Source of the DNA: Acidobacteriota bacterium
Lineage (GTDB): Bacteria > Acidobacteriota > Terriglobia > Acidiferrales > UBA7541
Length of the DNA stretch: 59,932 nucleotides
Direction: 5' to 3'
Assembly: GCA_003224145.1 (NCBI GenBank)
Contig: QHYN01000218.1
Location: 1-59,932 of the forward strand
The notes beneath the pieces were generated by a model. That model had not been told where the DNA came from and did no database searches. It saw only the letters and a program-made list of their open reading frames with translations. Made by a program: the position numbers and the translations under genes. Position 1 is the first letter of the stretch. Each line of letters begins with the position of its first letter. Positions 1 to 59,932 of the stretch are shown here, one piece after another.

Positions 1-1
1 A

Positions 2-667
2 ATTTATCTGATCCTTGAAGTGTTGAACCTCTCGCGCGTAGCGAACAGCGTGGTGAGTGTCGCGTTGGCACAGCGCGCGATGGCGGATGCGCTTTCGTAT
101 GGCGAGCACCGCGCGGCGTTCGGCAAGCGGATTCTTGATCATCCGCTGCTTCGTCAGCAATTTGAAAACCGGCTGAATGCACTGCGATCGGCGTTTGCGC
201 TGGCGTGGGATGCGGTGCAGCTCCTGAACGACGTGTGGATGGAGCGGCCGCCGTACTCCGATCGCTATCATCTGTTCCGGCTGGTGGCCCACCTTGCGAA
301 ATACTGGACGGCGGAGTTTGCGGTGGATACGGCAAAGTGGGCCATGGAAGTGCACGGTGGGCTGGGCGTGCTGGCCGAGTATGGCGCGGAACGCTGGCTT
401 CGGGAAGCGATGATTCTCGCGATTTGGGAGGGAACCTCGCATCGCCAGATCCTGGATGGACTGGAAGTGATGGAACGGAAGCGAGCACACAAGATGCTCT
501 TCCAGCGGCTGGCGGAAATTGCACCGTCGAAAGAACTTCAGGACATGGAATCGGAAGTGGAGCAGCACTTGAACCTCCCACGCGAAGAAAAGGAAGCGCT
601 CGCCGAACCACTCTTCCGAAGGCTTGCAGTTCTCACGGCCGATACGCTCGCTCGTACATCGAAATAG
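2..667 (+). CDS. Acyl-CoA dehydrogenase family protein, C-terminal part (cut by window edge)
   Basis: The frame is open from base 2, so the gene starts outside the window; the first visible start codon is internal. What remains is the all-alpha C-terminal domain of a flavin-dependent acyl-CoA dehydrogenase, including the segments VHGGLGVLAEYGAERWLREA and WEGTSHRQILDGLE, the latter being the FAD/substrate loop that carries the family's conserved Glu region. An extra tail of about 60 residues after that loop is reminiscent of AidB-like members. Expected reaction is alpha,beta-dehydrogenation of an acyl-CoA, but substrate and even catalytic competence cannot be judged without the N-terminal half. 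A convergent cyclase gene follows. Confidence 0.85.
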   Translation: MYLILEVLNLSRVANSVVSVALAQRAMADALSYGEHRAAFGKRILDHPLLRQQFENRLNALRSAFALAWDAVQLLNDVWMERPPYSDRYHLFRLVAHLAKYWTAEFAVDTAKWAMEVHGGLGVLAEYGAERWLREAMILAIWEGTSHRQILDGLEVMERKRAHKMLFQRLAEIAPSKELQDMESEVEQHLNLPREEKEALAEPLFRRLAVLTADTLARTSK

Positions 668-678
668 GACGATAAGAC

Positions 679-1908
679 CTACGGGGCGGAGGCGGCGCGC
701 TGGTCGTGGGATTTCTTGCGAAGGTAGAGGCGCCGGTCGGCGGCTTCGATCAACTCTTCGGGAGTTCTCCCATCGTCGGGATAGACGCCGATGCCGATAC
801 TGACGCTGAGAGGCGGTTTTTCCTGGTCGGTGCGAAGGCGCTTTTCGATGCGCTGGGCCACGTTTCGCGCCATGCCCTGATCGGAGTCGATTAGGACGAC
901 GGCAAATTCATCACCGCCGTAACGCGCAGCCAGATCGGTGGAACGGCAATGTTCATTCATGACCGCAGCCAGGCGGCGGAGCGCGCGGTTTCCCGCCAGA
1001 TGGCCGCGAAGGTCGTTAATGCGCTTGAGGTCATCGAGGTCCAACAGCAGCAGGGTGAAAGAGCGCTGACTGCGTTCGGCGCGGAGCACTTCGCGCTCGA
1101 GGCGGTCCATGAATTCGCGATAATTTGCCAAACCGGTCAGGGCGTCGTGGCGTGCTTGATAGAGGGCTTGTTCGTCGGTTTTTTTGCGGCCGGTGATGTC
1201 CAGTGCGGCGGTAAGGCAACCGATGATTTCGCCGGAGGCGGAGCGCAGCGGCCCAACGCGAATCTCCAGAACGCGGTTCTTCCAGGCATGTTCGAAATGA
1301 AAAGAGAGGCCTCGCAAGGCGTCGCAGTGTTCGGCGATGGGCGTGGCGTGGCGGTCGGCACATTCCAGGAATTCGCAGAGGTTTTGTCCCGCGAGCGAGC
1401 CGGGGCCAATCTTTACGTTACGGAGCCCGGCACCCCAGTTCGAGGTGATGCGTAGATTTCGGTCGGTCATCCAAAGGAGGCCCGGGATCTGCCCCATCAG
1501 CAGGGGCAGGGGAGCCTCTGCGGGTGCAAGAAACGCCTCATGGGTGTCAAGCCTGTGCGCGATTTCGAGAATTCCTAACACTTCACCGTTCTCGCCACGG
1601 ATGAGGTGGCGGCGGGTGGCCAGGAGAATCCGGGAGCCATTCTTATGCAGGCGCTCCCCCAGATCAGTAGACGGGCATCCGTTACGTCCGGCTTGGGAAA
1701 GAAAGGTCTCCATGCTCGGCAATTCGTACAGAGGCAGCAGACGGCTCAGCGATTGGCCGGTCATTTCCTGGGCCGTGTAGCCGTACAGGCGTTCCGCTCC
1801 CGCGCTCCAGGTCTCGATGGTGCCATCGAGGGCAACGCTGAGAATGGCCTCCTCGGCGGAATCAAGAAGAGCCGTCAGTAGGCGCTCACGGGCCAATCGA
1901 TCAGCCAT
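679..1908 (-). CDS. Diguanylate cyclase with two PAS domains
   Basis: A 409-residue cytoplasmic signalling protein. Two PAS-like sensor domains (about 8-118 and 140-245) precede a GGDEF domain (about 255-400). The active-site motif is intact (GGDEF at about 331-335) and an RxxD inhibitory site lies exactly five residues before it (RSTD), so the protein should make cyclic di-GMP from two GTP and be subject to product inhibition. No transmembrane segment or EAL domain is visible. A longer frame from a TTG at 1995 exists, but its extra 29 residues look non-coding and I prefer the ATG at 1908. The gene converges on the acyl-CoA dehydrogenase. The PAS ligand is unknown. Confidence 0.88.
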   Translation of the reverse strand: MADRLARERLLTALLDSAEEAILSVALDGTIETWSAGAERLYGYTAQEMTGQSLSRLLPLYELPSMETFLSQAGRNGCPSTDLGERLHKNGSRILLATRRHLIRGENGEVLGILEIAHRLDTHEAFLAPAEAPLPLLMGQIPGLLWMTDRNLRITSNWGAGLRNVKIGPGSLAGQNLCEFLECADRHATPIAEHCDALRGLSFHFEHAWKNRVLEIRVGPLRSASGEIIGCLTAALDITGRKKTDEQALYQARHDALTGLANYREFMDRLEREVLRAERSQRSFTLLLLDLDDLKRINDLRGHLAGNRALRRLAAVMNEHCRSTDLAARYGGDEFAVVLIDSDQGMARNVAQRIEKRLRTDQEKPPLSVSIGIGVYPDDGRTPEELIEAADRRLYLRKKSHDQRAASAP

Positions 1909-2238
1909 AGAAATCCCATCGTCTTCAGAACGGGGAAGGCGTTCGTGGTGAAGGGGAGGTCTTCCGCAGGCAAGAGGGTTGAGCCAGCGGGTCAAACAGT
2001 GCTGTCAACAGAGCCACAGCAACTAACGCGCAATTTTATCACTGCAAGACTGCTGCGCAATGGCGTATCTGCGGCGAGGCGTTTAATTGGTAATGCCAGT
2101 TGCACCAGGTCCGCGGCGAGAGGGAAGGAGAAGGGGCGGGAGGGCGATTTTTTGGATGAAAAGAATTTGCAATTCAAGTCGGACTAAATTAGTCTTATTT
2201 TCTTAGCTGCAAATTACTTGCAAGGAGACCTCGGTTTC
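1909..2238. other. Gene-free stretch between cyclase and outer-membrane protein gene
   Basis: The cyclase start and the next gene are divergent, leaving about 330 nt. Besides the promoter/operator at 2167-2195 it holds a purine-rich run around 2115-2150 and short palindromes such as GAATTTGCAATTC at 2163. No small ORF with a convincing ribosome-binding site is seen. Confidence 0.4.
2167..2195 (+). promoter_or_regulatory. Putative promoter with GACTAAATTAGTC operator upstream of the OMP/cytochrome pair
   Basis: A -35-like TTGCAA (2167-2172) and -10-like TAGTCT (2190-2195) are 17 nt apart. The palindrome GACTAAATTAGTC (2182-2194) overlaps the -10 box. It fits the core GACTRWWWYAGTC known for type-1 IscR sites of the Rrf2 family, though the outer flanks do not match. 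Control by an Rrf2-like repressor is inference. Confidence 0.45.
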
Positions 2239-3126
2239 GTGCTGATTCGAAAGGGTTTTGTTCCCCTCTTGGCCGTCTTTCTCGCCACATTTTTTTCACC
2301 CCCTGTTATAGTTGGCCAGGAGAATCCCTACTTTGTTGCTTATGACCATTACCTTGAAGAACCGGGAAACCTGGAGATCGAGTATTTCTCGACATTTGGC
2401 ACTCAGCGCGGCGGGAACGACTTCCACGCTTACTGGGCCGAATTTGAATACGGCGCCACGGCCTGGTGGACTACAGAATTCTATCTCGACGGGCAGACGA
2501 CTTTTGGTGACAGCACTCTTTTCACGGGGATTCGCTGGGAAAATCGCGTGCGGCCCTTGAAGCGGGAACACTTCATCAATCCGGTCCTCTACGTGGAATA
2601 TGAGCACAAAAGCGGCGCTGACAAGATTTTGAAGGAAGGCGAGGGGCACGACGTCGAAGCGGACTTTCTCACCCCGAATGCGGAGGCGCGCAGGGAGATC
2701 AGCAACGAGATGGAGTTGAAACTCATTCTTTCCAGCACGTTCAAGGGCTGGAACTTCACGCAAAACACGCTGGCAGCCAAAGACCTTTCTAATTCTCCGT
2801 GGGAGTTTGGCTATGCGCTCGGCGCTAGCCGACCGCTGGGGCTGAAGGCCTCCGCGAAACGCTGCTCATTCTGCCGGCAGAATTTCATTGGCGGAGTGGA
2901 GATGTATGGCGGCCTCGGCGACCGGCACCATTTCGGCCTGCACGATACTTCGCATTATGTGGCGCCTGTGCTTGGCTGGAATTTGCCTTCCGGCTGGAGC
3001 GTGCGGATTTCGCCCGGGTTTGGCCTGAATGACAACAGCCACCAGTTCCTGTTGCGGTGGGGCATCACCCGCGAAATTACCGGGTTCGGTTCGATGGTCA
3101 GCCGGCTCTTCCGAGGCCGCCAATGA
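2239..3126 (+). CDS. Secreted outer-membrane-type protein, function unknown
   Basis: A GTG start at 2239 is chosen because an AAGGAG Shine-Dalgarno sits at 2222-2227; an in-frame TTG at 2218 lies before that site. The 295-residue product begins with a signal peptide (hydrophobic core about 8-25, cleavage near VGQ-EN). The mature part is rich in aromatic residues and alternating beta-strand patterns (for example WWTTEFYLDGQ), as in beta-barrel outer-membrane proteins. A short CSFC motif and several His residues lie near residues 210-240. Its stop overlaps the ATG of the cytochrome c remnant (ATGA), so the two were one transcription unit, probably with an electron-transfer or redox role. I cannot name the family. 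Confidence 0.7.
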   Translation: MLIRKGFVPLLAVFLATFFSPPVIVGQENPYFVAYDHYLEEPGNLEIEYFSTFGTQRGGNDFHAYWAEFEYGATAWWTTEFYLDGQTTFGDSTLFTGIRWENRVRPLKREHFINPVLYVEYEHKSGADKILKEGEGHDVEADFLTPNAEARREISNEMELKLILSSTFKGWNFTQNTLAAKDLSNSPWEFGYALGASRPLGLKASAKRCSFCRQNFIGGVEMYGGLGDRHHFGLHDTSHYVAPVLGWNLPSGWSVRISPGFGLNDNSHQFLLRWGITREITGFGSMVSRLFRGRQ

Positions 3127-3633
3127 CATCTTGCCTGGCAGGGGTCGCCGTCTCCGGCTTTCTCCTAGGTGCTTTCTTTCTATCAACTGCGTTGGGGCAA
3201 GAACGCAGCAAGGTGGCAGAAAAGCAGAATCCAAAGAGGGAATCCGTGCATGTGGAAATCGGCAAGGCACCAGAGAAGGCCCGAGCCAGACGCAACCCGA
3301 TGGAAAAGGATCCGGAAGCAGCGGAGGCAGGGCGCATCCTTTACAGGCAGCACTGCGCGGAGTGCACGGTGATGCTGGGGAAGGCAGCAGGAGAGCGCCG
3401 AGCCTGCGTGCCAGTAAATTCAAAATGCGGAACCCGGAGCGATTTTTTGGATCCTGACAAATGGTGTGGTCCGAAAAGGAACGCCAGTGTGGTCGAAACT
3501 GCCAGAGCCGCAGCCCTGGCAGATCGTGAGTTACATCAAATCGCTCCGCCCTGCTGCGGCTAAGCCGCAAACATGCGCGCCTGCGACGTTCCAGCCGGCT
3601 GCCGTTAAGGATTCGTCTTTGCCGCGTCGTTGA
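3123..3633 (+). pseudogene. Class I cytochrome c, broken by two frameshifts
   Basis: The first frame gives a signal peptide (about residues 1-26) and reaches AGRILYRQHCAEC, then loses frame. Restoring one base after 3365 gives CAECHGDAGEGSRRAPSL, the normal CxxCH haem site. A second missing base in the T6 run at 3443-3448 must be restored to continue into WILTNGVVRKGTPVWSK and the closing helix PWQIVSYIKSL, ending at 3633. In related cytochromes I would expect KGMPxW, where Met is the sixth haem ligand; here it is Thr. Two -1 shifts plus loss of that ligand point to real decay, although the shifts alone could be sequencing errors. The end overlaps the convergent nuclease gene by 29 nt. Confidence 0.75.
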
Positions 3634-4612
3634 GGATCATCGCCAACCGGATACCGGCCTCGGCGATGCCCATTTCCACTGCTTTTGCGGCCCTGTTCTG
3701 GTAAGCCTCGCCCACGGCCAAATGTTTTTCAAGCATGCGTTTCCCGATGTGATTGTTGTCGGAGCAGGCCGTAGGTTTCACGTCCGGTTCGATGCCGATT
3801 TTTTCGGGAAACGCGTCGTAGACCTCGGTTTCGGCGCGCTCGTGAACTTCCCAGGCCCAGTTGTCCACGTGGATGCCGGAAGCTTCCCAGACGGCGCTCT
3901 CCGTTCGAAACTTCTCATCGAGTTCATCGGCGTAGCGATGAGGATTGGAAACCTCCATGTCGCGCTCGACGATTTCGGTGTCCCAGATCTGATGAAGATT
4001 CGGGGAATAGTCTTCGCGTTCGGGATGGAGAGGATTGAGCAGCGGTTCGTGATGGAAATATTTGACCGGAACGCAGTTTCCGCCGTTGTCGCCATTGTTG
4101 ATGGCATGCAGCGGCTGGTGCAGGTCACCGACAAAATGAATGAGGTAGCGGAGGGCTTCGGCGCGCTTCAGGGGTTCGGTGGATTTGTCTTTCAAAATGA
4201 CGCGCAGCTCTTCGATCGCGCGCGTCACGCAGCCGTCGGTGCCGCAGTATTCCGCCAGAAGTCCTTTGTGTTTTCCCCGAGGAATATCAATGTAATGCCA
4301 GGTGCTGTTATGGCGTTCATTGCGCACGTCATCGGGCCAGGTGGAAGCATCCACGAGCAGGTCATTCGTGGCGTTGCCACACCAGCGCTTGAGTTTGGGA
4401 TCAATGGGATTCTCGCCGAGCAGCTTCTCGACCAACTGCCGTGCTTCGGGTATGAGATGTTTCTCTGCAATGAGCGCGACCGTTTGGTGGCCCTTGCAAC
4501 CCCAGGCGCGCGTTGCCGGTGTTGCGAGCACGCAAACCAATAAGCACGCGGCATTCAGGAACCCCAGCCTTGCAAGCCTGCAGGCTTTCCACGAGTTTGC
4601 GTTACCAGTCAA
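3605..4612 (-). CDS. S1/P1-type nuclease, secreted
   Basis: The protein (335 aa) is a zinc-dependent single-strand nuclease/3'-nucleotidase of the S1/P1 family. After a signal peptide the mature protein would start at or near WGCKGH, as the family requires the N-terminal Trp as a zinc ligand. Further ligands are visible in DASTWPDDVR, STWHYIDIP, YLIHFVGDLHQPLHA, DNGGN and NLHQIWD, in the usual order. It should act in the periplasm or outside the cell, in nucleic-acid scavenging. The start is a TTG at 4612 with an AAGGA about 16 nt upstream; no better start is visible. It lies just downstream of the AI-2E permease on the same strand. Confidence 0.88.
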   Translation of the reverse strand: MTGNANSWKACRLARLGFLNAACLLVCVLATPATRAWGCKGHQTVALIAEKHLIPEARQLVEKLLGENPIDPKLKRWCGNATNDLLVDASTWPDDVRNERHNSTWHYIDIPRGKHKGLLAEYCGTDGCVTRAIEELRVILKDKSTEPLKRAEALRYLIHFVGDLHQPLHAINNGDNGGNCVPVKYFHHEPLLNPLHPEREDYSPNLHQIWDTEIVERDMEVSNPHRYADELDEKFRTESAVWEASGIHVDNWAWEVHERAETEVYDAFPEKIGIEPDVKPTACSDNNHIGKRMLEKHLAVGEAYQNRAAKAVEMGIAEAGIRLAMILNDAAKTNP

Positions 4613-4630
4613 GAATGACCCGATGTTCCT

Positions 4631-5701
4631 TCAGTCGCTCAACCAGCGACCGATGGGCTTCCATGATTCCGTGTGATCGCAGACCACCCGGAGCGAGGCG
4701 GTGATGGGGATGGCCAGAACCAAACCCATGCCTCCCCAGACCCAGCCCCAGAAGAGCAGGGCAATGGTAATCGCAACGGCGTTCAGACGGACACGCTTGC
4801 CGACCAACTGCGGCGCCACGAGATTGATCGCCAGAATATGAATGGTGGTTAGTCCCACGGCAATCAGCACAAATTTCCCAATGGTTTTCCATTTCGCCAG
4901 TGCAATGAGAAAAGCGGGAAGCCAGGCCAGCACCGCGCCAATGTAGGGCACCATGTTCAGGAGACCGGAAACCATACCCGTCAGGATCGGGAAGTCCATG
5001 TCGAGCATCCAGAAAAAGAAGCTGCTCGCGGCGATCACCAGCAGGGTCACCACGGTCATGCCGGCCAGGTAGTCGCGCAGCACATCGCGCAAATCTTCCA
5101 GTGTCTCCTTGACTTGGGTGCGCCGCGACGCGGGAAAAAGCTGCAGCGTTCCATGCCAGACCTGACGCTTTTGGGCCAGCATGAAAAAAACGAGAAAGGG
5201 CATGAAGGTGACTTCCAGAAACAGCGCGTAGAGAGAGCCAATGCCCCGAAGGATCAGAGTGCGCACGATGCTTGGCTCGGCGGACGCCAGGGGCGCGGAT
5301 GAGGCGCCCTGCTCGGGCGCAATATTCGAAACCTGCCCCTCGATTCCCCTGATCTTGCCTTCTATCGCGCTTGCCGCGTGCTGCAAAACACCGCTGTACT
5401 TGGGCCAGTCCGCGGCGAAATCTCCCGTTCGCGCCCACAATTCGTAGCCTACGGCAACCAACGTGGCCGTAAGAATCAGCACCATAATCATGGCGCCCAG
5501 CGTGCGCGGAAGCCTCAGCCTTTCGAGAAACTCCACCGCCGGATCCAGGAAATACGCCAAAAGGATGGAAAACAACAGGGTGATCACCACGCCGGCGGCG
5601 TAGTAGAAGAAAAGCAAAATGATGGCTGCGGCGATCACCCGCATGCTGAAACTGGAACTGGTGAAGCGGACAATCGATGATGGCGTTTGGGTGGCGGACA
5701 C
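4631..5701 (-). CDS. AI-2E family transporter (PerM-like permease)
   Basis: A polytopic membrane protein with the AI-2E/PerM architecture: paired N-terminal membrane helices (VIAAAIILLFFYYAAGVVIT), a soluble stretch, then a C-terminal group of hydrophobic helices with the typical segments GLLNMVPYIGAVLAWLPA and HILAINLVAPQLVGKRV. Members export small molecules or ions; substrate here is unknown. The frame is open to an ATG at 5830, but those extra residues look non-coding; the GTG at 5701 has a GGAG 8-13 nt upstream and gives 356 aa, close to family size. It is divergent from glmM and followed after 18 nt by the S1/P1 nuclease. Confidence 0.85.
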   Translation of the reverse strand: MSATQTPSSIVRFTSSSFSMRVIAAAIILLFFYYAAGVVITLLFSILLAYFLDPAVEFLERLRLPRTLGAMIMVLILTATLVAVGYELWARTGDFAADWPKYSGVLQHAASAIEGKIRGIEGQVSNIAPEQGASSAPLASAEPSIVRTLILRGIGSLYALFLEVTFMPFLVFFMLAQKRQVWHGTLQLFPASRRTQVKETLEDLRDVLRDYLAGMTVVTLLVIAASSFFFWMLDMDFPILTGMVSGLLNMVPYIGAVLAWLPAFLIALAKWKTIGKFVLIAVGLTTIHILAINLVAPQLVGKRVRLNAVAITIALLFWGWVWGGMGLVLAIPITASLRVVCDHTESWKPIGRWLSD

Positions 5702-5942
5702 GAACGGCTCCAGCCCTCCACGGTAACACACTCCAGCAAGCTGAATCGGAGGAGGTGCGCGGTTGTTTCGATACAACGTATTCCTCGAGCCGCCTGCAAT
5801 TGCGTACGTCCTTCTGGATGGAAAAGACATTGATCGCAGCGGACTACAGAGTCGCGCCTTTTCCTTGTGTTAGACTTTTTGGACGTTGTCCACAGGGAAG
5901 CCGACCACAACCGCAACACTGTGAGGAAACTGGCACTACTCC

Positions 5943-7286
5943 ATGACCAAAGAACTTTTCGGAACCGATGGCATTCGAGGCGTGCCCGGTACTCCGCCGC
6001 TGGATGACGCCACGCTCTACGCCACAGGGCGTTCCCTCGGGGCTTACTTGAAGCGCAAGTTTGGTGCAGCGCATGTCTTGATCGGCATGGACACGCGCGA
6101 ATCCGGCCCGCACATCGCTTCTCTCCTGGCCTCTGGCCTTGCGCAAGCCGGCGCAACCGTTGCTTTCGCCGGAGTCATCACCACGCCCGGAGTGGCTTGC
6201 CTGGTTCGCCAGAACGATTTTCAAGCAGGCGTGGTGATCTCCGCCTCGCACAATCCGTTTCAGGACAACGGCGTAAAACTCTTCTCGCATGCGGGCATGA
6301 AATTCCCCGACGCCGTGGAAGAGGAACTGGAAGACGATATTTTCAAGCATCGCGGCGAACCAACGCCGAAGAATTCGCCGCGGCTCACGGCCGATGAATC
6401 GCTCGACGCGGAATACCTGGAGTTTCTCCGAAAGCGACTGATTCCAGGCGCAAAACTGGCTGGCTTTCGAATCGTTCTGGATTGCGCGAATGGCGCAGCG
6501 TACAAGCTCGGCCCAGAATTGTTTCGCTCGCTCGGCGCGGAGGTCGTGGCGATGGCCGTTTCACCCGACGGCCGCAACATCAATGCGGGCTGTGGCTCGC
6601 TTCACCTGGAGGGTTTGCAGAAGCGCGTCGTCGCGGAAAAGGCCCGTTTGGGCGTGGCTTTTGATGGCGATGCCGACCGCGCGCTCTTTGTCTGTGAAAG
6701 CGGGAAAGTGGTGAATGGCGATGGAGTTCTGCTGGCGGCCGCACGCTTTCTGAAATCGCAAAATAAGCTTCAGGGCAACCGTGTCGTGGCTACTTCCATG
6801 TCCAACCTCGGGCTGGAGCGGATCCTCGCGCAGGAAAACATCGCGCTGGCGCGCGCCGCCGTCGGTGATCGCTATGTTCTCGAAGAAATGCTGCGCAGCG
6901 GCAACGTGCTCGGTGGCGAGCAGTCCGGGCATATCATCTTTCTCGAGGACAGTCCTGCCGGGGATGGTCTGCTCACGGCCGTCAAAATCGCCTCTCTCGT
7001 TTCCATGCACGGCAAGATCGAATCGCTTGTCGAAGGTTTGAAGGACTACCCGCAGCGGATCGTCAACGTGAAGGTGCGCTCAAAACCTCCGCTTGAGACG
7101 CTTCCCGAAGTTTCTCGCGCTCTCGCGGAAGCCCAGTCCGCGCTCGGCGAGAATGGCCGCATCGTGCTCCGCTACTCCGGTACCGAGCAACTCGCGCGCG
7201 TGATGGTTGAAGCCGAGCACGAAGCCGACGTCCAACGTTTCAGCCAGTCTCTCGCCAACGCCCTGCGCTCCTCGATCGGCGCTTAG
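5943..7286 (+). CDS. glmM: Phosphoglucosamine mutase
   Basis: Converts glucosamine-6-phosphate to glucosamine-1-phosphate, feeding UDP-GlcNAc for peptidoglycan and lipopolysaccharide. At 447 aa it has the family length. It opens with LFGTDGIRG, has the phosphoserine loop VVISASHNP (Ser102), the magnesium loop FDGDADRA, a sugar-binding GGEQSGH and the C-terminal phosphate loop RYSGTEQLARVM. All key residues are present. The ATG at 5943 is the natural start. The gene is followed by the sigma factor gene, apparently a separate unit. Confidence 0.97.
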   Translation: MTKELFGTDGIRGVPGTPPLDDATLYATGRSLGAYLKRKFGAAHVLIGMDTRESGPHIASLLASGLAQAGATVAFAGVITTPGVACLVRQNDFQAGVVISASHNPFQDNGVKLFSHAGMKFPDAVEEELEDDIFKHRGEPTPKNSPRLTADESLDAEYLEFLRKRLIPGAKLAGFRIVLDCANGAAYKLGPELFRSLGAEVVAMAVSPDGRNINAGCGSLHLEGLQKRVVAEKARLGVAFDGDADRALFVCESGKVVNGDGVLLAAARFLKSQNKLQGNRVVATSMSNLGLERILAQENIALARAAVGDRYVLEEMLRSGNVLGGEQSGHIIFLEDSPAGDGLLTAVKIASLVSMHGKIESLVEGLKDYPQRIVNVKVRSKPPLETLPEVSRALAEAQSALGENGRIVLRYSGTEQLARVMVEAEHEADVQRFSQSLANALRSSIGA

Positions 7287-7408
7287 CCGCATCCTCTCTG
7301 CGAACCGATTGCGTACTGTTGTTTGCGCAGTGTGTTTTTCTTTTTCTCCGCAGAAACTTTTTGTCTCCTGGCGACATTACACTGAGTGAAGGACCAAGGC
7401 GGCTTAGT

Positions 7409-8134
7409 ATGCAAGACGCGCTGCCGGCGCTCGTTCTAAACTCGGAGGCTCTTCCGCGAAATGCCATGAACGAGGCGTCCACCTCAACGAACCCCGCGAG
7501 CGCATCTGCCTCAGGAAGGACGGGGCTCAGCGACGAACGGCTCATGCTTGCGTTTTCGCAAGGTTCCTCGGAGGCTTTCACGGAACTCTTTCAGCGCTAC
7601 AAACAACCCGTCTATGGCTTTTTTCGCCGCCGCGTCGCCGATCCTGCTCACGCCGAAGAGCTGGCGCAGGAAACATTTCTCGCTCTGCTCCGCGCTGCCA
7701 CGCGATACGAACCCCGCGCCCTCTTCCGCACTTATCTCTATGCCATCGGGTTCAAGATTCTTCGCGCCCACCGCCGCAAGGTTGCGTTCCGCGCTACCTT
7801 CTTCGGCCATCGGAATTCCAGCGCCGATCCCGCCAGGCGAGACGCGACCGAGGCTGGCCTGTGGGTCCGGCGTGCCGTGGAAAAGCTCGAGCCCATTGAG
7901 CGCGAGATCGTCATGCTCCGCGAATTTGAACAATTGAGCTACGCCGAAATTGCTGACCTTCTCGAATTGCCTGTGAACACTGTGCGCTCGCGCCTTTTCC
8001 GCACCCGCACGGCGCTGCGCGACCTGCTCGAACCTTCGTCCGCGGCTGCATCCAAGGAAGCTCCAAGAGCGGCACCCGCAAACACTTCTCAAATTGCCGC
8101 GCAGCCCAGGGCACAGAAAGGGGACCGCGCATGA
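7409..8134 (+). CDS. ECF-type RNA polymerase sigma factor
   Basis: A sigma-70 family factor with region 2 (AFTELFQRYKQPVYGFFRRR and AEELAQETFLALLR) and region 4 (LEPIEREIVMLREFEQLSYAEIADLLELPVNTVRSRLFR), lacking regions 1 and 3, as in ECF factors. The core is preceded by a low-complexity Ala/Ser-rich tail of about 40 residues and followed by a similar tail. The ATG at 7409 is preferred over upstream non-ATG starts; the ATG at 7466 is an alternative. The stop overlaps the next gene's start (ATGA), and that gene encodes a zinc-finger membrane protein, so this is a sigma/anti-sigma pair. Its regulon is unknown. Confidence 0.88.
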   Translation: MQDALPALVLNSEALPRNAMNEASTSTNPASASASGRTGLSDERLMLAFSQGSSEAFTELFQRYKQPVYGFFRRRVADPAHAEELAQETFLALLRAATRYEPRALFRTYLYAIGFKILRAHRRKVAFRATFFGHRNSSADPARRDATEAGLWVRRAVEKLEPIEREIVMLREFEQLSYAEIADLLELPVNTVRSRLFRTRTALRDLLEPSSAAASKEAPRAAPANTSQIAAQPRAQKGDRA

Positions 8135-9438
8135 ACACAACCACGCATCCTGTCGCTCCCGAAGAAGTCATGGCCTTTGTCGACGGCGACCTCGCCGCCG
8201 AGCGCGCCGAATTTGTTTCGTCGCATGTTGGCCAGTGCGAGGAATGCCAAAAAGTTGAAGAGTCGCTGCGCAATTCTTCGTTGTCGCTTGCCAGCTGGAC
8301 GGTCACACCGGTTCCGTCCGCAGTCGCGGACCAAGTCATACCTGCGTCAGCGAAAACGCTGGAACAGCTTGACGCCATTGCTTCCTGCAGACTGCCTCAG
8401 TCTCGCCGCTGGACTCGAAAGCGCTGGGTGCTAACGCTGGCCACTGCTGGATGCGCATTCCTGTTGCTCTTGGCGATTTCCATCCCTAACCTTCTCCGCT
8501 CCAAAATGGCTGCAAACGAGGCCAGTGCAATTGCTCGGCAGCGCATTGCGGAAACCGAAAAGGCTATGTCCGTTGATAGCGTCCAGGCCGGTGACGCGTT
8601 AGTCACACAGCCGTCCGGTGTGGACCGCGCGAAGACAAGCCGTGGCGGCGCCGATGCAATGGATAGTGGATACTTCGTGCATAGGATACCCTTGCAGGCA
8701 CCGCTAGGCTCCCCACAGGCTGGGGCCCGCCCGTTACCAATGATTGCGCGCACTGTTTCGCTCTCGATCGTAGTGAAAGACTTCGAGGCCGAGCGCGCCT
8801 CACTGGACACCATTCTCGCTCGTTACAACGGCTACGCTGCCAGACTGAATGTCAGCACGCCGCAAGGCGCTGCGCGTGCGCTGCAAGCATCACTGCGGAT
8901 TCCTGCGCCGCAACTGACGTCCGCACTCGCTGAATTGAAGGCGCTAGGCCGCATCGAAGCAGAAACGCAAAACGGAGAAGAAGTCACGCAGCAGCACGCG
9001 GATCTTGTTGCGCGCCTGAAAAATTTCCGCGAAACCGAACAGCGGCTGCAGGACGTTCTTCGCACCCGCACAGGCAAGGTCAAGGATGTCCTCGAAGTAG
9101 AAGAGGAAATCGCGCGCGTGCGCGGCGAAATCGAACAGATGGAAGCGGAACAGAAAACGCTCGAGCACCGCGTGGACTTCGCCACCATCGACCTGAAGCT
9201 CGCGGAGGAGTACAAGGCCCAGCTCAGCAATCCTGCTCCTTCGGTGACCTTTCAACTCCGCAACGCGACAGTAAACGGGTTTCGGAACGCTTTCGAGAGC
9301 CTTCTCGGCATGGTGCTGTTCCTGGCGGAGTCCGGCCCCACGCTGCTTCTCTGGCTGAGCATCATTGCGGTCCCCGCATGGATGCTGTGGCGGCGTTATC
9401 GGCGGGCGCAATCGGTCGGTTCTCTTGTCGGCGTTTGA
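8131..9438 (+). CDS. Anti-sigma-like zinc-finger membrane protein with DUF4349 domain
   Basis: The 435-residue product begins with a short cytoplasmic zinc-finger anti-sigma domain (His32, Cys36, Cys39: HVGQCEEC), followed by a membrane helix (about 99-118). The region outside the membrane is a DUF4349-like domain: a beta-rich part (ARTVSLSIVVKDFEAERASL) and a long coiled coil (about 290-355). A second membrane helix lies near the C-terminus (about 390-412) before a basic tail. It should hold the upstream ECF factor at the membrane and release it on an envelope signal. Right after the first helix comes IPNLLRSKMAANEASA, which resembles the start of acidobacterial type IV pilin-like proteins. 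Start ATG 8131 overlaps the sigma gene stop. Confidence 0.82.
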   Translation: MNTTTHPVAPEEVMAFVDGDLAAERAEFVSSHVGQCEECQKVEESLRNSSLSLASWTVTPVPSAVADQVIPASAKTLEQLDAIASCRLPQSRRWTRKRWVLTLATAGCAFLLLLAISIPNLLRSKMAANEASAIARQRIAETEKAMSVDSVQAGDALVTQPSGVDRAKTSRGGADAMDSGYFVHRIPLQAPLGSPQAGARPLPMIARTVSLSIVVKDFEAERASLDTILARYNGYAARLNVSTPQGAARALQASLRIPAPQLTSALAELKALGRIEAETQNGEEVTQQHADLVARLKNFRETEQRLQDVLRTRTGKVKDVLEVEEEIARVRGEIEQMEAEQKTLEHRVDFATIDLKLAEEYKAQLSNPAPSVTFQLRNATVNGFRNAFESLLGMVLFLAESGPTLLLWLSIIAVPAWMLWRRYRRAQSVGSLVGV

Positions 9439-9692
9439 GCTAATCCGAAATAACGATATTCTCAATCTTCCTGGTTCGCGTCCGTTTAAGGCATGCTCCC
9501 AAAGAATGTAGGAAGCGGGCGATTTTATGTGAGATTTTGTAGACTGCCGCTGCTTGGGTGCCTGTTCGAAGGTCGCGTTCCACTGTAACCACTGTAATTT
9601 CAATCGATTTGCGGTCCCTGAGGCAATTCTCCACCACTGGCATCCGACTTGCTCCCCCTCATTCAACACATAAGATTGGCTTCCCGGGGTGG

Positions 9693-9727
9693 CCGGAACC
9701 GATCCTCGACTCGGTTACCGGTTTTTT
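9693..9727 (+). terminator. Rho-independent terminator, first of a tandem pair
   Basis: CCGGAACCGA pairs with TCGGTTaCCGG across the loop TCCTCGAC and is followed directly by TTTTTT. It lies about 255 nt after the anti-sigma gene. Confidence 0.7.
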
Positions 9728-9741
9728 GGGGCGTCAATTAG

Positions 9742-9772
9742 GAAGAAGGGGGCTTGCACCGGCCCCCTTTTT
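9742..9772 (+). terminator. Rho-independent terminator, second of a tandem pair
   Basis: The GGGGGC arm pairs with GCCCCC around a short TTGCACCG loop and is followed by TTTTTC. It starts 14 nt after the first terminator, so read-through is stopped twice. Confidence 0.75.
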
Positions 9773-10009
9773 CATTTGGGAAGCCACCGGGACTGCTCGT
9801 TCCAGGGATTCGGCCTGCGTTGTAGGGTAGATAGTTGTCAGTCTTCAGTTCTTAGTCCTCCGTAAAAGGGCCACGGGATTGGCAGGGATGCCTTTTCTTG
9901 CTCCTCCCTTGCCTTGGGGACCGCTTAGAGCTGAAAACGGTCGACTCCGCAGACAGCCCTCTTCCTTCTCGGAGCTTCACTGAAAACATACAACTGAAAA
10001 CTGTACACT

Positions 10010-10045
10010 AAAAAAGTGAGCGGCCGGTGGGGGCACCGACCGCTC
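10010..10045 (-). terminator. Minus-strand terminator hairpin
   Basis: GAGCGGCCGGTG (10018-10029) pairs with CACCGACCGCTC (10034-10045) with one mismatch. Read on the minus strand it is followed by CACTTTTTT. It would end a transcript from the marR-type gene or an RNA encoded between 10046 and 10400. Confidence 0.7.
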
Positions 10046-10209
10046 GGGCGTGGGGGAATGGAGGGTAATGTAATCCGAAGTGCTTATGGTCCTTCTGCTC
10101 GTTCTGCTGCGCTCGCGTGCAGCAGCACCACACACAGGAGAAAGCAGCGCCAGTAGCATCTGCCTTACCCCGGAAGGCCCAAACCACTTCCGACTACTTT
10201 CTCAGTTTC

Positions 10210-10312
10210 CGAGCCGACGGATCTTCCGTCGATAGCTCGCAGGGTTCATTTTTCACAGTACTCACCGCCACAAACGGCGTACTTCCACTGGTACGGAAGT
10301 ACTTTCGGCGGT
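10210..10312. ncRNA. Candidate structured RNA: two adjacent long hairpins
   Basis: Hairpin A (10210-10239) has outer arms CGAGC/GCTCG and inner arms GACGGA/TCCGTC around a TCT loop. Hairpin B (10264-10312) has outer arms ACCGCC/GGCGGT and inner arms GTACTTCC/GGAAGTAC. Both lie between the marR-type stop and the minus-strand terminator at 10010-10045, which makes minus-strand transcription the likelier reading. No Rfam-like class is recognised, and no own promoter is clear. Confidence 0.35.
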
Positions 10313-10400
10313 CGCCCGGGACTTATGCGGGAAATGCCATTGATTTTGAATTTCTGTAATCGACCCTAGGCCCAACCAGAGCGCCTTTGCTGCCAGCTCG

Positions 10401-10853
10401 CTACAGCTTTCGGAGAAGCTGCTGGAGGAGACCGGACAGTTCCGTGAGCCGTTGGCAGTCTTCTTCGGAAAGTGAAGAAAGTGCTTGCGCCAGGGATTGG
10501 ACGCGGCGTTTGCGTCCTTCCCACAGAATTTTTGCGCCCTTGGCGGTGGCCTCGAGGCGCACGCGGCGCCCATCCTCGGTGGCGCGCCGCCGGACCAGGC
10601 CCGCGCGTGCGAGGCCCGCAACGATGCGGCTCATGGTTGGCGGGCGCACCTGCTCGGCATCGGCAAGCTCGCCAAGCGATCGCGCACCGCCAAAGACCAG
10701 AACCGACAACGCTGATAGCTGCGCAGGGCCAATGCCGCTTTCGCGGTCGCGCACGCGCAGGCGCCGGAGCAGGTGAATGGCCGCGGAGTGCAGTTGGTCG
10801 GCGGTCGCCAGGAGTTCCCGGTTGGCGAGACTTTTTTGCTTGACACGCGTCAT
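10401..10853 (-). CDS. MarR family transcriptional regulator
   Basis: A 150-residue winged-helix repressor. The recognition helix region SLGELADAEQVRPPTMSRIVAGLARAGLVRRR and the wing EDGRRVRLEATAKGAKI are typical, flanked by dimerisation helices at both ends. It is divergent from the VOC-family gene, and the perfect palindrome at 10860-10878 lies between them, so it probably represses itself and the VOC gene and responds to a small ligand, often a phenolic or electrophilic compound in this family. Ligand and targets are inference. Confidence 0.88.
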   Translation of the reverse strand: MTRVKQKSLANRELLATADQLHSAAIHLLRRLRVRDRESGIGPAQLSALSVLVFGGARSLGELADAEQVRPPTMSRIVAGLARAGLVRRRATEDGRRVRLEATAKGAKILWEGRKRRVQSLAQALSSLSEEDCQRLTELSGLLQQLLRKL

Positions 10854-10859
10854 GGAATA

Positions 10860-10878
10860 TAGTTAGCTATGCTAACTA
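10860..10878. promoter_or_regulatory. Palindromic operator in the marR/VOC intergenic region
   Basis: TAGTTAGC-TAT-GCTAACTA is a perfect 8+3+8 palindrome, the size and symmetry of a MarR-dimer site. It lies 7 nt from the marR-type start and 23 nt from the VOC start. A TTGACA at 10840-10845 could be the -35 box for the VOC gene, with the -10 box inside the palindrome. Confidence 0.7.
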
Positions 10879-10901
10879 AATGACTCCAGGAGTGCAACAC
10901 C

Positions 10902-11297
10902 ATGAGCGCAGCTTCCTCGAACCTTGGCATCCAGAATATCGGCCAGATTTCCATCATCGTTCACGACCTTCCGCGTGCCACGGCATTTTACCGTGACACG
11001 CTGGGTCTGCCGTTGCTCTTTACCGCTCCCAACCTTGCCTTCTTCGATTGTGGCGGCGTTCGGCTGATGCTCGGCCCCGCCGAAACGCCAGAACTCGACC
11101 ATCCGAGCTCCATCCTTTACTTCCGCGTGCCCGATCTCAATGCCGCCCATCAGCGTCTTGTCGACCTGAGCGTGCAGATTGTAGCCCCGCCACGCCTGAT
11201 TGCGCCCATGCCAACGTATGATTTGTGGATGAACGCCTTTCGCGACTCCGAAGGGAATATCTTGGAGTTGATGAGCGAAGTGCCGCGGCACTCGTAA
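10902..11297 (+). CDS. VOC superfamily (glyoxalase/bleomycin-resistance fold) protein
   Basis: A 131-residue protein with the two beta-alpha-beta-beta-beta modules of the vicinal-oxygen-chelate fold. The first module starts [27 protein letters not shown], the second [17 protein letters not shown], and it ends with the metal-ligand strand GNILELMSE. Members include glyoxalase I, epimerases, dioxygenases and antibiotic-binding proteins, so the substrate is open. AGGAG at 10888-10892 lies 9 nt before the ATG. Divergence from a MarR regulator suggests induction by a reactive or toxic compound. Confidence 0.85.
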
Positions 11298-11360
11298 GCG
11301 ACCCGCTCGCTGTACATTCCGTCGTCGGAAACTGCGCTACAAGGCGTCTCTTCGCGACAC

Positions 11361-11388
11361 TTGCCTCTCGCGTGGATTACGGTATCCT
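11361..11388 (+). promoter_or_regulatory. Putative serS promoter giving a near-leaderless mRNA
   Basis: TTGCCT (11361-11366) and TATCCT (11383-11388) are separated by 16 nt. The serS ATG begins 11 nt after the -10 box and has no Shine-Dalgarno, so the transcript would have a leader of only a few bases. Confidence 0.4.
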
Positions 11389-11398
11389 TTTCCCACTC

Positions 11399-12676
11399 AT
11401 GCATGACCTCAGCTACTTTCGCGAGCATTTGGACGTCTTCGCCGAAATGGCGAAGAAGCGCGACATCACTCTCGAGTTGGACGGCTTCCGTGCGCTGGAT
11501 AAGGAGCGCCGCGAACTCATTACCCTCAATGAGAGGCGCAAAGCGCAGCGCAATAAAGCCAGCGAGGAAATTGCCCGGCTCAAGAAGGATAAACAGAGCG
11601 CCGATGACCTCATCGCGGAAATGAAGCAGGCTTCTGACTTCATCAAGGAAGTCGACGGACGCATTGCTGTGCTTGATGCCCGGCAGCGCGACTTGCTGCT
11701 TACGATTCCCAACGTACCGCACTCGAGCGTGCCGGTCGGTAGCACGGCTGCTGACAACAAGGAAGTGCGCCGCTGGGGCGCACCACCGAAATTCGATTTT
11801 CATCCGAGGCCGCACTGGGAAGTTGGCGAACGCGCGGGAATCCTGGATCTCGAGGCTGCCGCCAAAATCACCGGCGCGCGCTTTGCCGTCTATAAGAGCT
11901 GGGGTGCGCGCCTCGAACGCGCCCTTGCAAATTTTTTCCTGGACGTGCACACGCGCGAGCACGGTTATACGGAAATTCTCCCGCCCTTCATCGTAAACAG
12001 CGCATCGCTCACCGCCGCGGGCCAGTTGCCCAAATTCGCTGCCGATCTTTTCCGTCTCGAAGACACCGACTTCTGGCTCACTCCCACGGCCGAAGTCGAG
12101 CTGCACAATCTCTATCGCGATGAAACCGTTCCCGAGGAAAAACTTCCCATCTGCGTCACCGCCTGGACCGCTTGTTTCCGCTCGGAAGCGGGCGCGGCGG
12201 GAAAAGACACACGCGGGATCCTCCGCCAGCATCAATTCCAGAAAGTCGAGCTCTTCAAATTTACGCACCCGGAGAAGAGTTATGAGGAACTCGAAACTCT
12301 GGTGCGAAATGCCGAATCTATTCTTCAGAGACTCGGCCTGCATCATCGCACCGTGCTGCTTTGCACCGGCGACATGGGTTTTGCTTCCGCGAAAACGTAC
12401 GACCTCGAGGTGTGGCTGCCGTCCAGCAATGAATTTCGCGAAATTTCTTCCTGCTCGAATTGTGAAGCTTTTCAAGCGCGCCGCGCGGGCATCCGTTTCA
12501 AGCCCAAAGGCGGCGGCAAGAGCGACTTTGTGCACACGCTCAACGGTTCCGGACTGGCGGTTGGCCGCACTTGGATCGCACTCGTCGAGAATTATCAGCA
12601 GGCCGATGGCTCCATCCTTGTCCCGGAGGTGCTTCGCCCATACATGGGCATCGACCGCATTCCAGCGCCTAAATAG
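11399..12676 (+). CDS. serS: Seryl-tRNA synthetase
   Basis: Charges tRNA-Ser (and tRNA-Sec, relevant because selB is in this window). The 425-residue protein has the N-terminal antiparallel coiled-coil arm (about 25-105, rich in [13 protein letters not shown]), then the class II core: motif 2 with [21 protein letters not shown] and motif 3 with [19 protein letters not shown]. The frame is open to 11225, but [10 protein letters not shown] at 11399 matches the usual N-terminus. There is no T-box in the short upstream gap, and no Shine-Dalgarno. The next gene is a separate unit. Confidence 0.96.
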
Positions 12677-12855
12677 CGTAGTTTCTGCGCCCTCCCGGAC
12701 GGTTCTGTGCCTTACCGTCAATACTCCGCCTCCCTCCCCTCGCCAATATGGTAATATACTGTAACTAAAAGACTTAACCTTAATTCCCACTGTTTCTAGC
12801 ACTTACCGCCAGCCGCCCATTCGCCTCGCAACCTCTTGAAATCACGCCTTTTCGT

Positions 12856-12885
12856 TTGACTACCCCTTTTCGCCTTGCATACACT
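12856..12885 (+). promoter_or_regulatory. Putative sigma-70-type promoter before the YHS-like gene
   Basis: TTGACT (12856-12861) and TACACT (12880-12885) are 18 nt apart. A second -10-like TATACT occurs at 12916-12921, closer to the ATG at 12938. Confidence 0.45.
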
Positions 12886-12937
12886 CGGCTTAGGGGAATT
12901 TAGGGAGTCCCGCGATATACTAGGGTCTTTGGCTCCC

Positions 12938-13255
12938 ATGACATTTCTTAGCCGCATCATTCGGTTTCTATTCTGGCTTCTCGTGGTTTCCTGGAGCGTG
13001 TGGCTCCTTCGCCGCGTTTTCGGCTGGATGCTGCAAAACGACGCGTCCGCAACGCCGCAGCGGAGCGATGCGACCGTCGAGGCGGAGAATCCTGGGACAG
13101 CGCGGCGGTTGGTGCGCGACCCGGTGTGCGGCATGCACGTGGACGAGACGCTAGCGATTCCCTTGCAGGAAGGCAGCGAGCTGCTTCACTTCTGTTCCCT
13201 TGCTTGCCGCGATGCGTATGCCGGTACCGCCAAGAAGTCCGCAGCAAACGGGTAG
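12938..13255 (+). CDS. Small membrane protein with YHS-like metal-binding domain
   Basis: A 105-residue protein. One hydrophobic helix (about 6-24, FWLLVVSWSVWLLRRVF) anchors a soluble C-terminal domain with DPVCGMHVDE and HFCSLACRDAY, the pattern of YHS-type heavy-metal or iron-binding modules found in metal ATPases and toluene monooxygenases. It could sense or carry a metal ion at the membrane. I chose ATG 12938 because the in-frame region before it (from 12875) is promoter DNA. No metal transporter is adjacent, so its role is open. Confidence 0.72.
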   Translation: MTFLSRIIRFLFWLLVVSWSVWLLRRVFGWMLQNDASATPQRSDATVEAENPGTARRLVRDPVCGMHVDETLAIPLQEGSELLHFCSLACRDAYAGTAKKSAANG

Positions 13256-13344
13256 AAGGATTTGCGGTTGAACGAACACAGCACCTGGGCCAAGTTGATT
13301 TACGAAATTTTGCATAAATCGAGCAGACGAAAGGACCGACGCTG

Positions 13345-14664
13345 ATGGCTACGGTCGCAAAGCCCACCCCAACAAAGCAGATCGGCGCACCACCGATGGT
13401 GCCCCGCATTGCTCCCCGCGAGGACTTGAACCCATTCCGTATCGCACAGATCCAGTTTGATATGGCGGCGGAATTCCTGAAACTGGATCCCGGCTTGCGC
13501 CAGATCCTGCGCACCCCGAAGCGCGTGCTGGAAGTTTCTTTGCCGACCAAGATGGACAACGGCCAGGTGAGAGTCTTCACCGGCTACCGCGTGCAGCACA
13601 ACATTTCGCGCGGGCCGGGAAAAGGCGGCATTCGCTACCATCCCAATGTCACTCTGGACGAAGTAAAGGCGCTGGCCGCCTGGATGACCTGGAAGACTGC
13701 CACCGTGAACGTTCCGTTCGGCGGAGCGAAAGGCGGAGTCATCTGCGATCCCAAGCGCATGTCCAAGAGCGAACTAGAACGCATGACACGGCGATACGCC
13801 AGCGAGATTCTGCCGCTCATCGGACCCGCGCAGGACATCCCGGCGCCCGACGTCTACACGGACGCGCAGACCATGGCCTGGATCATGGACACCTACGCCA
13901 TGACGATCGGCCACGCAGCGCATGGCGTTGTGACCGGCAAGCCGGTTTCCATCGGCGGTTCCGAGGGACGTGGCGAAGCCACCGCGCGCGGTCTGCTCTA
14001 CGTGGTGGAAGAGGCGTGCAAGGTGAAAAAGATCCCGCTCCGCGGCGCGACCGTGGCGATTCAGGGATTTGGCAACGCCGGCGCTACCGCCGCCCGCCTA
14101 TTTGCCGAAAAGAAAGCCAAAATCATCGCACTCAGCGACACGCGCGGCGGCGTCACCAATTCTCGCGGCATTGATCCCCTCAAGGCGATTCGCTACAAGG
14201 AACGGTCGGGCACTGTAGTCGGTATGCCGGGCGCATCCCGTATCAGCAACGACGAATTGCTGACCATGAAATGCGACATTTTGATTCCCGCGGCGTTGGA
14301 AAACATGATTACGCTGCACAATGCCGAAGCCGTTAAGGCGCGCATCGTCGCCGAAGCCGCCAACGGCCCCACTACGCCGCACGCTGACGAAATTCTGGCC
14401 CGCCGCGGCATCACCGTGCTGCCGGACATTCTCGCTAACGCCGGTGGCGTCACCGTGAGCTACTTCGAATGGGTGCAAAACCAGGAAGGCCTCATGTGGG
14501 ACGTTGAGGAAGTGAACGCGCGCCTGCAAAAGATCATGGTGCGCGCCTTCCGCGAAATGGTGGACACCATGCGCAAGCACCACGTCCCGCCGCGCGCGGG
14601 CGCGATGATTCTTGCCGTGGGCCGCGTCGCCGAAGCCACTCTCGTCCGCGGTTTGTTCCCCTGA
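13345..14664 (+). CDS. Glutamate dehydrogenase (Glu/Leu/Phe/Val dehydrogenase family)
   Basis: Catalyses reversible oxidative deamination of glutamate to 2-oxoglutarate and ammonia. At 439 aa it is the hexameric bacterial size. GPGKGGIRYHP supplies the substrate-binding Lys93, WKTAT the second Lys, and PFGGAKGGV the catalytic Lys129; the nucleotide-binding fold has GFGNAGATAA. Cofactor preference is not decided from sequence. A Pro-rich N-terminal tail of about 25 residues precedes the core. It appears to be a single-gene unit linking nitrogen assimilation with the tricarboxylic acid cycle. Confidence 0.94.
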   Translation: MATVAKPTPTKQIGAPPMVPRIAPREDLNPFRIAQIQFDMAAEFLKLDPGLRQILRTPKRVLEVSLPTKMDNGQVRVFTGYRVQHNISRGPGKGGIRYHPNVTLDEVKALAAWMTWKTATVNVPFGGAKGGVICDPKRMSKSELERMTRRYASEILPLIGPAQDIPAPDVYTDAQTMAWIMDTYAMTIGHAAHGVVTGKPVSIGGSEGRGEATARGLLYVVEEACKVKKIPLRGATVAIQGFGNAGATAARLFAEKKAKIIALSDTRGGVTNSRGIDPLKAIRYKERSGTVVGMPGASRISNDELLTMKCDILIPAALENMITLHNAEAVKARIVAEAANGPTTPHADEILARRGITVLPDILANAGGVTVSYFEWVQNQEGLMWDVEEVNARLQKIMVRAFREMVDTMRKHHVPPRAGAMILAVGRVAEATLVRGLFP

Positions 14665-14802
14665 TTCTATTGCTCACCCCTTCAAGCGTGAGCCATTTCC
14701 CAATCATTATTCTTGCTGGGCCGAAGACGGAAGGCTCGGGCTGCCACTTTTGTCGTGAAATTTTCCTTGCGCTGAAAAAATAGTGCGCGTACATTCAGAG
14801 CT

Positions 14803-14838
14803 GCCGGTCCGTTTTTCGAACGCGGACCGGCAATTTTC
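14803..14838 (+). terminator. Hairpin between glutamate dehydrogenase and thiD
   Basis: GCCGGTCCG (14803-14811) pairs perfectly with CGGACCGGC (14823-14831), then AATTTTCTT follows. It lies 140 nt after the dehydrogenase and 29 nt before thiD, so it may end the first gene or sit in the thiD leader. Confidence 0.55.
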
Positions 14839-14859
14839 TTCGTTCGAGCAAGAAAGACG

Positions 14860-15744
14860 ATGAGCACGAATGGACATAGCCACGCCGCGCCGCCGATTCT
14901 TCTGACGATTGCAGGTTTCGATCCCTCCTGCGGCGCCGGAACCGCTGCCGACTTGAAAACGTTTGCGGCGCACGGCTGCTACGGCGTGGCGGCGATCACT
15001 TCGCTGACGGTACAAAACACGCAGAGCGTCGAGGCCGTGCACAACACGCCCAGCGCGGAGCTGCGCGCGCAACTCGATGCGCTGGCAGCGGATTGCGAAA
15101 TCGCCGCCGTTAAAATAGGAATGCTGGGAAACCGTGGCAATGCCGCCGCGGTTGCGGAATTTCTCGACGCCCACAAATTCACGCACGTGGTCCACGACCC
15201 GGTGATGAAATCCTCGACCGGCGCGGAGCTCCTCGATGCGGCCGGCGTCAAATTCGTCGCCACGGAACTGCTCAAGCGTGCCAGCGTCGTCACTCCTAAC
15301 GTGCCGGAAGCCGAAATCTTGACCGGGCTGACGATCAAAGAGGTTTCCGACATGGAAGCCGCCGCCCGCAAGATTGTCGAGATGGGGGCGCGCGCGGTGA
15401 TCGTCAAAGGCGGCCACCTGGAACGCGCCGTTGATGTGCTGCTGGATGGCACCGAGCTCGTGCAACTCAGCGGCGAACGGGTGAAGACGGACAACATGCA
15501 CGGAACCGGTTGCGCCTTTTCTTCGGCGCTTGCAGCCCAGCTTGCTTCCGGCCGGTCGCTGTTCGAAGCTGCGACCCTGGCGAAAGCCTACGTCACTAAA
15601 GCGATCGAGAAAGGCTACGCCATCGGAAAAGGCCGCGTTCCGCTCGATCATTTCTATCGCCAGCGCATCGAGGCGCCCGCGCGCGGCATCCACGAAGTGC
15701 CGCAGCATGGCCTCCATCCCGCTGCCGAACCCACTGCGCACTGA
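14860..15744 (+). CDS. thiD: Hydroxymethylpyrimidine/phosphomethylpyrimidine kinase
   Basis: Phosphorylates 4-amino-5-hydroxymethyl-2-methylpyrimidine (and its monophosphate) for thiamine synthesis. The 294-residue ribokinase-fold protein has TIAGFDPSCGAGTAADLKTF, the lid and phosphate-binding region, and the catalytic MHGTGCAFSSALAA. The usual GAGIQADLKT reads GAGTAADLKT here. A C-terminal tail of about 30 residues after DHFYRQ is extra. No other thi gene or THI riboswitch is nearby. The stop is 5 nt before the next gene, so the two are probably cotranscribed. Confidence 0.93.
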   Translation: MSTNGHSHAAPPILLTIAGFDPSCGAGTAADLKTFAAHGCYGVAAITSLTVQNTQSVEAVHNTPSAELRAQLDALAADCEIAAVKIGMLGNRGNAAAVAEFLDAHKFTHVVHDPVMKSSTGAELLDAAGVKFVATELLKRASVVTPNVPEAEILTGLTIKEVSDMEAAARKIVEMGARAVIVKGGHLERAVDVLLDGTELVQLSGERVKTDNMHGTGCAFSSALAAQLASGRSLFEAATLAKAYVTKAIEKGYAIGKGRVPLDHFYRQRIEAPARGIHEVPQHGLHPAAEPTAH

Positions 15745-15749
15745 ACACC

Positions 15750-16547
15750 ATGCGCCTGACGCTTCCGAAGCGCTCGGGCATTTGGCCGTTCCTAGCGCTT
15801 GCGGTGATTGTCGGAGCCGCGGTGCTGTTCACCCCGCGAATGGACCTGCCTCCGTCCTATCATCACTTTGCCGATCAGCGCGTCTGGCTGGGCATCCCGC
15901 ACTTCGGTGATGTTGCTTCCAATGCTGTGTATCTTATCGCCGGGTTGTGGGGATTGGCATTTCTATTCAGAAAGTCCAGCTTGGATCAATTCGTCGATGC
16001 GCGTGAGCGCTGGCCCTACTTATTCGTCTTTCTTGGCCTGCTGCTGACCGCTTTTGGCTCCGCGTACTATCACCTCGCTCCGGACAACGATCGTCTTGTT
16101 TGGGACCGCGTGCCGATGACCATCGTTTTCATGCCCCTGGTATCGGCCCTGATTGCAGAACGCGTCAACGTGAGGCTTGGTCTTTGGTTGCTGCCTACTC
16201 TGACTGCCGTAGGAATCGGCAGCGTGATTCACTGGCATTTAAGCGTTGAGCGTGGTGCCGCCGACTTGCGGTTCTTCGGAGCGGTACAGGTTTATGCCGT
16301 TCTCGCGCTGATCGTCGCATTGTTGCTGCCACCGCGCTATTCGCGAGGATCAGACCTCCTCGTCGTGGCTGGCCTTTACGTGCTCGCCAAGATCTGCGAA
16401 TTGGCTGACCGGCAAATCTTCTCGATCGGCCACCTCGTCAGCGGCCACACCCTCAAGCACCTCGCCTCTGGCGTCGGTGGTTTCTGGATTGTGCGAATGC
16501 TGCAGAAAAGGCGCCCGCTTGCCCCGGTCTCGACCGCGGAAGCCTGA
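15750..16547 (+). CDS. Ceramidase-like integral membrane hydrolase (CREST superfamily)
   Basis: A 265-residue protein with about seven membrane helices. Conserved polar residues sit where the CREST superfamily (alkaline ceramidases, PAQR receptors, Per1) needs them: Ser in DVASNAVYLIAG, His and Asp in GSAYYHLAPDNDRLVWDRVPM, and the paired His in SGHTLKHLASG. These should hold a zinc ion for amide hydrolysis in a lipid substrate. The true substrate is unknown. It follows thiD by 5 nt, a link without obvious pathway logic. Confidence 0.72.
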   Translation: MRLTLPKRSGIWPFLALAVIVGAAVLFTPRMDLPPSYHHFADQRVWLGIPHFGDVASNAVYLIAGLWGLAFLFRKSSLDQFVDARERWPYLFVFLGLLLTAFGSAYYHLAPDNDRLVWDRVPMTIVFMPLVSALIAERVNVRLGLWLLPTLTAVGIGSVIHWHLSVERGAADLRFFGAVQVYAVLALIVALLLPPRYSRGSDLLVVAGLYVLAKICELADRQIFSIGHLVSGHTLKHLASGVGGFWIVRMLQKRRPLAPVSTAEA

Positions 16548-16582
16548 TTTCCCCACCGGCGGGATTGGCGTGCCCATCTACG

Positions 16583-17860
16583 TTACCCGCGGCGTTCTAC
16601 GATGCGGCCGGCAACGATGGTGGCAACGGGACCGCCCTTGAATCTGCGGCCGTCGAAGGGTGAGTTGCGCGACTTACTGACTGATTCCTTCACGTTGTAG
16701 GTCCACGTTTGATCGAGCGAGAAAATCGTGAGGTCGGCCACCTGGCCCGTGGCAATCTTGCGCTCCACGCCGAGCACTCGCGCCGGGCCTGTGGTAAAAA
16801 GCTCGACCATGCGCATCAGCGAAACGCGTCCCGTAGCGACCAACTGCTCCAGCGCCAGCGCAAGTGCCGTTTCAAATCCCAGAATGCCGAACGGCGCGCG
16901 ATCGAATTCCACGTCCTTCAACGCAGGTTCATGCGGCGCGTGATCCGTAGCGATGGCGTCTATCGTGCCGTCTGCCAATCCTTCAATCAAAGCTTTGCGG
17001 TCCTCCCGGGAGGCCAGCGGCGGATTCATCTTGAAGTGCGAATCGTACGCCACGTCTTCATCAATCAACGTGAAATGGTGCGGCGTGACTTCACAGCTCA
17101 CCCGCAGCTTGCGAGACTTCGCCCAGCGCACCTGCTCGAGCGAAGCTCTGGCCGAGAGATGCGCGATATGCAGGCGCGCTCCCGTCAGTTCGGCAAGTTG
17201 CACGTCGCGCGCTACGCAAACCGATTCCGCCGCCGCCGGCATCCCCCGCAAGCCAAGCCGCGTGGACGTCACGCCCTCGCGCATCACCGCGCCACACGCA
17301 AGCGAAACATCTTCCGCATGCTCAATCACCGTCAAATCCAGCGACCGGCAGTATTCCATTACTTGCCGCGCCAGCTTGGCCGTGGCAATGGGCTTTCCGT
17401 CGTCCGAAACCGCCACGATCCCCGCTTCCTTCATCCCGGCAATTTCCGCAATGGCTTCGCCTTTGCTGCCCATCGAAGCTGCGCCAATCGGCCACACCCG
17501 CACGCTCCCGGTCGTCTTCGCGCGATCCAGAATGAATCGCGTCACGGAAGCATTGTCATTCACCGGTTTCGTATTCGGCATGCAGCAAACTGCAGTGAAG
17601 CCGCCGCGTGCCGCGGCCCTGGTTCCTGTCTCGATAGTTTCCGAGGATTCCTGCCCGGGTTCGCGCAGATGCGCATGCAGGTCGATGAATCCGGGCGCGA
17701 CAATCAGTCCTGTGGCGTCAAAAACTTCCACATCCTGTGGCGCCGCAATCTTTCCCACTGGGGCGACTTCCTTAATCTTTTCCCCGTCCAGCAAAACGTC
17801 AATCGCCGCGTCGGTCTTGCTGGCAGGATCGATCACGCGCCCGTTCTTAATCAGAAGCAT
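16583..17860 (-). CDS. pyrC: Dihydroorotase
   Basis: Closes carbamoyl-aspartate to dihydroorotate, third step of pyrimidine synthesis. The 425-residue protein is the class I (long) type: metal ligands in FIDLHAHLREPG (His62, His64), the substrate loop CMPNTKP, and the late metal ligand in ATDHAPHE. The active site is complete, so this is not the inactive PyrC-like partner seen with some aspartate carbamoyltransferases. Its start overlaps the end of pyrB by 14 nt, which indicates translational coupling. Confidence 0.96.
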   Translation of the reverse strand: MLLIKNGRVIDPASKTDAAIDVLLDGEKIKEVAPVGKIAAPQDVEVFDATGLIVAPGFIDLHAHLREPGQESSETIETGTRAAARGGFTAVCCMPNTKPVNDNASVTRFILDRAKTTGSVRVWPIGAASMGSKGEAIAEIAGMKEAGIVAVSDDGKPIATAKLARQVMEYCRSLDLTVIEHAEDVSLACGAVMREGVTSTRLGLRGMPAAAESVCVARDVQLAELTGARLHIAHLSARASLEQVRWAKSRKLRVSCEVTPHHFTLIDEDVAYDSHFKMNPPLASREDRKALIEGLADGTIDAIATDHAPHEPALKDVEFDRAPFGILGFETALALALEQLVATGRVSLMRMVELFTTGPARVLGVERKIATGQVADLTIFSLDQTWTYNVKESVSKSRNSPFDGRRFKGGPVATIVAGRIVERRG

Positions 17861-18839
17861 TGGCGGATTCCTTGGGCTTCGCTTCCAGCGCCGGGTGCGT
17901 GCCGCTTTCCGAGGCGCCGCTGATCAGCAGATAAAGGATGGCCATGCGTACTGCGACCCCGTTCGTCACTTGCTCCAGCACGCACGATTGCGGTCCATCC
18001 GCCACGTCGGGCGTAATCTCGATTCCGCGATTGATCGGACCGGGATGCAAGACAATCGCGTCGCAGTTGGCACGCCTCAGCCGCTCGGCATTGAGCTGGT
18101 AGAGCAGGATGTAATCGTTCGCCGAGAGCGGCGGATCGTTCAGCCGTTCGGTTTGCACGCGCAGCATCATAATGACGTGCGTGTCTTCCAGCGCTTCCTC
18201 CATCCCGTAAACGCAGCGAATCTCCGTGCCCGGCGCAATCTTCTCCAGCTCAGGCGGCACCCAGATCGACGGCCCGCACAGCGTAAACCGGCAGCCGAAT
18301 TTTCCCAGCAGATGAATGTTCGAACGTGCCACCCGGCTGTGCAGAATATCGCCCAGAATCGTCACGTTCAGATTTTTGATGGTGCCCAGCCGGTCCCGGA
18401 TCGTCAGCGCGTCCAGCAAGCCCTGCGAAGGATGTTCGTGCGTGCCATCGCCCGCGTTCACCACCGGAATATCCAGATGCCTGGCTACATAATCCGTCGC
18501 TCCCGACGCCGAATGCCGCATGACCAGGCAGTCTGGCTTCATGGCATTCAAGTTGAACGCGGTATCCAGCAGCGTCTCGCCCTTCTTGATGCTGGAAGCC
18601 TCGGCTTGCAGGTTCATGGTGTCGGCGCCCAGCCGCGACGCGGCCGTTCCAAAGCTGATGCGCGTGCGCGTCGAGTTCTCAAAAAATGCCAGTGCCACAG
18701 TCTTTCCGCGCAGTGTCGCGAGTTTTTTCAGCGGGTGCCGCTGGATTTCTTGAAAAGGTTTACTTTGGTCAAGAAGAAAACTGAGTTCGTCCGCAGTAAG
18801 CGGCTCGAGAGCGAGGAGATCGCGAAAGCGGTAAGTCAA
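17847..18839 (-). CDS. pyrB: Aspartate carbamoyltransferase catalytic chain
   Basis: Joins carbamoyl phosphate and aspartate, the committed step of pyrimidine synthesis. The 330-residue chain has the carbamoyl-phosphate loop STRTR (Ser56-Arg60), the 80s loop EASSIKKGETLLDT and the aspartate-side HPGP. No regulatory PyrI chain is adjacent, in keeping with control through PyrR or through the associated dihydroorotase. It lies 49 nt after pyrR and overlaps pyrC, forming pyrR-pyrB-pyrC. Confidence 0.96.
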   Translation of the reverse strand: MTYRFRDLLALEPLTADELSFLLDQSKPFQEIQRHPLKKLATLRGKTVALAFFENSTRTRISFGTAASRLGADTMNLQAEASSIKKGETLLDTAFNLNAMKPDCLVMRHSASGATDYVARHLDIPVVNAGDGTHEHPSQGLLDALTIRDRLGTIKNLNVTILGDILHSRVARSNIHLLGKFGCRFTLCGPSIWVPPELEKIAPGTEIRCVYGMEEALEDTHVIMMLRVQTERLNDPPLSANDYILLYQLNAERLRRANCDAIVLHPGPINRGIEITPDVADGPQSCVLEQVTNGVAVRMAILYLLISGASESGTHPALEAKPKESANASD

Positions 18840-18888
18840 TGTCCCTTCTCAGATCATAAAATAGCCAGCCCGAATCGCCAATCCAAAA

Positions 18889-19437
18889 TTACTCCACGCG
18901 GTCGACCAGCACCACGCGCTCTTCCTTGTCAATCTCCCGCAAGCGCACCTCGATGATTTCCGTGGCGCTGGTCTGCACATGCCGCCCGATATATTGTGCC
19001 TCGATGGGCATTTCGCGGTGGCCCCGGTCGATCAGCACGGACAGAGCCACTCGCTTTGGCCGGCCAAGATCGAAAATGCCGTTCATCGCTGCGCGAATCG
19101 TCCGCCCGGTGTACAGCACGTCATCCACCAGCACCAGGTCCATGTTATCTACCCCGAACGGAATGTCCGACGAGCGCAATACCGCTTGGGGCGCCACTTT
19201 CGAAAGGTCGTCGCGGTACAGCGTGATATCCAGTGTGCCGACAGGTACCTCGACACCATCGATCCCGCGCATGGCCTGCGCAATCCGCTGCGCTAGTGGC
19301 ACTCCGCGTCGCACGATTCCGATCAGCGCCAGATGCTTGGTTCCCCCACTTTTTTCCACGATTTCGTGCGCCAGCCGCTGTAGCGTGCGGTCGATTTCCG
19401 GCGCCGACATCAACTGGGCTTTTTCAACAATGCGCAT
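18889..19437 (-). CDS. pyrR: Bifunctional pyr regulator / uracil phosphoribosyltransferase
   Basis: The protein (182 aa) has the PyrR fold and the phosphoribosyl-pyrophosphate motif LVLVDDVLYTGRTIRAAM. In Bacillus it binds pyr mRNA leaders when UMP is high and causes attenuation. Here it is the first gene of the pyrRBC operon. A promoter-like pair sits so close to the ATG (19447-19477) that the mRNA would have almost no leader, leaving no room for an attenuator before pyrR; control would have to act in the 49-nt pyrR-pyrB gap or elsewhere. Confidence 0.93.
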   Translation of the reverse strand: MRIVEKAQLMSAPEIDRTLQRLAHEIVEKSGGTKHLALIGIVRRGVPLAQRIAQAMRGIDGVEVPVGTLDITLYRDDLSKVAPQAVLRSSDIPFGVDNMDLVLVDDVLYTGRTIRAAMNGIFDLGRPKRVALSVLIDRGHREMPIEAQYIGRHVQTSATEIIEVRLREIDKEERVVLVDRVE

Positions 19438-19446
19438 GGTCGGGTA

Positions 19447-19477
19447 ATCGTATCATTGGTGGCTGCCGAACGGTCAA
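19447..19477 (-). promoter_or_regulatory. Putative pyrR promoter, near-leaderless
   Basis: On the minus strand, TTGACC (19477-19472) is followed by an extended -10 TGATACGAT (hexamer 19452-19447). Only 9 nt separate the -10 box from the pyrR ATG (19437), and no Shine-Dalgarno is present. The 19-nt spacer is long but fits an extended -10. Confidence 0.4.
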
Positions 19478-19550
19478 TCCGGCCCTGTTACCTCGCCGTA
19501 AAGCACCTCGTGGTAGACTTCGTGTCCCTGTTTGGAGGCAAGACTTGGCC

Positions 19551-21338
19551 ATGGCGCGCAACAAAAACCCCTTCACACGCCGCATTCGCACCATCATTCT
19601 CCTGCTTGGGCTCATCACCACATTCTTGCCGATCACGCGTGCGCAGGAAAGGCCTCCCCATGCACGTGCGGCTAACGCCGTCACAAAACCCAAGCTGGTC
19701 GTGCTCATCGTCGTCGATCAGATGCGCGCCGATTACATCGATAAGTTTGACTTTCAGTGGACCGGCGGGCTGAAACGCTTGGTTGCCGAAGGCGCTTGGT
19801 TCCGCAATGCCGCTTTCCCCTACGCCGTCACCACCACCTGCGCCGGCCATGCCACCATTTCCACCGGCGCTCTTCCGGCCACGCATGGGCTGATTTCGAA
19901 TGAATGGTGGGACCGCGAGCTGCACAAGGAGATAACCTGCACCGACGATTCGAAGGTGAAAAATGTTGGCTATGCGGGGGCGGCTGTATCGGGCGGAAAC
20001 AGCGCCGCCAGGCTTCTCGTTCCGGCGTTTGCCGATGAATTGAAGTTTCAATCCGGCCCTGGCGTTCGCGTGGTGACTTTTTCGCTGAAGGCCCGCTCGT
20101 CGATCACTTTGGGCGGCCGCGCTGGCGATGCGGTCACCTGGTTTGATCCTGCCGTTGGTGCATGGGCGACTTCGAGTGCGTATCCCGTATCGAAATTTGT
20201 CGAGGAGTACGCCAAGGCTCATCCCGTTTCGGGCGATTATGGAAAAACGTGGACTCCGCTGCTGCCGAGTTCAGCTTATCTTTATTCCGAAAAGGCAAAC
20301 GGCGCCGTCCCTCCTCCGGGCTTTGGTCCGGCATTGCCTCATCCCCTCCGGGGGATGGCAAACAGCACCGCGCCCGACCCGGTGTTCTATGACCAGTGGG
20401 AGAGCAGTCCCTACGCGGATACTTACCTTTCCCGGTTCGCCGAAGCAGCTGTGGACGAACTCGGCCTTGGAAAGCGCGCGGGCACGGATTTCCTCGGCGT
20501 GGCCTTTTCTCCAGTGGATTTTGTCGGTCATGCCTTCGGGCCGCGCAGTTGGGAAATCCAGGATGTTCTTGTGCGGCTCGACCGCGACCTCGGCGAATTC
20601 TTTTCCCACCTCGATCGGGCCGTGGGGAAAGGCAACTATGTGGTGGCCTTCAGTGCGGATCACGGCGTCGGGCCCATCCCGGAAGACCTTCAAAAGTTGG
20701 GGATCGACGCCGGCTGGTTGCACGTCCCGAAGGTGCACGAGCAAATCGAAAAAGCTCTGGAGCCTTTTCATTTCCCAAAACCGGCGGTCTCGGAAATCGG
20801 CGGCACCGGCGTGTACTTCACGCCGGGCACGTACGATAAATTGAAGTCCAATCCCGAAGCATTGCAAGCTGTGTTCCATGCGATGTTGAGTGTTCCGGGT
20901 GTAGCCGCTGTTTATCGCGCCGAGGAATTAGAGAATCGCCCTTCCACGATGAGTCCCATGGAAATCGCGCAGTCCGAAAGTTTCTTATCATCCCGCAGCG
21001 GCGATCTGGTCCTCGTGCCTAAGCCTTACTGGCTGTGGGATTATTCGGAACCCGGAACGTCACGCGATTATGGCGCGACGCACGGCGCTCCCTACGCTTA
21101 TGACCAGCGCGTGCCGGTGTTGTTGATGGGCTTCGGAATTCAGCCGGGCGAATATTTTGAAGCCATCACGCCGGCGGACATCGCGCCTACTTTGGCTGCT
21201 CTCTGCGGAGTCACGCTGGTTGTTTCTGACGGCCACGTCCTCTCCGAAGCTTTGAAGGAACCCGCTCCAGTGCACTCCGCTTCTCATCCCATTCGCCCAA
21301 AATCCGTCCCGACCTCGGCACCAACCTCAAATCCCTGA
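19551..21338 (+). CDS. PafA-like alkaline phosphatase / type I phosphodiesterase, secreted
   Basis: A 595-residue alkaline-phosphatase-superfamily enzyme with a signal peptide (core about 13-27). Metal and nucleophile residues are in place: Asp in VVDQMRADY, the Thr nucleophile region VTTTCAGHATISTG, Asp/His in SPVDFVGHAFGP, DHG in SADHGVGPIP and His in YGATHGAPYAYDQ. These belong to the nucleotide pyrophosphatase/PafA branch, which hydrolyses phosphate mono- or diesters in the periplasm. ATG 19551 is chosen for its GGAGG at 19534 and signal peptide; the longer frame to 19233 runs antisense through pyrR. It is divergent from pyrR. Confidence 0.87.
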   Translation: MARNKNPFTRRIRTIILLLGLITTFLPITRAQERPPHARAANAVTKPKLVVLIVVDQMRADYIDKFDFQWTGGLKRLVAEGAWFRNAAFPYAVTTTCAGHATISTGALPATHGLISNEWWDRELHKEITCTDDSKVKNVGYAGAAVSGGNSAARLLVPAFADELKFQSGPGVRVVTFSLKARSSITLGGRAGDAVTWFDPAVGAWATSSAYPVSKFVEEYAKAHPVSGDYGKTWTPLLPSSAYLYSEKANGAVPPPGFGPALPHPLRGMANSTAPDPVFYDQWESSPYADTYLSRFAEAAVDELGLGKRAGTDFLGVAFSPVDFVGHAFGPRSWEIQDVLVRLDRDLGEFFSHLDRAVGKGNYVVAFSADHGVGPIPEDLQKLGIDAGWLHVPKVHEQIEKALEPFHFPKPAVSEIGGTGVYFTPGTYDKLKSNPEALQAVFHAMLSVPGVAAVYRAEELENRPSTMSPMEIAQSESFLSSRSGDLVLVPKPYWLWDYSEPGTSRDYGATHGAPYAYDQRVPVLLMGFGIQPGEYFEAITPADIAPTLAALCGVTLVVSDGHVLSEALKEPAPVHSASHPIRPKSVPTSAPTSNP

Positions 21339-21386
21339 CGCGCCCCTCCGCGATTCCGTAGACTAACCGAAAGGCCTTAGGAAATT

Positions 21387-21809
21387 ATGACTAGTAAGGG
21401 ACGACGTTTGTGGATTCTGGTGCTGTGGACGATAGCCTTTGTCGCCTTTGCCTGGTTCTTCATTCCCCGACCTGCATGGGATGACGATGAGTACGTCAAG
21501 TGGTTCATCTTCGGAATGTTAGCTTTCGGTCCCCGTTGGTTTCTTGACTTCCTCGTCGTGCTGGTCATTGCTTTTTCGCTAGAGAGGAGAAGGGGGCTGC
21601 ATAGACTCTATATATTGTGCGTCTGGGCACTGATCACAGCCGGTGCCGTTTGGCTAAACGTGCTTCGACCCCCTATTCCCCCTTCCACTTCCTTTCAGCA
21701 TTCGCTGCAGCTCCAAGCGCGCCTTCATCTGTTCGCATTTCCCTGGCTCTTCGGCTTGCTCGTCGCGTTGTGGATCGCCCTTTGGGCAGAGAAGAAAATC
21801 GCCACCTGA
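21387..21809 (+). CDS. Small integral membrane protein, unknown
   Basis: A 140-residue protein with four predicted membrane helices (about 8-26, 38-64, 70-88, 112-134) and almost no soluble domain. An acidic DDDEY patch follows the first helix. TAGGAA precedes the ATG at 21387. I recognise no family. It lies between the phosphatase and pyrD in the same direction. Confidence 0.6.
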   Translation: MTSKGRRLWILVLWTIAFVAFAWFFIPRPAWDDDEYVKWFIFGMLAFGPRWFLDFLVVLVIAFSLERRRGLHRLYILCVWALITAGAVWLNVLRPPIPPSTSFQHSLQLQARLHLFAFPWLFGLLVALWIALWAEKKIAT

Positions 21810-21875
21810 GCATCGTCGACTGCTGACAGATTTTTGAGCGGGTTGGAGTGCCTTCATGTTATCCTCTTGCGCGAA

Positions 21876-22814
21876 GTGAGTTCCGCTGGCGCCGTTGACC
21901 TCAGCGTAAAAATTGGCGCGTTGCGCCTGCGGAATCCTATTCTCGCCGCTAGCGGCACCTTCGGTTACGGCCTCGAATTCGCCCACCTCGTTGACCTGAA
22001 TCGCCTGGGCGGCTTTGTCACCAAGGGCCTTTCCAAGGAATCGATGGAGGGCGCCCCCGGCCCCCGCCTTTACCCCACCCCCTCGGGGATGCTCAACGCG
22101 GTCGGTCTCCAAAACGTGGGTGTCCGGGCCTTTGTGGCCGAAAAACTCCCAGTACTGCGAAAATTCGATACGGCGATTATCGCCAACGTTTTCGGTTATT
22201 CCGTTGAAGATTACATCGAGGTGATCCGGGTCCTTGAGGACGCCGACGGCCTAGCGGGCTACGAGTTGAATGTCTCCTGCCCCAACGTCAAGGGGGGGGG
22301 TATGCAGTTCGGGTGTGACCCCATCATGCTGTCCGAGGTCGTGGCTGCGGCTCGAAAAACTGCGGTCAAGCGACCCCTGTGGGTGAAACTCTCCCCTCTC
22401 GTTACAAACATTGGACTTATCGCCCAGGCTGCCGAGGAGGCAGGGGCGGATGCCCTCACGGTGGCAAATACTTACCCGGCAATGGCCATCGACTACCGCA
22501 CCGGGAAGTCCTGCTTAGGGAGTCCAACGGGCGGATTGTCAGGTTCGGCCATCAAACCCATCACTTTGAGGCTGGTATGGGAGACGCGGAAGTCGGTCAA
22601 GACACCAATTATAGGCTTGGGAGGCATCGAGACGGTCGAAGACGTGCTTGAATACCTCTCCGTAGGCGCTTCGGCAGTACAGGTCGGGACGGCCAGCTTT
22701 GCTGACCCGAGGGCCAGTGAGCGACTCATTGAAGCCCTTACGAAGGTCCTGGAACGAGCTAAGATGTTTACTTTTAACGAGATAAGGGACAGATTTCGCG
22801 CAGAAAACAGTTGA
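21876..22814 (+). CDS. pyrD: Dihydroorotate dehydrogenase, class 1B catalytic subunit
   Basis: Oxidises dihydroorotate to orotate. The core starts VDLSVKIGALRLRNPILAASGTFGYG, and the class 1 catalytic Cys is in NVSCPNVKGGGMQFG. FMN contacts are seen in GLGGIETVEDVLEYLSVGASAVQVGTA. A GTG at 21876 gives 312 aa, the normal length; a TTG at 21834 would add 14 residues. Class 1B enzymes work with the iron-sulfur/FAD subunit PyrK, which is not adjacent. The gene contains a G9 run (22292-22300). It lies 57 nt before the RlpA gene, with pyrF after that. Confidence 0.93.
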   Translation: MSSAGAVDLSVKIGALRLRNPILAASGTFGYGLEFAHLVDLNRLGGFVTKGLSKESMEGAPGPRLYPTPSGMLNAVGLQNVGVRAFVAEKLPVLRKFDTAIIANVFGYSVEDYIEVIRVLEDADGLAGYELNVSCPNVKGGGMQFGCDPIMLSEVVAAARKTAVKRPLWVKLSPLVTNIGLIAQAAEEAGADALTVANTYPAMAIDYRTGKSCLGSPTGGLSGSAIKPITLRLVWETRKSVKTPIIGLGGIETVEDVLEYLSVGASAVQVGTASFADPRASERLIEALTKVLERAKMFTFNEIRDRFRAENS

Positions 22815-22870
22815 CATAACGAGGCTTTCCTGCTACACTTTTTAGGATTTAGTAGCACAAAGAACACACT

Positions 22871-23296
22871 ATGAGACATCGACTTTTCATGATGTGGGCT
22901 GCGTTTCGGTGGGTGCTTCTCATGTTCCTCATCGCTCCGGCGATGGAGGCCCCCCTCGTGGCGCACTTGAATCAACCCATTAAGCCGATAAAGACCTGGG
23001 TAGGCAACGCCAGTTGGTATGGCCCCGGGTTCACCGGGCGCAAGACCGCCAACGGCGAACGCTTCGACTCCGAAGCCCTAACGGCCGCCCATCCCAACCT
23101 GCCTTTTGGGTCTCTGGTCCGTGTAGTGAACCCCCGAAACGGCAGCTTCGAACTGGTGCGTATCAATGACCGGGGTCCCTATCAAGAAGGTCGCGAAATT
23201 GATGTATCCTATCGTGTCGCCCGGAAAATCGGCTTGATTCATTCGGGCGTGCGGCAGGTCCGGCTCGAACTGCTGGAACTTCCCGCGAAACACTGA
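22871..23296 (+). CDS. RlpA-like septal ring lytic transglycosylase family protein
   Basis: A short double-psi beta-barrel protein (141 aa) with an N-terminal hydrophobic signal segment (about 8-24). It matches the RlpA core: GNASWYGPGFTGRKTANGERFD, LTAAHPNLPFGSLVRVVNP and the catalytic-Asp motif VRINDRGPY. RlpA cleaves glycan strands lacking stem peptides at the septum; the SPOR domain of the E. coli protein is absent, and no lipobox Cys is visible, so it is probably secreted or membrane-anchored. It sits between pyrD and pyrF; its stop is inside the hairpin that displays the pyrF Shine-Dalgarno. Confidence 0.85.
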   Translation: MRHRLFMMWAAFRWVLLMFLIAPAMEAPLVAHLNQPIKPIKTWVGNASWYGPGFTGRKTANGERFDSEALTAAHPNLPFGSLVRVVNPRNGSFELVRINDRGPYQEGREIDVSYRVARKIGLIHSGVRQVRLELLELPAKH

Positions 23297-23315
23297 CCCC
23301 GGAGGAGTCGGGGTC
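23295..23315 (+). promoter_or_regulatory. Hairpin presenting the pyrF ribosome-binding site in its loop
   Basis: GACCCCG (23295-23301) pairs perfectly with CGGGGTC (23309-23315). The 7-nt loop GAGGAGT is the Shine-Dalgarno for the pyrF ATG at 23320. The stem begins within the rlpA-type stop codon, so a ribosome finishing that gene would melt it. This may tune or couple pyrF translation. Confidence 0.6.
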
Positions 23316-23319
23316 CACT

Positions 23320-24072
23320 ATGACCCTGACGACCTTCGATGCCCATCCCCGCAGCAGTTTGGTTGTCGCTCTCGATTTTGATTCGTTGTCCTCCGCAGTG
23401 AAATTCGCAAAGCAAATTGCCGATCTCGTCGGCATGTTCAAGATCGGCAACCAGCTCTTCACTGCCGCTGGTCCCGCCGCTGTCAAAGAAATTGCCGCAC
23501 TGGGCGCGGGCGTTTTCCTGGATCTGAAATACCATGACATTCCGAACACCGTTGCCGGTGCGGTGCTTTCCGCCGCAAGCATGCCCGGCGTGCAACTCCT
23601 GAATGTGCACGCGCTCGGAGGCAAAGCGATGATGGAAGCGGCGGCGCAGGCCATCAGCGCGGGCGTGCCCATGGGCGCCGACCGGCCGCGCCTGCTGGCC
23701 GTGACGATTCTCACCAGCATGAATCAGAAAGCAATGAAAGAAGCGGGAATCGGCGGCGCGCCGAAAATGCGCGTGGTGAAGCTCGCGCAACTTGCCAAGA
23801 AAGCCGGCGTGGATGGTGTGGTTGCTTCCATCCAGGAAGCCAAGGCCATCCGCAAAGCGTGTGGGCCTGATTTTTTGATTGCCACGCCCGGCGTGCGTCC
23901 CAAGGATTCCGCCGTGGAACCAAAGTCCGACGATCAAGCGCGGAAGGCGACTCCGACGGAGGCGATTCGCGCGGGTGCCGATTTTCTGCTGGTGGGCCGG
24001 CCGATTCTTGCCGCGCTGGATCCGCGCGCCGCGGCACAATCCATCGTCGACGAAATCGCCGCCGCAAAATAG
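23320..24072 (+). CDS. pyrF: Orotidine 5'-phosphate decarboxylase
   Basis: Decarboxylates OMP to UMP, last step of de novo UMP synthesis. The 250-residue TIM barrel carries the charged catalytic set in FLDLKYHDIPNT (Asp68, Lys70, Asp73) and the phosphate-binding end GADFLLVGRPI. KATPTEAIRAGAD is typical of the group 1 enzymes. It is the last gene of the plus-strand pyrD-rlpA-pyrF run. Its Shine-Dalgarno lies in a hairpin loop (23295-23315). Confidence 0.95.
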   Translation: MTLTTFDAHPRSSLVVALDFDSLSSAVKFAKQIADLVGMFKIGNQLFTAAGPAAVKEIAALGAGVFLDLKYHDIPNTVAGAVLSAASMPGVQLLNVHALGGKAMMEAAAQAISAGVPMGADRPRLLAVTILTSMNQKAMKEAGIGGAPKMRVVKLAQLAKKAGVDGVVASIQEAKAIRKACGPDFLIATPGVRPKDSAVEPKSDDQARKATPTEAIRAGADFLLVGRPILAALDPRAAAQSIVDEIAAAK

Positions 24073-24144
24073 TTCTCGCAGTTTGACCCCTGCTTCTTCT
24101 CTCCAGTAGCATCCAGAGCTGCGGAAGATCCTTCACGCGAAATC

Positions 24145-26064
24145 ATGTCAATGATCTCCAACGCAACCAAAAGCGTGATTGTCGGCACGGCCGGGCATAT
24201 CGACCATGGCAAATCCGCGCTGGTCGAAGCGCTGACCGGCACGCACCCGGACCGGCTGGCCGAAGAGAAGCGCCGGGGAATCACCATTGATTTGGGTTTT
24301 GCATTCCTTGAGGAAAATGGCGTGCGATTCGGTTTTGTCGACGTCCCCGGACACGAGCGCTTCGTCAGCAACATGCTCGCGGGCGCTACCGGAATCGACG
24401 TGCTGCTGCTGGTGATTGCCGCCGACGAATCGATCAAGCCACAGACGCGTGAACACTTCGACATTTGCCGCTTGCTCGGAATACAGCGCGGGGTAGTGGC
24501 GCTGACCAAGAGCGACCTGGTGGACAGCGACACGCTGGAGCTGGTGCGGCTGGAGGCGGAGGAATTTCTGCGAGGATCGTTCCTCGAAAATGCCCCGCTG
24601 GTTCCTGTGAGCGCCAAAACGGGTGCGGGCCTCGGAGAACTGAAGAAGGCTTTGCGGGAAGCGGCGGCCAATGCGACGGCCAAGGACGCGGCGCGCTATT
24701 TCCGGTTGCCGATCGACCGTGCGTTCGCCATGAAAGGATTCGGATCGGTGGTGACGGGGACGCTGATTTCCGGGAGCGTTGGCGCGGGCGATGAAGTTGA
24801 ATTGTTTCCAAGTGGGGAGCGGTTGCGCGTGCGCGGCGTACAATCCGGCGGGAAAGCGGTGGAACGCGCGACGCCGGGGCAGCGCACCGCAGTGAACTTG
24901 GCGGGCATCGACCACACCGCGCTAAAGCGCGGCATGGTGCTGACCACTCCTGGTAAGTTCCGTAAAACCCGCCGCATGGATGCGCGGCTGGAGTTGCTGG
25001 CATCGGCAAGAAAAATGAAGCAGGGCACGCGTGTACATTTTCACGCAGGGACGGCGGAGACGATCGCCGAAGTTTTTTTTCACGGGCAGAAAGAATTGCA
25101 GCCGGGCAGAAGTGCCTTCGCAAATCTGAAATTGCAAGATGAGATTCTGGTGCTGCCCGGCGACCGCTTCATCCTGCGGCAATTCTCGCCGGTGGTGACG
25201 ATTGGTGGCGGCGTGGTTTTAGATCCGCTGGCGCGGCGCCCCATGCTACGCGATACCCATCGAGTCGCATTTCTCGAAACGCTCGAACGAAGCAATCGGG
25301 AAGAAGTCCTTGCAACGATGACCGAGCGGGCGCTCTTCGGTCTGGGGTACGAAGAAGTTGTTGCGCACACAACGTGGATAGATAACGAAATCCACGGCGC
25401 TGCGGAAAAACTCTCCGCGGCGGGGCGCGTGAAAACCGTGTCCGCGGAACCGCTAGTGCTGGTCTCCCAGAAGGTATTCGAGGACGTTCGGAAGAAAACC
25501 CTCGAGAAAGTCGAGAAATTTCAAAAAGAAAATCCGCTTCTGCCGGGAATCCTGCGGGAAGACTTGCGCGCCAGTCTCGGCAGGCGTGTGCGAGCCGAGA
25601 CCTTTCGCGCCGCGCTGGAGGAACTGGTAACACAGAAAAAGCTGGATTCACCGGGCGAGTTGGTCAAGAAAGCAGGCTCGGAAATCGCACTGCAACCCGA
25701 AGAGGCGAAGGCCAAAGATCAAATTGAAGCTGCTTTTGCGTCAGCTGGCCTGGCGGTGCCGTCGGTGAAAGAAGTGCTGGCAAAGCTTGCCGTGGAAACG
25801 AAGAGATCGGAAAAATTGCTGCACATCCTGCTGCGCGAAAAAAACCTGATTCGCGTGTCGCCGGAACTGATTTTTCACCGGCAGGCGCTCTCCGATTTGA
25901 GAGAGCAACTCACGTCTTACAAGAAGGCCAAAGGTGGGCGGATTTCCGTGCCTGTTTTCAAGGAGCTGACCGGGATTACCCGGAAGTACGCGATCCCCCT
26001 GCTCGAATACCTGGACCGCGAACGGGTGACGCGCCGGGAAGGCGACGAGCGTGTTATCCTATAG
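24145..26064 (+). CDS. selB: Selenocysteine-specific elongation factor
   Basis: A 639-residue translational GTPase that brings Sec-tRNA to UGA codons with a SECIS hairpin. The G domain has GTAGHIDHGKSALVEAL, the switch region RRGITIDLGFAF, DVPGHE and TKSDL. Beta-barrel domains follow, then the C-terminal winged-helix repeats (about 400-639), ending EYLDRERVTRREGDERVI, that bind SECIS RNA and set SelB apart from EF-Tu. This implies the organism makes selenoproteins, but selA, selD and selC are not in the window. Confidence 0.95.
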   Translation: MSMISNATKSVIVGTAGHIDHGKSALVEALTGTHPDRLAEEKRRGITIDLGFAFLEENGVRFGFVDVPGHERFVSNMLAGATGIDVLLLVIAADESIKPQTREHFDICRLLGIQRGVVALTKSDLVDSDTLELVRLEAEEFLRGSFLENAPLVPVSAKTGAGLGELKKALREAAANATAKDAARYFRLPIDRAFAMKGFGSVVTGTLISGSVGAGDEVELFPSGERLRVRGVQSGGKAVERATPGQRTAVNLAGIDHTALKRGMVLTTPGKFRKTRRMDARLELLASARKMKQGTRVHFHAGTAETIAEVFFHGQKELQPGRSAFANLKLQDEILVLPGDRFILRQFSPVVTIGGGVVLDPLARRPMLRDTHRVAFLETLERSNREEVLATMTERALFGLGYEEVVAHTTWIDNEIHGAAEKLSAAGRVKTVSAEPLVLVSQKVFEDVRKKTLEKVEKFQKENPLLPGILREDLRASLGRRVRAETFRAALEELVTQKKLDSPGELVKKAGSEIALQPEEAKAKDQIEAAFASAGLAVPSVKEVLAKLAVETKRSEKLLHILLREKNLIRVSPELIFHRQALSDLREQLTSYKKAKGGRISVPVFKELTGITRKYAIPLLEYLDRERVTRREGDERVIL

Positions 26065-26153
26065 GTGCACGCTGCAGACAATACTTGTGGCGCGAGTAGC
26101 GCTGAGTTAGGGTTACAGTCAACGTATTCGGTGCGGGAGCGCGGGAGGAGTTT

Positions 26154-26363
26154 ATGTTTGAAAGTCCAGTTCATTGGATGATTGTGGCGATTGTGATTCT
26201 GATTCTGTTTGGCGGCCGAAAAATTCCGGAAGTGATGCGCGGGCTGGGAGAAGGCATTCGTAACTTCAAGGAAGGCATGTCAGGTAGTTCGCACACGCCG
26301 GCACCGCCGGCACAGACACCGGCTCCGCCGCAAGCGGAGAAGCCCGCCGAAGAAAAGAAGTAG
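26154..26363 (+). CDS. tatA: Twin-arginine translocase subunit TatA/TatE
   Basis: A 69-residue Tat component: one N-terminal membrane helix (about 7-20, HWMIVAIVILILFGG), the hinge FGGRKIPEVMRGLGEGIRNFKEGM forming the amphipathic helix, and a Pro/Ala-rich tail. It forms the pore that exports folded proteins with TatC, which is not adjacent. GGGAGGAG lies just before the ATG. A strong terminator follows. Confidence 0.93.
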   Translation: MFESPVHWMIVAIVILILFGGRKIPEVMRGLGEGIRNFKEGMSGSSHTPAPPAQTPAPPQAEKPAEEKK

Positions 26364-26401
26364 CGTCGAGGGCGGAAAAAATTCACTTGCGATGGGGATT
26401 C

Positions 26402-26430
26402 GGGCGGCCTGTGTGCCGCCCTTTTTGTTT
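26402..26430 (+). terminator. Rho-independent terminator after tatA
   Basis: GGGCGGC (26402-26408) and GCCGCCC (26415-26421) form the stem around CTGTGT, followed by TTTTTGTTTT. Confidence 0.88.
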
Positions 26431-26632
26431 TAGTGAACGACGACAAACTCCGGGAAAAGCAGGTGCCGCGTTGCTACGCAGGAATTGTGCCCAAAGAGTA
26501 GCGGAAAACACCTGTCCAAGAGGCAAAACCTGTCCCATCGACCAGTAGCATCGACGGTCTTTTGCGCGCAGCATCGGGTATCACAGGGGACCCGGGATTC
26601 ACGATTTTCGACATAACGATCAGGAGAAAAAA

Positions 26633-27316
26633 ATGAAATTCACTTGGATGAAGTGGAGCGCCCTGCCTGTTGCGGTGCTGCTCGCGGGCAGCGTAGCCAT
26701 GGCGCAGGATCAGTCTTCTTCGGGCTCGCAGTCTTCGTCATCGCAGAGCGGAAGCTCCGCGACACCTGCGCCGGCAGAAAAGCCCAATCCGGTTGTGGAG
26801 CAGCGCAAGGAGAATCAGCAGGACCGCATCGCCAACGGCGTGAAGAGCGGCCAATTGACCGCGGGCGAAACGGCCAAGCTGGAAAAGAAAGAAGCGGCCA
26901 TCAACAAGGAAACAGCGGCGGACCGCGCGGCCAACGGCGGCAAGCTGACGGCGGCGGAGAAGAAGCAGGTCAACCGGCAGCAGAATCAGTTGTCCAAGCA
27001 GATCTACACTGACAAGCACAATGCCAACACCGCGCACTACGGCAACAACAAGGTGGGGCAGCGCCGTGAAAATCAGCAGGACCGCATCGCCAACGGCGTG
27101 AAGAGCGGCCAATTGACCGCCGGCGAAACGGCCAAGCTCGAAAATCAGCAGAAGGGCATCAACAAGGAAGTTGCCGCGGACCGCAAGGCCAATGGCGGCA
27201 AGCTCAACGCGAGCGAAAAGAAACAAACCAACAAAGAACAGAACGCCGCTTCCAAGAACATCTACCACAAGAAGCACAACGCCAAGACACAGTCGCAGGC
27301 TGAACCGAAGCCGTAA
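26633..27316 (+). CDS. Secreted protein of two 86-residue tandem repeats, unknown
   Basis: The protein (227 aa) has a signal peptide (cleavage near AMAQ-D), a Ser/Gln-rich linker (26-57) and two repeats (58-143 and 144-227). Each has two related halves: QDRIANGVKSGQLTAGETAKLE and ADRxANGGKLxAxEKKQxN, ending in a basic IYxxKHNA. The repeats are nearly identical in DNA over about 70 bp, 258 bp apart, so the duplication is recent or kept by gene conversion. I recall similar secreted proteins without known function in several phyla. The DRxANGxL pattern faintly recalls EF-hand loops but spacing is off by one. Monocistronic, between two terminators. Confidence 0.75.
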   Translation: MKFTWMKWSALPVAVLLAGSVAMAQDQSSSGSQSSSSQSGSSATPAPAEKPNPVVEQRKENQQDRIANGVKSGQLTAGETAKLEKKEAAINKETAADRAANGGKLTAAEKKQVNRQQNQLSKQIYTDKHNANTAHYGNNKVGQRRENQQDRIANGVKSGQLTAGETAKLENQQKGINKEVAADRKANGGKLNASEKKQTNKEQNAASKNIYHKKHNAKTQSQAEPKP

Positions 27317-27338
27317 GTTTCCTCCTCCCCCCTGAAGC

Positions 27339-27380
27339 AACAGAGGCGCCCCGACTTTTGGTCGGGGCGCTTCTGTTTTC
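27339..27380 (+). terminator. Rho-independent terminator after the repeat protein
   Basis: AACAGAgGCGCCCCGAC pairs with GTCGGGGCGCtTCTGTT around a TTTTG loop, one of the strongest stems in the window, with a TTTTC end. Confidence 0.88.
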
Positions 27381-27700
27381 AGTGGACAGTAATCAGTGGT
27401 CAGTTCTCAGTCTGTGACGCGGAACGCTCCGCACGACCGAGCTAAGGCATGTTGCGGATAAGGAAAGGAGACCCCCCACACCCCCATGATATCGGAAAGA
27501 GTGCGCAACGAATTGATTCCAAAAGAGTTGCATGGCGCCCGTGGCGCAAAAGAGTGTGCAATTGCTTGAAAACAAAAGAGATAGATGGAAAACACGCGGG
27601 GACATCCGAAGGTCTGACCTCCCAGCGTGGAAGAAGCGCAACATCCCCTCACCCCCCCGGTATTTTGTAAGTGCAGATTGTAAAGAACTTAGCTTTTCTG

Positions 27701-27760
27701 TAAGTCGTTTAGAATCAACATTTGCGAGATGTCTGATAAGTGTTAATTCTAAACGACTTA
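27701..27760. repeat. Long inverted repeat (20-nt arms)
   Basis: TAAGTCGTTTAGAATCAACA (27701-27720) pairs with TGTTAATTCTAAACGACTTA (27741-27760) with one mismatch, around a 20-nt loop. A shorter relative of its sequence (GTCTTTTAGAATCA then CTTAGAAGG) occurs at about 58326-58354. Confidence 0.85.
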
Positions 27761-27870
27761 GAAGGAAACATAATACCTGCGCAGGTTGCCGTGCTACAGG
27801 GTTTTGCATTCTGCTCGAGCCGAAACTCGGGCGAACATCGCCGTCGCTCAGGCTCAAGGAGTCCCCCACA

Positions 27871-27898
27871 AATAAAAAAGCGGCAGCAGGGCTGCCGC
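27871..27898 (-). terminator. Minus-strand terminator of a possible short RNA
   Basis: GCGGCAGC and GCTGCCGC form a perfect 8-bp stem with a 3-nt loop; on the minus strand TTTTTTATTT follows. With the promoter at 27920-27947 it delimits an RNA of about 42 nt. Confidence 0.75.
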
Positions 27899-27919
27899 AC
27901 AGAGTTTTCTACAAAACCA

Positions 27920-27947
27920 AGTATACCATAGGGCGTTAGAGAGTCAA
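27920..27947 (-). promoter_or_regulatory. Strong sigma-70-type promoter on the minus strand
   Basis: TTGACT (27947-27942) and TATACT (27925-27920) are 16 nt apart. No gene follows on that strand before a terminator 22 nt downstream, so it drives either a tiny RNA or an attenuated leader. Confidence 0.6.
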
Positions 27948-28108
27948 GGAAAATCTGATGGAGGATGGCGTGACTAGCCCGTTTCCGTTCGCTCGGTAAC
28001 CCTCAAGGCTTTCCCTTCGTATCTTCAGTGTAAAGGCCCCACGGTGCTCAGCGAGCATCCAGGTGGGCCCTCTACGGATTTGGTAGAGTAGAAAGCATCC
28101 CCGTGCCC

Positions 28109-29329
28109 ATGCTGGCCGTCCGCGACAACCTTGCCCAGTGCCTGAGCGCCATGCGCGCCCACAAGCTACGGGCCTCGCTGACCATGCTGGGGCTGACGAT
28201 GGGTGTGGCCACGCTCATCACAGTGATGACCATCGTGCAAGGCGCCAATCTCTATGTGGAAAACAAGATCGCCAATCTGGGCACCAACGTGTTTCAGATG
28301 GCGCGCACGCCGTTTGCGGTGACGGACTTCAACATCATCATCAAGGCGCTGAAGTACAAGAAGATCGAACTGGACGACGTGCGCGCCGTCGCGGAAGGAT
28401 GCCCGGCTTGCGGAGAAGTGGGCGCCACGGCCAGCGCCTCCGTAAAGGCAAGATACGGCGATAAAGAGTCAACGGACGTGAACTTTTACGGTCAAACGCC
28501 GAACATGGCGAATATTGACACGAGGACCGTGGAGTTCGGCCGGTACTTCACGTCGTGGGAAGCCGATCATCGCACGAACGTCTGCCTGATCGGCGACACG
28601 ATGGTGCAGAGGCTCTTTCCCGGAGTGGATCCCATCGGCAAAAGCATTCGCGTCGGCAACGATGAGTTCATGGTCATCGGCATCATGGAAAAGGTCGGCA
28701 GCGTGTTGGGCCAAGACCAAGACAACTTCGTGATTGTGCCGCTCCCCGTGTTTCTGAGCATCCAGGGGATTCACACCAGCCTGACGATCAACGTCAAGAC
28801 CAGCACCGGGAATTTTGAGAAGGCGCAGGATCAGGCGCAGCTTACCCTGCGGGCGCGGCGGCACCTGAGCGGGAAAATGGAGAATGACTTTTTCATTGGC
28901 ACCAAGGACAGCTACATGGCGTTGTGGCGAAGCATCAGCTCGGCGTTTTTCGGCGTGTTCATCCTGGTCAGCGCGATTTCGGTGATCATTGGCGGCATCG
29001 TGATCATGAACGTGATGCTGGTGAGCGTGACGCTGCGGCGGAGGGAGATCGGCGTGCGCCGGGCCATGGGCGCCACGCAGGGTGACATCTTGAAGCAGTT
29101 CATCACGGAGAGTTTCATGCAGTGCATTGCAGGCGGAATTGCCGGCATCGGGCTGGGGTTCCTGGTAGCGCTGGTCTTGCGCACGTACACGCCCTTCCCG
29201 GCGTCGGTGCGGACCTGGGTGGCGGTGATGGGCGTCATCATGAGCTCCGCGGTGGGGTTATTTTTCGGAATTTACCCGGCGCTGCGCGCGGCGCGGCTCG
29301 ATCCGGTGGTTGCGTTGAGGTCAGACTAA
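28109..29329 (+). CDS. ABC transporter permease, MacB/FtsX type (first of two)
   Basis: A 406-residue permease with one N-terminal membrane helix (LRASLTMLGLTMGVATLITVMTIV), a large periplasmic MacB-PCD-like domain (about 45-270) and three C-terminal helices; the cytoplasmic loop TLRRREIGVRRAMGATQGDI is the coupling region. The type moves substrates between periplasm and outside or extracts lipoproteins by mechanotransmission. The start is ATG 28109; a GTG lies 6 nt earlier. The next permease starts at its stop codon (TAATG), so the two are coupled, but no ATPase is beside them. Confidence 0.87.
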   Translation: MLAVRDNLAQCLSAMRAHKLRASLTMLGLTMGVATLITVMTIVQGANLYVENKIANLGTNVFQMARTPFAVTDFNIIIKALKYKKIELDDVRAVAEGCPACGEVGATASASVKARYGDKESTDVNFYGQTPNMANIDTRTVEFGRYFTSWEADHRTNVCLIGDTMVQRLFPGVDPIGKSIRVGNDEFMVIGIMEKVGSVLGQDQDNFVIVPLPVFLSIQGIHTSLTINVKTSTGNFEKAQDQAQLTLRARRHLSGKMENDFFIGTKDSYMALWRSISSAFFGVFILVSAISVIIGGIVIMNVMLVSVTLRRREIGVRRAMGATQGDILKQFITESFMQCIAGGIAGIGLGFLVALVLRTYTPFPASVRTWVAVMGVIMSSAVGLFFGIYPALRAARLDPVVALRSD

Positions 29330-30594
29330 TGGTCCTCATGACCCTGGCGCAAGCGCGCGAAAATTTCCTGGCAGCCATGGAGACGCTGCGCTCGTCGAAG
29401 GTGCGATCAGCGCTGACCGTGCTGGGAATCGTCATCGGCGTCTCCTCGGTGATTTCCATGGCGGCGATCATTCAAGGGCTGAACAGTTTCATTCAGGACC
29501 GCGTGGAGTCGCTGGGCTCGCGCACCTACTTCCTGACGCGTTTTCCACCGGGGACGGACCCTTCGCGCATGCCGGAGCGCATCCGGGTACGCCGATACCT
29601 GGAATACAACTACGCGGAGGCCATCCGGTCGGCGGCTCCCGATGTCGAGAATGTGACCACGGTGGGGACGCGCGGTTTCTTCTTTGGAGACTCCAACCTG
29701 ATCACGTACGGGGATCACAGTGTCGAGAAGGTGATCGTGCGCGGCGCGGAGCCGGAGTACACGACGGCGCTGCCGCTCTTCACCATCGCGCGGGGGCGCT
29801 TCATCAGCGCGTTTGACGAAGAGCACGCGCGCCCAGTGGTGGTGCTGGGGGCCGCGATCAGCGAATCGCTTTTCCCCAACAGCGACCCGATCGGAAAGAC
29901 CGTGCGCATCAACGGCGGTGCGTACGAAGTCATCGGAGTGTTCGAGCACGATCAGGGTTTGTTTCTTGGCCCGGGCGTGGATATTTTCACCATCATCCCG
30001 CTGAGCAACTTCAGGAAAAATTATCCTGAGGCCAAAGAACTGATCCTGCTTTTCACCGTCCCCCAGAGCGTGAACGTGGAAACCGCGCAAGGCGAAGTGA
30101 TTCAAGCCATGCGGCGGCTGCGGCGCATCCCTACGGGCAAAGAAAATGATTTTGAGCTGAGCTCGCCGGATTTTCTCAGCAATCTGTGGAACCAGCTTAC
30201 GGGGGCACTGGTGATTCTCACCACGGTGATCAGTTCAATCGGGCTGCTGGTGGGCGGCATCGGGGTGATGAACATCATGCTCATTTCCGTGACCGAGCGC
30301 ACGCAGGAGATTGGAGTGCGCAAAGCGATCGGCGCGCGCCGCGCGGACGTGCGGCTGCAATTCCTGCTGGAAGCGGTGGTTCTCACGCTGGTCGGGGGGA
30401 CGATTGGCATTTTAATCGGAGCCGTGGTTTCCACCCTCGTCCGCACGCTGGTGCCTTCGATTCCGGCAACACTCTCCTATCTGTGGGTATCGATTGGCTT
30501 TGCGATCTCCGTGAGCGTGGGGCTGTTCTTCGGGTACTACCCCGCGAATCTGGCGGCCAATCTCGATCCCATCGATTGTTTGCGATACGAATAG
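29329..30594 (+). CDS. ABC transporter permease, MacB/FtsX type (second of two)
   Basis: A 421-residue paralogue of the upstream gene with the same layout: N-terminal helix (VRSALTVLGIVIGVSSVISMAAII), periplasmic domain (about 50-280), three C-terminal helices and the coupling loop TERTQEIGVRKAIGARRADV. The overlapping start with the upstream stop (TAATG) indicates a heterodimeric transporter. A frame to 29122 exists but runs inside the first gene. The required MacB/LolD-type ATPase and membrane-fusion protein are missing nearby and must be encoded elsewhere. Confidence 0.87.
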   Translation: MVLMTLAQARENFLAAMETLRSSKVRSALTVLGIVIGVSSVISMAAIIQGLNSFIQDRVESLGSRTYFLTRFPPGTDPSRMPERIRVRRYLEYNYAEAIRSAAPDVENVTTVGTRGFFFGDSNLITYGDHSVEKVIVRGAEPEYTTALPLFTIARGRFISAFDEEHARPVVVLGAAISESLFPNSDPIGKTVRINGGAYEVIGVFEHDQGLFLGPGVDIFTIIPLSNFRKNYPEAKELILLFTVPQSVNVETAQGEVIQAMRRLRRIPTGKENDFELSSPDFLSNLWNQLTGALVILTTVISSIGLLVGGIGVMNIMLISVTERTQEIGVRKAIGARRADVRLQFLLEAVVLTLVGGTIGILIGAVVSTLVRTLVPSIPATLSYLWVSIGFAISVSVGLFFGYYPANLAANLDPIDCLRYE

Positions 30595-30637
30595 GGTCTC
30601 CGCGATGGTGTGGTCTTTGTGAACTTCTAAAAGCAGA

Positions 30638-30662
30638 TTCCTCGCTTCGCTCGGAATGACAC
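30638..30662. repeat. Short dispersed repeat (ATTCC-TCGCTTCGC-GGAAT type)
   Basis: The intergenic GATTCCTCGCTTCGCTCGGA followed by ATGACA is an imperfect hairpin. Very similar sequences are scattered between genes in many bacterial genomes. Only one copy is in this window, so its repeat nature is from memory, not shown here. Confidence 0.4.
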
Positions 30663-30716
30663 CCCCTATAATTTTCGCGCAGGAATTTGATCAGGCGTTA
30701 AAACCGATGGCGAGGA

Positions 30717-31292
30717 CTAGTCTTCGGACCAGCCGAACTCGGTGAGAGCGTGCTGGAGGCGGGCGAGAGGCAAGCCCACGACGTTGAAGTAGCAACCTTC
30801 GATACGCGGGATGAAGCGCCCGGCGCGGCCCTGGATGGCGTAGGCGCCGGCTTTGTCATGTGCTTCGCCGGTCGCGAGATACTGGGTGATTTCTTCGGCG
30901 GAAAGCGTGGCGAAGTGCACCAGAGTGGACTCGACAAAGGTGATGCGTTCGGCGTCAGGAAGACGGATCAGAGCCACACCGGTGACGACAGAGTGCGTGC
31001 GGCCGGAAAGTTTTTCCAGCATGCGGCGCGCGTCGTCGGAAGAGCGCGGCTTGCCAAAGATGTAGCCGTCGAGGGTGACCTCGGTATCCGCCGCGATGAC
31101 GATGGCCGGGCCCACAGCGCGGGCAGCGACGAGGTCAGCTTTCGCATTGGCAAGGCGCTGCACGAGGTCTTGCGGAGACTCCCCCGGGTAAGGCGTTTCG
31201 TCGATGGCGGAAGAGAGCATCGTGAAATGGAAGCCCGCGTCGCGCAGAATTTCGGCGCGGCGGGCCGAAGCGGAAGCGAGAATCAGCTTCAT
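30717..31292 (-). CDS. maf: Maf family nucleotide pyrophosphatase
   Basis: A 191-residue house-cleaning pyrophosphatase that hydrolyses dTTP/UTP or modified nucleotides, also linked to septum control. It begins LILASASARRAEIL, has the catalytic region IAADTEVTLDGYIFGKP and continues ARRMLEKLSGRTHSVVTGVAL, and ends with the conserved YAIQGRAGRFIPRIEGCYFNVVGLPL. All signature blocks are present. It faces the permease genes and is downstream of the small zinc-finger protein gene on the same strand. Confidence 0.94.
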   Translation of the reverse strand: MKLILASASARRAEILRDAGFHFTMLSSAIDETPYPGESPQDLVQRLANAKADLVAARAVGPAIVIAADTEVTLDGYIFGKPRSSDDARRMLEKLSGRTHSVVTGVALIRLPDAERITFVESTLVHFATLSAEEITQYLATGEAHDKAGAYAIQGRAGRFIPRIEGCYFNVVGLPLARLQHALTEFGWSED

Positions 31293-31371
31293 GAGGTTCC
31301 GGAGGGGAAGAATACTACAGCAGGAGAGCGGTGACAGCCTGTGCGATGGGCCGGTGGGACAGACGCACGAT

Positions 31372-31749
31372 TCAGGCAGAAGACGCTGGCTTGCCGTAAG
31401 GCCGCTGGCAGGCTTCGCAGATGACTGCGTACTGTTTGTTCAGATACTTGCAATTCGCACAGGACCACATGCCGTCCGGTTTTGTGTAGCCGCGGCCAAG
31501 AAGGAAGCGCGCGCAAAAAGCGAGAACAGCAACCCAGGCAATCGCCGAAACGAAGAACCAGAGCTGCGCGTTCTCTTTAACCCCCTTGGGATCTGCCCCG
31601 AAGCCTACAGCCATGAGAGTGACGAGGAAGGGCACAAGAAAATAGCCGGTCACGGTAAGGGTTCCCCAAAGCCAGGGTCTGCCTCCGCGGCCGCGGGCGA
31701 AGCCGGCGATCCCCGCAGTGGCTGCAATGAGAAGCGCAATTTCGAACAT
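31372..31749 (-). CDS. Membrane protein with C-terminal RanBP2-type zinc finger
   Basis: A 125-residue protein with three hydrophobic helices (about 3-16, 28-50, 61-85) and a cytosolic or periplasmic tail carrying W95-x-C97-x2-C100-x3-N104-x6-C111-x2-C114. That spacing is exactly the eukaryote-type RanBP2 zinc finger (W-x-C-x2-4-C-x3-N-x6-C-x2-C), known to bind RNA or ubiquitin; a generic zinc ribbon is the alternative. ATG 31749 begins the hydrophobic part; upstream in-frame sequence runs within the mutase gene. It lies 20 nt downstream of the mutase gene. Confidence 0.7.
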   Translation of the reverse strand: MFEIALLIAATAGIAGFARGRGGRPWLWGTLTVTGYFLVPFLVTLMAVGFGADPKGVKENAQLWFFVSAIAWVAVLAFCARFLLGRGYTKPDGMWSCANCKYLNKQYAVICEACQRPYGKPASSA

Positions 31750-31768
31750 ACCTGCCTGCAAATGACGG

Positions 31769-33394
31769 CTAGATGACCACAGATTCCTGATATTCGCCGA
31801 AGAGGCGGCGGAGGACGTCGGAGATTTCGCCAACGGTAGCGTAAGCTTCGACCGCGGCGAGGATGGCGGGGAGGAGATTTTCGGTGGTGGCGGCGCGGCG
31901 CTGGAGCTCGGCGAGGGCGGCCTGCGTTTTAGCGGAGTCACGTTTCGCGCGAAGAGCGTTCAAGCGGGCGATTTGCGAGCGCTCGATTTCTTCATCGATC
32001 CGCAGAGTAGGAATTTGCCGCTCTTCATCGGCAACGAAGTCGTTCACGCCAACGACGATTTGGTCTTTTTTCTCGACAGCGCGCTGAAATTCGTAAGCCG
32101 CTTTCTGGATTTCGCCCTGGACAAAGCCGGATTCGATGGCGCGCAACATCTCTCCCGTGGCATCAATTTTTGCGATGTATTCTTCCGCGCCTTTTTCGAT
32201 TTCGTTGGTGAGATGCTCAATGGCGTAGGAGCCGGCGACAGGGTCGACGGTGTTGGTGACGCCGGTTTCATGCGCGAGGATCTGCTGGGTGCGGAGAGCG
32301 ATCAGGGCGGAGTCTTCGGTGGGCAATGCGAGAGCTTCGTCGAGCGAATTTGTGTGCAAGGATTGGCAGCCGCCAAGAACGGCAGCGAGAGCTTGAATCG
32401 CGACCCGGACGATGTTGTTCTCCGGCTGCTGCGCAGTGAGGGAAGAGCCGGCAGTTTGCGCGTGGAAGCGCAGCAAGAGCGAGCGCGGGTCTTTGGCGTG
32501 GAAACGGTCGCGCATGATTTTGGTCCACAGACGGCGGGCGGCGCGGTATTTGGCGATTTCTTCGAGCAGGTCGTTGTGGGCGTTAAAGAAAAACGAGAGT
32601 TGCGGAGCGAATTCGTCGACGCTGAGGCCGGCGTCCAGCGCGGCCTGGACGTAGGCGATCCCGTTGGCAAGCGTGAAGGCCACTTCCTGCACGGCAGTCG
32701 AGCCGGCCTCGCGGATGTGATACCCGGAGATAGAGATGGTGTTCCATTTGGGAAGATGTTCGCGACACCAGGAGAAAATGTCGGTGACGATACGCATCGC
32801 GGGACGCACGGGGTAAATGTAGGTACCGCGGGCGATGTATTCCTTGAGGACATCGTTTTGCACGGTGCCGGAAAGTTTTTGCAGGCTGGCGCCTTGTTTT
32901 TTCGCCACGGCGACGTAGAGGCAGAGAAGAATGGCGGCGGTGGCGTTGATGGTCATCGAGGTAGAAACTTTTTCGAGCGGGATGCCGTCGAAGAGCGTCT
33001 CCATGTCTTCCGACGAATCGATGGCCACGCCGACTTTGCCGACTTCGCCGAGTGCGAGCGGATGGTCGGAGTCCAGGCCGATTTGCGTGGGAAGATCAAA
33101 CGCGACGGAAAGGCCGGCCTGCCCTTTGCTCAGGAGATAGCGGTAGCGCCGGTTGGATTCGACGGCGGTGCCGAAGCCGGCATACTGGCGCATGGTCCAG
33201 AAGCGGCCACGGTACATGGTGGGATAAATGCCGCGCGTGTAAGGAAATTCGCCGGGATAGCCGAGGGTATCGTCAGGATTCCAGTTGTGGAGATTTTCCC
33301 GCGTGTAAAGGCGGTTGATGGGAAGGCCGGAGAGCGTGGTGAAAACTTTCTTGCGCTCGGCGGACGCGGCGGATTTGGTTTTGGTTTCCGACAT
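31769..33394 (-). CDS. Methylmalonyl-CoA mutase family large (catalytic) subunit
   Basis: A 541-residue B12-dependent acyl-CoA mutase catalytic chain: TIM-barrel domain with [58 protein letters not shown] and [14 protein letters not shown], plus a C-terminal helical region. There is no B12-binding domain (DxHxxG), so it needs a separate small subunit, not in this window. Family members convert methylmalonyl-, isobutyryl- or ethylmalonyl-CoA; the substrate cannot be fixed here, although YTR near the N-terminus and [21 protein letters not shown] fit methylmalonyl-CoA mutase. Confidence 0.9.
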
Positions 33395-33444
33395 TTTACG
33401 AAATGCGAAAATCGAAGCCCGAAAAATGGCGCACGGCGTCCTCG

Positions 33445-33699
33445 CTATATCCTGCGCGCACGGCGAAACGAAGTGACCGCAAAAAACACAAATAACAGAG
33501 CCATGCTAACAGCGATGCCGATGAGCCAGCGGGCCACGTCACGCGTCCACGCTCGAAACGCCGCATTGAACCAGGCCAGCGCGAGAATGGCAAAAAGCGC
33601 GCCTACAAGCTCGTGAAAAAGCTGCCGGAGCACGCGCCAGAGACGCCGAAAACCACTTTGCTGCTGGGACGCGCTGGCGGCGCTGGCTGTGGTGGACAT
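33445..33699 (-). CDS. Small two-helix membrane protein, unknown
   Basis: An 84-residue protein with two membrane helices (about 28-46 and 57-76) and basic loops ([10 protein letters not shown] at the front, FRRARRI at the end). No family recognised. It lies 50 nt upstream of the mutase gene on the same strand, so it may share its transcript. Confidence 0.55.
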
Positions 33700-33880
33700 A
33701 GGAGCATCTTAACGCAAAACCTGCAGGCCGACAGGCACGGTGACGCAATGTCCCTGAACTTTGGCCCCGGCAAACGCGAACCGACGCCCTATGGACGGAT
33801 TGGAGACAACGGCGCGAAGGTCTCTTGTATCAAACTATTTGTGGGCCTAAAATGACGGAAGTAGTACGGGAGAACCGGCC

Positions 33881-34237
33881 TTGCAACTCGACGATCACCT
33901 GAAGAACCTGCTCCGTGAATTGGGACACGCGATCAACGACACGGTGTCCGAGTCCGACCGCATTACCGGCGCGATTGCCGGAGTGCGCGCGCACGGCTAC
34001 GATATTGTGCTCAAACTGGACGCCACCATCGGACTGGCAAAACGCGATGGCGCAATGGCAGAGGACGCCAAGCTGACTACACAAGACCGGCGCTTCCTGG
34101 AGTCGTTGCGGATTCAGGTGGACCAGGAATCGCTGACAGAAGAGAATGACAGGAAGCCGGTGGCGCGGCTGCCGATGACACCCCAGGACGTGCGGTTTCT
34201 GAAGTCGCTGCGGATTGCCACGGACGACAACGAGTGA
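33881..34237 (+). CDS. Small protein with duplicated QDxRFLxSLRI motif, unknown
   Basis: A 118-residue soluble protein from a TTG start. The N-terminal half is helical (DDHLKNLLRELGHAINDTV). The C-terminal half has two copies of one motif: TTQDRRFLESLRIQVD (about 79-94) and TPQDVRFLKSLRIATD (about 100-115). No family recognised. Its stop overlaps the GTG start of the next gene, so the two are coupled. Confidence 0.6.
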   Translation: MQLDDHLKNLLRELGHAINDTVSESDRITGAIAGVRAHGYDIVLKLDATIGLAKRDGAMAEDAKLTTQDRRFLESLRIQVDQESLTEENDRKPVARLPMTPQDVRFLKSLRIATDDNE

Positions 34238-34638
34238 AGCATTTCGCAAAAGTCGCCGGGCTCGGGCTGCCAGTGATGCTCCTCGCGGCAGGTGTTTTGT
34301 CTCCGCGCGCTGCAGCCCAAGTACCCGTAGTGGTGCCCATCGTTGTGGATACCGCAGTGCCGATTGTGGTGAATGCGATAAAGCCAAAACCGAAGCCGAA
34401 CGGAGTGGTGAAATTCGAAGGCTTAGTGCTGAACTCGAACACGGCGCAAATCACCGCACGCGCCAAGGGAAACGACATGACCATCCAAACGTTCTCCCTT
34501 TCCCCGGAAGCGTCGGCGAAGATGCAGCAGATTGTGGACAAGGGCGGCTACCAATACGGCGACAAAGTAACGATTTATTACGACCCAGCCACGATGCGGG
34601 CAATTAAGTTCAAAGGGAAACCCTCGAAGCCGATCTGA
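34234..34638 (+). CDS. Small secreted protein, unknown
   Basis: A 134-residue protein starting at a GTG that overlaps the previous stop. It has a signal peptide (core about 7-24, cleavage near AAAQ-V), a Val/Pro-rich linker and a basic KPKPKPNG stretch, then a beta-rich domain (VVKFEGLVLNSNTAQITARA and YGDKVTIYYDPATMRAIKFKG) of the OB or lipoprotein-like kind. Function unknown. The next gene follows after 16 nt. Confidence 0.6.
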   Translation: MKHFAKVAGLGLPVMLLAAGVLSPRAAAQVPVVVPIVVDTAVPIVVNAIKPKPKPNGVVKFEGLVLNSNTAQITARAKGNDMTIQTFSLSPEASAKMQQIVDKGGYQYGDKVTIYYDPATMRAIKFKGKPSKPI

Positions 34639-34654
34639 TTCGCGAGGCGGCCCC

Positions 34655-35464
34655 ATGCTTCGCCTCCCTGCGGTTGCCGGACGTTTTTATCCTTCCACTC
34701 CCAAGGAACTCACTGCCCTCGTTCGCGAGTATTCGCGGCCTGACGCGCATTATCCGGCAACTCCGGTGAGAGCTTGTCTGACGCCTCATGCGGGATATAT
34801 GTATTCGGGCCACGTGGCGGGCGCCGTGCTCGCGCGCGTCGAGCTGCCACAGAAGATCATCATTCTGGGTGTGCGGCACTATCCTCGGGGTGAGGAGGCA
34901 GCCATTCTTTCGAGCGGGGCATGGCGGACGCCACTCGGAGACGCGCCCATTGACGAGGCGTTGGCGGAAGCATTGCAAGAAGCGTGTCCGCTGCTGCGCG
35001 AAGACAGCGTGGCGCACAGCGGGGAACATTCGCTCGAAGTTCAGGTGCCGTTTTTGCAGGTGCTCGCCCCGGGATTCACGTTCGTGCCGATCGCGCTGGG
35101 AACGGTGCGATTCGAATCGCTCGTGAGCGTCGGCCAAGCCATAGGGCGCGTGCTTGCGAATTCAAAAGAAAGCGTAGTGCTTCTAACCACTTCCGATTTG
35201 AATCATTACGAAGATGACGCGACCACGCGGACCAAGGATCAGAAAGCCATCGATCAGTTGCTGGCCCTGGATCCCCGCGGGCTGTACGACACCTGCCGCA
35301 ACGAAGAGATCTCCATGTGCGGGTTGGGCCCCGCGGTAGCGATGCTCACCGCGCTCAATGCACTGGGCGTGAAGAAAGCAGAACTGGTGAAATATGCGAC
35401 GTCCGCCGACGTCTCCGGCGATCGCGACCAGGTGGTCGGCTACGCCGGAATGATTTTCTCCTGA
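34655..35464 (+). CDS. amrB: AmmeMemoRadiSam system protein B (MEMO1 family)
   Basis: A 269-residue dioxygenase-fold protein of the Memo family. It begins LPAVAGRFYPS, has the metal-ligand His residues in TPHAGYMYSGHVAGA and AHSGEHSLEVQVPFLQ, and DLNHYEDDATTR with the third His. AmrB usually occurs with AmrA (AMMECR1) and a radical SAM enzyme, neither of which is next to it. The physiological role of the system is not settled. The gene ends before a bidirectional terminator. Confidence 0.92.
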   Translation: MLRLPAVAGRFYPSTPKELTALVREYSRPDAHYPATPVRACLTPHAGYMYSGHVAGAVLARVELPQKIIILGVRHYPRGEEAAILSSGAWRTPLGDAPIDEALAEALQEACPLLREDSVAHSGEHSLEVQVPFLQVLAPGFTFVPIALGTVRFESLVSVGQAIGRVLANSKESVVLLTTSDLNHYEDDATTRTKDQKAIDQLLALDPRGLYDTCRNEEISMCGLGPAVAMLTALNALGVKKAELVKYATSADVSGDRDQVVGYAGMIFS

Positions 35465-35490
35465 AAGGGCGATCGGCTTCCTCTCAAAAA

Positions 35491-35519
35491 TAGCAGCGGC
35501 CCCCGACTCGGGGCCGCTT
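35491..35519. terminator. Bidirectional terminator between convergent genes
   Basis: AGCGGCCCC pairs with GGGGCCGCT. On the minus strand it is followed by GCTATTTTTG; the plus-strand side ends weakly in TTCAG. It separates the Memo gene from the FecR-domain gene. Confidence 0.75.
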
Positions 35520-35540
35520 CAGAATAGACATTTAGCTGGT

Positions 35541-37247
35541 TCAGTGCGGGCGGCCGCCGGATGCGTGGGGTGCTGGTGCCGGAGCAGATGTGCTACGTCC
35601 CGAACTGCCGGTGCTCGAAGAGCCCGAGGACCGGGACCCGCTCCAAGTGCTGTGAGAGCCGGAAGAGTTTGCGCTCCCGCGCTCTCCACCGTAGTAGTGC
35701 GGCGCCGGAGGCGGCACGGTATTGCGCGGCGGCGGAGTTGTTGAATTGCGGGCGGTCGTAGCTGGGATCCCAGCCGTTGCATTGCGGGCACTCGCGTTCG
35801 CGGCCGCTGCCGTCCTTTCACTCGCAGCGACACTTTCTTTTTCGCTGAGAATGGCCGAACTCGAACCGCTGTTCGCATTCACAAAACGATGTTCTTTCGG
35901 GTCGTAGGCGATGGAAGAATCCCGATTCGTGGAGACGACACGCGTTCCAGCGCTGCCTTGAAGTACCGTTCTCGAAACGCGAACCGGGGGTGCCGTGGAG
36001 GCCAGGCTGCTGCTGAACGCTTCCTTGGGCGCGGACTTCAACGTTTCCCATTTTTGCCCTGGCGCACCCGGGATCACCTGCTCGTTAACACCCTTCGATC
36101 CAGCGGGAGAGAAAACGCCGCGCTCCAGATTCAGCGGAGTCTTGCCCTTGGCATCCAACGGATGCATCGGCACGATGCCGACGTTCCCTTTGTTGCGAAC
36201 AAAAACAGCCGTTACAGGATGATAGATCGGCCGCGGCGGATGAACGACGGGCGGGAGGCGCCTTACAGGAACGCGCGGGTTGAATCCAAATAGCAAAGGT
36301 GGACTATAAAACCATCCGCCGCAACCGGAGTCAAAGAGCCAGCCACCGTAATGATAGGGAGCCCAGCCCCACGGTTGGAAGCTGACCCAGGTCCAGCCGA
36401 AGGTGGGATCCAGAACCCATTGCCCATCCGTGAAGGGTGACCAACCGTAGCCAGCTCCAAATGGTCTCCAGCCGTACCCATATCCGCCGCAGTCAAACCA
36501 GGAGCCATAGGAATAGAGGCTGCCAAAGCCCGGGGCGTAGGAAGGCGAATTGGTGTACTGCATCGCTGCGGTCGTTGCCGTGGAAACCGTATCAATGCGC
36601 CCGGAAACCCAGCGATCAAATTCATCCACCTCGGGAAGGCGGCCAACGCTCACAGAGGATTCGTCACCGGCCTTCATGGAAAGCGACTGGCCTTTTTCGA
36701 GGAACGTGGTCTGGTCTTTGTGCAGAACGGTGAGACGGCCGCTTAGGTCTTCGACGGTGCTGCCATCTTCATAATTGTCCAGGCGGAATGTCACGCGGCG
36801 GTTGGCTTCCACGGTGAAATCGCCACCGGTCACGCTGAAGTAGTCGCCGCTCGCAGGGTTCACGTAAAAGGAAGCGCTTCCCTGGAAGAGAACCAGGCGC
36901 GTGGTCAGCGCGCCATCGTTGAGCGAGAGGTCATAAAACTGAAGCACGGTGTTTTCTTTTAGGAAAGCCACGGCGCCATTTTCGAATTCGACTTCCGCGC
37001 GGCCGTTGTCCGTGGCCAGAACATATCCCTGGCGGATGGGCAGGTTTAATGAGGCAGTCTCCCAGACGGCGCTCGAATCGGCCAGCGGGTCCCCATGCGT
37101 TTTTGCCGCAAAGCGCACATCGCCCGTGACCAGGCTTAGCCGGATGATGCGGGCATGGCTGGAATCCGCGGCGGCGGACGGCACGCCAACAATCAGGGCC
37201 AGCAAAAGAACGATCAAAACCAAAGGAATCAGTTTGCGGGGAAACAT
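35541..37247 (-). CDS. Secreted FecR-domain protein with Trp/Tyr-rich (DUF6600-like) repeats
   Basis: The protein (568 aa) starts with a signal peptide (about 5-26). A FecR-like domain (about 30-200; VRFAAKTHGD, NGRAEVEFENGAVAFLKENTV, GGDFTVEANRRVTFRL) is followed by an aromatic repeat region (about 245-320) with units such as YGYGWRPFGAGYGWSPF and GWTWVSFQPWGWAPYHYGGW, as in DUF6600. The C-terminal third is low-complexity Ser/Ala/Pro. FecR domains here are extracellular and not sigma regulators; a surface or matrix role is likely. AAGGGGGTG precedes the ATG. It diverges from the TonB receptor gene. Confidence 0.8.
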   Translation of the reverse strand: MFPRKLIPLVLIVLLLALIVGVPSAAADSSHARIIRLSLVTGDVRFAAKTHGDPLADSSAVWETASLNLPIRQGYVLATDNGRAEVEFENGAVAFLKENTVLQFYDLSLNDGALTTRLVLFQGSASFYVNPASGDYFSVTGGDFTVEANRRVTFRLDNYEDGSTVEDLSGRLTVLHKDQTTFLEKGQSLSMKAGDESSVSVGRLPEVDEFDRWVSGRIDTVSTATTAAMQYTNSPSYAPGFGSLYSYGSWFDCGGYGYGWRPFGAGYGWSPFTDGQWVLDPTFGWTWVSFQPWGWAPYHYGGWLFDSGCGGWFYSPPLLFGFNPRVPVRRLPPVVHPPRPIYHPVTAVFVRNKGNVGIVPMHPLDAKGKTPLNLERGVFSPAGSKGVNEQVIPGAPGQKWETLKSAPKEAFSSSLASTAPPVRVSRTVLQGSAGTRVVSTNRDSSIAYDPKEHRFVNANSGSSSAILSEKESVAASERTAAAANASARNATAGIPATTARNSTTPPPRNTVPPPAPHYYGGERGSANSSGSHSTWSGSRSSGSSSTGSSGRSTSAPAPAPHASGGRPH

Positions 37248-37629
37248 AGAACACCCCCTTATCGAGGAAGCTGCCTAAACCGTTAGACGGCCAGGAAGCA
37301 GGCCAGGTTGCACGTAAGTCGCCTTCAGCCATGGTCTCGCCTGGAGTAGTCGGCGTCAAGGGACTCAAGGATTGGGAGAAGTGAGGATCACGAATACCGT
37401 CCGAATCGAGCTCACTTTCCAAAAAAGGCCAAATGCGAACTATCAAAATTTCTGATGTCTGGTTCCTTGACACTCTGAAAGTGAAACGCTAGCTTCAGGA
37501 GGGGGAATATCGGCGTCGTCCGCGTTGTGTCCCGAGGTCCGTCGTCCTTTCCGGAAAAGGGCGTTTTCGAACGCATCCGGAGTTTGCTCACAACTGCGGG
37601 GCAGTGGAGTCCTATATTGGGGGGTGTTT
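37248..37629. other. Divergent intergenic region FecR protein / TonB receptor
   Basis: About 380 nt. It contains the receptor promoter (37467-37495) and, in its leader, GCGTT-TTCG-AACGC (37561-37574), a small hairpin with a TTCG-type loop flanked by TTCCGG/CCGG. No ORF with a Shine-Dalgarno is visible. Confidence 0.4.
37467..37495 (+). promoter_or_regulatory. Putative sigma-70 promoter for the TonB-dependent receptor
   Basis: TTGACA (37467-37472) and TAGCTT (37490-37495) are 17 nt apart, giving a leader of about 130 nt before the ATG at 37630. Confidence 0.5.
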
Positions 37630-40600
37630 ATGCGAAGCACTTACAGATTCTTCGCCTTGATGTTGCTGATCGGTGCGTTGGCTGGCTCGCCTGCTTATGG
37701 TCAGGGTGGCGCCACTGGCGCGATCAGCGGAAGCGTCGTCGATACCAGCGGCGGGTCGGTGGCTGGCGCGGATGTGCAGATCATTGATACGCGCACGGAA
37801 GTGGTTGTGCGGAAACTGCCGACGGGTTCGGACGGCTCGTTTGTTGTGACCTTGCTGCCGCCCGGCACCTATTCCGTCGTGGTGAACAAGTCGGGATTCT
37901 CCCAGGCAAAAGCCGACGGCATTGAAGTGCGCGTCACGGAGACTACCAAGGTCACGATTACCTTGAAGCCGGGTTCGGTGAGCGAAAAAGTGGAGATCTC
38001 GGCGCAAGTGACAACCGTGGAGACGACCAACGCTACCACCGGCCAGTCTCTCGGCACGGAAACGGTTCGCGAGTTGCCGCTGGCAACGCAAAACTATCAG
38101 CAGTTGCTGACGCTTTCCGCTGGCGCGCAGAGCGAACTGAATGCCGCGGCGCAACTCGGTCGCGGCAGCGTGAAGCTGTTCGTGAATGGACAACGCGAGG
38201 ACAACAATAACTTCCTGATCGAGGGTATCAGCGCCACGGACTACAACGTGGCGCAGGCGACCTATGTGCCCCTCCCCAATCCGGATGTCATCCAGGAGTT
38301 CAAAGTCCAAACTTCGCTCTATGACGCCAGCCAGGGGCGCAATGGGGGCGGCAACGTCAACGCGATTTTGAAATCCGGGACGAATAAGCTACACGGGGAC
38401 GCATACGAGTTTTTCCGCAATGATGTGCTGAATGCCAACGAATTCTTTCTCAACAGGCAAGGACAGTCTCGCCCCGTGGTCAAGCAGAATATCTTTGGTG
38501 GGAGCCTCGGGGGGCCCGTGGGTAGGGAGAAGTTTGGCTTTTTCTTCGTGAACTATCAAGGGACCCGGCAGCGGAGCGGACTCTCCCCAGGGACATTTAT
38601 CAGTACGAACATTCCTTTCATCCCGGCAGCGGACCGTGCTTCGCCGGCAACACTTGCAACTGACTGCAATGTTCCGAGCATCGATCCTGTTATAGCGGCG
38701 TTGCTGAACTTCAAAAGCGATCAGTTCGGGGGCAGTGGGGGAGGCTACCTTTTTCCAGCACCGACGAACGTTCCGGCAGGCGCCGCGCTCTGCGATCCTG
38801 CGAATCCAATACCGTTTGTGATCAGCCGCCCGGGAAAATATACCGATGACCAATTCACCAGCAACTGGGACCGTGAATTCCGCGGCGGGACTGATAAGCT
38901 ATCGGCACGGTTCTTCTTTTCCGATTCGGAAAGCTTCCTTCCTTTTGGTGGTGGTGACTTGCAGGAATCACTGGGCAGCACGCTGACAAGCAGCGTCAGT
39001 TCCACGGCCCTTAACTTCCCGTTTGACACTCCAGTGCGTGCGCGCTTCTTCAACGTCTCGGAAACGCACCTTTTTTCCCCAACTCTCGTGAACGATTTCC
39101 GATTCGGCTTTGTACACATCAACGATCAACTGAATAACATCGATCCGATTACAGTCAGCGACGTCAATATCGATCGTCCGACCAACAAAGTAACCTCTTC
39201 CATCTACAAGTTTGTTTTGAATAGCTCAGGCTTCGAGATTGGGCCCGCGCCTTTTGCCAATCAGTCCCAAAACCAAAACAACTACAGCCTTGTCGACACG
39301 GTCAGCTGGGTCAGAGGCAAGCACGTCTTTCGCTTCGGCGGTGAATATACGCGCGTTAACCTGGACAAGCTGTTCCCGCAAGTATTCAATGGCGAGTTGT
39401 TCTTCTTCAATACGTTCGCTGGCGGTCCCATCGGTTCGTCCACGACCGATTTTCAAAATTTCCTGCTAGGCGCTCCGCAAGGCAGCTTTGGCGCTGGCGG
39501 CGTCTTCAATCATGAGTATCACAACAACAACTTCGCCGTTTTCGCCCAAGACGATTGGAAGATCCGTCAGGACCTTACTGTCAACCTCGGCTTGCGGGCA
39601 GAAATGTTCGGCGCCTTCTACGACAATCTGTGCCACATTGGGAATCTCGATCCTGCTCTCGCTGCAGCCGGCCAGTTTCCTTATATCTATCCGTCTTGCG
39701 TCAGCAAGCTGAAGCTCACTGGCCTCTCAGGCACGGCCAACGGCAGCACGACCAGCAACAAATATTCCACCGGCCTGGGCCCGCGCATCGGTCTCGCCTA
39801 TGATCTCCTGGGCAAGCACACCACAACTGTTCGCGCGGGCTACGGCATTTACTTCGTCCGCGAAGATGTGGGCACTGTGGACCAACTCTCGTTCCAAGCG
39901 CCCTTCCTGCCCGTGGCGTTTGGGGGCGGACCGCCAAACTGCTTGGGGTTGTTCTTTTCTCTAACGCCGCCGCCCGCAACCGGTCCTTTGAGCGGATGTC
40001 CGAATCCCAATCCGAATGGCTTGCCGCAAGCAGGCACGCTAGACCCAACTTTTGTGCCGTGCCTCGCCGTCTTCCAAGGATTCCCTACGCTCCCAGGTTC
40101 GTCCGTGAGTGACACGACCCAGGCCGCCATCTACACACCGGCGTCTGGTAGCGCCTGTCCCGGACCGCTGCTTTCCACCAACATCTTTGGGCTGCAAGTG
40201 CCGCGGCACTTTGTGGTCCCTAACACGCAGCAATGGAATCTCACCATACAGCGAGCGCTTGGCAAACAGTGGGTCCTCGAAGTCGGTTATGTCGGCACTC
40301 ACGCCGTGCACCTCCGCGAGACTCGAGATAGCCTGGACTCCCGAAATGCGACGCTGGCAAACCCGGTCAAGATTGATGGCCCGCTTTGCAATCCCAACCC
40401 TTGTGTGATCACGACCAACACCCTGGCGAACGCCGTGGCTCGGTCCAGAGTCCAGGGCATCAACGGCTGGGCGGGCTTCCAGCTATTCGCCAACGATGCC
40501 TATTCGCATTACCACTCTTTGCAAACTACACTCTCGCGCCGTTGGAATGCAGGCTACTTCCAGGCTGCCTACACGTTCTCCAAATCGACCGATGCAACCT

Positions 40601-41310
40601 CCACCGGCAACACGGCATTTAATGTCGCCTTCAACGACGAATCCTCACTGGTAGGATCCCGCGGGGTTTCCGATTTCGACCGTACCCATCGTTTCGCCGT
40701 CAGCTATCGGTATGAATTGCCGTTCCACAAAGACGCCGAAGGGTGGAAACGCGTGGCGCTTGCGGGCTGGGCCATCAGTGGCATTACCATCTTTCAGTCC
40801 GGGACGCCTTTTTCCGTGTTCGACTCCGCAGGCGGAACCGCTTTCATCCTACCCGGCACAACTACCACGCTGACCGCCAGCTTGGCTCCTGGGGCCACGC
40901 TAGGCAGCGCGGTCACGAGCGGAGACATTCACAAGCGCATCGACGGCTATTTGAATCTTGCGGCATTCACGAACGCGCCCCTCTTGTATCCTTTCGATCC
41001 GGCCAACCCTGCCACGACCTGTGACCCACAGAACAATCCTAACTTCTGCGGCACTGGTTTCGGGAACCTGGGCCGCAATAACTTCCGAGGGCCGCACCAG
41101 CAGAACTGGGACTTTTCGCTCATCAAGAATTTCAAGCTGACGGAGCGGCAAGCCCTGCGCTTTACCACCGACTTTTTCAACCTGTGGAACCACGCCAATT
41201 TCGGCAACCCTGGTGTGACCGATGTCGAGAATCCAGGTGCCTTCGGTAAGATTGTCTCTACGGTCGGAACGCCACGGCTGATTCAATTCTCGCTGCGCTA
41301 CGCGTTCTAG
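37630..41310 (+). CDS. Oar-like TonB-dependent receptor with carboxypeptidase-regulatory-like domain
   Basis: A 1226-residue outer-membrane protein. Signal peptide (1-25), a carboxypeptidase-regulatory-like beta-sandwich (about 28-115: GAISGSVVDTSGGSVAGADV, LLPPGTYSVVVNKSGF), a plug domain (about 130-300; REDNNNFLIEGISATDYN, GGNVNAILKSGTNKLHGDAYEFFRND) and a long barrel ending ...LIQFSLRYAF with the expected C-terminal Phe. This is the large Oar/SusC-like family greatly expanded in Acidobacteriota; transported ligands are probably oligosaccharides or peptides. GGGGGG precedes the ATG at 37630; upstream in-frame sequence is leader. Confidence 0.93.
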   Translation: MRSTYRFFALMLLIGALAGSPAYGQGGATGAISGSVVDTSGGSVAGADVQIIDTRTEVVVRKLPTGSDGSFVVTLLPPGTYSVVVNKSGFSQAKADGIEVRVTETTKVTITLKPGSVSEKVEISAQVTTVETTNATTGQSLGTETVRELPLATQNYQQLLTLSAGAQSELNAAAQLGRGSVKLFVNGQREDNNNFLIEGISATDYNVAQATYVPLPNPDVIQEFKVQTSLYDASQGRNGGGNVNAILKSGTNKLHGDAYEFFRNDVLNANEFFLNRQGQSRPVVKQNIFGGSLGGPVGREKFGFFFVNYQGTRQRSGLSPGTFISTNIPFIPAADRASPATLATDCNVPSIDPVIAALLNFKSDQFGGSGGGYLFPAPTNVPAGAALCDPANPIPFVISRPGKYTDDQFTSNWDREFRGGTDKLSARFFFSDSESFLPFGGGDLQESLGSTLTSSVSSTALNFPFDTPVRARFFNVSETHLFSPTLVNDFRFGFVHINDQLNNIDPITVSDVNIDRPTNKVTSSIYKFVLNSSGFEIGPAPFANQSQNQNNYSLVDTVSWVRGKHVFRFGGEYTRVNLDKLFPQVFNGELFFFNTFAGGPIGSSTTDFQNFLLGAPQGSFGAGGVFNHEYHNNNFAVFAQDDWKIRQDLTVNLGLRAEMFGAFYDNLCHIGNLDPALAAAGQFPYIYPSCVSKLKLTGLSGTANGSTTSNKYSTGLGPRIGLAYDLLGKHTTTVRAGYGIYFVREDVGTVDQLSFQAPFLPVAFGGGPPNCLGLFFSLTPPPATGPLSGCPNPNPNGLPQAGTLDPTFVPCLAVFQGFPTLPGSSVSDTTQAAIYTPASGSACPGPLLSTNIFGLQVPRHFVVPNTQQWNLTIQRALGKQWVLEVGYVGTHAVHLRETRDSLDSRNATLANPVKIDGPLCNPNPCVITTNTLANAVARSRVQGINGWAGFQLFANDAYSHYHSLQTTLSRRWNAGYFQAAYTFSKSTDATSTGNTAFNVAFNDESSLVGSRGVSDFDRTHRFAVSYRYELPFHKDAEGWKRVALAGWAISGITIFQSGTPFSVFDSAGGTAFILPGTTTTLTASLAPGATLGSAVTSGDIHKRIDGYLNLAAFTNAPLLYPFDPANPATTCDPQNNPNFCGTGFGNLGRNNFRGPHQQNWDFSLIKNFKLTERQALRFTTDFFNLWNHANFGNPGVTDVENPGAFGKIVSTVGTPRLIQFSLRYAF

Positions 41311-41463
41311 GCAGGCGCCAAATTGTCTTTCGGCCGAGAGGCGCAAAAGGCTGCACCCTTTGGCTTTTCCTTTAGAATCGGAATGCGGGGGCCGGTCGGA
41401 GAAAAACTGTCACTTCGTTCGCGGCCAGCCACGGAGTGGTACCATCTTCGCGGAATTGCGCCG

Positions 41464-42651
41464 ATGACACGCATTGCATCACGCGTTTCACAATTGCATG
41501 GCGAAGGCGCGCTGGCTGTGTATTCCCGCGCCAAAGAACTCGAGCGCGCCGGCCGCTCCATCATTCATCTCGAGCTGGGCGAGCCCGATTTTCATCCTGC
41601 CGCGCCGGTCGTGGATGCGCTGCGCAATGCCGTGGCCGCGGGCCTGGACCGTTACTGCTCCACGCAAGGCGTTCCGGCGTTGCGCGAAGCCATAGCGGAT
41701 TATTTGAGGCGCACGCGCCGCCTCGACGTTGCGGCTGAGCAAGTCCTGGTGGCGCCAGGCTGCAAGATGGCGCTGTCGCTGGCGATGATGGCGCTGATCG
41801 AGCCGGGCGATGAAGTGCTTTACCCCGATCCGGGCTTTCCCATCTATCCTTCGTTCACACGCGGCTTGGGCGCGACGGCCGTGCCCTTCGGTTTGGATGA
41901 GAAAAATCAATTTCAGCCCGACGTCGACGAAATCGGCGCAAAGATCACACCGCGCACCCGCGTCCTCATTTTCAATTCTCCCAATAATCCGACCGGCACG
42001 GTATTCAGCGCCGCCGCGCTCGAAAAACTTGCCGCGCTGGCGCAAAAGCATGACTTGTGGATTCTCTCCGATGAAATCTACGCGCGCATTCTTTTTGAAG
42101 GCCAATACCAATCCATCCGGTCGCTGCCTGGCATGGCCGAGCGGACCATAATCATTGACGGCTTTTCGAAGAGTTTTGCCATGACCGGTTGGAGGCTGGG
42201 TTACGCTGTCGCCCCGCTGCACGTCGTCGAGGCCATGGACCTGCTGGTGCTGAACACGTTTACCTGCGCCGCAGAGTTTACGCAGGTCGCAGCCATCGAA
42301 GCTCTGCGCGATTCCACCAGCGCCGTCGAGGCCATGGTCGAGGAGTACCGCAAGCGGCGGGCTCTCTTCGTCGCCGGGCTGAATCGCATTTCCGGTTTTC
42401 GCTGCCAGCCGCCGCAAGGCGCTTTCTACGCGTGGGTGAACACCGAAGAAACCGGACTTTCTGCCGAAGACGTACAGAAAATATTGCTGGAAGAAGCGGG
42501 CGTCGCGGGAATCGCTGGCGCGGCGTTTGGTCCCGGCGGCAAGAATTATCTGCGCTTCTCGCTGGTCAGCGCGCAGAACTTGCTCGAAGAAGCGCTCGAA
42601 CGCCTGCAGCGCGTGTCGCTTCACTGGCGCGCGGCCGTTTCCCGGCGATGA
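41464..42651 (+). CDS. Pyridoxal-phosphate aminotransferase, class I/II
   Basis: A fold-type I aminotransferase of 395 aa. HLELGEPDF near the N-terminus, FNSPNNPTGTVFS (Asn for PLP O3'), SDEIYARILF (Asp for the ring nitrogen), the PLP Lys in DGFSKSFAMTGWRLGY and the C-terminal Arg region NYLRFSL are all present. The subgroup includes aspartate and aromatic aminotransferases; the substrate is not decided. ATG 41464 is the family start; the frame is open to 41323. The amidohydrolase gene follows after 24 nt. Confidence 0.93.
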   Translation: MTRIASRVSQLHGEGALAVYSRAKELERAGRSIIHLELGEPDFHPAAPVVDALRNAVAAGLDRYCSTQGVPALREAIADYLRRTRRLDVAAEQVLVAPGCKMALSLAMMALIEPGDEVLYPDPGFPIYPSFTRGLGATAVPFGLDEKNQFQPDVDEIGAKITPRTRVLIFNSPNNPTGTVFSAAALEKLAALAQKHDLWILSDEIYARILFEGQYQSIRSLPGMAERTIIIDGFSKSFAMTGWRLGYAVAPLHVVEAMDLLVLNTFTCAAEFTQVAAIEALRDSTSAVEAMVEEYRKRRALFVAGLNRISGFRCQPPQGAFYAWVNTEETGLSAEDVQKILLEEAGVAGIAGAAFGPGGKNYLRFSLVSAQNLLEEALERLQRVSLHWRAAVSRR

Positions 42652-42675
42652 ACCATTTCCAAAAGGATCGCTAAA

Positions 42676-44010
42676 ATGAAACGTTTGATTCGCTTCGGCG
42701 TGGCCTTGTTCGTGACGTTGGCCGCGACGCTGACGGCGCATTCCCAGGCCAAGCCGTTTCCTAGTAGCGACGTCCAGAAAATCCACGAACGTCTTCTCGC
42801 GCAAATCGACCGCATCCCGATCTACGACAATCATTCCCACGCCACGTTTCCCGACGATTCCGACATGGACGCGATGGCCGCTCCGCCCGACGAAAGTTCC
42901 GTACTGCGCTTGCGCGACGACAACCCGGAGTTCGTGGCCGGCGCGAAGGCGCTCTTCGGTTATCCCTATGACGATTTCAAGCCGGAGCACGCCAAGTGGC
43001 TCATCGAAAAAAAGAAAGCCGCCGAAGCTTCGGGCAGCACCGCGCATTGGGACAGCGTTCTGGACAAGTTGAACATCGAAACGTGCCTCGCCAACCGCGT
43101 GGCCCTGGCGCCGTATCTCAATCCCAAGCGCTTTCACTGGGTCTTCTTTGTCGATTCGTTCCTGTTTCCTTTCGACAATCGCGACCAGAGCGGCAAGAAC
43201 GGCGACATGGCCGTGTACATCCCGCTCCAGGAAAAAGCGCTGAAGCGTTACATGAAGCAAGAAGGCGTGAGCGGATTGCCCGCCGACCTTGCCGGTTACG
43301 AGAATTTTGTGCGCCAAACCCTCGCCGACAACCAGAAGAAAGGCGGCGTGGCCATGAAATTCGAGGCCGCCTACTTCCGCTCGCTCTACTTCCGCGATCC
43401 CCCGCGCGACAAAGCCGAAGCCATCTACGCCAAATACCACAGGGGCGGCGTGCCTTCCGATGAGGACTACCGCACGTTTCAGGATTACATCTTCCGCGCG
43501 CTGATCGACCAAGCCGGAAAATTGAAACTTCCCGTCCATTTCCATAGCGCCGTGGGCATCGGCGATTCCTTCAGCCTGCGCAACGGCAACCCGCTGAATC
43601 TCGAAAACGTGCTGCGCGACCCGCGGTATAGCAAAGTAAAATTCGTGCTGATCCATGGCGGCTATCCGTACACGCTGGACATGATCTGGCTGACGGCCGC
43701 GAAAAACGTGTACACCGATTCGTCGCTGGTGGGTTACTACGTGTACCCTTCCGAATTGAAAAACATCCTCAAGCAGTGGATTTCGCTTTTTCCTGAAAGA
43801 ATGATGTTCGGCTCGGACGCGTTTCCTTTTAACGACGCCGTCGGCGCGGAAGAAACGTTCTGGCTGGCGGCGCGCTCCGCCCGCACGGCAGTGGCCGCTG
43901 CGCTTGCCGAGCTCGTCGCCGAAGGCGCGTTCACGGAAGCGAAAGCACTCCAGCTCGCGCGGATGTACCTGCACGACAACGCCGCCAAGCTGTATGGAGA
44001 GATGAAATGA
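42676..44010 (+). CDS. Amidohydrolase family protein, secreted
   Basis: A 444-residue metal-dependent hydrolase with a signal peptide (about 1-24). TIM-barrel metal ligands are suggested by YDNHSH (His53, His55), VHFHSAVG, FVLIHGGYPY and FGSDAFPF, as in the amidohydrolase-2 branch (decarboxylases and lactonases). The long insertion about 60-240 is larger than usual. The substrate is unknown. Its stop overlaps the ATG of the cupin gene (ATGA), so the two probably act on one compound. Confidence 0.82.
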   Translation: MKRLIRFGVALFVTLAATLTAHSQAKPFPSSDVQKIHERLLAQIDRIPIYDNHSHATFPDDSDMDAMAAPPDESSVLRLRDDNPEFVAGAKALFGYPYDDFKPEHAKWLIEKKKAAEASGSTAHWDSVLDKLNIETCLANRVALAPYLNPKRFHWVFFVDSFLFPFDNRDQSGKNGDMAVYIPLQEKALKRYMKQEGVSGLPADLAGYENFVRQTLADNQKKGGVAMKFEAAYFRSLYFRDPPRDKAEAIYAKYHRGGVPSDEDYRTFQDYIFRALIDQAGKLKLPVHFHSAVGIGDSFSLRNGNPLNLENVLRDPRYSKVKFVLIHGGYPYTLDMIWLTAAKNVYTDSSLVGYYVYPSELKNILKQWISLFPERMMFGSDAFPFNDAVGAEETFWLAARSARTAVAAALAELVAEGAFTEAKALQLARMYLHDNAAKLYGEMK

Positions 44011-44378
44011 GCACCTCGATAGAAGCGAAGCACATCGCGTGGAAAAACGTGGAACGCGAGCAGCTCAATCCGCTGATCGACCGCGAAATGGTAGTAGGCA
44101 ACAAAATCATGCTGGCCCGCGTGCTGATGAAGAAGGGCGCGCACGTGCCCATGCATCAGCACCACAACGAGCAGGTCACCTACATTCTGGAAGGCGCGCT
44201 GAAGTTCGCCATCGACGGCAAAGAGATCGTGGTGCGCGCCGGCGAAGTCCTGTGCATCCCCTCGACCATGCCGCACGAAGCCTGGGCCCTCGAAGATACC
44301 GTAGACCTCGACGTTTTCGATCCGCCGCGGGAAGACTGGCTCAATAAGACGGACAACTACCTGCGCCACGGCCGTTAG
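44007..44378 (+). CDS. Cupin-domain protein
   Basis: A single-domain cupin of 123 aa. The metal-binding motif is complete: HQHHNEQVTYILEG (first cupin box) and PSTMPHEAW (second box). Such proteins may be dioxygenases, isomerases or simple binders. It is translationally coupled to the secreted amidohydrolase but has no signal peptide, so the pair would work in different compartments unless it leaks out. Confidence 0.83.
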   Translation: MSTSIEAKHIAWKNVEREQLNPLIDREMVVGNKIMLARVLMKKGAHVPMHQHHNEQVTYILEGALKFAIDGKEIVVRAGEVLCIPSTMPHEAWALEDTVDLDVFDPPREDWLNKTDNYLRHGR

Positions 44379-44534
44379 CGCGCAGGCAAGAACCCCGACC
44401 TCGAAATCATCGTGTGACGGAATGCCGTGTGCGCGCTTCCGGATGCGAAAGAGCGTAGACAAAAGGCCCGGTGTTGTTTACCGTAGCGGTGTGGCTGATT
44501 CCATGCGTGGGGCCAGCCCTCTGAGGGGAGCATC

Positions 44535-45290
44535 ATGAAGAGGCTATGGGCATCGGCATTTTTGCTGCTGGGGAGTGTGTGCGTGGCGCAGGCGCAGGTG
44601 AGCGCGCCAGCGCTGCAGGCCAATACGGGAAACGCCGCGCCGGAGTTCGCGGCGACTTCGGCGGCGAAGGCCACGCTGCTGGATTCACTGGCGGTGGCCG
44701 ATTCGCTCGCGCAGCCGGGCGCAAGAGCGGCGCACGCGTTTGCGGCTCCCACACTGACCACGGCGCTGCCGGCGGAGCCCGCGGCTGCGGATCCGGCGAC
44801 GCCATCGCCGAAACCGAAGTTTATTTACGGCGGACGCGATGACTACCGGTGGCAGTTGAGCCTGGCCGCTACGTGGGTTCGCTTCCGGTCGTCGGTGTTC
44901 AACGCCAGCGCGGTGGGATTGAAGACTACGGTTACGTATTTCACGAACGATTGGTTCGGAATCGAAGGCAGCTTTACCGGGGCCTTTGCGCCTGCGTATG
45001 CGAACGGACAGATTGTGAAGCTGGGACTTTATGGCGGCGGCCCCAAGATTGCTTGGCGGCAGAAGCGTTGGGAGCCCTGGATACACGGGATTTTTGGCGG
45101 CGCGCATGAACAGCCACAAACCGCTGCGGGAAGCCGCAACGCCTACTCGATCCAGCTTGGCGGCGGAGGGGATTACCGGTGGAACCCGCGCATTTCATTC
45201 CGGCTGGAAGGCGACTATGTGCGTACCGGGTTCTTCCATCAATCGCAGAACAGCTTCCAGTTGGCGGGCGGAATCGTGTTCCACTTCTAG
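44535..45290 (+). CDS. Outer-membrane beta-barrel protein (OmpA/OmpW-like), unknown
   Basis: The 251-residue product has a signal peptide (cleavage near AQA-QV), an Ala/Pro-rich linker (about 25-95) and an eight-stranded type barrel: alternating strands such as YRWQLSLAATWVRFRSSVF, WFGIEGSFTGAF and AYSIQLGGGGDYRWNPRISFRLEGDYV, ending in Phe (IVFHF). Aromatic girdles fit porin-like surface proteins. It converges on the TPR-barrel gene; the stop codons of both lie in a 17-bp tandem duplication containing CTTCTAGAAG. Confidence 0.72.
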   Translation: MKRLWASAFLLLGSVCVAQAQVSAPALQANTGNAAPEFAATSAAKATLLDSLAVADSLAQPGARAAHAFAAPTLTTALPAEPAAADPATPSPKPKFIYGGRDDYRWQLSLAATWVRFRSSVFNASAVGLKTTVTYFTNDWFGIEGSFTGAFAPAYANGQIVKLGLYGGGPKIAWRQKRWEPWIHGIFGGAHEQPQTAAGSRNAYSIQLGGGGDYRWNPRISFRLEGDYVRTGFFHQSQNSFQLAGGIVFHF

Positions 45291-45313
45291 AAGCGCTCCA
45301 CTTCTAGAAGGGG
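45281..45313. repeat. 17-bp tandem duplication carrying both convergent stop codons
   Basis: CCACTTCTAGAAG occurs at 45281-45293 and 45298-45310. The palindrome CTTCTAGAAG provides TAG on both strands: the first copy ends the plus-strand barrel gene (TAG 45288-45290), the second the minus-strand gene (45304-45306). Confidence 0.75.
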
Positions 45314-47013
45314 GCGTTTGAGGGGGCGCGCAGAACGGTTCCGTAGAAAACGCCCTTTCCTCCGCGAAGATTGCGTCCGTAAGAAAAAACGGCGGTGACG
45401 CTGCCAAGGATGCGGACTTTGCATTGCAAGCCGGAATCCCATTGCCAACGCTGTGAACCGAACACTCCCGAAGAATCCGCGATCGCGCCGCTGTCCAGAA
45501 ACGGCCCAAGCTTCAGGGCGAAAAAACCGTTCTCATAAATGTTCTTGTCCAGCTCCCAATTCGCAAGGAAGTAACGCCGGCCGAGCGGCGCGATGCCTTT
45601 GCGACCGCCGAGCGTTCCCGCGTGACCCCGGAGCCACAGATCGTTGTCACGTTCCACCCCCAATTGGAAAAGTTCATCGAGCGAGGCCTTGCCGGCAGTA
45701 GCCCCGACGCGAAGCCGCGTGTGCGTTTCGTAATCGTCGCCGTGTGCGCACGGGAGCCAGTGCGCAGTGAGCGATCCACGGAACGTGCCGAATGGGCCGA
45801 GAGGGTTGGCAAACTCGCGGCCCGCGCGGGCCTGCGCCGAGGAATCCAGAGTGAAGCGGCGCTCTGGAATGCGCGCGAGAGTTCGCTCGGCGCCGAGCCA
45901 GCTGGCGAGCGAGGTTGCGCCAGTGAAAAAAGGGCGCTGGGCGGGCGAGAGCGGGCTACTAACGTTGCGGAAATTGCGGCTGGCGGTTTCCGCGCCCGCG
46001 CTCCAACTCCAGCGGCCGTTCACAACGGAGTGAATTTCCACGCCCGCCGCGACTCGGCGCAGGTTCAAATCGGTGAGCGGGGCAGCGACCCCGAAGAAAG
46101 TCTGCGACAAGTTCCAGTTTTCATTGCGCGCGTCAGTGTAGATACGCAACCGCAGGCCGGGATCACCGAAGACGGGCGTGGAAAGGGCGAGGAAAAGGCG
46201 GCGCTTCTGCGAATCCCACCGCACGAGCGAGGTGAGATTCAAGGCGCGATGTCCCAGATTGTACATTTCCGGGTAAAGCGTGGCGTAGGGCAGGCCGCTC
46301 AAGAGCGAAATGGCACCTTCAAGTTTCGAATCGCCCCAGAGATTTCTCTCCGCCAGATGCAGCGTCAGGTCGTAATTTCCGGAATCGGCGGGCGTGAGTT
46401 CGGTGCGGCGGCTGGAAAAAATATCCAGATTGTCGAGACGCGATTCCGTAGTAAGCAGCGCATCGCCCGTCAGGATTTGCGGAGCGTTGAAGGCCAGGGC
46501 GCGATTGCGAAGCGACTCGTTCAGTTGCAGGAAAGGCGCGAAAGCTACAGTTCGCAATCGAGGCTTGTCTTCGGGATTCCAATATTTCAGGGCCGCTTCG
46601 AGATTGCCCTCGAGAAAATAGATGGTGGCGAGAAATTCGCGGGCGTAGGCGTCGCGCGGATTTAAGAGAAGCACCGCCTGGAGGCGGTTTTTAGCCGTGC
46701 GAAAATCTTTCTGCTTGTAGGCAATGCCAGCCAGTTCTACGGGAAACCGCGAATCGCGCGGTGATTTGCGCGCGCCTGTTTCGAACGCCAGTTTTGCGTC
46801 GTCCCATTTTTCCAGGCGGGACAAAGCCAGTCCTTGCAAGAAATCAAACTCGGTGGATTGATCCGCGGGACCGCGGGAGAGCCGGGCCGCCTCGTCCCAG
46901 TGCCCGGCGTCGAAAGCGCTTTGTGCGGCGGCGAGACGGGTTTGCTCAACGCTGTGATCTTGAGCGAATCCCGTAACGGGGAAAAGAAATAAAACGAGAA
47001 GAAAACCAATCAC
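45304..47013 (-). CDS. TPR protein with C-terminal Omp85-like beta-barrel
   Basis: The GTG at 47013 overlaps the C39 peptidase stop (GTGA) and gives 569 aa with a signal peptide (about 1-20, VIGFLLVLFLFPVTGFAQ). TPR helices follow (about 25-165: WDEAARLSRGPADQSTEFDFLQGLALSRLEKWDDAKLAFETGA in parts, AREFLATIYFLEGNLEAALKYW). The rest is barrel-like; its end (LGRRYFLANWELDK, LKLGPFLDSGAIAD, VFSYGRNLRGGKGVFYGTVL) matches Omp85/BamA-type strands. It may secrete or assemble a partner processed by the adjacent peptidase. The frame is open to 47553, but that part runs inside the peptidase gene. Confidence 0.75.
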   Translation of the reverse strand: MIGFLLVLFLFPVTGFAQDHSVEQTRLAAAQSAFDAGHWDEAARLSRGPADQSTEFDFLQGLALSRLEKWDDAKLAFETGARKSPRDSRFPVELAGIAYKQKDFRTAKNRLQAVLLLNPRDAYAREFLATIYFLEGNLEAALKYWNPEDKPRLRTVAFAPFLQLNESLRNRALAFNAPQILTGDALLTTESRLDNLDIFSSRRTELTPADSGNYDLTLHLAERNLWGDSKLEGAISLLSGLPYATLYPEMYNLGHRALNLTSLVRWDSQKRRLFLALSTPVFGDPGLRLRIYTDARNENWNLSQTFFGVAAPLTDLNLRRVAAGVEIHSVVNGRWSWSAGAETASRNFRNVSSPLSPAQRPFFTGATSLASWLGAERTLARIPERRFTLDSSAQARAGREFANPLGPFGTFRGSLTAHWLPCAHGDDYETHTRLRVGATAGKASLDELFQLGVERDNDLWLRGHAGTLGGRKGIAPLGRRYFLANWELDKNIYENGFFALKLGPFLDSGAIADSSGVFGSQRWQWDSGLQCKVRILGSVTAVFSYGRNLRGGKGVFYGTVLRAPSNAPF

Positions 47014-47546
47014 GCGGCCTTTTCGGGGACCGCCAGCAGCATCCAGTTGCGGTTGGGCCGCCATTGCTTTTCGAAGTCCGCCCGCTCCACACGAAGCAGT
47101 TTGCCACGCGCCGGGTCGTGGATGAAGGCAGCATTTGTCTGCCAATCGATCCCGGTCACCACAACGTAGTGGAGAGGTGTATTGGCGCTGCCGGGCTGGA
47201 GACTCACAATCAGCGGACGTCCCTGTTTGAGATGCTCCTGAAGTTCCGTCCAATTTCCGTCGAGGGTGAAAACCTTGAAGCCGGAGGCTTTCAGATAATT
47301 TCCCATGTCGGAGGCGAAGATGCCACGGGCCTTGCGCGAATAGAGCTGCTTCTGAATCGCTGTCGCATCGGCGCGCTGCGAGTCGATGCGCATGCCATGA
47401 GTGTTCCAATATTGCATGAGCATGGAAATCGCCGCGGACCCGCAGCCGTCTTCGGTTTGCTTTACGAAGGGCACGTCGAGCCAGATTCCCGCGCTTTCCT
47501 GGGACACGCATGGAATCGCGCGCCCCAGGAAGAGCATCAGGAACAA
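47010..47546 (-). CDS. C39 family (PA2778-like) cysteine peptidase, exported
   Basis: A papain-fold protein of 178 aa with an N-terminal signal segment. The catalytic set is visible: Gln30 and Cys35 in QTEDGCGSAAISML, His126 in PLHYVVVTGI and Asp144 in IHDPARG. C39 peptidases typically cleave double-glycine leaders inside bacteriocin exporters; this one stands alone outside the membrane. In Pseudomonas PA2778 the same domain is fused to TPRs and PA2779 is its neighbour; here the TPR part is the next gene. Start: TTG 47546 or ATG 47537. Confidence 0.82.
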   Translation of the reverse strand: MFLMLFLGRAIPCVSQESAGIWLDVPFVKQTEDGCGSAAISMLMQYWNTHGMRIDSQRADATAIQKQLYSRKARGIFASDMGNYLKASGFKVFTLDGNWTELQEHLKQGRPLIVSLQPGSANTPLHYVVVTGIDWQTNAAFIHDPARGKLLRVERADFEKQWRPNRNWMLLAVPEKAA

Positions 47547-47598
47547 ACCGCAAATGGCCCGGTTTAATCGCGTGACGGATTACTCCCGGTGTCAGAGG

Positions 47599-48003
47599 TC
47601 AGCGGAGAGCAACCGCCAGCACGATGATGCCGATAGCGATCAGGATGATCCAAAGCAAATCGCGGTCGGAAATGCGTCCTGCCGCAAAATCGGCTTGTGC
47701 TTGCCGAGAGCGCTCGGCCAGTCTGGCGAGATCTTCGTCGCTCAATTGGCCAACCGCTTTGTCCACTTTCTGATAATCGACGTGAGCGGATTTTAGGGCT
47801 TTCTGGCCCTGATCGGAAGAAAGCAGCGTTCGAACAGCTTCTTCATTCGCTTGGCGCGTCTGGGCCAGCCGCGCGGAGTCTTTGTTCAGGTCAGCGAGAG
47901 AAACAACATGTGGTTTGTCCTGGGCCCGCGCTGGGATTCCTGCCGCAACGAGCAGCGTGGCAATCGCCAGCAGAGAAACACACATCTTGACGCGAGAGTG
48001 CAT
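47599..48003 (-). CDS. Small exported protein with C-terminal membrane helix (PA2779-like)
   Basis: The protein (134 aa) has a signal peptide (about 8-27), a helical middle (VRTLLSSDQGQKALKSAHVDYQKVDKAVGQLSDEDLARLAERSRQ) and a C-terminal membrane helix (about 114-133, DLLWIILIAIGIIVLAVAL). The pattern of short helical domain then C-terminal anchor is like PA2779-family proteins, which I know as neighbours of PA2778 peptidases; the sequence match is loose. It is the first gene of the three-gene operon, 52 nt before the peptidase. Confidence 0.62.
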   Translation of the reverse strand: MHSRVKMCVSLLAIATLLVAAGIPARAQDKPHVVSLADLNKDSARLAQTRQANEEAVRTLLSSDQGQKALKSAHVDYQKVDKAVGQLSDEDLARLAERSRQAQADFAAGRISDRDLLWIILIAIGIIVLAVALR

Positions 48004-48220
48004 TCTTCCTCCTAGTTGTGTGGCTGGGGCGTAGACCTAGTTTACGAATTGCACCGCGTGGTGACAAGAAACTTCTGCAAATGCTAGTGGCTCCTCAGCG
48101 TTCGCGGATTTTACAAGCTCAGTTGACACTTTGACATTTCATTTAGGAATGACGCCGCCTCGTTGGGCACACCGCCTGGTTAATTGACAGTTGCCGCCTG
48201 GACGGGTCGGGGAACACCGG

Positions 48221-48709
48221 TCACTTCGCGGGAAGCGGCTGCTGGTATTTCGTGGCGTCCACGGATTTCCACTCGCCCTTGATGATTCCTTCCCGAATCT
48301 GGGCTGCGGTCTTGCCCTTGCGAGCTTGTTCGTAGCTGTAAAGATCTTCGTAGATACATGTGCCGCATTCCGAGCCGTGAGCACTGGTAAAGCAATCCAG
48401 CAGGCTGGAGTGGCCGTTGCTGCGGTCGCAGTGGCAATAGCAAGGTTGCTGGTACAGCGTTTTCTTGACCTTTGCGGCCACCGCGTAAGCATTTTGCACG
48501 AAGGGGTTGCTGAAGAGTTCGGGGCTCATCGTTGCGGGGAGGTCTCCCTTGGGAGCCTGTGCATGAAAGGCAGGCACGGGGTCATCCGCTTGTGACCGAG
48601 GCGCGTTCGCCTGAAGCGAGCCGGAAGAGGCCGGTTGAGGAATGAGGATGAACGCCAGTGCCAGGCCGAAAACAATCGCCGCGCTCCACATTTTGTGGAC
48701 TCCTTGCAT
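48221..48709 (-). CDS. Exported Cys-rich protein with PCYCGC-like motif
   Basis: The protein (162 aa) has a signal or anchor segment (about 8-26), a Pro/Ala linker and a compact Cys/His domain: Cys90, Cys92, His93, Cys94, His100, Cys106, His111, Cys115, Cys118 (QPCYCHCDRSNGHSSLLDCF). This is the PCYCGC family, first noted in Bacillus lipoproteins of unknown role; metal or haem binding is likely. GGGAGG precedes the ATG at 48709. No lipobox is seen. It lies upstream of the C39 operon with its own gap. Confidence 0.78.
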   Translation of the reverse strand: MQGVHKMWSAAIVFGLALAFILIPQPASSGSLQANAPRSQADDPVPAFHAQAPKGDLPATMSPELFSNPFVQNAYAVAAKVKKTLYQQPCYCHCDRSNGHSSLLDCFTSAHGSECGTCIYEDLYSYEQARKGKTAAQIREGIIKGEWKSVDATKYQQPLPAK

Positions 48710-48912
48710 GCGTGCCTCCCCTTTATTGTCCGTTACAACCGCGCTGCATCTCTACTCTACGGCTGCTCGTAGCGAATTTCCACTAAGTCGATCGAATAGG
48801 TGGAGATGATTCGTTAACAGCGATTAGACGACAGGAATGCCATTTGGCGTAAGCCAATCGCGGAGAACCTGAGGGGCACGAAGGCTGGCATGATGCCCTC
48901 AGACGGCGTGTG

Positions 48913-49626
48913 TTAGTGGAGCGCAGCCTCCGAAGCAGTATATCCCTGAGAAGAAAGCGCTGCGGAAGCTTTCGAATGCAGATGCTTCGCACGGAGGTGG
49001 CGCTGGACGCGGCGGCCCCAACCGCGCACGAAGGAAAAGTTCAGGGCGCCGCCGATGGCGGAACTTGCCAGGGGTACGAGCCGGCCAACCCACTTTTCGG
49101 CTGTTTCCGCGCCAAGTTTCGCTGCCAAGCGTTCCGCGATGCGGGGGGCAATCTTTTCGAGGATCTGCCTTTCAGCCAAGTCCTTGCCGTAATCGATGCC
49201 AGCGGCGGCAGCGGCCGCTTTCCACATTTCAATCCGTTGATCGCGTCCGCGCGCTTCGAAACCGTAGAGCAAAGCAAGGCGCTGAATCAGACGCAGGGTA
49301 ATTACCGTGAGCAAGCTGGCATCCGGGAGAAGGGTGATCATGCCGCCCAAGCCAAACCCCGCGCCTTCCGCGAGGGCAAGGCGCTCTGCATCGCGAATCA
49401 GAGCCGCAGCGATGGCATCCAGCCGCTCAATGGGGACATCCTTCATGCGGTCAAAATTCGCAACCCAGACGCCATGCTTGTTCGAAAGATGGCGCCGGAA
49501 TTCTTCGGGGTCAATCTCGATGGAACGCATTCCGCGGAGGACACCAAACCTCAAAAAGCGCCGCAGTGTGCGCCCGGCGAACGACCTTTTGCGCAAATAA
49601 TGTAACTTGGGCATCCCTTCTGTCAT
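48913..49626 (-). CDS. EcsC family protein
   Basis: A 237-residue protein with the EcsC core: LALAEGAGFGLGGMITLLPDASLLTVITLRLIQRLALLYGF, a central hydrophobic hairpin, and the C-terminal KWVGRLVPLASSAIGGALNFSFVRGWGRR. EcsC is the third component of the Bacillus Ecs ABC transporter; in Gram-negatives it stands alone and its job is unknown. The start is ATG 49626 or 49614; an upstream TTG is less likely. Confidence 0.82.
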   Translation of the reverse strand: MTEGMPKLHYLRKRSFAGRTLRRFLRFGVLRGMRSIEIDPEEFRRHLSNKHGVWVANFDRMKDVPIERLDAIAAALIRDAERLALAEGAGFGLGGMITLLPDASLLTVITLRLIQRLALLYGFEARGRDQRIEMWKAAAAAAGIDYGKDLAERQILEKIAPRIAERLAAKLGAETAEKWVGRLVPLASSAIGGALNFSFVRGWGRRVQRHLRAKHLHSKASAALSSQGYTASEAALH

Positions 49627-49748
49627 CGTACGGCGGTCAGAGCCGCGCTGCAACCACGGCGATGCAGTGATAATCTGGCACGCCTAGTTTAAGGAATCCA
49701 GTAAACAGGGGGGGTGTCTGCCAGGCGGCAAGAAAACGCAAGTCCTAC

Positions 49749-49776
49749 TTGACGCGGAAAAGCTTTTAGGTAAACT
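49749..49776 (+). promoter_or_regulatory. Putative promoter giving a near-leaderless mRNA
   Basis: TTGACG (49749-49754) and TAAACT (49771-49776), spacer 16. The ATG at 49788 comes 11 nt after the -10 box and lacks a Shine-Dalgarno. Confidence 0.5.
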
Positions 49777-49787
49777 GCCCTTTCTCT

Positions 49788-50075
49788 ATGGCGACGATGC
49801 CACAATTCGTTCCCGCCGATGGCTTGCAGGAGCTGGAATATCCGCAGCGCGAGGCTGCGCTTTTTTACGGGCTGTTCTTGCGCGGACACTCAGCCGACGA
49901 GTTGCGGAGAGATATAGAAGTCCCCAGCGCCGTGCTCGCCAAATGGCATCGCGAATCGGAGCACGACCCGCAGTTGCGCGATATTTTTACACGCATACTG
50001 GACTACCGGCGCCACGTGCTGGCCATCTTCGATGCGTTGGTGGGATCCGACGGCCAGACACAGCGCATTCAGTAG
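49788..50075 (+). CDS. Small soluble protein, unknown
   Basis: A 95-residue protein with a mixed helical sequence: EYPQREAALFYGLFLRGHSADELRRDIEVPSAVLAKWHRE has the look of a helix-turn-helix (SADELRRDIEVPSAVLAKW), like phage-type or transposase N-terminal HTHs. No named family recognised. The promoter fits a leaderless mRNA. Confidence 0.55.
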   Translation: MATMPQFVPADGLQELEYPQREAALFYGLFLRGHSADELRRDIEVPSAVLAKWHRESEHDPQLRDIFTRILDYRRHVLAIFDALVGSDGQTQRIQ

Positions 50076-50267
50076 CCTCCGAAGGTTTCAAAATCCTCTA
50101 ATCAAACAAATGGCTGGTCCCCACTTCGTACCAGGTTCTGTGCAACCGTCATCCACTTCACCTGTACGATCGTTCAGGTCAAAAACTGTCAGGCAACCAA
50201 AATGGGGGATGTGGGGTCTAAGGCCAATCAGGGGACAAGTGTCAGAAAATGAAGGGGATTCCTTTGA

Positions 50268-50296
50268 TTGACGGGGAGCTTGTCCGGGGGTAGAAT
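50268..50296 (+). promoter_or_regulatory. Sigma-70-type promoter of the GWxTD gene
   Basis: TTGACG (50268-50273) and TAGAAT (50291-50296) with a 17-nt spacer. A GAGGT lies in the leader before the ATG at 50326. Confidence 0.6.
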
Positions 50297-50325
50297 CCCA
50301 ACGTCCGAGAGGTTGAGGTGTCTCC

Positions 50326-52026
50326 ATGTCGCGGGTAGTAAAGACCCTGTTCGCATCGGTTTTTTCCTTGGTCATCTGGCTGCCGGTAGCTCTTGCCCAG
50401 GAAGCGCAGGATCCGGGGACCACGCCAAGTCCTACAAAAAAGCTAGACAAAGAGACCAAGCGCAAGATGAAGCGCACGCTGAAGGAGTTGGACAACGCTT
50501 ACCGGCAGTGGCTCACGGAGGATGTTACTTATATCATTTCGCCGGAAGAACGCAATGCCTTCCTTCAACTGGATACGAACGAAGAGCGCGAACAATTCAT
50601 CGAGGCCTTCTGGCTGCGCCGCAGCAGCAATCCCGACCTGCCAGACAACGATTTTAAAGAAGAGCACTACCGCCGCATTGCCTACGCCAACGAACACTAT
50701 GCTTCCGGCATCCCGGGCTGGAAGACCGATCGCGGACGCATGTACATCATGTGGGGCCCGCCCGACGAGATTGATGCTCACCCGACGGGCGGCACCTACG
50801 ACCGGCCGATGGAAGAGGGTGGCGGCTCGACGTCAACATATCCGTGGGAAACCTGGCGCTGGCGGTATCTGGAAGGAATTGGAGAAAACATCATTCTGGA
50901 ATTCGTCGATCCGAGCGGCTCGGGCGAGTATCACCTGACCATGGATCCATCCGAAAAAGATGCACTCTTGCACGTGCCGGGCGCGGGCCTGAGTTTGCTC
51001 GAATCGATGGGTATGTCGACGAAGGCTGACCGGTTCACGCGCTCCGACGGCACGACCCTTCCGAAATCCATGGGCGGCCAACCGGCCAGCATGGACGAAT
51101 TCAACCGCCTCGAGCTTTATGCCAAGGTCAACAAGCCGCCGGAAGTCAAGTTCAAGGATCTGGAATCGTTGGTGACGCACCGCATTGTCCGCGATCAAGT
51201 GCACTTCACCTGGCGGACGGATTTTCTTAAAGTGACGAATGAAACCGTGCTGGTGCCCGTCACCATCCAGATTCCCAATAGCCAGCTTTCTTTTCAGGCA
51301 AAGGACGGAATCCATTCCGCAACTATGAATATATTCGGGCGCGTGACCACGTTGACTGGCCGCGTCGTGCAGACCTTCGAAGATCCGGTCAGCCGCGACT
51401 TCCCGGATTCTCTGTTCCAGCAGTCGCTGAAGCTGCAATCGATTTATCAGAAAGCCGTTCCGCTGCGCCCGGGCTTGTACCGCCTGGACCTGGTGATCAA
51501 AGACGTGCAGAGCGGAAACGTCGGTGTGGTGAATAGCCGGTTGGCGGTGCCTCGCTACGAGGATGAAAAACTCGACGCCAGCTCGCTGATTCTTGCCGAC
51601 CAGCTCGAGCGGGTCCCCGCGAAACAGATCGGGGCAGGGCAATTCGTCCTGGGTTCCACGAAAGTGCGGCCGCGTCTGGAAAGCGATTTCACGACGAGCG
51701 ACCGGCTCGGAATCTATCTCCAGGTCTACAACCTCAAGCCGGACGAAAAGACGCATAAATCCAATGCAACGTTCGAGTTCAACGTGAAGAGGGGCGTTGA
51801 GCAGGTTCTGCAATTCAAAGAAACGTCGGAGGAGATGAAGCAGACAGGCGACCAGATTACTATCGAGCGGTGGCTGCCACTCGCGACGCTCACCCCGGGG
51901 AAGTACACGCTGGTGGTCAACGCCACGGACACTCTTTCGAATCAGACCATTTCGCGCACGGCGGATTTTACGGTGAAGGCGCCGCAGCAGATTAAAACTA
52001 CGGCGAGCACAGCACCGGGGAGGTAA
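50326..52026 (+). CDS. GWxTD domain-containing exported protein
   Basis: A 566-residue protein with a signal peptide (about 5-25). The GWxTD domain (about 50-190) has YRQWLTEDVTYIISPEE, RDQ-type FIEAFWLRRSSNPD, HYASGIPGWKTDRGRMYIMWGPPDEID and PWETWRWRYL. The C-terminal half has beta-sandwich modules. GWxTD proteins are found in Acidobacteriota, Bacteroidota and relatives; function is unknown. The carboxypeptidase-regulatory protein starts 7 nt after its stop, so the two form a unit. Confidence 0.88.
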   Translation: MSRVVKTLFASVFSLVIWLPVALAQEAQDPGTTPSPTKKLDKETKRKMKRTLKELDNAYRQWLTEDVTYIISPEERNAFLQLDTNEEREQFIEAFWLRRSSNPDLPDNDFKEEHYRRIAYANEHYASGIPGWKTDRGRMYIMWGPPDEIDAHPTGGTYDRPMEEGGGSTSTYPWETWRWRYLEGIGENIILEFVDPSGSGEYHLTMDPSEKDALLHVPGAGLSLLESMGMSTKADRFTRSDGTTLPKSMGGQPASMDEFNRLELYAKVNKPPEVKFKDLESLVTHRIVRDQVHFTWRTDFLKVTNETVLVPVTIQIPNSQLSFQAKDGIHSATMNIFGRVTTLTGRVVQTFEDPVSRDFPDSLFQQSLKLQSIYQKAVPLRPGLYRLDLVIKDVQSGNVGVVNSRLAVPRYEDEKLDASSLILADQLERVPAKQIGAGQFVLGSTKVRPRLESDFTTSDRLGIYLQVYNLKPDEKTHKSNATFEFNVKRGVEQVLQFKETSEEMKQTGDQITIERWLPLATLTPGKYTLVVNATDTLSNQTISRTADFTVKAPQQIKTTASTAPGR

Positions 52027-52032
52027 AGAAAC

Positions 52033-53784
52033 GTGAAACAGGAACGGCTCCGAATCCTGGGGGCCCTGGTCCTGACCGTTGTGGTTTCGTCTTTCGTGAC
52101 GATTCCGGCGGCCGCGCAAGCTAAGCCCGTCCTGGGGAAGCTCGCGGGAGTGGTACGCGACACTGCGGGTACACCGCAGATGGGCGCGAGTGTGGAGCTG
52201 GTTGCCGAAATCGCGGGAGTGGCGTCTACACGTAATTTACTGACAAATACACAAGGCATTTTCCGGGGCGACAAGCTCCCGCCCGGTTTCTATACACTGC
52301 GTGTAACCCTTGCCGGTTTTCTGCCCACGCTGGAAAAACACATTCGCGTGAGTCCCAACCTGACCACTGTTGTTCGCGTTGAACTGGAATCCATGTATGC
52401 GTCCGTGGATCAGTTGCGGCGCATGCCCTCGAACTCCACTGCCGATCCAGAGGATTGGAAATGGGTGCTGCGGTCCGCGTCCGCTGTGCGTCCGGTTCTG
52501 GAATGGATGGGCAGTGACGGCAACAGTTCCAAAGTCTCCACGATCAACGCGGAAAACCACAGGCCCGATGTTCCTCGCGTGCGAATGGAATTCACGAACG
52601 GCGCGCGACGGCCCGTTTCCGCTTCCAATATCGCTCCCTCTCCGGCCACCGCAGTGGCGTACGACCAGAAATTGGGCGGCACGAGCAGACTTATCTTTGC
52701 AGGGCAGATGAGTTATGACGAAGACGCACCCGGCGGCGGCGTTGCCACCGTTTGGTTGCCGACCGGGACCCTGGGTGCGGGCCCGCACACGGCGCTGGTT
52801 TTGCGTGAAGCGAAAATCGGACCGGGCGGGCCAAGTTTCCGCGGCGTGCGCTTGGATCAGGGCGGGGCCTTGACGCTGGGCGATCGGCTGCTTGTGCGCT
52901 ATGGCAGCGAATATGTTTTAGTGGGACTCGGGGCTGCGGCGTCTTCGCTGCGCCCACGTGCCGAGCTCAGTTACCGGCTTTCTGAGAATTGGAACACGGC
53001 GCTGATTTTTGCTTCCATGCCCAGCGGGCCAGGTCCGCTGGAAGCCGCCGAAGGACAGTCAAGCGGGATACTGGCCGCAGCCCTCAACGAGCTGGATGCC
53101 TTCCCGACTCTGCTCTGGCGAGCGGGCCATCCCGTGTTGCAGAGCGGTTGGCATGAGGAGATCGCCGCCGATCGGAAAATTGGCCTACACGGAAAACTCC
53201 AATTCGCCGGCTTCCACGATGACAACCGGCACGTTGCAATCTTTGGCCGGGGCGGGGCTCTGCCCAGCGCCGACTACTTCCAGGATTATTTTTCAAGTGG
53301 GTTTACATATGACGGCGGTGCCTTGAGCAGTTGGGGGGCACGCGTGGCGTTTCGCGAGAGACTCGGGGCCGACACAGAATTGAGCACGGTTTATTCCTTT
53401 GGCAGTGCCCTCACACCGAGCAATGATCTAGACGGTCCGCTCCGCGATGTGTTGCACGCAGTGCCGAGGCACTCTCTTGGCGCGGGGATATCTGGCAAAG
53501 TGCCGCGCCTCGGTACGAAAGTTCAGGGTGTCTATAAGTGGGTGAATGGGGCCGCAGTCTCCCGTCTTGACGGTTTTGGGGAGTCCCTCTACCAAATGGA
53601 ACCCTATCTTCACTTGACTTTCCGCCAGCCGCTGCCGAAGTGGGCCTTGGGAAAATGGGAGGCCATCGCGGACTGCGACAATTTGTTGGCGCAGGGCTAT
53701 GTCTCAGCCAGCAGCAGGGATGGTCATGTCACTTTAATCCCTGCCTTCCGGACATTTCGTGGCGGGTTAAGCGTGCAGTTTTAG
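52033..53784 (+). CDS. Exported carboxypeptidase-regulatory-like domain protein with beta-barrel-like C-terminus
   Basis: The protein (583 aa) has a signal peptide (cleavage near AAAQ-A). The carboxypeptidase-regulatory domain (about 35-120) has GVVRDTAGTPQMGASVEL and LPPGFYTLRVTLAGFLP. No plug domain is seen; the remainder is rich in beta strands with a final Phe (LSVQF), suggesting a small outer-membrane barrel. It belongs with the GWxTD gene by 7-nt spacing. Confidence 0.75.
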   Translation: MKQERLRILGALVLTVVVSSFVTIPAAAQAKPVLGKLAGVVRDTAGTPQMGASVELVAEIAGVASTRNLLTNTQGIFRGDKLPPGFYTLRVTLAGFLPTLEKHIRVSPNLTTVVRVELESMYASVDQLRRMPSNSTADPEDWKWVLRSASAVRPVLEWMGSDGNSSKVSTINAENHRPDVPRVRMEFTNGARRPVSASNIAPSPATAVAYDQKLGGTSRLIFAGQMSYDEDAPGGGVATVWLPTGTLGAGPHTALVLREAKIGPGGPSFRGVRLDQGGALTLGDRLLVRYGSEYVLVGLGAAASSLRPRAELSYRLSENWNTALIFASMPSGPGPLEAAEGQSSGILAAALNELDAFPTLLWRAGHPVLQSGWHEEIAADRKIGLHGKLQFAGFHDDNRHVAIFGRGGALPSADYFQDYFSSGFTYDGGALSSWGARVAFRERLGADTELSTVYSFGSALTPSNDLDGPLRDVLHAVPRHSLGAGISGKVPRLGTKVQGVYKWVNGAAVSRLDGFGESLYQMEPYLHLTFRQPLPKWALGKWEAIADCDNLLAQGYVSASSRDGHVTLIPAFRTFRGGLSVQF

Positions 53785-53968
53785 GTGGCACGGGGTTCTC
53801 AAAAGCTGTATCTAGCCTCCCAGAAACTGGATGAATTGGAGATATCCAGCCCACCCCTCCCGTAAGATGTTGAGGACGCAAGAGTTCAGCGGATGATGAT
53901 GCTACCAAAGAGTGGACATTCGCTTGCACTTGACTTGTGGAAATAAGCTGGGATTCTTCGGTAAGGTC

Positions 53969-56788
53969 ATGAAACAGAATCTGCGGGTCAGCCTGGGGGC
54001 AGTCGTGCTGGCACTAGCCACGCTGGCTGCGGTGACCTTCGCCCTATTGAACTTCGACCAGCGCAACCGCTATGAGGTGGTCTACGACGGAGTGACGTGG
54101 TTCGATACCGATCACGGCATCCAGGTGCGGCATGTCGCTCCCAATTCTCCGGCGAGTCGCGCGGGGATCCGCGTAGGCGACATTCTGCTGACCTTCAACG
54201 GTGTTCCTGCCTCACGCGCCACGGAAGTTGCCCGTCGGCTGGATCGCGTCGGTCTTTGGACTCAAGTTCGTTACAAGCTCGCGCGGAACGGAGAGGAGTT
54301 CGAGACCCCCCTAGTGACTGCACCGGCGGAAAAACCCCTCACAACAGAGAATTACCTGCGCTTTGTGGGATTGTTCTATCTGTTCATCGGCCTTTTCATT
54401 TTTGTTCGCCGGTGGAATGCTCCCCGGGCCGTGCATTTCTACGTCTTTTGCCTGGCCTCCTTTATCCTTTGGTCGTTCCACTTTAGCGGAAAGCTGGACG
54501 CCTTTGACTGGGAGGTTTACTGGTCGGAGATCGCAGCGCGCCTATTAGTGCCTGCGCTGCTGCTTCATTTTGCCTTGGTTTTTCCGGGACGGACGGAAAC
54601 GAAACTGCGCACCTCGATAAAGCTGCTGGGCGTTTATCTCCTGCCCCTTGCGCTCCTCCTGGTGCACGTGAGCACAGCGCTGAATGCCCTGGGATTTGTG
54701 CCCTGGCTGGGAGCTTACCTGCTGCTGGATAAGATGGAATTTGCTTATCTCGCTGCATGCTTTCTGACTGCGGGACTGGTCTTCTACCGAACCTACCGCG
54801 AAGCGCCTTCCGGCGTTCTTCGTCAGCAATTGAAGTGGCTTACCGGGGGAACGCTGGTCGGGTGCCTGCCTGTCTCTTTGCTTTACATTCTTCCACGCGT
54901 GCTTGATTTCGGACTGCCCGCCTGGATGAAGTTTTCCGTTTTAAGCCTAGTGTTCATTCCGCTGTGTTTCGGCTACGCCATCATCCGCTACCGGTTGATG
55001 GACGTAGACATCATCTTCAAGCGCGGCTTGGCGTACACGGCGGCCACTGCAGCGGTTGCCACGGTCTATTTCGCGCTGGTTGCGTCGATCACCTATATCT
55101 TCCATGCGCAAACCACGGGCCCCGTGGGCGGCATGATCGCCATCGTCATCGCTGCCTTCTTGTTCCAACCGTTCCGCGAGTGGATTCAAGGCCGCTTGGA
55201 TCGCTTTTTCTACCGGGACCGTTTGGATTACCGGCGCACGCTGATCGAATTCGGCCGCACGTTGACGAACGAAGTGCGGTTGGATCCCATGCTGGGGTCG
55301 GTGATGGACCGCATCTCGCAGACTTTGCTGGTAGACCGGCTGGCGATATTCGTGGAGAACTCCGAGCAACCCGGCCAAATGCGCGTCGCGCGATCGATGG
55401 GGGTACGTCTATCGGCGTCTTTGGATCTGAGTTTTCTCGAGCCGGCGCGGTCCGAATTTGCCCACAGCGCGCTCTTCTTTGAGTCGCCCCGTGCGGCCAA
55501 AAACGTCAGTGCTTCCGTGCGGCATACGCTCGAGCAGCTCGACCTGAACTACTTCGTTCCCTGCCGTATCCGGGAACATACCGTTGCGGTTCTGGGCTTA
55601 GGGAAGACGGTCGACGGTGACTTCTTGTCCAGCGACGATGTCGAACTGATTGTAACCATCGCTGGCTATGTCGCTGTCGCGCTCGACAACGCCCAACTTT
55701 ACAGCTCTCTGGAACAGAAAGCGTTGGAAATCGCGCGTCTCAAGGATTTCAGCGAAAACATCGTGGAATCTCTGAACGTGGGTGTGCTGGCCGTGGATTT
55801 GGAGGGCATCGTCGAATCGTGGAATACACGCATGGAGCAACTGTTTGGGGTGGCGCGCCAGGAAGCCGTTGGCCGCCAACTCAGCTCTCTTTTGCCCGCG
55901 GAACTGGCGCACGAAATTGCCGCGCGTGGTGACCAGGAACAAATCACCGGCATCTATAAACAGAGATTGCAGCATCATGGAAAACTCTTGACGCTAAACG
56001 TTTCCATTACGCCGCTGGTGAGTAAATCGAACGAGCACATCGGCCGGCTGCTGCTTTTCGATGACGTGACCCAGCGCGAGCGCATGGAAGAGCAAATGTC
56101 GCAGACGGAAAAGCTGACCTCTCTGGGCTTGCTCGCCGCCGGTGTGGCCCACGAAGTCAATACGCCGCTCGCCGTGATTTCCAACTACATTCAGATGCTG
56201 GCCAAGCAGATGCCAGAAGGTGATCCGCGCCAGTCGATCATCGAAAAAATCGTCAAACAGACGTTCCGTGCCAGCGAGATCGTCAACAATCTGCTCAATT
56301 TCTCGCGCACCGGCGCGGCGGAAGCTGCCGACGTAGACGTAAACTGCGTTGTCGAAGAGACTCTCTTATTGGTGGCTCATCCCCTAAAAACGGCGCGGAT
56401 TCAGGTGGTGAAAGAGCTCGGCAAGACACTGCCGCCGGTGCGCGGATCCGCCAACAAACTGCAGCAAGTTTTCTTGAACCTCTTCTTGAACGCGCGCGAT
56501 GCCATGCCCAGTGGCGGCATGCTGGAAATCCGCACCGTGGCACACAACGGCAGCGTGGAAATCGAAATTGCAGATACCGGCGCGGGCATCGCTCGTGAAC
56601 ACATCCACCGTATCTTTGACCCTTTCTTTACGACCAAGTCTAACGGCCGGGGCACCGGCCTCGGTCTCTCCGTGAGCTACGGAATCATCAAGGAACATGC
56701 GGGAAAGATTGATGTGCGCTCGACGCCCGGAAAAGGTACGTCGTTCCACGTCGAGTTGCCCGCTGCCCGGAAAGCGGCTCATGTCTAA
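53969..56788 (+). CDS. Membrane histidine kinase with PDZ, multi-TM, GAF and PAS domains
   Basis: The 939-residue sensor kinase has a first membrane helix (about 8-28), a periplasmic PDZ domain (about 40-110: APNSPASRAGIRVGDILLTFNGVPA), seven or so membrane helices (about 130-400), a GAF domain (about 430-590), a PAS domain (about 610-715), then HisKA (AHEVNTPLAVISNY, His728) and HATPase (NLFLNARDAMPSGG, DTGAGI, GRGTGLGLS). The PDZ may detect misfolded or cleaved envelope proteins. ATG 53969 with AAGG is preferred over 53912. Its stop overlaps the regulator gene by 8 nt. Confidence 0.92.
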   Translation: MKQNLRVSLGAVVLALATLAAVTFALLNFDQRNRYEVVYDGVTWFDTDHGIQVRHVAPNSPASRAGIRVGDILLTFNGVPASRATEVARRLDRVGLWTQVRYKLARNGEEFETPLVTAPAEKPLTTENYLRFVGLFYLFIGLFIFVRRWNAPRAVHFYVFCLASFILWSFHFSGKLDAFDWEVYWSEIAARLLVPALLLHFALVFPGRTETKLRTSIKLLGVYLLPLALLLVHVSTALNALGFVPWLGAYLLLDKMEFAYLAACFLTAGLVFYRTYREAPSGVLRQQLKWLTGGTLVGCLPVSLLYILPRVLDFGLPAWMKFSVLSLVFIPLCFGYAIIRYRLMDVDIIFKRGLAYTAATAAVATVYFALVASITYIFHAQTTGPVGGMIAIVIAAFLFQPFREWIQGRLDRFFYRDRLDYRRTLIEFGRTLTNEVRLDPMLGSVMDRISQTLLVDRLAIFVENSEQPGQMRVARSMGVRLSASLDLSFLEPARSEFAHSALFFESPRAAKNVSASVRHTLEQLDLNYFVPCRIREHTVAVLGLGKTVDGDFLSSDDVELIVTIAGYVAVALDNAQLYSSLEQKALEIARLKDFSENIVESLNVGVLAVDLEGIVESWNTRMEQLFGVARQEAVGRQLSSLLPAELAHEIAARGDQEQITGIYKQRLQHHGKLLTLNVSITPLVSKSNEHIGRLLLFDDVTQRERMEEQMSQTEKLTSLGLLAAGVAHEVNTPLAVISNYIQMLAKQMPEGDPRQSIIEKIVKQTFRASEIVNNLLNFSRTGAAEAADVDVNCVVEETLLLVAHPLKTARIQVVKELGKTLPPVRGSANKLQQVFLNLFLNARDAMPSGGMLEIRTVAHNGSVEIEIADTGAGIAREHIHRIFDPFFTTKSNGRGTGLGLSVSYGIIKEHAGKIDVRSTPGKGTSFHVELPAARKAAHV

Positions 56789-58253
56789 GGGCTCCATCCT
56801 CGTGGTTGATGATGAATCCGAAATCCGCGAAGGCCTCGAGATTCTGCTGAAAAGTGAAGGCTACGGCGTGGCGAGCGCCGAGACGGGTGAATCCGGGCTC
56901 GCCAAGCTCGAGGAACACCCCTTCGATCTCCTGCTGCTCGACGTAAGTCTCCCGGACCGCAACGGCCTCGACCTGCTCAAGGAGATTCATCGCCGCGATC
57001 CCCAGCTTTCCGTTGTGCTGATCACCGCCTACGGTTCGATCGATATGGCGCGCGCTGCCTTCAAGAACGGCGCGATGGACTACATCACCAAGCCGTGGTC
57101 CAACGACGAATTGCTAGCCCAGGTGGCGCAGGCCGTGGAATCGCGCCGACTTCGCGATGAAAACCTGCACCTCAAGCGCGCCCTCAAACAGCGCTTCAAT
57201 TTCCCGAACATTGTCGGCAAGAGCGACAAGATACAAGTGCTGCTGGATCTTGTCGCACAGGTCGCGCCTTCGCGCTCGACCGTGCTCATCACCGGCGAAA
57301 GTGGTACAGGGAAGGAACTCATCGCCAAGGCGCTGCACTCGGCTTCTCCGCGGGCGGACAAGGCCTTTGTGCCGGTGAACACCGGATCGATTCCCGTCGA
57401 TCTTCTCGAATCGCAGCTTTTCGGCCACGTGAAGGGCGCGTTCACCAGCGCAGTGGCCTCAAAAAAGGGCCTGTTCGAAGTGGCGGACCAGGGCACCATC
57501 TTCTTCGACGAAATCGCTACCATCAGCCCGGAAACGCAAGCCAAGCTGTTGCGCGTAATTCAAGAGCGCGAGTTCATGCGCCTCGGGGGTACCGAGCAGA
57601 TCAAAGTGGACGTGCGCATCGTGGCCGCCTCCAATGTCGATCTGCTCACGCTGTTGCGCGAGGGGCGCTTCCGCGAAGACTTGTATCACCGCCTGAATGT
57701 GATTCATCTGCACATTCCGCCGCTGCGCGACCGCCGCGAGGACGTGCCCCTCCTTCTCACGCACTTTCTCGAACGCTACTGCCAGGAGAACAACAAGCCG
57801 CTCCTGCAGTTCACCCCGAACGCCATGAAATTGCTGATGGATTACGACTGGCCCGGCAATGTGCGGGAACTGGAAAACGTCGTCGAGCGTGCCGTCGTTC
57901 TCTCCACACAGGACCGCGTTGACGTGGATCTTCTCCCGGAAAGCATCCGCAGCAAGGAGATTGTCCGCGGCGTGCGGCTGCAGCTTTCGGAATTCTTGCC
58001 GCCGCTTCCGGGCGAATCCAACTCGCGCTCTGCGACCGACAGCCCGCAACCTTCTCTTTTCCAAATCATGGACGAGATCGAACGACGCATCATCATTGAT
58101 ATGCTCGAGCGTGCGAGTTGGAACCAGACCGAGGCGGCGGAACGCTTTCTCATCCCGCTTTCGACACTGAATCAGAAAATCAAGCGCCTCGGCATTGACG
58201 TCCGCCGCCGCGGCCGCGGCGACGAAAGCTTTTCTGCCACCAGCGGCAAGTAG
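56781..58253 (+). CDS. NtrC-family sigma-54-dependent response regulator
   Basis: A 490-residue regulator: receiver domain (phosphoacceptor Asp54 in LLLLDVSLPD, Lys104), AAA+ domain (Walker A GESGTGKE at 172-179, Walker B IFFDEI) and a C-terminal Fis-type helix-turn-helix (WNQTEAAERFLIPLSTLNQKIKRLG). The sigma-54 contact loop reads GAFTSA (219-224), where GAFTGA is nearly invariant. It overlaps the histidine kinase gene, its sure partner. The variant loop raises the question whether it activates sigma-54 normally. Confidence 0.93.
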   Translation: MSKGSILVVDDESEIREGLEILLKSEGYGVASAETGESGLAKLEEHPFDLLLLDVSLPDRNGLDLLKEIHRRDPQLSVVLITAYGSIDMARAAFKNGAMDYITKPWSNDELLAQVAQAVESRRLRDENLHLKRALKQRFNFPNIVGKSDKIQVLLDLVAQVAPSRSTVLITGESGTGKELIAKALHSASPRADKAFVPVNTGSIPVDLLESQLFGHVKGAFTSAVASKKGLFEVADQGTIFFDEIATISPETQAKLLRVIQEREFMRLGGTEQIKVDVRIVAASNVDLLTLLREGRFREDLYHRLNVIHLHIPPLRDRREDVPLLLTHFLERYCQENNKPLLQFTPNAMKLLMDYDWPGNVRELENVVERAVVLSTQDRVDVDLLPESIRSKEIVRGVRLQLSEFLPPLPGESNSRSATDSPQPSLFQIMDEIERRIIIDMLERASWNQTEAAERFLIPLSTLNQKIKRLGIDVRRRGRGDESFSATSGK

Positions 58254-58393
58254 CGGCCACTTCACCGACGAGAATCCCTGCCCGCGAACGCGATAACCAG
58301 AGCAAGTCTTAGAAGCTACCTTGATGTCTTTTAGAATCAGTAGCTTAGAAGGTTAAAGTAGCCGGCCGGCAAGCCTCAAATTTGGTTTGCGGC

Positions 58394-58464
58394 GCAAACT
58401 AGTTTGCGGGTGCCCGATCTCTGGGTTTGCGAGCAAAACTAGTCTGTGCTGCAGACTAGTCTGC
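58394..58464. promoter_or_regulatory. Array of palindromes centred on ACTAGT
   Basis: GCAAACTAGTTTGC (58394-58407) and GCAGACTAGTCTGC (58451-58464) are perfect 14-bp palindromes; a third, imperfect copy is GCAAAACTAGTCTGTG (58433-58448). Centres are 40 and 17 bp apart. GTTTGC-ggc-GCAAAC and GTTTGC-ga-GCAAAAC hairpins precede the first two copies. It lies between the regulator and the nucleotidyltransferase and could be an operator array or a repeat remnant. Confidence 0.6.
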
Positions 58465-58550
58465 GTCGCGAACAAAATGGATGCACGCGAGCAACGGCCG
58501 TGATGTTCTATGGGAGCGAGTGGGATTAGCTTGTAAACTCAGGGACCACG

Positions 58551-59732
58551 ATGCCTGAAACGATCTCGCCGGCGCGCCTGTCCGACATCCCTTCGTTCAA
58601 AAACGAATGGGCCGTGCTGCTCGAGTGCGTTTCTCCCGTTCGCGATCCTCAGCGCCTTTCTGAGCTGCTACGCCTAGCCGATGGGGCTCGGCTTCTTCTC
58701 CTCGCAGAAGAACATGGCATGATTGGTCTTCTCAGTGCCAGCCTGCGCGATGTCGGCGAATCTTCCACCTCATCAGGAATCAGGCAGACCCTGCTCGAAC
58801 GGCAGCGCGCGCAGAATTTCTTAACCCTCCGCCTGACCGCGGAGCTGTTACGTCTCTTAGAGCTGTTCGCCGCGAAGGACATCGGCGCGCTGGTCGTCAA
58901 AGGGCCAGTGCTGGCCGTGCAGGCCTATGGCGATCCCGCAATGCGCAGCTACGGCGACCTGGACTTGCTCGTCCGGCAGCGAGACATCCGTTGCGCCACG
59001 GAGTCGCTGATCGCCTCCGGCTACCAGGCGGCCGTTTCCCTCAGCGCCATCGACGCGGGCAAAATTCCGGGGCAGTATCTTTTCTCCAAACCCGATTCGA
59101 AGCTGCTTGTTGAACTGCACAACGAGCTCACCCTGCGATATTTTCCGCGCCCGCTGCCCATCGAAGATTTCTTCGCGCGGCAGATTCGCGTGCGCCTCGA
59201 TGCGTATGAAGCTCCCGCCCTGGCGGTGGAAGACGAACTCGTGCTGATCTGCATTCACGGCGCAAAGCATTTCTGGGAACGGCTCACATGGATTGCGGAT
59301 GTCGCCGCGCTAGTTTCGCGGCAAACGAGTATCAATTGGGAGCGCGCTGCGGCATCGGCACGAGAGGTAGGAGCAGAACATCTGCTGAACACGGGACTGC
59401 GGCTCGCCGCAGACGTGCTGCGCGCACCGCTTCCCCTAAAGGTGGCCACCCTCGTACGAAAGGATGTCGTGGCTGCGAAGCTTGTCGCGCGAATTCTCCG
59501 CTGGCTGCCTGCTGCAGGTTATGCGCCTCCTGGCCTATTCGAACGCGCAGCGTTTCGCTTGCGCATGCGCGGCGGCCTGCTCGCCGCTCCCGCCTATCTG
59601 CTGCGACTTTCTTTTTCTCCCACGGAGGAAGATTGGCAGACCGGCGGCAAGATCAGCCACAATCGTTGGCTTGACGCGTTGCGCCGCCCGTTGCGCTTGG
59701 CGCGAAAATACGGCCGCACCGACAAAAACTGA
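58551..59732 (+). CDS. Nucleotidyltransferase family protein (NTP_transf_5-like)
   Basis: The protein (393 aa) matches the uncharacterised nucleotidyltransferase family: LVVKGPVLAVQAYGDPAMRSYGDLDLLV, where Lys117-Gly118 and the acidic pair Asp136/Asp138 form the pol-beta-type active site. The last 200 residues are helical with LVELHNELTLRYFPRP and IHGAKHFWERLTWIADVAAL. Relatives often sit in exopolysaccharide or peptide-export clusters; no such genes are seen here. A TAAACT lies 12 nt before the ATG. Confidence 0.82.
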   Translation: MPETISPARLSDIPSFKNEWAVLLECVSPVRDPQRLSELLRLADGARLLLLAEEHGMIGLLSASLRDVGESSTSSGIRQTLLERQRAQNFLTLRLTAELLRLLELFAAKDIGALVVKGPVLAVQAYGDPAMRSYGDLDLLVRQRDIRCATESLIASGYQAAVSLSAIDAGKIPGQYLFSKPDSKLLVELHNELTLRYFPRPLPIEDFFARQIRVRLDAYEAPALAVEDELVLICIHGAKHFWERLTWIADVAALVSRQTSINWERAAASAREVGAEHLLNTGLRLAADVLRAPLPLKVATLVRKDVVAAKLVARILRWLPAAGYAPPGLFERAAFRLRMRGGLLAAPAYLLRLSFSPTEEDWQTGGKISHNRWLDALRRPLRLARKYGRTDKN

Positions 59733-59784
59733 AGTCTCAAGCCTTTGTTTGCATGAGGTCGGCCGCTTTTATTTTCCCCGACAA

Positions 59785-59817
59785 AAAAAGACCGCGCGCT
59801 GGTGCTCAGCGCGCGGT
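59785..59817 (-). terminator. Terminator of the minus-strand gene at the right edge
   Basis: ACCGCGCGCTG (59791-59801) and CAGCGCGCGGT (59807-59817) form an 11-bp stem; on the minus strand CTTTTTTTG follows. Confidence 0.85.
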
Positions 59818-59843
59818 GCTATTCCGGGGTTTCCGCCGTTTAT

Positions 59844-59932
59844 CTATGTAACGGTCAACGCCACCGTAACCGTCTTGGTCACACCACCGGACGTCCCGGT
59901 TATCGTTAGATTGGTCGTGCCTTTCTTAGTCC
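59844..59932 (-). CDS. 3' end of an Ig-like/beta-sandwich repeat protein (cut by window edge)
   Basis: On the minus strand the last 28 codons read TKKGTTNLTITGTSGGVTKT followed by VTVALTVT and a TAG stop (59844-59846). This Thr/Gly-rich beta pattern is typical of the terminal strand of secreted Ig-like repeat proteins common in Acidobacteriota. The strong terminator at 59785-59817 follows. Confidence 0.6.
   Translation of the reverse strand, partial: TKKGTTNLTITGTSGGVTKTVTVALTVT

What the first reader, a model, noticed from the sequence alone, without database searches (positions are those of the whole stretch)
45304..48003. Three-gene envelope operon: membrane protein, free C39 peptidase, TPR-Omp85-like barrel
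An exported C39 peptidase outside any exporter, coupled by GTGA overlap to a protein joining TPRs with an Omp85-like barrel, and led by a PA2779-like anchored protein. It resembles the PA2778/PA2779 pair but with the TPR part moved onto a barrel. This could be an undescribed surface processing or secretion system. A separate small barrel gene converges on it.
Basis: partly seen in the sequence, partly recalled or inferred. Interest (0 to 1): 0.6.

Follow-up and report, generated by a model that had tools for sequence, protein, structure and literature searches.

The report
Protease-docked Omp85 outer membrane operon
Acidobacteria carry a conserved three-gene unit that couples a small exported cutting enzyme to an outer-membrane protein-transport barrel, sometimes fused into one protein, next to a membrane-tethered protein with a built-in cut-site-like motif; it looks like a protein processing and export module that I found described nowhere.

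Summary
Confirmed, and stronger than first seen. Minus strand: a PA2779-like membrane protein (MEM, 47599-48003), an exported C39 peptidase with intact Q-C-H-D site (47010-47546) and, overlapping by GTGA, BAR (45304-47013). The order MEM-C39-BAR holds in 35 of 37 relatives that have the peptidase. In 12 other Acidobacteriota genomes C39, TPR, POTRA and Omp85 are one polypeptide, nearly always beside MEM; most scanned fusions match the PA2778 model (C39 plus TPR) over nearly its whole length. So this is a PA2778/PA2779 module with an Omp85 translocon added, here split after the peptidase. In MEM the most conserved residue across 48 sequences is a Gly just before the C-terminal membrane helix, in the form (A/G)G, as expected of a double-glycine C39 site. 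Most likely mechanism (inferred): the barrel-docked peptidase cuts MEM at FAAG and the freed domain is handed to the barrel. Cleavage, substrate identity and transport are untested. No paper in the held library describes it.

The parts
47599..48003 (-). MEM: PA2779-like exported single-pass membrane protein, 134 aa: signal peptide, helical periplasmic domain, FAAG motif, C-terminal TM helix
   Evidence: NF033919 E 1.4e-9; 25/25 relatives hit the same model; alignment
47677..47688 (-). FAAG motif of MEM (residues 106-109), proposed C39 cleavage site; G109 is the most conserved residue of the family
   Evidence: 47/48 Gly at P1; only Ala (34) or Gly (14) at P2
47605..47658 (-). C-terminal TM helix of MEM
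   Evidence: hydrophobic stretch conserved in all relatives
47010..47546 (-). C39 double-glycine-type cysteine peptidase, exported, 178 aa; Q30, C35, H126, D144 invariant in 25 relatives
   Evidence: PF13529 E 3.3e-17, NF033920 E 9e-15; invariant columns; profile hits the AMS/PCAT double-Gly protease and ComA
47010..47013 (-). GTGA overlap: stop of C39 and start of BAR
   Evidence: sequence
45304..47013 (-). BAR: TPR-POTRA-Omp85 outer membrane protein, 569 aa, own signal peptide
   Evidence: AlphaFold model; fold search
46570..46956 (-). TPR domain of BAR (residues 20-148, eight helices)
   Evidence: PF13432 and PF14559 over cut-off; model
46348..46560 (-). POTRA domain of BAR (residues 152-222, beta-alpha-alpha-beta-beta)
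   Evidence: model; aligned from residue 151 with BamA/TamA POTRA-barrel
45328..46269 (-). Omp85 barrel of BAR (residues 249-562)
   Evidence: VIA Z 24.5 to F. nucleatum BamA, 372 aligned; 8/29 relatives hit NF047779 Omp85 at E down to 0.0012
45622..45639 (-). Omp85 motif-3-like LWLRGH (R462 invariant)
   Evidence: invariant in 29 relatives and in fusions
45487..45507 (-). Omp85 motif-4-like GPFLDSG (D507, G509 invariant)
   Evidence: the Asp is also invariant in the mixed alignment with fusions
48039..48067 (-). sigma-70-like promoter match upstream of MEM (weak)
   Evidence: 2 found against 0.9 expected

Best explanation
An envelope processing-and-export module. MEM, C39 and BAR are exported by Sec. 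BAR sits in the outer membrane with its TPRs and single POTRA in the periplasm. The peptidase docks on BAR, probably through the TPRs; in fused relatives it is covalently attached. MEM is held in the inner membrane by its C-terminal helix, with its helical domain in the periplasm. The peptidase cuts MEM after FAAG (LAGG or PAGG in relatives), as C39 peptidases cut after a double glycine, which releases the soluble domain from its anchor, and the released product is passed by TPR and POTRA to the Omp85 barrel for insertion into or passage across the outer membrane. Shown by sequence and comparison: domain make-up, intact catalytic residues, operon conservation, natural fusion, extreme conservation of the (A/G)G site. 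Inferred: docking by TPR, cleavage of MEM, handover to the barrel, destination.
For: Omp85 fold with one POTRA. C39 profile hits the AMS/PCAT double-glycine protease and ComA, with invariant Q, C, H and D. The fusion L079 folds (pLDDT 85.2, pTM 0.83) with residues 42-185 on the ComA peptidase (Z 17.9, rmsd 2.0), 38-187 on the double-glycine protease solved with a leader peptide (6mpz, Z 17.6) and 304-705 on TamA (Z 21.2). Fusions in 12 genomes. Operon order kept in 35 of 37 relatives with the peptidase (with the tandem MEM of G033). MEM: the most conserved column is the Gly before the TM, P2 always Ala or Gly, across split and fused Acidobacteria and two Proteobacteria. MEM is duplicated in tandem in three genomes, as substrates often are. 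Precedent: FapD, a Sec-exported periplasmic C39 peptidase, is needed for secretion through an outer membrane barrel (PMC5557850).
Against: No experiment on any member. The split clade has AG, not GG, at P2-P1, which is not the canonical double glycine. C39 sites normally follow an N-terminal leader; here the site is C-terminal. A small residue before a TM helix could be structural. Two genomes have the peptidase without MEM and BAR, and six have BAR-like matches (28-42% identity) without a C39 hit. No MEM was found within about 1.5 kb in four f29 genomes.
Confidence: 0.48

Rival explanations
1. MEM is not the substrate but an inner-membrane tether or regulator that brings the barrel-docked peptidase to the Sec exit; the peptidase processes other, unlinked cargo that the Omp85 barrel then exports.
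For: Only one MEM-like protein and one C39_2 protein in the genome, so cargo would have to be unlinked; the PA2778/PA2779 pair in two Proteobacteria has no barrel gene next to it, so MEM and peptidase can work without this translocon.
Against: The most conserved feature of MEM is a peptidase-site-like motif rather than a binding surface, and MEM is duplicated in tandem.
Confidence: 0.25
2. A quality-control or assembly factor for outer membrane proteins: a peptidase plus TPR docked on an Omp85 barrel acts like BepA (a TPR-containing periplasmic peptidase) acts on the BAM complex, degrading or freeing stalled barrels.
For: TPR plus peptidase plus Omp85 is the BepA-BAM combination in one unit (BepA/BAM work in PMC8423444, abstract seen); closest folds are BamA and TamA.
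Against: C39 peptidases are, as a family, site-specific leader peptidases; patchy distribution (26 of 297 phylum genomes) argues against a general assembly role; the genome has three other Omp85 matches.
Confidence: 0.17
3. A Fap-like fibre export system: C39 peptidase activates secretion of fibre subunits through the barrel.
For: 5 of 25 C39 relatives weakly hit FapD; FapD needs peptidase activity for secretion.
Against: FapF is a 12-strand trimeric barrel with a coiled coil, not Omp85; no repeat-rich subunit gene is in the conserved operon.
Confidence: 0.04
4. A TPR-barrel polysaccharide exporter of the PgaA, BcsC or PelB kind.
For: 10 of 29 BAR relatives hit PgaA and 6 hit BcsC.
Against: For the window's protein the TPR-family matches lie in the TPR part; the barrel is Omp85 with a POTRA; no glycosyltransferase gene in the operon.
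Confidence: 0.02

Closest known systems
PA2778/PA2779 pair (NF033920, NF033919)
   Same: C39 peptidase next to an exported membrane protein with (A/G)G before a C-terminal TM; TPR follows the C39 domain
   Different: Proteobacterial PA2778 of Eleftheria is a C39-TPR protein with a lipobox-like signal and no barrel gene beside it; here TPR is joined to POTRA-Omp85, or all is fused
Omp85/TpsB superfamily (BamA, TamA, FhaC, PlpD)
   Same: POTRA plus Omp85 barrel fold and signature motifs
   Different: One POTRA, N-terminal TPRs and a linked or fused C39 peptidase; not among the ten subfamilies of Heinz and Lithgow 2014 (PMC4104836)
Fap amyloid secretion (FapD with FapF)
   Same: Sec-exported C39 peptidase working with an outer membrane barrel
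   Different: Other barrel fold, amyloid substrates, no TPR, no PA2779-like protein
GlyGly-CTERM and rhombosortase
   Same: Glycine motif, TM helix and short tail at the C-terminus, proposed cleavage by a partner protease (PMC3237569)
   Different: Partner is a soluble or barrel-linked C39 peptidase, not an intramembrane rhomboid; one dedicated partner protein
Peptidase-containing ABC transporters (PCAT, ComA)
   Same: C39 double-glycine peptidase fused or docked to the transporter
   Different: Periplasmic peptidase on an outer membrane Omp85 barrel instead of a cytoplasmic one on an ABC exporter

Membership tests
Omp85/TpsB superfamily | Omp85 barrel fold preceded by POTRA | tested here: met
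   Model residues 151-563 align with BamA/TamA POTRA plus barrel, Z up to 24.5
Omp85/TpsB superfamily | Conserved Arg and Asp motifs in the last third of the barrel | tested here: met
   R462 and D507 invariant in 29 relatives and, as R603 and D648 of L079, in the mixed alignment with fusions; that these are motifs 3 and 4 rests on my knowledge of the family
Omp85/TpsB superfamily | Sequence-profile match over curated cut-off (a detection aid, not part of the fold definition) | tested here: not met
   NF047779 only E 0.15 for the window protein, best 0.0012 among relatives; PF01103 not found in this protein
BamA | Five POTRA domains | tested here: not met
   One POTRA in the model
FhaC/TpsB two-partner translocators | Two POTRA domains and an adjacent exoprotein gene | tested here: not met
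   One POTRA; no such gene in the conserved operon
PlpD (patatin-Omp85) | Patatin domain | tested here: not met
   No patatin hit in Pfam
PA2778 cysteine peptidase (NF033920) | C39 domain with catalytic Q, C, H | tested here: met
PA2778 cysteine peptidase (NF033920) | C-terminal TPR on the same chain and score over the cut-off of 150 | tested here: not met
   55 bits, C39 part only; four of five fusions scanned cover 2-247 of 255, but at 39-72 bits
PA2779 family (NF033919) | Score over the cut-off of 40 | tested here: not met
   38.2 bits, just below; 25 of 25 relatives match at E under 0.001
Fap system | FapF-type barrel and amyloid subunits | tested here: not met
   Barrel is Omp85; no subunit genes in the operon
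GlyGly-CTERM | Partner rhombosortase | not tested
   Rhombosortase was not sought in the genome
C39 double-glycine peptidases | Cleavage after a double glycine | not testable with these tools
   Needs biochemistry

The most novel reading that the evidence does not exclude
A previously undescribed outer membrane secretion or assembly machine in which a double-glycine peptidase is built into or docked on an Omp85 translocon and releases a C-terminally anchored partner protein for export, the first case of C39 leader-type processing coupled to Omp85.
Probability: 0.4. Interest if true: 0.8.

Novelty: new variant of a known kind. Interest (0 to 1): 0.62.

Why it matters
The functions of PA2778 and PA2779, a pair also present in Pseudomonas, are unknown; none of the papers I found reports one. 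The fusion with an Omp85 barrel places the peptidase at the outer membrane and makes a concrete, testable proposal for what it cuts and where. It also adds a peptidase-carrying architecture to Omp85, a superfamily whose members fold or translocate outer membrane proteins.

Tried and rejected
Polysaccharide-export TPR-porin reading: rejected on the fold. The converging small barrel as a part: rejected, position not conserved outside the genus. G496/L114 as a third split form (C39-TPR then POTRA-barrel): set aside, looks like a frameshift in a fusion. A survey beyond the phylum: not possible with the centre offered; plasmid searches gave two proteobacterial PA2778/PA2779 pairs without a barrel gene beside them and two weak Deinococcus C39 hits. 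The PA2779 probe for one search was recalled from memory and served only as a search bait; the hits are annotated as that family and one was confirmed with NF033919. Viral structure library: nothing informative.

Full report
What is there. The window comes from an acidobacterium; its closest named relatives are gp2 and Candidatus Acidiferrum genomes. Three genes run on the minus strand. MEM (47599-48003, 134 aa) has a signal peptide and a C-terminal membrane helix. C39 (47010-47546, 178 aa from a TTG start; the true start is uncertain because relatives' start codons align upstream of it) is an exported peptidase. BAR (45304-47013, 569 aa) starts with GTG inside the stop of C39 (GTGA) and has its own signal peptide.

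Domains. Pfam and NCBIfam name MEM as PA2779-like (E 1.4e-9), C39 as PF13529 and PA2778-like, and BAR only as TPR. All 25 MEM relatives match NF033919 and all 25 C39 relatives match NF033920. In C39 the residues Q30, C35, H126 and D144 are invariant in 25 relatives, and the C39 profile reaches the AMS/PCAT double-glycine protease and ComA.

The barrel. AlphaFold on an alignment of 29 relatives gives pLDDT 84.8 and pTM 0.82: eight TPR helices (20-148), a POTRA (152-222) and a barrel (249-562). Foldseek finds TamA, BamA, the SAM complex barrel and CdiB (E down to 5.5e-13), and VIA aligns residues 151-563 to BamA, TamA and FhaC at Z 21-24.5. The sequence motifs LWLRGH and GPFLDSG, with invariant R462, D507 and G509, are what I would expect of Omp85 motifs 3 and 4. 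Sequence profiles alone would have missed this: NF047779 gives E 0.15 for the window protein and 0.0012 at best among relatives. The genome has three other Omp85 matches, so this one is extra.

Conservation. In 121 genomes (the window's own included), 35 have all three genes, and 35 of 37 with the peptidase have MEM, C39 and BAR in this order, on one strand and close together. The script counted 34; the 35th, G033, has a second MEM copy right before C39 that the script's list missed. Across Terriglobia the trio survives down to 35% identity in BAR. It is patchy in the phylum: 26 of 297 genomes match BAR, several of them through the TPR part only.

Natural fusions. In twelve genomes outside the window's class, from several families, one frame encodes C39, TPR, POTRA and Omp85; MEM lies next to it in eleven of the twelve. 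Four of the five fusions scanned match NF033920 over its C39 and TPR parts (2-247 of 255) and then continue into POTRA and barrel. The L079 fusion folds well (pLDDT 85.2, pTM 0.83): residues 42-185 fit the ComA peptidase (Z 17.9, rmsd 2.0), 38-187 the double-glycine protease 6mpz (Z 17.6), and 304-705 TamA (Z 21.2). This ties peptidase and barrel into one machine, and shows that the window's split lies after the C39 domain.

The motif in MEM. In the split clade, MEM carries FAAG just before the membrane helix; in the fused clade LAGG or similar; in two proteobacterial PA2779 proteins PAGG. Over 48 sequences the most conserved column is that Gly (47 of 48); the residue before it is only Ala (34) or Gly (14). 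Leucines and an acidic residue upstream (LSDxELxxL) recall the leader motif of double-glycine peptides. I read this as the peptidase site (inference). Cutting there would free the helical domain from its anchor. Three genomes carry MEM in tandem copies.

Mechanism and rivals. I think the peptidase, docked on or fused to the barrel, cuts MEM and the product goes to the barrel (0.48). MEM could instead be a tether while other cargo is cut (0.25), or the unit could be an outer membrane quality-control factor like BepA with BAM (0.17). FapD and FapF show experimentally that a periplasmic C39 peptidase can be needed for export through a barrel (PMC5557850), though with another barrel fold.

Known or new. 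Heinz and Lithgow (PMC4104836) list ten Omp85 subfamilies; the text has no mention of TPR or cysteine peptidase. No paper in the held library contains Omp85, C39, peptidase and POTRA together, and the papers naming PA2778 or PA2779 report no function for them that I could find; the library is open-licence only. I file it as a new variant: PA2778/PA2779 plus Omp85.

Limits. Everything is comparative and predicted. Genomes are mostly MAGs. Other phyla could not be surveyed for the fusion.

Noticed in passing
44535-45290 +: Small outer-membrane-barrel-like protein whose stop lies 13 bases from that of BAR; found only in the same genus and up to about 3 kb away in some relatives, so not part of the unit.
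   Followed up: partly
48221-48709 -: CYCXC/PCYCGC family (seleno)protein, NF041379 97 bits, next to the operon only within the genus and its near relatives.
   Followed up: no
L129, L131, G033:C144: MEM is present in two tandem copies in three genomes.
   Followed up: partly
window 47546-47576: The start codon of C39 is unclear: ATG of relatives aligns with a TTA here, and the only in-frame usual starts (TTG 47546, ATG 47537) leave a signal peptide with few basic residues.
   Followed up: no
L101 6465-7427: Proteobacterial PA2778 of Eleftheria aligns without the Asp of the triad (RSG where Acidobacteria have HDP or NDP).
   Followed up: no
L114: C39-TPR frame followed by a POTRA-barrel frame; looks like a frameshift inside a fusion.
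   Followed up: partly
L075-L078: A family with C39 and BAR but no MEM found within about 1.5 kb.
   Followed up: no
50326-52026 +: Exported protein of about 566 aa, GWxTD-like by my reading, syntenic with the operon throughout the genus.
   Followed up: no
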